A stretch of 19,870 bases of DNA from contig JAUPUA010000011.1 of assembly GCA_030917805.1 (NCBI GenBank), positions 1-19,870 of the forward strand, in the 5' to 3' direction. The number at the start of each line of letters is the position of its first letter. The stretch's first letter is position 1. This document shows positions 1-19,870 of the stretch, piece by piece. Made by a program: the position numbers and the translations under genes. The stretch is from Patescibacteria group bacterium. GTDB lineage: Bacteria; Patescibacteriota; Saccharimonadia; Saccharimonadales; HK-STAS-PATE-42. The notes below the pieces were generated by a model. That model made no database searches, was not told where the DNA came from, and worked only from the letters and a program-made list of their open reading frames with translations.

Positions 1-1
1 G

Positions 2-124
2 AAACAGGATCTGGCTATACCAGATTATACTGTTAACTTCTTTGAAGACGTCCCCCTTTACAGACGAAAAAAATCTCGCAGCTTATTAAAGAAGCAGCCT
101 ACCAGAACACGCAAAACCAAATAA
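2..124 (+). CDS. C-terminal fragment of an unidentified protein (FtsZ tail possible)
   Basis: An open frame enters from the left edge and stops with TAA at 122-124, giving 40 residues. The fragment is acidic then strongly basic, with EDVPLYRRKK in the middle and a Lys/Arg-rich end (KKQPTRTRKTK). The EDVPLYRRK stretch resembles the conserved C-terminal peptide of FtsZ (D-I/V-P-x-F/Y-x-R-K), which binds FtsA and other division partners. The match is short and one position (Leu before Arg) differs. No catalytic domain is in view, so the identity is a guess. It lies on the same strand as the NrdR-like gene that follows about 107 bases later. Confidence 0.45.
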   Translation, partial: KQDLAIPDYTVNFFEDVPLYRRKKSRSLLKKQPTRTRKTK

Positions 125-231
125 TGCCTTTGCTGCTCAATAGCGCGGCGCTAATGCATTAGGTTCATCCACAGAAAATAGAGGAGTTATACACTGGTTT
201 TTTCTCCAGCTGTATGTCAATATATAGACAT

Positions 232-621
232 ATGCAGTGCCCAATATGTAAAACCAGGCTCCAAACAACAAACTCCCGAAAAACAAACAGCGGAGCATCT
301 ACTTGGCGCCGCCGACATTGCCCTAACTGTAAAATTACCCTAACTTCAAGAGAAGTTCTAGATTTATCCAGCCTCATCCAAATTAACAATAAAAATTACT
401 CCAGATTAAAACTAACAGCTAAGCTAGCCCGAATATCATCAGGCTCATTAGAAGAGGATATTGCCAATATTGTCGACACCATTGAATCCAGGCTTCTTAG
501 CCTAACTCGTCACAACCATCAGATAACAGAGGATATTTACACCCAAGAGGTGCTAAGTGTCCTTAAAAAGATTGACCGGCCATCCTACCTAAGATTCCTT
601 GCCCAATTAGAAGAGGACTAA
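232..621 (+). CDS. nrdR: NrdR-like zinc-ribbon transcriptional repressor, divergent
   Basis: Probable homologue of NrdR, the ATP/dATP-sensing repressor of ribonucleotide reductase genes. The product starts MQCPICK and has a four-cysteine zinc ribbon (CPIC near residues 3-6, CPNC near 30-33) with the family's RRR-x-C pattern and the following T-x-x-E. The remainder (about residues 45-130) aligns only loosely with the ATP-cone, but keeps the family's late K-K-x-D-x-x-x-Y-x-R-F pattern as KKIDRPSYLRF. At about 129 residues it is shorter than usual (about 150) and ends soon after that pattern. An in-frame ATG at 214 would add six residues, but NrdR proteins normally begin M-x-C-P, so 232 is preferred. 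No Shine-Dalgarno is visible. An AT-rich TATATAGA lies only a few bases upstream, so a leaderless message is possible. Confidence 0.78.
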   Translation: MQCPICKTRLQTTNSRKTNSGASTWRRRHCPNCKITLTSREVLDLSSLIQINNKNYSRLKLTAKLARISSGSLEEDIANIVDTIESRLLSLTRHNHQITEDIYTQEVLSVLKKIDRPSYLRFLAQLEED

Positions 622-638
622 GACCTAAACAATAGCGT

Positions 639-2339
639 TTAATGTTTACGGTGCTTTTCAGTCACATCAAACTTCTCTAACCGCTTTCCGAGCATCAACC
701 TAGTCTGAGCATTAAATCCGGTGGTAGAGCCATAGATTAGTCCTGTTACCGGTATTAAAATCCACTGTACCCACATAAATATAGATCTAGACTTCTTATA
801 TCGCTCTGGCCTTTTAGGTAATATTCTAAAAGCTACATAAACACTCGAAAGTACACCAACACTTGCTAGAGTTTGTACCCAACGCGCCACCTCTGGCAGC
901 TGGTGAGCTACAATACTGGCATCAGAATCCCTTGCAAAGATTATTGGGAGCCACGCCCCAACTGCTAGTAAAATAGGGGCCGCAGCCCAAGATATATCAT
1001 TCTCTAAGTGTCTCAAAAACCTACTCATCGTCGGCCAAAACGGAACCCCATCAATCTTATCCTTACTATATATTCCCCTAGTGAAGATGTATGGAATATC
1101 GCTAACCCCATAGGCCCAACGCTGAAGTTGTTTAAACTGAGCCATCAAGGTTTTTCGATAGCTCTCATTAAGAACTGCATCTTGATAATTAGGAACAAAC
1201 ATCGACTCCACCCTATATCTTCCTTTAAAAGCCATGTAACTTCGCCAATATTGATGTCCATCCTCCACAATAGTCTTACTACTCCAAAAGTTAGTTACAA
1301 ACAACGATGCTAGGCTCTGTGAGTGTGATGAAAAATTTCTTTGTAGATGTGGGCGGGAGGCTTGCAAGAGAGTATAAAAGCTATTTCCCACCGCCAAGAC
1401 CCTCATCGGAGCAGGCGCGTCCCAAATATTATTTGTATAGATTGCTAGCGGCTGATAACTGGCATTGTCTCTGTTAAGATTAATCAAATAGACATAGCTT
1501 AAGTGTGCCAAGTACTGTTTGTCCATAATACAATCAGCGTCCATCCCGGTTATCATAACCTTCTCGTGGTCTACCTTCATAGAGTCCAGTTCTTTGATAA
1601 GATCCTTCGCTGCCCAGTTAATATTACCTCCCTTACCGATCAACTCTCCCTCTAGGCCAAATGGATGCTCGCTTACAATAAATCTCAGGAAGTGACCTGC
1701 AAACTCCTCTTTAAGTTTGGCAACCGTTGCAGCGTTAGCATGGTTGGCCCTCTCCTCCGGACAAAGCTGCAAAATAACCTTATTCCTAACATCATAATTC
1801 TGCTCCACTGCAGCTAAAACCGCACCTCTCACAACCTCATAGGGCTCACTGACCATCGGAACCATCACTACATGCACTAAATCCTCTGGATCTAGAGCCC
1901 TATCGGTAGAAATCTCAAACTTGATTAAACACTTCATTCTAAACTTATCTAACCTACTAAGCTTTCTTCTCATTTCTAAAGCATTAAGATTCTCTTTGGC
2001 ATTCTTATAATCATCTTTTAGTAAGTTCCGCCAATCGGTACCTCTAATTTCATGAGTCATCGCCAGAGTAGAAAGCGCTTTAAATGCCATTGATGCTGTT
2101 CTGAAAAACCAGACCAGCATAAAAAGCAGGATTAAGAATCCTGCAATATCCGCTCTCCAGATACCAATAATCAAAGGTGTAGCTACCACTAAGTAACTCA
2201 TTAACCCTGGTAAAATCTCAAAAAAACGGTATGTTTTAGTTCTGTTACCCAGTGGAATCTCTAGCTTTCTAAGATCTACCTCACTCAATCTTAAAGGTTT
2301 GAGATCCTCAGCTTCAGTTTTGACTTTATCTTTACTCAT
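639..2339 (-). CDS. Membrane-bound family 2 glycosyltransferase
   Basis: Probable processive or polymerising GT2 enzyme at the cytoplasmic membrane. The 566-residue product has a cytosolic N-terminus and two membrane segments at about residues 45-80. A GT-A catalytic domain spans about 150-420, followed by at least three C-terminal helices (about 450-545). Catalytic motifs are in order: the metal-binding DAD at about 267-269, the ED pair of IVEDGHQYW at about 358-365, and QLQRW at about 404-408, matching the D, DxD, ED, Q-x-x-R-W pattern of cellulose/hyaluronan synthase-type enzymes. The sugar and product cannot be read from sequence. Surface polysaccharide or glycolipid synthesis is plausible. 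It starts 10 bases after the stop of the small membrane protein at 2350-2721, so the two are probably cotranscribed. The 3' end faces nrdR, with 17 bases between stops. Confidence 0.85.
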   Translation of the reverse strand: MSKDKVKTEAEDLKPLRLSEVDLRKLEIPLGNRTKTYRFFEILPGLMSYLVVATPLIIGIWRADIAGFLILLFMLVWFFRTASMAFKALSTLAMTHEIRGTDWRNLLKDDYKNAKENLNALEMRRKLSRLDKFRMKCLIKFEISTDRALDPEDLVHVVMVPMVSEPYEVVRGAVLAAVEQNYDVRNKVILQLCPEERANHANAATVAKLKEEFAGHFLRFIVSEHPFGLEGELIGKGGNINWAAKDLIKELDSMKVDHEKVMITGMDADCIMDKQYLAHLSYVYLINLNRDNASYQPLAIYTNNIWDAPAPMRVLAVGNSFYTLLQASRPHLQRNFSSHSQSLASLFVTNFWSSKTIVEDGHQYWRSYMAFKGRYRVESMFVPNYQDAVLNESYRKTLMAQFKQLQRWAYGVSDIPYIFTRGIYSKDKIDGVPFWPTMSRFLRHLENDISWAAAPILLAVGAWLPIIFARDSDASIVAHQLPEVARWVQTLASVGVLSSVYVAFRILPKRPERYKKSRSIFMWVQWILIPVTGLIYGSTTGFNAQTRLMLGKRLEKFDVTEKHRKH

Positions 2340-2349
2340 CTTAAGTTAT

Positions 2350-2721
2350 TTATATTAGGCTTGTTAGACCAGCCACCCTGTAAAGGACGGCAAGTGCAAA
2401 AATCTGAAAACACAAACCAAAGATAATTACTCCATTTCTGTATAGGGGATCCAACTTCTTGAGCCTTGAGGAATATATAAAGGTCATTACCAAAACACCA
2501 AATACAACTGCGAGTATTAAGTAAGAGTTCCACCAATTACCTTGCACAAACCCATTGCCTGCCACAAGCCTAATCGGTACTTTTACCTCTGATGAACTAG
2601 CCCGCACCACTACAATTAATGCTGTTAGAGCAAAAACTAGACCATTTAATAAAGATAGGGTTAAAAACCACAAATCAGAGTTAGTCTTTCTTACAGTCTT
2701 TTTTTCTTGAACCATATTCAA
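2350..2721 (-). CDS. Small three-helix membrane protein, unknown function
   Basis: I do not recognise this 123-residue protein. It has a charged N-terminus (about residues 1-16) and three hydrophobic helices at about 18-40, 66-83 and 96-118. A short extracytoplasmic segment containing NGFVQGNWWN lies between the first two. No catalytic motif is visible. It directly precedes the GT2 gene, separated by 10 bases, which suggests an accessory membrane partner for that enzyme. The start MNMVQ offers two ATGs six bases apart. A different frame over the same DNA gives a 66-residue ORF without hydrophobic pattern, which I treat as a shadow. Confidence 0.7.
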   Translation of the reverse strand: MNMVQEKKTVRKTNSDLWFLTLSLLNGLVFALTALIVVVRASSSEVKVPIRLVAGNGFVQGNWWNSYLILAVVFGVLVMTFIYSSRLKKLDPLYRNGVIIFGLCFQIFALAVLYRVAGLTSLI

Positions 2722-2752
2722 ATTAATAATAATACTAAAAGTGCTTTAGTTT

Positions 2753-2758
2753 ATTATA
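2753..2758 (-). promoter_or_regulatory. Probable -10 box for the membrane protein/GT2 pair
   Basis: On the minus strand TATAAT lies about 31 bases upstream of the ATG at 2721. The best -35 upstream is weak. The 100-base gap between the two transcription units and the lack of any other candidate support it. Confidence 0.45.
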
Positions 2759-2821
2759 GCAAACTAACAGAGAAAACTCGCTCAGATCCAAGCTAAAATC
2801 TAAGCTAGAATAACAGGTCCT

Positions 2822-3415
2822 CTATTTAGAAGATTTCTTCGAAGAACTCTTCTTGGCTGCAGTGTTTTTAGTTTCTATTTCAGCTTCAGAAGATCCTGCG
2901 GCAACTACAGGTTGCTTACCCCCAAACTTACCACTAACTTGGAATAGTATCCAGAAACCTAAACCTGAACCTATCAAACCGGCCAAGAAACTTCCAAAAC
3001 CCCTACCGGTAATGAATAAGCTTACCACTGAGTACCCAACATTCAGTAAAGAGGCTAAGAACAGTAACTCCCATCCCTTTCTCTTTCTTGCAGAAAGTGG
3101 GCCGTAAGCCATAAGTAGAATAACGGCATCAACCAACAGTACTAGGGCTCCCACGTAAATTAAAGTTTTATCACTCCCAGATAACCCAACCGTACTACCA
3201 CTTAAGGCAGAGTATGATCTTACAAAGTTATCCAACTGATCAACAACTGTAGCTAACTTATATACCCAATAAGCTGCCGCCAACTGAAAGATACCAAAAA
3301 CTAATGCGATGATTGGCAAAACCTTTGCCACGCTCTCTTTAGATTTATTAGACATATCCGGGAAACCGGCGAATACTTTAGCTAGACTCTTCTCAACTTT
3401 TTGAATTTCTCTCAT
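2822..3415 (-). CDS. Four-helix membrane protein with Lys/Ser-rich tail
   Basis: The 197-residue product has four hydrophobic segments at about 33-56, 84-104, 115-133 and 137-160. It ends in a low-complexity hydrophilic tail of Ser, Lys and Ala (last about 20 residues, KKSSSKKSSK at the end). The N-terminal 30 residues are charged and probably cytosolic. The family is not recognised and no enzyme motif is seen. The basic tail could contact nucleic acid or acidic lipids, but that is speculation. A Shine-Dalgarno-like AAGGG precedes the ATG. It lies downstream of the ABC-F gene on the same strand but has its own promoter. Confidence 0.72.
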   Translation of the reverse strand: MREIQKVEKSLAKVFAGFPDMSNKSKESVAKVLPIIALVFGIFQLAAAYWVYKLATVVDQLDNFVRSYSALSGSTVGLSGSDKTLIYVGALVLLVDAVILLMAYGPLSARKRKGWELLFLASLLNVGYSVVSLFITGRGFGSFLAGLIGSGLGFWILFQVSGKFGGKQPVVAAGSSEAEIETKNTAAKKSSSKKSSK

Positions 3416-3459
3416 ACGAATAGGCCCTTATTTAGATTAAATTTACCTTCTTACCTAAA

Positions 3460-3489
3460 AGTATACGCCTGAAACAGATTAAAGGGCAA
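3460..3489 (-). promoter_or_regulatory. Sigma-70-type promoter for the four-helix protein
   Basis: On the minus strand, TTGCCC (3484-3489) and TATACT (3460-3465) are separated by 18 bases, about 45 bases before the ATG at 3415. The -35 overlaps the last codons of the ABC-F gene, and the promoter reads away from that gene's stop. Confidence 0.5.
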
Positions 3490-4972
3490 TAGTCTTGGTA
3501 ATACCTAAATTATCTACAAAATACTGATCATGGCTTGCTACTAAAATTGCACCTCTAAAATCTTCTAAAGCTTTTTCTATAGCCTCTTTAGTCTGCACGT
3601 CCAAATGGTTAGTAGGCTCATCCAGTAGCAACACATCTGGTTGCATTAGCATTAATTTAATAAAACCCAGTTTAGCCTGTTGGCCCCTTGATAATTCAGA
3701 GATCTTTTTATCTGCAGATTCTTTTGAGAGACCCGCTTTAATACATAACATGTAGCATCTAGCCTTATCTCTCTCCAGCAAGTTCAGTTCCTCCAATGGA
3801 GTCTTAGTTTGATCAATCCCATATACATCTTGACTAAAGTAGCCAAAACTTAAGTTCTCACCTTGTATTACCTCACCCGAATCAGCGTTAAGCTTTCCGG
3901 CAATAATGTTTAATAGGGTAGACTTCCCTGAACCATTCTTTCCACTAACCAATACTCTCTCAGCGCCTCTCACCTCAAGGCTCAAATCTTTCAAAACATT
4001 TTTTAATTGAAAACTTTTATTCAAATTATCAACTCTTAAAACAATTTTTGAGCTAGGAATCTCTGCTTCAAGCCTAACGTCCAATACTGGAGCACTGTCT
4101 GGACGCTCAGCTTCACCTAACTGTTCAATCTTAGAATAAGTAGCCCTGATCTTCTTACCAAAGGAGACCTCCGAATCCCATTTATGATACCCAAAAGGTC
4201 TGCGATCTTCATGTTTTAACTTGTCATAACTTTCATTTGAAACCTGCTGATTAAAATCCTGGTTCCTTTTTAAGTATGTTTCTAACTTTTTCTTTTCTTT
4301 TATAGTAGCTTCATATTGTTCTTGCTTGACCTTTTGCTTCAAACTAAATTCATCCCTATAAAAAGAATACCCTCCTCCGTAATTAGCAAGTTTTTTACCC
4401 TCTATCGCCACGATCCTTTGCACGACATCATCTAAAAATCTTCTTTCGTGGCTGGCTATTATTACTCCGCCTCTAAATCCTTCTAGAACTTTTTTTAGCC
4501 ACCCTAAACCTTCCTTATCTAAGTTATTAGTTGGCTCATCCAAAATCAAACATTCAGGCAGTACCTCACCGGCTAGTATTAACCCTAGCCCAAGTCTTGT
4601 CCTTTGTCCTCCGCTTAAATCACTGAGTCTATCTTTTTTATCGATAGCACTTAAACCTCCGATTTCGAGTGCTAAATCACCTCGCCAAGGCTCTACGCCA
4701 AATCTTTCTAGTAGAATACCACCCACAGTCCTATCTAAATCGCCTAAACTAGCATCTTGAGGCAGATATCCATATGACCTTACCTTAATTTGACCAGCAT
4801 TAGGGCTAAGCTCCCCAGCAAGAAGCTTTATTAAAGTACTCTTCCCGCTGCCATTGGGACCAACCATACCAACAATCTCACCTATATTCAGGGTAAAATC
4901 TAAATCTTCAAATAATTTTGCATCTTCATTCTCAAAAAAGAATTCCAGATGACTCACATCAATAACAAACAT
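3479..4972 (-). CDS. ABC-F family ATPase (ribosome-associated)
   Basis: Two nucleotide-binding domains and no membrane segments define the ABC-F class, whose members act on the ribosome at the E site (translation factors such as EttA, or antibiotic-resistance ribosomal protection proteins). Domain 1 has Walker A GPNGSGKST (about 38-46), signature LSGGQ (119-123) and Walker B with LILDEPTNNLD (142-152). A charged, helical interdomain linker runs from about 205 to 300. Domain 2 has Walker A SGKNGSGKST (343-352), a variant signature LSRGQ (427-431) and LLLDEPTNHLD (448-458). The 497-residue length is typical for compact members. It follows the cassette array by about 200 AT-rich bases and has no repeat in front of it, so I do not count it as a cassette. 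Whether it is housekeeping or resistance cannot be decided from the linker by eye. Confidence 0.92.
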   Translation of the reverse strand: MFVIDVSHLEFFFENEDAKLFEDLDFTLNIGEIVGMVGPNGSGKSTLIKLLAGELSPNAGQIKVRSYGYLPQDASLGDLDRTVGGILLERFGVEPWRGDLALEIGGLSAIDKKDRLSDLSGGQRTRLGLGLILAGEVLPECLILDEPTNNLDKEGLGWLKKVLEGFRGGVIIASHERRFLDDVVQRIVAIEGKKLANYGGGYSFYRDEFSLKQKVKQEQYEATIKEKKKLETYLKRNQDFNQQVSNESYDKLKHEDRRPFGYHKWDSEVSFGKKIRATYSKIEQLGEAERPDSAPVLDVRLEAEIPSSKIVLRVDNLNKSFQLKNVLKDLSLEVRGAERVLVSGKNGSGKSTLLNIIAGKLNADSGEVIQGENLSFGYFSQDVYGIDQTKTPLEELNLLERDKARCYMLCIKAGLSKESADKKISELSRGQQAKLGFIKLMLMQPDVLLLDEPTNHLDVQTKEAIEKALEDFRGAILVASHDQYFVDNLGITKTIAL

Positions 4973-5174
4973 ATATGCTTTTCGATTAATTAACTTTATT
5001 AATAAGTTTTATACCAAAAGTCAGAAGTATTAAACTTCAAAACCTTTGATTTCTATCGAAAAATAATCATGTTTACTATCAATAACCTCTCAAAATTTAT
5101 TATCTTAAGCTTAATAATACAATAAACGGTACTTAATAGCAAATTGATCCAAAAAACACGCCCCCAAAAAAGAA
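4973..5174. other. AT-rich spacer at the far end of the cassette array
   Basis: No gene, and no copy of the 44-bp cassette repeat, was found here. On the minus strand it contains GGTATAAAAC as a possible -10 for the ABC-F gene and a palindrome TTATTAATAA about 30 bases before its ATG. The far boundary of cassette 4 should lie in or near this stretch, but I cannot place it. Confidence 0.5.
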
Positions 5175-5771
5175 TTAGTTAGGCAAGAATGTATTCAGGT
5201 CAACAGAGTCCTGTCTAAACTCACTTGGCAATTCCCAATTACTCATGTCTAACCCACTTAGTTCAATTGTAGTCCAAAAACCTAGATACCTATCTTCAGG
5301 ATCTTTCTCAACTTGCCCAAATGCGACCAGCTTACTTCTTGCCTCTTCGACACTTAAACCTAACTTTTCCGTAGGCTTAGGGGTCTTTTTAGGGTCTAAG
5401 AAACCACAACTCTGTAAAATCATTCTATCCCAGCCAAAAGTACGCACAAAGATATCAAAAGAGTACTGTGAGGCTAAACCTACAAATATCTCTGGGAAAT
5501 CATACTTTTGAGTGAGCGCACCAAGGCCTCTCACTAGCTTTCCACCAACTCCATTACCTCTAACGTTTGGGGCAACCCTAAGTAGTCCCGCCTCTACTCT
5601 TCTTACGCCCGAATCTTGAACATTGAAGACATTATGTATAAAGTAGCAAGAAAGTGGCAATAATAAATCTACCGTCGGCTTCCCGTCGTCATAAGCAGAT
5701 GAGCGCCAATAGGCAGATATATTCGCACTGGATACTCCATCAACATAACGATTTCCTATTTGATCAGACAT
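5175..5771 (-). CDS. Cassette 4: GNAT-type N-acetyltransferase
   Basis: Predicted acetyl-CoA-dependent acetyltransferase of unknown substrate. The 198-residue product has a GNAT core whose motif A is clear: the beta-4 strand AGLLRVAP, then VRGNGVGGKL (about residues 70-79, matching R/Q-x-x-G-x-G/A) that would bind the CoA pyrophosphate. About 100 further C-terminal residues, including a stretch rich in Lys and Pro (DPKKTPKPTEK), are not typical of small GNATs. An upstream ATG at 5867 would add 32 residues, but that start would run back through the promoter and the 44-bp repeat, so ATG at 5771 is chosen. It lies 9 bases after a -10 box with no Shine-Dalgarno. It is the last gene of the array. 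Confidence 0.7.
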   Translation of the reverse strand: MSDQIGNRYVDGVSSANISAYWRSSAYDDGKPTVDLLLPLSCYFIHNVFNVQDSGVRRVEAGLLRVAPNVRGNGVGGKLVRGLGALTQKYDFPEIFVGLASQYSFDIFVRTFGWDRMILQSCGFLDPKKTPKPTEKLGLSVEEARSKLVAFGQVEKDPEDRYLGFWTTIELSGLDMSNWELPSEFRQDSVDLNTFLPN

Positions 5772-5780
5772 ATAATATAA

Positions 5781-5809
5781 GTTATACCATATAACGGTAC
5801 CAAAGTCTA
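5781..5809 (-). promoter_or_regulatory. Cassette 4 promoter with overlapping inverted repeats
   Basis: On the minus strand the repeat ends in TAGACT (5804-5809) as -35, followed by 17 bases and TATAAC (5781-5786) preceded by TGG. Inverted repeats overlap this: GTTATA-TGG-TATAAC (5781-5795), and TACC...GGTA arms (5785-5788 and 5796-5799) with a 7-base loop. The ATG follows 9 bases after the -10. Confidence 0.55.
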
Positions 5810-5846
5810 TAGTATCGGACCGTAACCTTGGAAATCTGGGACTCTT
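5803..5846 (-). repeat. 44-bp cassette-boundary repeat, copy D (between cassettes 3 and 4)
   Basis: This is the most divergent of the three copies: 37 of 44 identities with copy B and 36 of 44 with copy C, with no gaps. The central TTACGGTCCG is invariant. It carries AT instead of CC at positions 32-33, so the CCA match to tRNA-Asp is lost here. It lies 26 bases beyond the stop of the cassette 3 gene. Confidence 0.8.
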
Positions 5847-5872
5847 TTGCAAAGCAACCAAAAGCACACTTC

Positions 5873-6541
5873 CTACGCCGGTCTATTCAGCTCAGTTATA
5901 GATGCCTCTCTATCTTCGGTATCCGTGTCGAACCTATGGAACATTGGTCCTTTTGCACTTTCAAGAGCTATGACTACGCTATCCCCCTCACTAACCCTAC
6001 CAGTGAACACATTATTAGGATCTATAAGTTCAGCGAACGTTTCGCCACCAAGAGCTAGTCTATGAAGAGGCTTCTCCCAAACAGATCTTACGGCAAGAGT
6101 TCCAAAGCCAGGCTTACTTCGTCCTTCGACATCAATCAAACCTTTCGCAGCATGACCAGGTAACCCGAAAAGGAGATCACCCTCACCCCTATCAGTGCTG
6201 TGAACGTTGAGATTCAGTACTTTATCTACAGCTTCAACGCCGTCAGTATGAAGGTCACCCACTCCATGCGGCTTAACTTTAGTTTTAGTTGGTCCAGCTT
6301 TGAACTCTGCGCCCTGTTCTAAAAGCGCAAGTCTTACATGCTCAACCAAGTCATCATGGCTGCCTATTTCAAGTAGCCTCTTAGTATCTTCCCTAATGAT
6401 AATACCTGGAAGTTCTCCCAGCAATGAGGCTACTAGATAACGATCCATAGTGGACCTATCTTGTGCCTCAGGAATCTGCTGTGGTTGAAACTGAACTCTT
6501 GTCAGTCTTTGTCCAGGTTTCATTTTTGCTTTAGCTGTCAT
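5873..6541 (-). CDS. Cassette 3: probable 2-oxoglutarate/Fe(II)-dependent oxygenase
   Basis: The 222-residue protein shows the facial-triad layout of 2OG-Fe(II) dioxygenases. H98-x-D100 sits in GDLHTDG, followed by a strand pattern VLNLNV and GEGDLLFG. A distal H202 sits in GPMFHRF, with R211 nine residues later as the likely 2-oxoglutarate carboxylate ligand. GDSVVIAL just before the distal His fits the usual strand there. The N-terminal 90 residues, with DRYLVASLLGELPG, are unrecognised. The substrate is unknown and the assignment rests on motif spacing only. The start ATG at 6541 is followed in frame by MKPG seven codons on. There is no Shine-Dalgarno; AAAAAACAAAA precedes the ATG. The stop lies 26 bases before repeat copy D. 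Confidence 0.6.
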   Translation of the reverse strand: MTAKAKMKPGQRLTRVQFQPQQIPEAQDRSTMDRYLVASLLGELPGIIIREDTKRLLEIGSHDDLVEHVRLALLEQGAEFKAGPTKTKVKPHGVGDLHTDGVEAVDKVLNLNVHSTDRGEGDLLFGLPGHAAKGLIDVEGRSKPGFGTLAVRSVWEKPLHRLALGGETFAELIDPNNVFTGRVSEGDSVVIALESAKGPMFHRFDTDTEDREASITELNRPA

Positions 6542-6563
6542 TTTTGTTTTTTATAATAAAGAA

Positions 6564-6600
6564 TACCTCATATAATAACATATGAGGTAGAATAAATCAA
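6564..6600 (-). promoter_or_regulatory. Cassette 3 promoter inside a 10-bp inverted repeat
   Basis: On the minus strand, TTGATT (6595-6600, the edge of repeat copy C) is followed by 17 bases and TATTAT (6572-6577). The -10 lies in and beside the loop of a perfect inverted repeat: TACCTCATAT (6580-6589) and ATATGAGGTA (6564-6573), with a 6-base loop. This arm is longer than in the other cassettes but keeps TACC...GGTA at the base. The leader would be about 25 bases. Confidence 0.55.
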
Positions 6601-6637
6601 TAGTGGCGGACCGTAACTTTGGAAGTCTGGAACTATT
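6594..6637 (-). repeat. 44-bp cassette-boundary repeat, copy C (between cassettes 2 and 3)
   Basis: It has 40 of 44 identities with copy B, without gaps. It begins immediately after the TAA stop of the cassette 2 gene. Differences at positions 39 and 42 change the terminal TAGACT to TTGATT, a better -35 match. The outer hexamers AATAGT and ACTATT are inverted copies of each other. Confidence 0.85.
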
Positions 6638-6976
6638 TTAAAGCCCCACAGACCCATGGCGAACAGCATCTGTATTTATAGGTGCGTCGATTCCTGATCG
6701 TTGCGATTTTGCAGGACCGTTGGTCGCAAAACAACTTAGCCTAGCATGGTCCGCATCTATCTCTCTCAACTTAACCCATACCTCATCAGATGGTACATAG
6801 TTTAAATTACTTGCTGCTTGACCTAGCGATGCACGGGCAGCTTCAATTTGTCCAGAGTACTGGATACGAGCCATTACCGTAGCAGACGAAAGATCTGCTA
6901 AAAGCCGGGACCTTTCGGCGTGCGCAAATGCTCTCCGTTCTCTTGGATTCGGCGAATCGTAACTAAAATTCCTCAT
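6638..6976 (-). CDS. Cassette 2: small soluble protein, unknown function
   Basis: I do not recognise this 112-residue protein. It is hydrophilic, without a signal peptide or membrane segment, and its middle (about residues 15-60) is rich in Ala, Arg, Ser and Leu, suggesting helices. The C-terminal 25 residues are Ser/Asn/Gly-rich and probably flexible. A hand count of 60 bases near its 3' end gives about 52% G+C, against about 38% in a sample of the ABC-F gene, which hints at a foreign origin. The gene is bounded tightly: ATG 9 bases after its -10 and TAA directly against repeat copy C. The good fit to the interval is the main support that it is real. Confidence 0.6.
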   Translation of the reverse strand: MRNFSYDSPNPRERRAFAHAERSRLLADLSSATVMARIQYSGQIEAARASLGQAASNLNYVPSDEVWVKLREIDADHARLSCFATNGPAKSQRSGIDAPINTDAVRHGSVGL

Positions 6977-6985
6977 AATAATATC

Positions 6986-7015
6986 ATTATACCACAGGAG
7001 TGGTATATAAGTCTA
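6986..7015 (-). promoter_or_regulatory. Cassette 2 promoter with 8-bp inverted repeat
   Basis: On the minus strand the repeat edge TAGACT (7010-7015) is followed by 18 bases and TATAAT (6986-6991), with extended -10 TGG. The spacer holds a perfect inverted repeat TATACCAC-TCCT-GTGGTATA (6988-7007) whose second arm enters the -10. The ATG at 6976 lies 9 bases after the -10 and has no Shine-Dalgarno. Confidence 0.6.
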
Positions 7016-7052
7016 TAGTGGCGGACCGTAACATTAGAAGTCTGGAACTATT
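7009..7052 (-). repeat. 44-bp cassette-boundary repeat, copy B (between cassettes 1 and 2)
   Basis: Its last 23 bases match the tRNA-Asp 3' end and flank at 18 positions, including 15 consecutive bases (CCGCCACTATAGACT). Its first half (AATAGTTCCAGACTTC) is shared with copies C and D but not with the tRNA, apart from CCAG. The TAG stop of the cassette 1 gene lies inside the repeat. Confidence 0.87.
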
Positions 7053-7398
7053 TTACTTCATTTGGTTCAGGAAACATTTCATCCATAGCTACAGAATAAG
7101 CACCCACGACACCCCAAAGAGGAGACTCCAGCAAACCATAATGAAGAGCACCACCTATATTAGCCTGAATGTCAGTCATGCCCAAATCCACCATGTCTCT
7201 TAGGTGAATGGCCACAGGAGTAGTAGCCTGCCCAGTCTTCATATGTCTACTAGCCCTGTAAGCTGAATCTATATCGGCAACCGTGAAGAACTGATAGTTC
7301 TCCATACTAAAGCCCAACACAACATCGGTAACACCAATAAATCTTTTTTTTGAAAAAATGGTATTGGCAACCTTCTCTAAATCAAAACCTTTTCTCAT
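7048..7398 (-). CDS. Cassette 1: small soluble protein, unknown function
   Basis: I do not recognise the 116-residue product. It begins MRKGFDLEKV, is soluble, and has a Gly/Ala-rich C-terminal third (IGGALHYGLL, WGVVGAYSVA) that may pack as helices. It ends with an acidic tail (DEMFPEPNEVK). No metal-binding or catalytic motif is evident. The frame stays open upstream to 7500, but that extension crosses tRNA-Asp and the promoter, so ATG at 7398 is taken as the start. It lies 7 bases after a -10 box and has no Shine-Dalgarno. The stop codon TAG is part of repeat copy B. Confidence 0.62.
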   Translation of the reverse strand: MRKGFDLEKVANTIFSKKRFIGVTDVVLGFSMENYQFFTVADIDSAYRASRHMKTGQATTPVAIHLRDMVDLGMTDIQANIGGALHYGLLESPLWGVVGAYSVAMDEMFPEPNEVK

Positions 7399-7405
7399 GA
7401 AACAA

Positions 7406-7435
7406 ATAATACCACAAAAGTGGCATACGAGTCTA
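7406..7435 (-). promoter_or_regulatory. Cassette 1 promoter with inverted repeat
   Basis: On the minus strand TAGACT (7430-7435), just past the tRNA CCA, is followed by 18 bases and TATTAT (7406-7411) preceded by TGG. An inverted repeat ATGCCAC-TTTT-GTGGTAT (7409-7426, one G-T pair) overlaps it. It is closely similar to the cassette 2 element. The ATG follows 7 bases after the -10. Confidence 0.55.
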
Positions 7436-7472
7436 TAGTGGCGGGCCCGACCAGGTTCGAACTGGCGATCTC
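7429..7472 (-). repeat. tRNA-side attachment-like site (A), overlapping the tRNA-Asp 3' half
   Basis: This stretch aligns without gaps to the 44-bp repeats. Identity to copy B is strongest over 7430-7444 (15 of 15), which covers the end of the acceptor stem, the encoded CCA and seven flanking bases. Upstream identity is scattered, with CCAG of the T stem shared. It may be the original insertion site. Confidence 0.6.
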
Positions 7473-7514
7473 CTCCGTGACAGGGAGGCATGTTAACCAC
7501 TACACCACGAGCCC
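7439..7514 (-). tRNA. tRNA-Asp (anticodon GTC), CCA encoded
   Basis: On the minus strand it folds as a 76-base cloverleaf. Acceptor arm GGGCTCG pairs with CGGGCCC (two G-T pairs). The anticodon stem CCTCC/GGAGG carries loop CTGTCAC with anticodon GTC. T arm GCCAG-TTCGAAC-CTGGT follows. Discriminator G and CCA are encoded at 7439-7442. It sits directly upstream of the cassette array, whose repeats copy its 3' end. Confidence 0.95.
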
Positions 7515-7520
7515 ATAAAA

Positions 7521-7538
7521 AGTTTCATTAAAGAAACT
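7521..7538 (-). other. AT-rich hairpin followed by T-run before tRNA-Asp
   Basis: On the minus strand AGTTTC-TTTAAT-GAAACT is followed by TTTTTAT, ending at the tRNA. The stem has only 6 bp with two G-C pairs, so it is at best a weak terminator or attenuator. It lies between the likely tRNA promoter and the tRNA itself. Confidence 0.35.
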
Positions 7539-7548
7539 CTATATTGTT

Positions 7549-7554
7549 ATTATA
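7549..7554 (-). promoter_or_regulatory. Probable -10 box for tRNA-Asp
   Basis: TATAAT on the minus strand, 34 bases before the tRNA 5' end and downstream of the isomerase stop. The -35 candidate (TTTATG) is weak. Confidence 0.45.
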
Positions 7555-7621
7555 ACATCCCTATCACCGTACATAAAAGCCTACGGCCTAACAGCACAAC
7601 AAATCCCTACCCGCCTAACTA

Positions 7622-8749
7622 TTACTCAACCTTACCAATCTCGGGCTCACTAAGTTTAATGTTGCGTCGAATCTTGCCGGCAGCCTCAAGTTCAGTCATA
7701 TACTTTTCAATTGGAGCAAACTGAACCCGAATCATCTGAACCTCTTTTTCATCTTCAGAATAAGTCTTTATATTCTTAAATATATAGAAGGCATCATTAG
7801 TAACAACTGGTTCAGAGGTTGCACCCTCTGGTAGATTCTTTAAAGCTTCTAAAACGGTGTAGCTAAAGTTAATATTATTAAGCTTTAAGTTTACCTTACC
7901 GATTCTACCGCTGTTAGCCTTGCTAATCTCATCATCAGAATAAGCCTTTGCCACTTCTTCAAAAGCAACCCCATCAGAAAGCTGATCACGGGCTGAATTC
8001 AGCTGAACCTTTGCCACTTCATCAATACTTGAGAGCACCTTCTTCTTGAGCAGAACTTGCCTATAGAACCTTTCATAATCACTAACGTCCCACCCGTAGT
8101 GCGCTCTAAGTGTTGTTGCAAGCTCTTCCTTAGATGAATTACCCCTTAAGACTAGAAGCTCATTTATTGAGTTATTGAGATCTGCATCACTAATACTAAT
8201 ATTCAAATCTCGAGCCTTCTTACGAATAAAGGCATAACCCTCAGCCTGGGATAGAGCCTCACGTTTCTTCTGTTCGATTATCTTGTTGCCATCCTCAGTT
8301 TTAACATCAATCTTCTCTGCACCAACTCCATTAAAATCAACAAGGTAATGAACGTTTTGCTTCAAGATAAATAGATATTCTTCGTAGCTGACCCGCTCTC
8401 CGTCGACGTTACTCGCATTATAAGGAGCAATTCTTGAAGCATTATAGGCCAGACCACTATAGCTCTGTTTCTTTTGCAAAAGATAAAAGCTGTACCCAAA
8501 AAATAGCGCTGTAACTAAGAATATAAAGCCTAAAGAACCAACCATTACATGGAACCTTGCCTTCTTTAACTGTTTTTTATGTCTTCTTCCTCGCTTTAAA
8601 GCCTCATCTCTGTGTACCTTTAAAGCCTCATCAAGTTCACCCTGTGATTGCGGAGTGGCAAGTTGCGTAGTTTTTGCTGGCGTAGGCTGAACAGGGCTTA
8701 CCGGAGCCTTCCTTACCACCCTTTTTCCCACCTCGCTAATTCTATTCAT
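7622..8749 (-). CDS. Membrane-anchored PpiC/parvulin-type peptidyl-prolyl isomerase
   Basis: Predicted extracytoplasmic folding factor of the SurA/PrsA class. The 375-residue product has a Lys/Arg-rich cytosolic N-terminus (about 1-65), one transmembrane anchor at about 66-91, a SurA-N-like helical region (about 115-240) and a parvulin domain at about 245-328. The last shows the typical AFEEVAKAYSDDEISKANSG pattern and a degenerate LPEGATSEPV. A C-terminal tail of about 45 residues follows. An ATG ten codons upstream exists, but ATG at 8749 has AGAGG seven bases before it and overlaps the stop of the bPH gene by 8 bases, a typical coupled arrangement. It probably assists folding of secreted or surface proteins. 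Confidence 0.85.
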   Translation of the reverse strand: MNRISEVGKRVVRKAPVSPVQPTPAKTTQLATPQSQGELDEALKVHRDEALKRGRRHKKQLKKARFHVMVGSLGFIFLVTALFFGYSFYLLQKKQSYSGLAYNASRIAPYNASNVDGERVSYEEYLFILKQNVHYLVDFNGVGAEKIDVKTEDGNKIIEQKKREALSQAEGYAFIRKKARDLNISISDADLNNSINELLVLRGNSSKEELATTLRAHYGWDVSDYERFYRQVLLKKKVLSSIDEVAKVQLNSARDQLSDGVAFEEVAKAYSDDEISKANSGRIGKVNLKLNNINFSYTVLEALKNLPEGATSEPVVTNDAFYIFKNIKTYSEDEKEVQMIRVQFAPIEKYMTELEAAGKIRRNIKLSEPEIGKVE

Positions 8750-9236
8750 CAAAACCTCTAAACTTATTATAATTTGCAACCATCAAATTGTGCGCTTCTG
8801 CCGGTTTACGGATCTTTTCTAGCACAATATCACCAGACTGCGTCTGAACAACAATTGTACCAAATCCTAGCATCGCTTGCATCAAGCCTTTTGTCGCATA
8901 GTTTGTATTAATAATACTCTCATAGGGTATATCTACTACGCCCCTCTTAAAGAGCCCTTTTTGACTAACAATCTCCAGGCCGCTGTTACTAAGAACCGCA
9001 ACACTAAACCACCAGCTAACGAATTGACTAAAGAACAATAAACCAAATATCACGCTCAGGAACATTACGATCTCTGGCCTCGCATTAAATTTAAGGCCCA
9101 TAACAACAGCGACAGAGCCAAGAACTAAGAATAATATCCCCTTATCGAGCGCTACCAAGTGGCGCCGAAGAACCGCTAGAACCTCTTTTGATCCCCTGGC
9201 CGTAGCACTACTTTCTACCTTTTGATCATCATCCAT
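8742..9236 (-). CDS. bPH-domain (DUF304-like) membrane protein
   Basis: The 164-residue product has two adjacent membrane helices at about 32-50 and 56-80. A bacterial pleckstrin-homology-like domain follows, with strands NSGLEIVSQKGLFKRGVVDIP, the IPYESI motif typical of bPH2/YdbS-type proteins (about 102-107), and a final helix PAEAHNLM. Such proteins are membrane-associated with poorly known roles. GGGGA lies a few bases before the ATG. It is translationally coupled to the downstream isomerase (8-base overlap) and starts 27 bases after the GNAT gene. Confidence 0.8.
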   Translation of the reverse strand: MDDDQKVESSATARGSKEVLAVLRRHLVALDKGILFLVLGSVAVVMGLKFNARPEIVMFLSVIFGLLFFSQFVSWWFSVAVLSNSGLEIVSQKGLFKRGVVDIPYESIINTNYATKGLMQAMLGFGTIVVQTQSGDIVLEKIRKPAEAHNLMVANYNKFRGFDE

Positions 9237-9263
9237 TATTCCCCAATTTTAACACAAGCACTT

Positions 9264-9764
9264 TTAAAGCTCTTTGATCATGTAGATACAATGATCAATA
9301 ACTTTTTCTTTCGTACCATCATCTTGGTCCTCAAACCAAACACTGTCAAACTCTCCAATACCAGAATCTTGGTACCCCAACCTCTCATATAGCTCTTTCG
9401 CCTTCGTATTAGAAGTATCAACAGCTAAACCAACCTGTTTAAAGCCTTTCTCTTTACATATTCTCTCTGCCTCCTCAATCAATTTACGTCCTATTCCTTT
9501 AGAGCGCATCTCTGGAGGATACGTCCCTATGGCGTTTAGCTCTGGGCAAGTATTAATTCTTGACTTCACATATTCCTCATCCGAACCCACAAGTATCAAA
9601 TTTAAATGACCCACCGGTATATTTTCTTTCCATGCAATCAAATACTCAGAGACTCCCTTTTCTTGATTATTAAAACGGTTTATATGAAAAGACGGGCGAG
9701 GTATATAGGCTCCAAGGAGTTGAACATCTTCTTTGCGACACTTTCTAATTACAATATCTTCCAT
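9264..9764 (-). CDS. GNAT family N-acetyltransferase
   Basis: The 166-residue product carries a canonical GNAT fold. After the beta strand of GHLNLILV comes motif A as MRSKGIGRKLIEEAE (about 86-100), with RSKGIG matching R/Q-x-x-G-x-G/A. Motif B follows as NTKAKELYERLGYQ (about 119-132), which binds acetyl-CoA. It resembles RimI-like and small-molecule acetyltransferases, and the substrate is unknown. The ATG is only 3 bases after the methyltransferase stop, so the genes are cotranscribed. No clear Shine-Dalgarno is visible, and translational coupling is likely. Confidence 0.88.
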   Translation of the reverse strand: MEDIVIRKCRKEDVQLLGAYIPRPSFHINRFNNQEKGVSEYLIAWKENIPVGHLNLILVGSDEEYVKSRINTCPELNAIGTYPPEMRSKGIGRKLIEEAERICKEKGFKQVGLAVDTSNTKAKELYERLGYQDSGIGEFDSVWFEDQDDGTKEKVIDHCIYMIKEL

Positions 9765-9767
9765 AGG

Positions 9768-10730
9768 CTAATTTGTGCTCAATTTTAACACAAGCACCTT
9801 CTTCCCAGAGATTAAAACATTTAACCTAGCTTCTACTATCATTCCAGATGCTAATGCTGCCGCCTCCAACTCCTCTTTTTTAGATGAAAGCATCACAATC
9901 TTTCCGCCCGGTTCCACTCTAGCTTTAGCAACCCGTAAAAACTCGGCGTAAAGTTTGCCTAAGTCACCCACATAATCTTCAAACTCCCCCCATGGAGGAT
10001 CTGCAACGATCAAATCAAAATTGCCTTCGGTACTCTTTAAATAGTTAACCACATCAGAGGCTGCCACGCGTGCCCTTTTATCGCTCTTAAACCTCGGCTT
10101 TAAGTTATTCACCAACCTGCTATCCTTTTCGACCAGAACCACACTAATCGGCTCAAAGTTACTTAAAAAAGTATTACTAACACCTCCATGCCCAGCAAAA
10201 GCATCCAACACTTTACTGCCTTTCTTAATATTGCCTAGCTCGCAAAGCAGACTAACCACATCCGCATGTAGCTCACCCTTTTCAGACTTAACTTTATTAA
10301 CCGGCAACTTCATCCCAAAGAAGCAAAGCCCACTTTTACGCTTAGAAATTATGAAATCAACATCTGGCTCAAAAGCAGAATACTTAAGTTTAGTTTTTAA
10401 ACTGACCTCTCTAATTACCTCGACCCTAGTCTCGCCATCTAGCTTACTAGGCCTATTCCCTTCAAAACTTCTAATACTAAATCTATAGCCTTCTGGGGCT
10501 ACAAAACTATTCGGCAAACTTAAGTTCAACCCAGGGATATCATCACTTTGACTAAAAACCTCTATGATCGATTTTGCAAAACCCAATTCGGGGGAGGTTA
10601 CTCTTTTACTAAACTCTACCAAAGCAAAGCCCTCTTCATTCAACTCAATCTTCACGCCGGCCTTTTTCAAAAGACCAACCACCAGCTCCTCAAAACCTGG
10701 AGCAAAATTAATAGCGTATAAATAATTCAT
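9768..10730 (-). CDS. THUMP-like, class I SAM-dependent RNA methyltransferase
   Basis: Probable tRNA base methyltransferase of the Trm11/Trm14/TrmN group, which methylates the N2 of guanine. The 320-residue protein has an N-terminal THUMP-like half (about 1-140), ending in the typical EPDVDFIISKRKSGLCFFGM strand pair. A Rossmann methyltransferase domain follows, with SAM-binding VLDAFAGHGG (174-183), acidic VEKD (200-203) and catalytic ADPPWGEF (243-250). The D-P-P-W form is typical of N-methyltransferases acting on exocyclic amines. The ATG lies 12 bases after the 3' end of tRNA-Arg with no Shine-Dalgarno, so the message may be released by tRNA 3' processing. The exact target nucleotide is not known. 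Confidence 0.78.
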   Translation of the reverse strand: MNYLYAINFAPGFEELVVGLLKKAGVKIELNEEGFALVEFSKRVTSPELGFAKSIIEVFSQSDDIPGLNLSLPNSFVAPEGYRFSIRSFEGNRPSKLDGETRVEVIREVSLKTKLKYSAFEPDVDFIISKRKSGLCFFGMKLPVNKVKSEKGELHADVVSLLCELGNIKKGSKVLDAFAGHGGVSNTFLSNFEPISVVLVEKDSRLVNNLKPRFKSDKRARVAASDVVNYLKSTEGNFDLIVADPPWGEFEDYVGDLGKLYAEFLRVAKARVEPGGKIVMLSSKKEELEAAALASGMIVEARLNVLISGKKVLVLKLSTN

Positions 10731-10742
10731 ATAATTTCAAAG

Positions 10743-10818
10743 TGGTGCCCCGGGTAAGAGTCGAACCTACAACCTCTTCCTTAGGACGGAATTGCTCTAT
10801 CCATTGAGCTACCGGGGC
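10743..10818 (-). tRNA. tRNA-Arg (anticodon CCT), CCA encoded
   Basis: On the minus strand it is 76 bases long. Acceptor GCCCCGG pairs with CCGGGGC, and the D arm is GCTC/GAGC. The anticodon loop GTCCTAA reads AGG codons, on a stem whose outermost pair is mismatched (A-G). The T arm is GTAGG-TTCGACT-CTTAC, and discriminator A plus CCA is encoded. Position 32 is G, which is unusual. It immediately precedes the RNA methyltransferase gene. Confidence 0.95.
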
Positions 10819-10832
10819 TAACTACTCCCCTG

Positions 10833-10838
10833 ATTATA
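10833..10838 (-). promoter_or_regulatory. Extended -10 box for tRNA-Arg
   Basis: TGGTATAAT on the minus strand, 14 bases before the tRNA 5' end. No good -35 is visible; the extended TGn may compensate. It may drive the run from tRNA-Arg to the isomerase. Confidence 0.5.
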
Positions 10839-10854
10839 CCAAAAAACAGCTCGC

Positions 10855-11436
10855 TTAGATCATGCTTTGCTGATGAACTGTATCGTAATCAAATAGTTCA
10901 CTCTCACTGAACCAAAGCCCCACCTCAAATTCAGCCTCTTCTTTATTACCAGAAGCGTGAACCATATTTCTTATCGGCCTCCCTTGAGCATTTGCAAATG
11001 CAGAAGAGTCAAAAGAAAGATCTCCAGTAATTGTTCCAAGTTCAGCCCTCAAGGGCTCGGTATTACCTCTTATCTTACGAACAACTTCAATTGCATTCGG
11101 ACCAGATATAACCATAGCAAACACAGGGCCACTCTTCATGAAATCTACCAACCAGCCACGAACTTCGTGGCCTATTTTAACAGGATCTTCGTGACCAAAC
11201 TGCTCTTTAACGTCAATACCCAAATCCTTATAGCCATTTAGAGTTCTCTGACCAATTCCCTCAACTAACTCGTCCCTATCTCCAGGATAATGCTTGTCGA
11301 GCAGCTCTTGGTCTGGCCTAAAGAGCTTAGCCCCAATAATTTTTAAGCCCCTTTTTTCAAATCGATCTATAATATCACCCATAATACCTCTTTGAATTGC
11401 ATCTGGCTTTAAAATAACTAAAGTTCGTTCAATCAT
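10855..11436 (-). CDS. ndk: Nucleoside diphosphate kinase with internal insertion
   Basis: Transfers the gamma-phosphate between NTPs and NDPs through a phosphohistidine. The start MIERTLVILKPDAIQRG is typical. The active-site His is H160 in NMVHASG, and GRPIRN and the GTITGD segment bind nucleotide. The protein has 193 residues against the usual 135-155. The extra 30-35 residues lie at about 51-90 (from YPGDRDELVEG to GHEDPVKIGHE), between the KHY helix and WLVDFMKSGPV, with about 15 more at the C-terminus. The start is supported by GGGAGAT seven bases upstream. A TATAAT about 55 bases upstream overlaps the stop of uppP. Confidence 0.95.
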   Translation of the reverse strand: MIERTLVILKPDAIQRGIMGDIIDRFEKRGLKIIGAKLFRPDQELLDKHYPGDRDELVEGIGQRTLNGYKDLGIDVKEQFGHEDPVKIGHEVRGWLVDFMKSGPVFAMVISGPNAIEVVRKIRGNTEPLRAELGTITGDLSFDSSAFANAQGRPIRNMVHASGNKEEAEFEVGLWFSESELFDYDTVHQQSMI

Positions 11437-11491
11437 ATAACTATCTCCCTTTAAATTTAGATTTTTATTTTGAAATATCCAATACCTCAGT

Positions 11492-11497
11492 ATTATA
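11492..11497 (-). promoter_or_regulatory. -10 box of ndk containing the uppP stop codon
   Basis: TATAAT on the minus strand. Its central TAA (11493-11495) is the uppP stop codon. It lies about 55 bases before the ndk ATG. The -35 is not convincing. Confidence 0.5.
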
Positions 11498-12311
11498 GCA
11501 AAACAAACTGGGTAACAGCTAGGGCTAAAGCAATTCTATAAATTCCAAAAGGCTTCAAGCCTCTCTTTTTAACAACATCCATCAGTATGTAAACTGCCAC
11601 TAAGCCAACTGCAAAGCTTGCAGTGTTGCCAGCGATAAACTGACCAAAATTATTTGCCATGAAATCTCTTCCCTCAGAACTAATGCTTAGCTTAAGAGTC
11701 GCACCTATAATCACGGGTAAGCCGATTAAAAAACTAAAAGTTGCTGCGACCTCTACCCTCATCCCAGTCATTATTCCAGCTAAGATCGTTATGCCCGATC
11801 TAGAGGTCCCAGAGATTAAAGCTAGAGGTTGTACTATTCCCATGACCAAAGCTTGTTTAAAGGTAACTTCCTGAACAACATTTGTGTTCAAGTTTTCTCC
11901 TTTAGTGGACTTAGGCTTTATAAAAATCATCAATATTCCCACTGTTAGAAGCATTATCGTCACAGTTAATGGGCCGTGTAATTCACGCTCAATGAAATCA
12001 CCAAATATTAAACCAATCAAAACGGCAGGAGCTACTCCAACAAGAAGTTTAAGAATTACATCGCTCTTCTCACTTAAGCTCAAAACCTTTCCCAATAGAT
12101 CAGTGGCAACCTTTAATATCTGCTTTCTAAAGAATATTAAGATTACTAAAATCGTACCGAAGTTAAGCAGAGTCTCAGAAGTAAAGGTACTCGGTATATT
12201 TAGAACATCAGCAACCAGGACTAAATGCCCTGAGCTACTAACTGGCAAAAATTCCGTCGCGCCCTGAACTCCCCCTAAAATTATCGCCTGTAAAATCGTG
12301 ATTGCATTCAT
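11493..12311 (-). CDS. uppP: Undecaprenyl-diphosphate phosphatase (UppP/BacA)
   Basis: Integral membrane phosphatase that recycles undecaprenyl pyrophosphate to the carrier lipid for peptidoglycan and other surface polymers; overexpression confers bacitracin resistance in other bacteria. The 272-residue length and the multi-helix profile match the family. Active-site signature 1 is QGATEFLPVSSSGH (about 16-29), with the first Glu of E. coli replaced by Gln, a common variant. Signature 2 is ISGTSRSGIT (about 166-175). The start ATG at 12311 has no clear Shine-Dalgarno, and a TATTAT lies only 2 bases upstream, so the exact start is uncertain. It is divergent from xer, with about 40 bases between the starts. 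Confidence 0.94.
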   Translation of the reverse strand: MNAITILQAIILGGVQGATEFLPVSSSGHLVLVADVLNIPSTFTSETLLNFGTILVILIFFRKQILKVATDLLGKVLSLSEKSDVILKLLVGVAPAVLIGLIFGDFIERELHGPLTVTIMLLTVGILMIFIKPKSTKGENLNTNVVQEVTFKQALVMGIVQPLALISGTSRSGITILAGIMTGMRVEVAATFSFLIGLPVIIGATLKLSISSEGRDFMANNFGQFIAGNTASFAVGLVAVYILMDVVKKRGLKPFGIYRIALALAVTQFVLL

Positions 12312-12340
12312 AATACACTTAAGTCTAGCAGAAACTAGGC

Positions 12341-12346
12341 TATACT
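12341..12346 (+). promoter_or_regulatory. -10 box of the xer gene, 6 bases before ATG
   Basis: TATACT on the plus strand, followed by AAGCTT and ATG at 12353. With normal spacing, transcription would begin at or next to the start codon. The -35 is weak. Confidence 0.45.
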
Positions 12347-12352
12347 AAGCTT

Positions 12353-13333
12353 ATGCCTTCAACGTCGCAAAATAAATCCCCCTACTTGAGCGAACTTATA
12401 GTAGATTTTCTAGAATATTTAGAGATAGAACAAAACCGCTCACAAAACACTATCCGAAATTATCACCTCTATTTAAACCGACTAGTTGAGTTCTGGGGAG
12501 ACGAGCCAATTAACAAGCTAACCGCAGATACGGTTAGAAAATATAGACTCTGGCTAAACAGACTTGCGGGAAAAGATGGTGAAAACCTTGGTGTCTCAAC
12601 TAGAAATTACCATCTTATTGCCCTAAGACATATGCTCAAATACTGCGCAAAAGTCGATATCGAGGCAATCCCTCCGGCCAAAATAGAACTTGCCAACTCA
12701 ACCCGAAAAGAAGTCACATTCTTAAACCAAGAGGAACTAAAGAGATTATTCGAACAACCTAATACCTCAGAAATCGGAGGCCTAAGAGATTTAGCAATTC
12801 TAGAATTACTCTACTCAACAGGTTTGCGTGTATCCGAACTTACAAAACTTAATATAGACCATGTTAACCTAAAACTTGGAGAGTTCACTGTCCGCGGAAA
12901 GAGACAGAAAGACCGCCCCGTTTTTATAACTGACTCAGCCAAAGAGATCCTAGAACAGTACTTAGAAAAGAGAACCGATAACAGCCCTCCACTCTTTATT
13001 AGATTAGCAGGCACTAAACGTGTAGATACGTCTGGAGATCTGTTGAGGCTAACCCCCCGCTCAGTCCAGAGAATCATCCAAAAGTATGCCCTAGCCGCCG
13101 GAATAACAAAGCATGTCTCACCGCACACCTTAAGACACAGCTTCGCCACTAATCTACTCATGAACGGAGCAGATTTAAGAAGCGTCCAAAGTCTGCTTGG
13201 CCACAGTAACATCGCCACCACCCAGGTCTACACCCACATAACAGACCCCCACCTTAAATCCGTCCACAAAAAATTCCACTCCGGTAACCAAAAAGAAACG
13301 GGGGGGTTAAAACCTTACGATCCAAAAACTTAA
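12353..13333 (+). CDS. xerD: XerC/XerD-family tyrosine recombinase
   Basis: Site-specific recombinase, most likely the chromosomal dimer-resolution enzyme acting at dif. The 326-residue protein has a SAM-like N-terminal DNA-binding domain (about 10-105, FLEYLEIEQNRSQNTIRNY) and a catalytic domain. All catalytic residues are present: R159 (TGLRVSEL), K183 (RGKRQKDR), H258 and R261 (HTLRHSF), H284 (LGHSN) and nucleophile Y293 (QVYTH). XerC versus XerD cannot be settled by eye. A single-Xer system is possible in small genomes. It is also the only recombinase near the tRNA-Asp cassette array, so trans action there is conceivable but unproven. Its last 27 bases overlap the convergent prepilin peptidase gene. 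Confidence 0.92.
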   Translation: MPSTSQNKSPYLSELIVDFLEYLEIEQNRSQNTIRNYHLYLNRLVEFWGDEPINKLTADTVRKYRLWLNRLAGKDGENLGVSTRNYHLIALRHMLKYCAKVDIEAIPPAKIELANSTRKEVTFLNQEELKRLFEQPNTSEIGGLRDLAILELLYSTGLRVSELTKLNIDHVNLKLGEFTVRGKRQKDRPVFITDSAKEILEQYLEKRTDNSPPLFIRLAGTKRVDTSGDLLRLTPRSVQRIIQKYALAAGITKHVSPHTLRHSFATNLLMNGADLRSVQSLLGHSNIATTQVYTHITDPHLKSVHKKFHSGNQKETGGLKPYDPKT

Positions 13334-13822
13334 CCAAAAACTAACTATTAACAGGCTCCCAAATGGGATGCGTTTAATTTTGAGCTTATAACCAAGAGCC
13401 ATCCCGATAGCTGAAGCCAGGCTTACTGCTGCCAAAAGCTGCACTACATTCAGAAAGACCGCAGCAACGGTTAGTAACCTAACATCACCACCACCGATAT
13501 CACCTTCAAAAAGCTGGAACATTCCCCAGCCAATCAAAAAGACAATAACCGCCCTAACAATTGAAATCTCAAAAGGAGCGATCAATAGATAAATAGCTAT
13601 TCCACTAACCAGCAAGCCAGCAATATCAAAATTACTGATTTTTCTAAACTTAATATCACCTACGAATATCCTCCACGAGTAGTACGCCCCCAGGCCAACA
13701 AATGGGCTAACCAAAAAATCCCTACCTACTGCATAGCTGGCCACAACAGCGAACAATGCAACATAAATTGCACTGATGCTGGTAAGTTGATTAACGATTT
13801 TCTTTAACTTAGTTTTACTCAT
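13307..13822 (-). CDS. Prepilin peptidase, A24 family (short form)
   Basis: Aspartyl membrane protease that would cleave type IV prepilin leader peptides. The 171-residue protein is all membrane helices and loops. It has the two catalytic aspartates: D56 in GDIKFRKISN and D113 in GGGDVRLL, which fits the G-x-G-D-x-K/R-L-L signature. The downstream IPFGSLLIVSFW matches the family's P-F-G-P-x-L motif. It lacks the N-terminal cytoplasmic methyltransferase domain of PilD, as in TadV/FlaK-like short forms. Type IV pili are known from Saccharibacteria. The 3' end overlaps xer by 27 bases in convergent orientation. Confidence 0.83.
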   Translation of the reverse strand: MSKTKLKKIVNQLTSISAIYVALFAVVASYAVGRDFLVSPFVGLGAYYSWRIFVGDIKFRKISNFDIAGLLVSGIAIYLLIAPFEISIVRAVIVFLIGWGMFQLFEGDIGGGDVRLLTVAAVFLNVVQLLAAVSLASAIGMALGYKLKIKRIPFGSLLIVSFWLSFWIVRF

Positions 13823-13825
13823 CTA

Positions 13826-13854
13826 TTCAAAAACCATTAAGCTTATACTATAAT
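13826..13854 (+). promoter_or_regulatory. Promoter for the small membrane protein
   Basis: On the plus strand, TTCAAA (13826-13831), 17 bases, then TATAAT (13849-13854), 36 bases before the ATG at 13891. It lies in the short divergent gap to the prepilin peptidase gene. Confidence 0.45.
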
Positions 13855-13890
13855 TCTACTATCTAAGTATCCAAATCACCTAAGTTTTAC

Positions 13891-14193
13891 ATGAAAAGAA
13901 TTATATTTGCGCTATGCGTAATTGCCACCTTGACTGTCTCTTCAATCCTGCTTTTTAAGCAGTTAACGGGGGCTAGCTTGGACATAAGTGTCACAAAGTC
14001 AGACCAAATTAGCGTCCAAAAGTACGAACAACCACCTAAAACTCCTAGATCTGGAAGAATAATTGGAGCGACAATCTTCACAATATCAATCTTTTCAGGA
14101 ATAGTAATTACCGCAAATGAAATTAGAAGCCGCCAGAAAGAAAGCCAACGCAACTACTTACATCAAGACGGTAGCTACTCTCCTCTGTTATAA
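13891..14193 (+). CDS. Small membrane protein with two helices, unknown function
   Basis: The 100-residue product starts MKRIIFALCVIATLTV, a signal-anchor-like helix (about 4-24). A polar, Pro-containing segment (about 28-55, YEQPPKTPRSGR) follows, then a second helix (about 57-77) and a charged tail. The family is not recognised. The central segment would be extracytoplasmic if both helices span the membrane. The stop codon lies in a TATAAT just upstream of ychF. It has its own promoter and no overlapping alternative on either strand with better features. Confidence 0.6.
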   Translation: MKRIIFALCVIATLTVSSILLFKQLTGASLDISVTKSDQISVQKYEQPPKTPRSGRIIGATIFTISIFSGIVITANEIRSRQKESQRNYLHQDGSYSPLL

Positions 14194-14194
14194 T
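14189..14194 (+). promoter_or_regulatory. -10 box of ychF containing an upstream stop codon
   Basis: TATAAT on the plus strand, with TAA (14191-14193) stopping the small membrane protein. The ychF ATG follows 8 bases later, so a nearly leaderless message is predicted. No convincing -35. Confidence 0.45.
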
Positions 14195-14202
14195 TAAGCT
14201 TA

Positions 14203-15279
14203 ATGTCATCACTAAGAATCGGAATAGTCGGACTGCCTAATGTTGGAAAGTCCACCCTTTTTAACGCTCTTACAAAAGCAGGAGCTCTTGCCGCCAACTA
14301 CCCTTTTGCTACTATCGAGCCCAACATCGGTATTGTTGAGGTCCCAGACCAAAGATTAAACACGCTTGCCGAAATCTACAAATCTGAGAAAATTATCCCA
14401 GCCGCAATTAACTTTGTAGACATAGCAGGACTTGTCGAAGGCGCTTCTAAAGGTGAAGGCCTTGGTAATAAGTTTCTAAGTCACATCCGGGAGTGCGACG
14501 CAATTGCTCAGGTTGTCAGAGATTTCAGAAATGACGATATCGTCCATGTTGCCAATAGAATTCACCCTGAGCAAGATATCGAAATCATTAAAACAGAACT
14601 TATCCTTGCTGACATCTCTACCCTTGAAAAAAGAATTCTTAGCTTCAAAAAAGAGGCCAAAGCAAACCCCAAGCTTAAACCAATCGCAGATCTTTACCAA
14701 TATCTTCTTGATTCTCTACTCCAAGGCAATATTCCTGAGCTTAGTGAAGAACAGCGCCAAGATCTTAAAGACTTAAACTTACTAAGCATAAAACCTACAA
14801 TCTATATCTTTAACGTTTCTGAGGAAGATCTTAACAATAGTCAAAAAAAGCAAGAACTTGAAAGCCTTGTGTATCCAAATAAAGCAATCTTCGTTAATGC
14901 TAAGCTTGAGGAAGAGCTCAGAGAACTAGATGAGCAAAGCGCCAAAGAGCTACTTCAAGAATACGGCCAAAATGAATCTGGGCTACAAAAAGTGATTACC
15001 TCAGCATTCGATATCTTAGGCTTACAGAGCTACCTTACGGCAGGGCCTAAAGAGGTCCGCGCCTGGACAATCAAAAAAGGCTCCACTGCTCCGCAGGCCG
15101 CTGGAGTAATCCACGGAGATTTTGAACGAGGCTTTATAGCGGCCCAAATTATAGACTTTATTGATCTAGTAGAAACCGGCTCAGAGGCCGCCGCCAAAGC
15201 AGCAGGAAGAGTACGGACCGAAGGCAAAACCTATATCATGCAAGAGGGCGACGTAGTCGAATTCCGCTTCAACGTTTAA
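14203..15279 (+). CDS. ychF: YchF/OLA1-family ATPase
   Basis: Universally conserved Obg-related P-loop protein that binds ribosomes and hydrolyses ATP rather than GTP. The 358-residue product has P-loop GLPNVGKST (10-18), switch region [16 protein letters not shown] (73-88), and NVSE (204-207) at the G4 position where GTPases have N-K-x-D. That substitution is the basis of ATP preference. A helical coiled-coil insertion spans about 125-190. A C-terminal TGS domain spans about 275-358, with the usual [20 protein letters not shown] and [14 protein letters not shown]. Length and domain order are normal. The next gene starts 3 bases after its stop. Confidence 0.96.
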
Positions 15280-15282
15280 TGC

Positions 15283-16161
15283 ATGAACCAAGAAGTACTC
15301 AAATCAATAAACGCCAGGCTTAAATCAGACTTCAGGTTGGTAAAGCAATTTGGAAACGGAAACTCAAATAAGAACTACCTCCTAGAGAACTCCACTAATG
15401 AAAAGATCGTAGTTAAGCAACTAGATAACCAGCCCGTTGATTTTGTCCCAATAGAGATATCCATCCAAGAACACTTAAACAAAAGAGGCATTACAACACC
15501 TAGGATTAAGACATTCAATAGCGACAATGAGTTCATCTTAAAGATTGGCAACAAAGACTTCACCTATACCGACTATATCGAATCAGACGGGTCTCTACCT
15601 ACCCCCTTTGAGCTTGGAGTGAATATAGCCAAGTTCCATATAACCATGAAAGACTTTGAGTACGAATTACCACCAAACTGGCTTCATCCTAAATACTGGA
15701 GTAACCTCAAGTTCAAGCATTACGATATAAAGACTTCAGAACTTATAAAAGATGATCTAAATACGCTAAGAAATCAGCTCACTAAACTTAATCTACCGAA
15801 AACAACTATCCACGGAGATCTGAATCTTGGTAATGTACTGACTCTAAATAACAAGATAGTCGCCACCCTAGACTTAGAATCAACCGAAAAGAACTTTAGG
15901 ATATTAGATATTGGTATGACAATCTTCCAGGTTAAGCCCAATTACAATAATCTTAGCTACTCTGAGCTAGCAAACAATATAATTTTAGGCTACGAGAGCC
16001 TATTGCTCTTAAAACAAACAGAAAAGGAGCAAACTTTTGCAGCTACTCTTTATTCTGCTTCGGCATCGGGTATCTGGAATCTCTCATTCGAAGCTGACTC
16101 TAGTAATTTTCTACAAAGTTACATCGCACTCCTCGAAAGAATCAAAGATGGATTTAAGTAA
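15283..16161 (+). CDS. APH-fold small-molecule kinase
   Basis: Member of the aminoglycoside phosphotransferase/choline kinase/homoserine kinase superfamily, substrate unknown. The 292-residue protein has an N-lobe with the ATP-binding lysine in VVKQ (about K45). The Brenner motif is IHGDLNLGN (176-184, catalytic D179), followed by the metal-binding LDLES (196-200). The nucleotide loop GNGNSNKNY (24-32) is typical. Homoserine or sugar-alcohol kinase activity is as likely as drug modification. It begins 3 bases after ychF and is probably coupled to it. The last 8 bases overlap the convergent TlyA-like gene. Confidence 0.8.
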   Translation: MNQEVLKSINARLKSDFRLVKQFGNGNSNKNYLLENSTNEKIVVKQLDNQPVDFVPIEISIQEHLNKRGITTPRIKTFNSDNEFILKIGNKDFTYTDYIESDGSLPTPFELGVNIAKFHITMKDFEYELPPNWLHPKYWSNLKFKHYDIKTSELIKDDLNTLRNQLTKLNLPKTTIHGDLNLGNVLTLNNKIVATLDLESTEKNFRILDIGMTIFQVKPNYNNLSYSELANNIILGYESLLLLKQTEKEQTFAATLYSASASGIWNLSFEADSSNFLQSYIALLERIKDGFK

Positions 16162-16804
16162 CCCTCAAAAAGTAAAACCTCTCAACGTTACCTTTAGATC
16201 CCGCTAATTCAGAATCCTTCTTAGCTTCAATAATAAATCTATTTTGCAGGAGCCACTGTTCAAAATTCTTAACAATATCGCGACGCTTTTTACTGTTTTT
16301 TATAACTCCATTCACAAGATCTTTCTCTTGAGCCTCAAACTGAGGCTTAAAGAGCAGGACAATACCATAACCTTTACCAAGAATATTACTCTTTAAATGC
16401 AAAAGTATGTTTCTGCAGCTCACAAAGGAAACATCCATCAGGGCAAAATCTACCTGTTGAACAACTATATTGTTCACTTCTGCTTTTTCCTTACTTGTGA
16501 ACACATTTAAGATGTCTGTTTTCTCATAGAGCTTGACTCGGTTATCTGCCACAAGTCTTGGATCCATCTGCCTACTTCCAATCTCTACTGCAACTACTTT
16601 TTTGGCACCCTTTTCTAGAGCAAAATTAGTGAAGCCACCAGTGCTACTACCAACATCTAAAACCACGGATCCCTCTAGCCTCTTTGCGAATCTAACAGAC
16701 TGATCAAACAAACGAATCTTTGTATACGCCCTTGAAAAGTCAGCGCTAAAATCTTGCTCAGTACCGTTATTAAGCTGCTTATTTCTTACGTTCACGGTAT
16801 TCAC
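16154..16804 (-). CDS. tlyA: TlyA/FtsJ-like rRNA 2'-O-methyltransferase lacking the S4 domain
   Basis: Probable ribosomal RNA ribose methyltransferase of the TlyA (hemolysin A) group. SAM motif VLDVGSSTGGFT (48-59) is followed by VAVEIGSRQMDPRL, typical of TlyA (the family has a Q-[LM]-x-x-x-[LM] here). D124 of LMDVSF, K153 of FKPQFEA and the C-terminal GNVERF provide the expected catalytic K-D-K-E set. The usual N-terminal S4 RNA-binding domain (about 60 residues) is missing: the protein is 216 residues against about 270. The ATG overlaps the end of efp by 26 bases and no better start is seen. Confidence 0.82.
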   Translation of the reverse strand: MNTVNVRNKQLNNGTEQDFSADFSRAYTKIRLFDQSVRFAKRLEGSVVLDVGSSTGGFTNFALEKGAKKVVAVEIGSRQMDPRLVADNRVKLYEKTDILNVFTSKEKAEVNNIVVQQVDFALMDVSFVSCRNILLHLKSNILGKGYGIVLLFKPQFEAQEKDLVNGVIKNSKKRRDIVKNFEQWLLQNRFIIEAKKDSELAGSKGNVERFYFLRVT

Positions 16805-17339
16805 CAGTTACAGTATCAACACTAATCTCATCACCCGGCTTAATGAAACCCGGGGCTCTCATCTTATAGCCAGTCTCAACAATAATATCTTTAGTTACTG
16901 CACCAGAAGTATCCCCTTTCACGACCTCAGGAGCCTCAATAACTTTCAAGAATAAGTTCTTCGGAAGCTCAATATTTACAGGGTTACCATCAAATAACTG
17001 CAAATCGACGCTCATGCCTTCAAGTAGGAACTTTAACTCGTGCTCAAGATCCGCAACATCCAGTTCAGACTGCACGAAACTCTCATTATCCATAAAAAAA
17101 GCTTTGACGCCATCATTATAAAGATACTGAACTGTTCTATTTTCGATATCAGCAGCTTCAATCTTATCGGCCCCCTTAAAAGTTTTAGGGATAACCTTAC
17201 CATCAAGCATGTTCTTAATCTTTGTATTCACAATACTACCGCCCCTACCCATCTGCTTCTGGTTGTACTCAATAACCTTCCATGGTTGCCCATCAAGCTT
17301 GATAAGTGTTCCTTTTTTTAGATCTGTTACTCCAAACAT
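16779..17339 (-). CDS. efp: Elongation factor P with Arg at the loop tip
   Basis: Relieves ribosome stalling at polyproline stretches. The 186-residue product has a KOW-like domain I (1-62), an OB domain II (65-125) and OB domain III (130-186), with the conserved end ISVDTVTGEYRERKK. The tip of the domain I loop, KPGKG in E. coli, reads QMGRGG here, so the modified Lys34 is replaced by Arg32, and the flanking Pro is Met. Arg32 is the residue rhamnosylated by EarP in some Proteobacteria, but the surrounding loop differs from that subtype and no earP-like gene is in the window. Its end overlaps the methyltransferase start. Confidence 0.95.
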   Translation of the reverse strand: MFGVTDLKKGTLIKLDGQPWKVIEYNQKQMGRGGSIVNTKIKNMLDGKVIPKTFKGADKIEAADIENRTVQYLYNDGVKAFFMDNESFVQSELDVADLEHELKFLLEGMSVDLQLFDGNPVNIELPKNLFLKVIEAPEVVKGDTSGAVTKDIIVETGYKMRAPGFIKPGDEISVDTVTGEYRERKK

Positions 17340-17397
17340 ACTATATTTCTCTATTCCTGCAGCAAGATAGCAGTAAGACCACTATCTTTAGCTTCTT

Positions 17398-17667
17398 TTA
17401 TCTGTCTCTTCTGTCGTTATTCCGATAACCACCACCTTCACGAGGTCTTTGAGGTCTTCCCTCATCAATATACTCAGTTACAAATGGTACTAAGGCAAGA
17501 TGTCTAGCTCTTTTTATAGCGGTAGAAAGAGCAGCTTGCTGCTTCTGACTTAGGCCAGTTCTACTTCTAGGCTTAATCTTACCGAAGTAGTTTAAATATC
17601 TTTTTAACAAATCTGCATCCAGGTAATCAAAATACGCTGGAATAGTTGTTGGTCTTTTATCACTCAT
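17398..17667 (-). CDS. rpsR: 30S ribosomal protein S18
   Basis: Component of the 30S platform that binds next to S6. The 89-residue product has the core signature IDYLDADLLKRYLNYFGKIKPR-like segment (YFDYLDADLLKRYL at about 12-25), followed by SRTGLSQKQQAALSTAIKRARHLALVPFV. It ends in an Arg/Gly-rich tail. The usual Cys at the N-terminus is absent. It is third in the conserved rpsF-ssb-rpsR operon, 34 bases after ssb, with AAAGAG directly before the ATG. The 58-base gap to efp contains no clear terminator. Confidence 0.95.
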   Translation of the reverse strand: MSDKRPTTIPAYFDYLDADLLKRYLNYFGKIKPRSRTGLSQKQQAALSTAIKRARHLALVPFVTEYIDEGRPQRPREGGGYRNNDRRDR

Positions 17668-17701
17668 CTCTTTAATTACTCTATTTTTTAAAACTTATTA
17701 T

Positions 17702-18166
17702 TTAGAATGGAATTGAATCTAGATCAATTTCTTCGCTTCCCACCTCTTCTACCACAACATCATCAGATGGAGAACTCTGTACTCCATCGTCGCTACTGCT
17801 TCCACCACCAAAACTAGAATCTCCAGCTTCACCAGCAGCTTCGATCAAAGTCATGTCACCGACAACAACTTCTATCTTATTTCTCTTCTGTCCATCCTGC
17901 TCCCAGCTTCTTTGGCTTAATCGCCCAGTAACTAGAAGTCTTTGTCCGCGTTTAACCATTTTCTCTAATCTTTCAGCTAGTGGACCCCACGCAACACAAT
18001 CGATGAAGTCAGTTTCTTCCTTCCATTCACCACTGTTGTTATCCTTCCAACTTCTGTTTAGTGCTAAAGAGAAACTAGCCACACTAGCTCCATTAGGTGT
18101 CTGCCTTAACTCTGGGTCTCTAGTTAATCTTCCTAGTAAAGTTACCTGATTTACACTTCTACTCAT
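17702..18166 (-). CDS. ssb: Single-stranded DNA-binding protein
   Basis: Coats single-stranded DNA in replication and repair. The 154-residue protein has a canonical OB fold (about 3-110), starting RSVNQVTLLGRLTRDPELR with TDFIDCVAWG and GQRLLVTGRLSQRSWEQDG. A Gly/Ser/Asp-rich linker then leads to the acidic tip IDLDSIPF, equivalent to the partner-binding D-D-D-I-P-F of other SSBs. AAAGGAT precedes the ATG. It lies between rpsF and rpsR with short spacers, as in most bacteria. Confidence 0.97.
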   Translation of the reverse strand: MSRSVNQVTLLGRLTRDPELRQTPNGASVASFSLALNRSWKDNNSGEWKEETDFIDCVAWGPLAERLEKMVKRGQRLLVTGRLSQRSWEQDGQKRNKIEVVVGDMTLIEAAGEAGDSSFGGGSSSDDGVQSSPSDDVVVEEVGSEEIDLDSIPF

Positions 18167-18191
18167 AATAATTTATCCTTTTAAAATTAGA

Positions 18192-18581
18192 CTATTTAGC
18201 GTCTTCTTTCGGGCTTCCTTTTGGACCTTTAGTATCCCTACCCTCTTTTTTGGCTTTTGCCTGAATCTCAGTTCTAACTATCGCCATCTCTGCACGCACT
18301 TTCTCAAGTTTCGGAGTTAGCGCAATAGTTAGATATCGAAGAACACCTTCTTCCAAGTTTAGTCCAAACTCTAGTTTTTTAACACCAGCACCATCACCCT
18401 CAAGAATCATCTTGTAGTAATTAGCAGATTCCTGCTTCTTTATAGGGTAAGCAAGAGTTTTTAGGCCAAGCTCTTCTTGCTCAACAACCTTAAAGCCTTG
18501 TTCTGCAACAATGCTGTCGATCTTTTTTTTAATGTCTTTGTTCTCGATACTAAGAACAACGACTAGTTCATATTTACTCAT
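18192..18581 (-). CDS. rpsF: 30S ribosomal protein S6
   Basis: Binds S18 and 16S rRNA on the 30S platform. The 129-residue product starts MSKYELVVVLS, has the ferredoxin-like S6 core (about 3-95) with LAYPIKKQESANYYKMIL and VLRYLTIAL. A Lys-rich C-terminal extension of about 30 residues follows. It is first in the rpsF-ssb-rpsR operon. The 88-base leader carries a promoter, a TACCA/TGGTA hairpin (18595-18616) and a possible 10-codon upstream ORF. I did not see a clear S6-S18 leader binding motif. Confidence 0.95.
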   Translation of the reverse strand: MSKYELVVVLSIENKDIKKKIDSIVAEQGFKVVEQEELGLKTLAYPIKKQESANYYKMILEGDGAGVKKLEFGLNLEEGVLRYLTIALTPKLEKVRAEMAIVRTEIQAKAKKEGRDTKGPKGSPKEDAK

Positions 18582-18593
18582 ATTATCTTCTGG

Positions 18594-18626
18594 TTACCAT
18601 TTCCTTTCTTTTGGTAGAAGAGCCAT
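18594..18626 (-). other. Possible 10-codon upstream ORF in the rpsF leader
   Basis: On the minus strand ATG (18626) opens MALLPKERKW and stops at TAA 13 bases before the rpsF ATG. A GAGGGG lies 13 bases upstream, farther than ideal. The ORF spans a weak hairpin. It may be chance in an 88-base leader. Confidence 0.25.
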
Positions 18627-18668
18627 TTCAATAGACTGACCCCTCAAGATAAACTTAACGTACCCGTT

Positions 18669-18698
18669 ATTATACCACAAAATCATCTGCAGACTCAA
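18669..18698 (-). promoter_or_regulatory. Promoter of the rpsF-ssb-rpsR operon
   Basis: On the minus strand, TTGAGT (18693-18698), 18 bases, then TATAAT (18669-18674) with extended TGG. It is entirely inside the 3' end of the upstream kinase gene, whose TAA stop is part of the -10 box. The leader is about 80 bases. Confidence 0.65.
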
Positions 18699-19725
18699 TT
18701 AGCCTTGCTTCGAAAAGAGCATCAGCCAATAGTTTCCTGTGTCTCTCTACAAATCTACCCCCTTTTATAGCAAAAGAGGCTTTCCAGATCATTGTTCTTA
18801 AAAAGTGAAGAGCCAATCTCTCTTCAAAGTTGTCCGGCTTATATCCTAACTTATCGAGGTAACCTTCTGTCATTTTTTCTCTCCTGGGGAAGTGACACAC
18901 CCAGGTGTGTGCACTCGCCAGGTCTGAAACAGGATCATAAGCAACGGCGTTCTCCCAATCGAATAAGGCGACGACTCTCTCCCCCTCATATCTTATATTA
19001 TGATCCGCTATGTCATGATGTACAAGGCAAGGTTTAACATTCTCGAGTACTATATATTCACGATCAAAATAGTCTTCAATCTTCTTCTTAAGATCTTCGT
19101 TTATCACTCCTCCTTCAAGCATGACTGTAAGGTCATAGTCTAGATATGTCTTCAGGTACTGTTGTGGGGTATCAAATTGGCCAGACAGCCCCTTAGACCT
19201 TACAAATCTTCCCCAACCCCCCACCTCGAGCTTATGCTCTAGTGCTACAAAAGCCCCAAGTTGGTATGAGAGTCTGTCATATTCTTCTTTAGTTCCGTCC
19301 CAATCTGTTTCTAAATCTTTACCTGGCAACAACTTCATAATCTGATAATCAAAATCATATCGTTTCCTTGAGTCATCAGAAAAAACAATTGTATTAGTTG
19401 GTACACCGACACTATTGAACATCCTGATAAACATCTCCTCTAAAACCATATAATGTTCTGGTTCTTTTAAGAAGCGATTAACTCTTACTACTAAGTTTCC
19501 CCTGTCAGTTGGCACATAGAATATAAGATGTCCAGTTCCAAAATTATTATCTGATCTTACCTTTCCAACAACTTTTACGTCACTTAGGCTAGTTTCGACT
19601 AAATCGGCAATAATCGATTTATCAAAACCAGTATACCTGTCCTGTAGTTTCAAAACTAGATCTCGTGGCCTATGGGTATTAAAGTAAAAGACTTCTTCGG
19701 ACCTGTATTCAACATCTTTACTCAT
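18670..19725 (-). CDS. APH-fold phosphotransferase
   Basis: A second, longer member of the aminoglycoside phosphotransferase/choline kinase superfamily, unrelated in detail to the one at 15283. The 351-residue product has a glycine-containing loop (DNNFGTGHLIF, about 59-69) and a lysine/arginine-rich N-lobe. The Brenner motif is CLVHHDIADHN (233-243, catalytic D237), followed by LFDWENA (254-260) and VSDLA. The N-terminal about 50 residues, with FNTHRPRDLV, have no clear family match. The substrate is unknown. Its ATG follows the cysS stop with no gap, so the two genes are cotranscribed and coupled. Its end contains the rpsF promoter. Confidence 0.82.
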   Translation of the reverse strand: MSKDVEYRSEEVFYFNTHRPRDLVLKLQDRYTGFDKSIIADLVETSLSDVKVVGKVRSDNNFGTGHLIFYVPTDRGNLVVRVNRFLKEPEHYMVLEEMFIRMFNSVGVPTNTIVFSDDSRKRYDFDYQIMKLLPGKDLETDWDGTKEEYDRLSYQLGAFVALEHKLEVGGWGRFVRSKGLSGQFDTPQQYLKTYLDYDLTVMLEGGVINEDLKKKIEDYFDREYIVLENVKPCLVHHDIADHNIRYEGERVVALFDWENAVAYDPVSDLASAHTWVCHFPRREKMTEGYLDKLGYKPDNFEERLALHFLRTMIWKASFAIKGGRFVERHRKLLADALFEARLIESADDFVV

Positions 19726-19870
19726 CTAAACCCTACTCCAAATCTGCCCATTATCAGTATCACGAACTTCAATTCCCTGCTCATTTAGCAAATCACGAAT
19801 CCTGTCACTCTCAGCAAAGTCCCTAACCTTTTTAGCTTCAATCCTCTGACTAATTAAGCCAGCCTGCTCG
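19726..19870 (-). CDS. cysS: Cysteinyl-tRNA synthetase, C-terminal fragment
   Basis: The frame runs off the right edge. The visible 47 residues (19726-19869) contain IEAKKVRDFAESDRIRDLL, then GIEVRDTDNG and IWSRV at the end. This is the conserved C-terminal helix pattern of CysRS (R-x-A-K-D-F-x-x-A-D-x-I-R-D-x-L ... G-I-x-L/V-x-D-T). The enzyme charges tRNA-Cys. The stop TAG is directly followed by the ATG of the APH-fold gene. Confidence 0.88.
   Translation of the reverse strand, partial: EQAGLISQRIEAKKVRDFAESDRIRDLLNEQGIEVRDTDNGQIWSRV

Follow-up and report, generated by a model that had tools for sequence, protein, structure and literature searches.

A series of one-gene units lies directly behind a tRNA-Asp gene in a Saccharimonadales genome, raising the question of whether these units form a static cluster or a set of mobile cassettes that use the tRNA as a docking point. 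A sizeable part of bacterial diversity belongs to the Patescibacteria, whose genomes are very small and whose ways of gaining genes are poorly known. We analyzed a 19,870-nt stretch of contig (the window) and compared it with other genomes. We judge it very probable that the region consists of mobile gene cassettes arrayed behind tRNA-Asp and docked on its 3′ end; this judgement concerns mobility and not the enzyme.

The window encodes tRNA-Asp(GTC) on the minus strand (7439..7514, predicted with ARAGORN), the putative attI-like anchor, which aligns with the site consensus over its nine terminal nt (GGCCCGCCA, 7439-7447). All further array features are on the same strand. Cassette 1 (7019..7438, 420 bp) comprises a promoter-like start (TAGACT-18-TATTAT, 7406..7435), one ORF of 116 aa (7048..7398) and site A (7019..7054), and the ORF stops on the TAG within the site (AAAATAG). 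Cassette 2 (6604..7018, 415 bp) has the promoter-like sequence TAGACT-18-TATAAT (6986..7015) and a 112-aa ORF (6638..6976) whose stop overlaps the closing site B (6604..6639) by 2 nt. Cassette 3 (5813..6603, 791 bp) starts with TTGATT-17-TATTAT (6572..6600), encodes 222 aa (5873..6541) and is closed by site C (5813..5848), the most diverged and most distal. A position weight matrix (PWM) trained on the first 67 sites scores A, B and C at 52.2, 55.0 and 31.0. The threshold was 18, or 17 for three tmRNA-lineage regions; the reversed control in the window gave 0 above threshold, and the best score at arrayless loci was -5.0 (72 strand-wise scans of 3-kb slices). Behind site C, a promoter-like sequence (TTGGTA-18-TATATT, 5774..5803) precedes a 199-aa ORF (5175..5774). 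This unit may be the tail of the array or its flank, because no site is detectable at its own 3′ end. The initial annotation had given the same three unit lengths and proposed four one-gene units; three are closed by a site, the fourth has no closing site, and multi-gene cassettes occur elsewhere.

A search with the cassette 1 protein, by a method that requires shared 5-residue words, matched only the window's own protein, and the cassette 2 protein matches no Pfam family. The cassette 3 protein has 10 relatives at 65-84% identity, itself excluded, with H98xD100 and H160 invariant. Presumably this motif is to be understood in terms of 2-oxoglutarate oxygenases, to which the fold match is weak (best E 0.004, TM 0.34). 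The protein at 5175..5774 has weak GNAT similarity, under the cut-off.

The array was initially recognized by three 44-bp direct repeats (7009-7052, 6594-6637 and 5803-5846), and their pairwise identities of 40, 37 and 36 of 44 are confirmed. At up to 3 mismatches, the repeat pattern occurs at only these three places in the source genome (612 kb, 66% complete), all behind tRNA-Asp, so it is not scattered genome-wide. The next-best place for the 7009 copy on either strand of the window matches 26/44 and lies at 7429, overlapping the tRNA-Asp end. The tRNA with its flank shares an exact 15-nt run with the 7009 copy (CCGCCACTATAGACT) and 10 nt with the other two.

Comparison between species reduces the repeat from 44 bp to a site proper of 36 nt, with the consensus AAAATAGTTCCAnAnYTSnnnnGCYACGGCCCGCCA, a left half AATAGTTCCAnAnnT and an end at the CCA of tRNA-Asp. 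Among 91 sites compared, conservation is sharp across the 36 nt and ends at CCA, to the right of which no position is conserved, which is unusual among tyrosine recombinase sites. Because between-species conservation stops at CCA, the 44-mer's 3′ part, CTATAGACTT, belongs to this genome and lies outside the site. The proposal that the 3′ third of the repeat copies the tRNA end therefore holds for the last 7-9 nt within the tRNA, which are all that tRNA-Asp and site have in common, and not for the flank.

A site pattern allowing up to 3 mismatches occurs in 58/392 genomes of the order, spanning 14 families, and its reversed control gave 0 in every listed genome. A looser pattern (88/392 genomes) was dropped for prevalence since over 50 genomes were matched by its reversed control. 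Exact searches of IMG/VR with either site pattern and a plasmid search with the site gave no match. Regions were fetched for part of the site hits (the sites of G012, G239, G335 and G338 were among those left out), yielding 129 sites in 72 regions of 58 genomes, including three pairs of near-identical region copies.

The sites are anchored and oriented. All lie on a single strand in 72/72 regions, and tRNA-Asp is upstream on that strand in 50 of the 51 regions that hold it, region L253 having tRNA-Asp and sites the wrong way round. The expectation of sites behind tRNA-Asp is thus upheld wherever the gene is in reach, except for this region, and does not extend to L048, L051, L244 and L246, which have at least 8 kb upstream of the first site and no matching RNA gene. 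Gene order around tRNA-Asp is conserved as xer-ndk-tRNA-Arg-surA-tRNA-Asp; a scan of genome contigs with the SurA-like neighbor returned only two distant matches.

The tail of the site follows the RNA gene. Two genomes outside the class carry the same left half with the tail GCTCCACCA, resembling the tmRNA upstream; in G527 and G488 this tmRNA-like ending is that of most sites. In G224, the acceptor stem of tRNA-Asp is compensated; this tRNA ends in GGGCGCGCCA and the site in GGCGCGCCA, the single such case among 35 tRNAs. The suggestion that the 5′ half is cassette-borne is corroborated, because this half is conserved from family to family and beyond the class whereas the tail changes with the RNA gene. 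In G488, a tmRNA-like 3′-end fragment lies 47 nt behind tRNA-Leu; tRNA-Leu was ruled out as a second platform, the GCTCCACCA tail being that of this fragment. The reading of integron-like tandem cassettes at the tRNA-Asp 3′ end is largely borne out and widened.

Across genomes, the units have a median length of 789 bp and stand in tandem in one orientation with the site at the 3′ end. With a simple ORF caller, the stop of the last ORF falls in the interval from 17 nt within the site to 1 nt ahead of it in 43/85 cases, and 18 of these 43 ORFs use the site's own TAG. The promoter-like pattern TTGACW-N15-19-TAnnnT is present in 35/178 cassette starts vs 7/864 control windows, which were random windows and not gene starts. 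Some cassettes hold toxin-antitoxin pairs, and longer cassettes also occur; ten hand-picked cassette proteins were examined for cargo. Most cassette ORFs were seen once. Gene content and order behind tRNA-Asp vary between species, and some cassettes recur at other array positions, contrary to a cluster of the same genes in the same order.

Two cases argue strongly, on sequence comparison, for cassette transfer. One cassette is 96.0% identical over 704 bp between G179 and G240, which belong to different genera and whose xer genes share 67% nucleotide identity. It is first in one array and second in the other, and the homology runs from GCCCGCCA to one base beyond CCA. The second, near-exact case is 94.5% identical over 652 bp between G275 and G142 (xer 74%), again at different positions; the middle of the site differs and G142 has 7 extra bases after the core. 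Of these genomes, G275 is a mixed bin that contains Xer in four copies. For most cassettes that genomes have in common, identity is only about 65-84%, near the background of 62-76% that xer shows in this set, so that they could be old or partly vertical. Three more identical pairs, G142 vs G179:C9 (99.8%), G142 vs G179:C13 (99.6%) and G226 vs G275:C65 (99.98%), were not counted as transfer: their flanks are equally identical, so that one strain or mixed bins fits. Leaving aside arrays whose far end comes close to a contig or region boundary, the first site scores above the last in 15/20 (Wilcoxon p = 0.011), in the direction of an age gradient along the array. Across all 24 arrays this is so in 15 (p = 0.022), and the gradient is absent in 9/24.

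Under the model that we propose, every cassette consists of one gene or a small operon, with its own promoter on the 5′ side and a recombination site of 36 nt on the 3′ side. A cassette copy, circular or linear, would recombine through the last bases of its site with the identical end of the RNA gene, the exchange falling within GCCCGCCA for tRNA-Asp and within GCTCCACCA for tmRNA lineages. The RNA gene would be left intact, and the newcomer would take first place with the older cassettes behind it. The crossover is not firmly placed because the homology to the tRNA is short (7-9 nt). We infer insertion at the tRNA end, excision and circular forms, as well as the enzyme; the genomes compared showed no excision, no circle and no pair of strains with an empty and a filled site.

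The candidate enzyme is the host's housekeeping Xer acting in trans, an assignment that we regard as close to an even call. The window encodes an Xer-type tyrosine recombinase (12353..13333, plus strand), the sole PF00589 protein found in this genome. Exactly one PF00589 gene is present in 34 of the 44 site-bearing genomes; in two none was found and eight have 2-4 (G022, matched in two pieces, was counted as one). In those genomes checked, the lone recombinases are Xer-type by neighborhood. Xer is the likeliest enzyme because most of the site-bearing genomes tested yielded no other tyrosine recombinase. A tblastn search of the first 34 regions with the window Xer matched the xer locus alone, a search that divergent integrases could escape. 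In the 38/72 regions that include the xer gene, its distance to the nearest site is 3.1-8.7 kb. Its linkage to the array is ancestral, because the same neighborhood occurs in four genomes without sites; in G527, array and xer are on separate contigs.

The main competitor concerns the enzyme and not mobility: the units could be helper-dependent tRNA islands, minimal satellites integrated by transient tyrosine integrases, encoded by phages or integrative elements with tRNA-Asp or tmRNA as their target. In the available text of PMC4383910, such integrases are classically recognized by insertion into the 3′ end of these RNA genes with the gene regenerated. The extra PF00589 genes in eight genomes and the tmRNA-like fragment in G488, as conventional islands leave, also fit. 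Eight extra-integrase loci of about 3.5 kb each, six from site-bearing genomes, contain no tRNA gene and no site (the extra copies of G062 and G168 lie outside these eight), and IMG/VR gave no exact site match. A near-invariant left half over 14 families is furthermore more easily reconciled with a single constant enzyme than with a multitude of phage integrases. We consider helper-dependent islands unlikely, though a serious contender.

Homologous recombination or natural transformation could shuffle genes behind tRNA-Asp with the repeats as homology, and the differing site middle between the 94.5% identical cassettes suggests exchange inside sites. The left-edge homology is 8 nt, too short for ordinary RecA-type exchange, and fixed orientation with one site per unit points to site-specific recombination, making this explanation improbable.

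A classical integron with folded attC sites and an overlooked integrase would account for the tandem layout, single orientation, 3′ site and toxin-antitoxin cargo. No IntI was found, and the window's lone recombinase, the only protein to which the integron integrase model TIGR02249 was applied, scores 142.8 against a cut-off of 265. The three window sites fold no better than shuffles (z 0.51, -0.13 and 0.93), and pairing covariation is absent in the 91 sites, in which a 4-bp complementarity (positions 5-8 with 23-26) is paired in 91% of cells. The docking site, moreover, is a tRNA, and we consider this reading very improbable. A comparable array behind tRNA-Arg(GCG) in G001, of the same genus, was not counted as the same site (Asp-matrix score -26). 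It has two identical 125-nt repeats that contain GGTTCCA in the expected register, and this repeat does fold (z -3.97 for 87 nt).

Least probable of all is a static, vertically inherited cluster with diverging intergenic repeats, for which the conserved order around tRNA-Asp, the many ORFs seen once and the xer-like divergence of most shared cassettes would speak, and which is contradicted by genes that differ between species, shared cassettes at different positions and 96% cassette identity over a 67% background with edges at sites.

The mobile cassettes docked on RNA-gene ends have their nearest precedent in additive tRNA islands; they fail to qualify as integrons, integrase islands or dif modules. 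The initial annotation considered the arrangement distinct, which needs qualifying: in the available parts of the two reports, Alteromonas fGI1 and Methylophilaceae fGI-2 have a conserved tRNA targeted by successive cassettes of variable number and content, with repeats of the tRNA end itself, the last 20 nt in one island and 52 nt in another (PMC4119200, PMC10872708). Here, successive cassettes likewise sit at a tRNA, with a tRNA part of only 7-9 nt. Unlike in those islands, it is joined to a 27-nt cassette-borne half-site, conserved from one family to another and, where the tail differs, also beyond the class; the texts on those islands, as far as available, name no shared cassette-borne site.

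Integrons share the tandem, uniformly oriented cassettes, 3′ site, fixed docking platform and cargo of toxin-antitoxin genes and small enzymes. In contrast, neither an intI beside the arrays nor a single-strand-folding attC was found, the platform is a tRNA or tmRNA end, and the cassette starts are promoter-like, whereas integron cassettes are generally promoterless in the text available of PMC11551772. Islander islands and tycheposons also enter tRNA or tmRNA genes at the 3′ end and leave the gene intact, and an RNA 3′-end fragment at the far side is found here too, limited to the last 7-9 nt. Unlike the small units here, they carry an integrase, whereas the tblastn search of the first 34 regions found none within the elements, and a single PF00589 gene is the commonest genome-wide count (34/44). 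According to the portions available, Islander admits a tandem array only if an integrase is present in every member, and its list comprises 3919 islands but 4 tandems with three or more members (PMC4383910), and tycheposons measure 4-200 kb (PMC10872708). The pdif modules of Acinetobacter are small, mobile and recombinase-free, include toxin-antitoxin genes and are proposed to be moved by host Xer (PMC6449649, in part). Their sites, in the same excerpt, resemble dif, and a module there is flanked by sites written XerC/D and XerD/C; here the sites are direct repeats behind a tRNA gene, and every region has all of them on one strand. The literature searched, including that on Patescibacteria and the candidate phyla radiation and with thin coverage of subscription papers and preprints, contained no description of such arrays.

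The system may thus be described as integron-like cassettes that dock on tRNA and tmRNA ends, perhaps driven by Xer in trans. It looks like an unrecognized gene-swapping route in very small bacteria, with the mover enzyme a candidate only. More tentatively, and with rather more doubt than assurance, it could represent gene capture in ultrasmall bacteria, possibly phylum-wide, in which the housekeeping Xer has a second role as integron-type integrase and the platform is provided by tRNA-Asp or tmRNA. The accessory gene pool would then be made up of cassettes with their own promoters and a common 27-nt half-site, re-addressable by exchange of its 7-9-nt tail. The shared site provides a searchable handle on that pool, a place where genetic tools might be inserted, and a test case for the origin of integrons from Xer. 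Should Xer prove to be the enzyme, a cell can run a cassette system without a dedicated integrase. If the wider reading is true, the one-sided site, with no conservation past CCA, would have to be recognized in a new way.

The array in the window lies on one entire contig (C16) of a 612-kb assembly that is 66% complete. Behind tRNA-Asp(GTC) (7439-7514, minus strand, located by tRNA gene search) follow units of 420, 415 and 791 bp on the same strand, each closed by one repeat copy, and a last ORF without a site at the distal end. The initial annotation proposed integron-like tandem cassettes anchored on the tRNA 3' end by three 44-bp repeats. Their pairwise identities of 40, 37 and 36 of 44 were reproduced exactly, and the second-best place for the first copy within the window has 26/44. 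Genome-wide scatter of the repeat, which would have made it an ordinary intergenic element, was not found: with up to three mismatches, the pattern has no further place in the available assembly (66% complete). The four window ORFs gave no Pfam match above cut-off and no match in the defence-system library. Ten protein relatives were found for cassette 3 and two for the distal ORF, and the search with the cassette 1 protein returned only itself. The model of the cassette 3 protein (pLDDT 68) matches 2-oxoglutarate oxygenases only weakly (best E 0.004).

When one repeat was searched by BLAST against the order (392 genomes), 20 matches outside the window were obtained (E <= 0.001), 18 of them inside the first 46 query bases and mostly ending at base 38. 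In 34 fetched regions, a weight matrix built from such matches identified 67 sites, against none over threshold in the reversed sequences. Array-free loci (3-kb slices, 72 strand-wise scans) reached at most -5.0 against a threshold of 17-18. Across 91 aligned sites, conservation runs from the first A and ends exactly at CCA; blocks 1-14 and 23-36 are well conserved, the middle between them is looser, and right of CCA there is no conservation. The element proper is a 36-nt site. Allowing up to three mismatches, it occurs in 58/392 genomes and 37/156 genera of the order; the reversed-pattern control gave 0 for each genome listed.

The cassettes are small: the 83 units measured span 308 to 14,756 bp with a median of 789 bp, although some lengths may be inflated by undetected old sites. 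Read in array direction, 43 of 85 last ORFs have their stop no more than 17 nt into the site or 1 nt ahead of it, and for 18 the stop codon is the TAG of AAAATAG. A simple caller that takes the longest ORF gave these counts, and stop codons within the site terminate any frame that enters it. Of 178 cassette starts, 35 have the promoter-like pattern TTGACW-N15-19-TAnnnT within their first 75 nt, vs 7/864 random windows. In the window array all four starts have promoter-like matches, and the total over the stretch (8 vs 5.0, sd 2.7, in shuffles) is unremarkable. Nine of ten hand-picked cassette proteins have Pfam matches (E <= 0.001): PIN toxins, a MazE-type antitoxin, a YafQ/ParE-type toxin, NUDIX, cupin and PP2C, plus an alpha/beta hydrolase and a transposase whose matches fall below the curated cut-off.

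A palindrome, TAYYA-N4-7-TRRTA, lies near the -35/-10 elements of 17/178 cassette starts vs 13/864 random windows and is perhaps a shared operator. One such start is at 6986-7015 of the window, and others occupy the first 75 nt behind sites or tRNA-Asp in many loci. In one region (L155, genome G050), the first ~165 nt of cassette 1 recur with 96% identity in cassette 2, a duplicated cassette start. A genome of the same genus as the window's (G001) carries an array behind tRNA-Arg(GCG) (L013:118-3422). Its two 125-nt repeats are identical, fold well and have the tRNA-Arg tail plus GATT at their ends; the second is followed by a promoter dyad that nearly equals the one in window cassette 1.

Position relative to RNA genes was assessed for 129 sites in 72 regions of 58 genomes; the regions include three pairs of near-identical copies. 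Within each region the sites share one strand (72/72). Where tRNA-Asp is present, it lies upstream on the same strand in 50 of 51 regions, the exception being L253. Among the 21 regions that lack it, three come from genomes G527 and G488, 13 are cut off by the end of the contig <4 kb before the first site, and one (L068) has its array behind tRNA-Ser(GCT), whose end TCCGCCA resembles the site end. Four regions (L048, L051, L244 and L246) have at least 8 kb of upstream sequence in which no matching RNA gene was found, and do not fit the docking pattern. The array of L051 (G031, contig C11), not near tRNA-Asp, holds a cassette whose genes resemble hisG and hisD by eye.

The site tail follows the RNA gene. 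A scan of 361 genomes across the phylum found the site in seven (control 0). Two of these (G527 and G488, both from outside the class) combine the same left half with the tail ..GCTCCACCA. In G527, a tmRNA (end AGCTCCACCA) precedes the first well-scoring site by ~10 kb on the same strand; in G488, the tmRNA is 2.3 kb before a site. Furthermore, the tRNA-Asp acceptor stem of G224 is compensated (GCGCCCG..CGGGCGC, a variant seen in 1/35 tRNA-Asp genes compared) and its site tail is changed likewise. The window's genome has GGTCCG in its sites vs GGCCCG in the tRNA, so the exchange point is probably right of the differing base. On G488 contig C3 (L178), tRNA-Leu(TAA) is followed after 47 nt by a tmRNA-like 3'-end fragment, and a site lies 0.9 kb beyond.

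Cassette families, most commonly toxin-antitoxin pairs, recur across genomes in varying positions. Most shared cassettes have 65-84% DNA identity vs an xer background of 62-76%, so such pairs prove little alone. The clearest case of apparent transfer is a 695-bp MazE-like/PIN cassette, 96% identical between G179, where it is directly behind tRNA-Asp, and G240, where it is second (BLAST: 96.0% over 704 bp). The aligned stretch runs from GCCCGCCA to one base beyond CCA. G179 and G240 belong to different genera, with 67% identity between their xer genes and 87.8% over 115 nt around tRNA-Asp, which counts against a contig of one in the other's bin. A second pair, first in G275 (a mixed bin) and second in G142, is 94.5% identical over 652 bp; xer, taken from the same G275 contig as the cassette, is 74% identical. 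This pair differs in the middle of the closing site and by 7 extra bases at the left edge.

Near-identical contigs were excluded from this comparison. Those found across genera (G179:C9/C13 and G142; G275:C65 and G226) may reflect either cross-binning or one strain. Regions L067 (G142) and L238 (G179:C9), otherwise 99.8% identical, differ by a ~1.4-kb rve-type-transposase element between tRNA-Asp and cassette 1 that only one carries.

Of 24 arrays compared, 20 have a far end that is clear of contig and region ends; in 15 of these 20 the first site outscores the last (Wilcoxon p = 0.011). Over all 24 the count is likewise 15 (p = 0.022). One batch of fetched regions did not enter this comparison. 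The gradient fits, but does not prove, that cassettes are inserted next to the tRNA while old distal sites decay.

The window's genome has one tyrosine recombinase, Xer, encoded within the window itself at 12353-13333 (plus strand). Its best models are XerC, XerD and XerA, and XerA_Arch is the only cut-off passed. Tests of 44 site-bearing genomes found a single PF00589 gene in 34, 2-4 in eight, and none in two. G275 and G276 are likely mixed bins, since the four recombinase copies looked at each adjoin tRNA-Arg(CCT), as normal xer does. The PF00589 match of G022, counted as one gene, covers the Xer core in two stretches of one 768-aa open frame (G022:C8:69945-71741; L070, L101), resembling an intein or other in-frame insertion. 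Of the 72 regions, 38 include xer, with the nearest site 3.1-8.7 kb away. The same neighborhood occurs in four site-less genomes (G096, G036, G032 and G092); the closeness of xer is therefore ancestral and proves nothing. We tentatively regard Xer as the leading candidate for cassette movement, at slightly under even chances; that helper integrases move the cassettes, the main rival, seems rather unlikely.

The system works like an integron, but is not one by the tests of membership: IntI was not found, nor was a folded attC in a site-bearing array, and here the cassettes have promoter-like starts and the platform is a tRNA. Additive flexible genomic islands add cassettes behind tRNA genes, for example in Alteromonas and Methylophilaceae (PMC4119200, PMC10872708), so the tRNA-docked architecture has precedent. 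As far as the literature was searched, what is new is a cassette-borne half-site conserved across families and outside the class, small units, the lack of an integrase in most genomes tested, a switch between tRNA and tmRNA via a short tail, and cassette-exact transfer.
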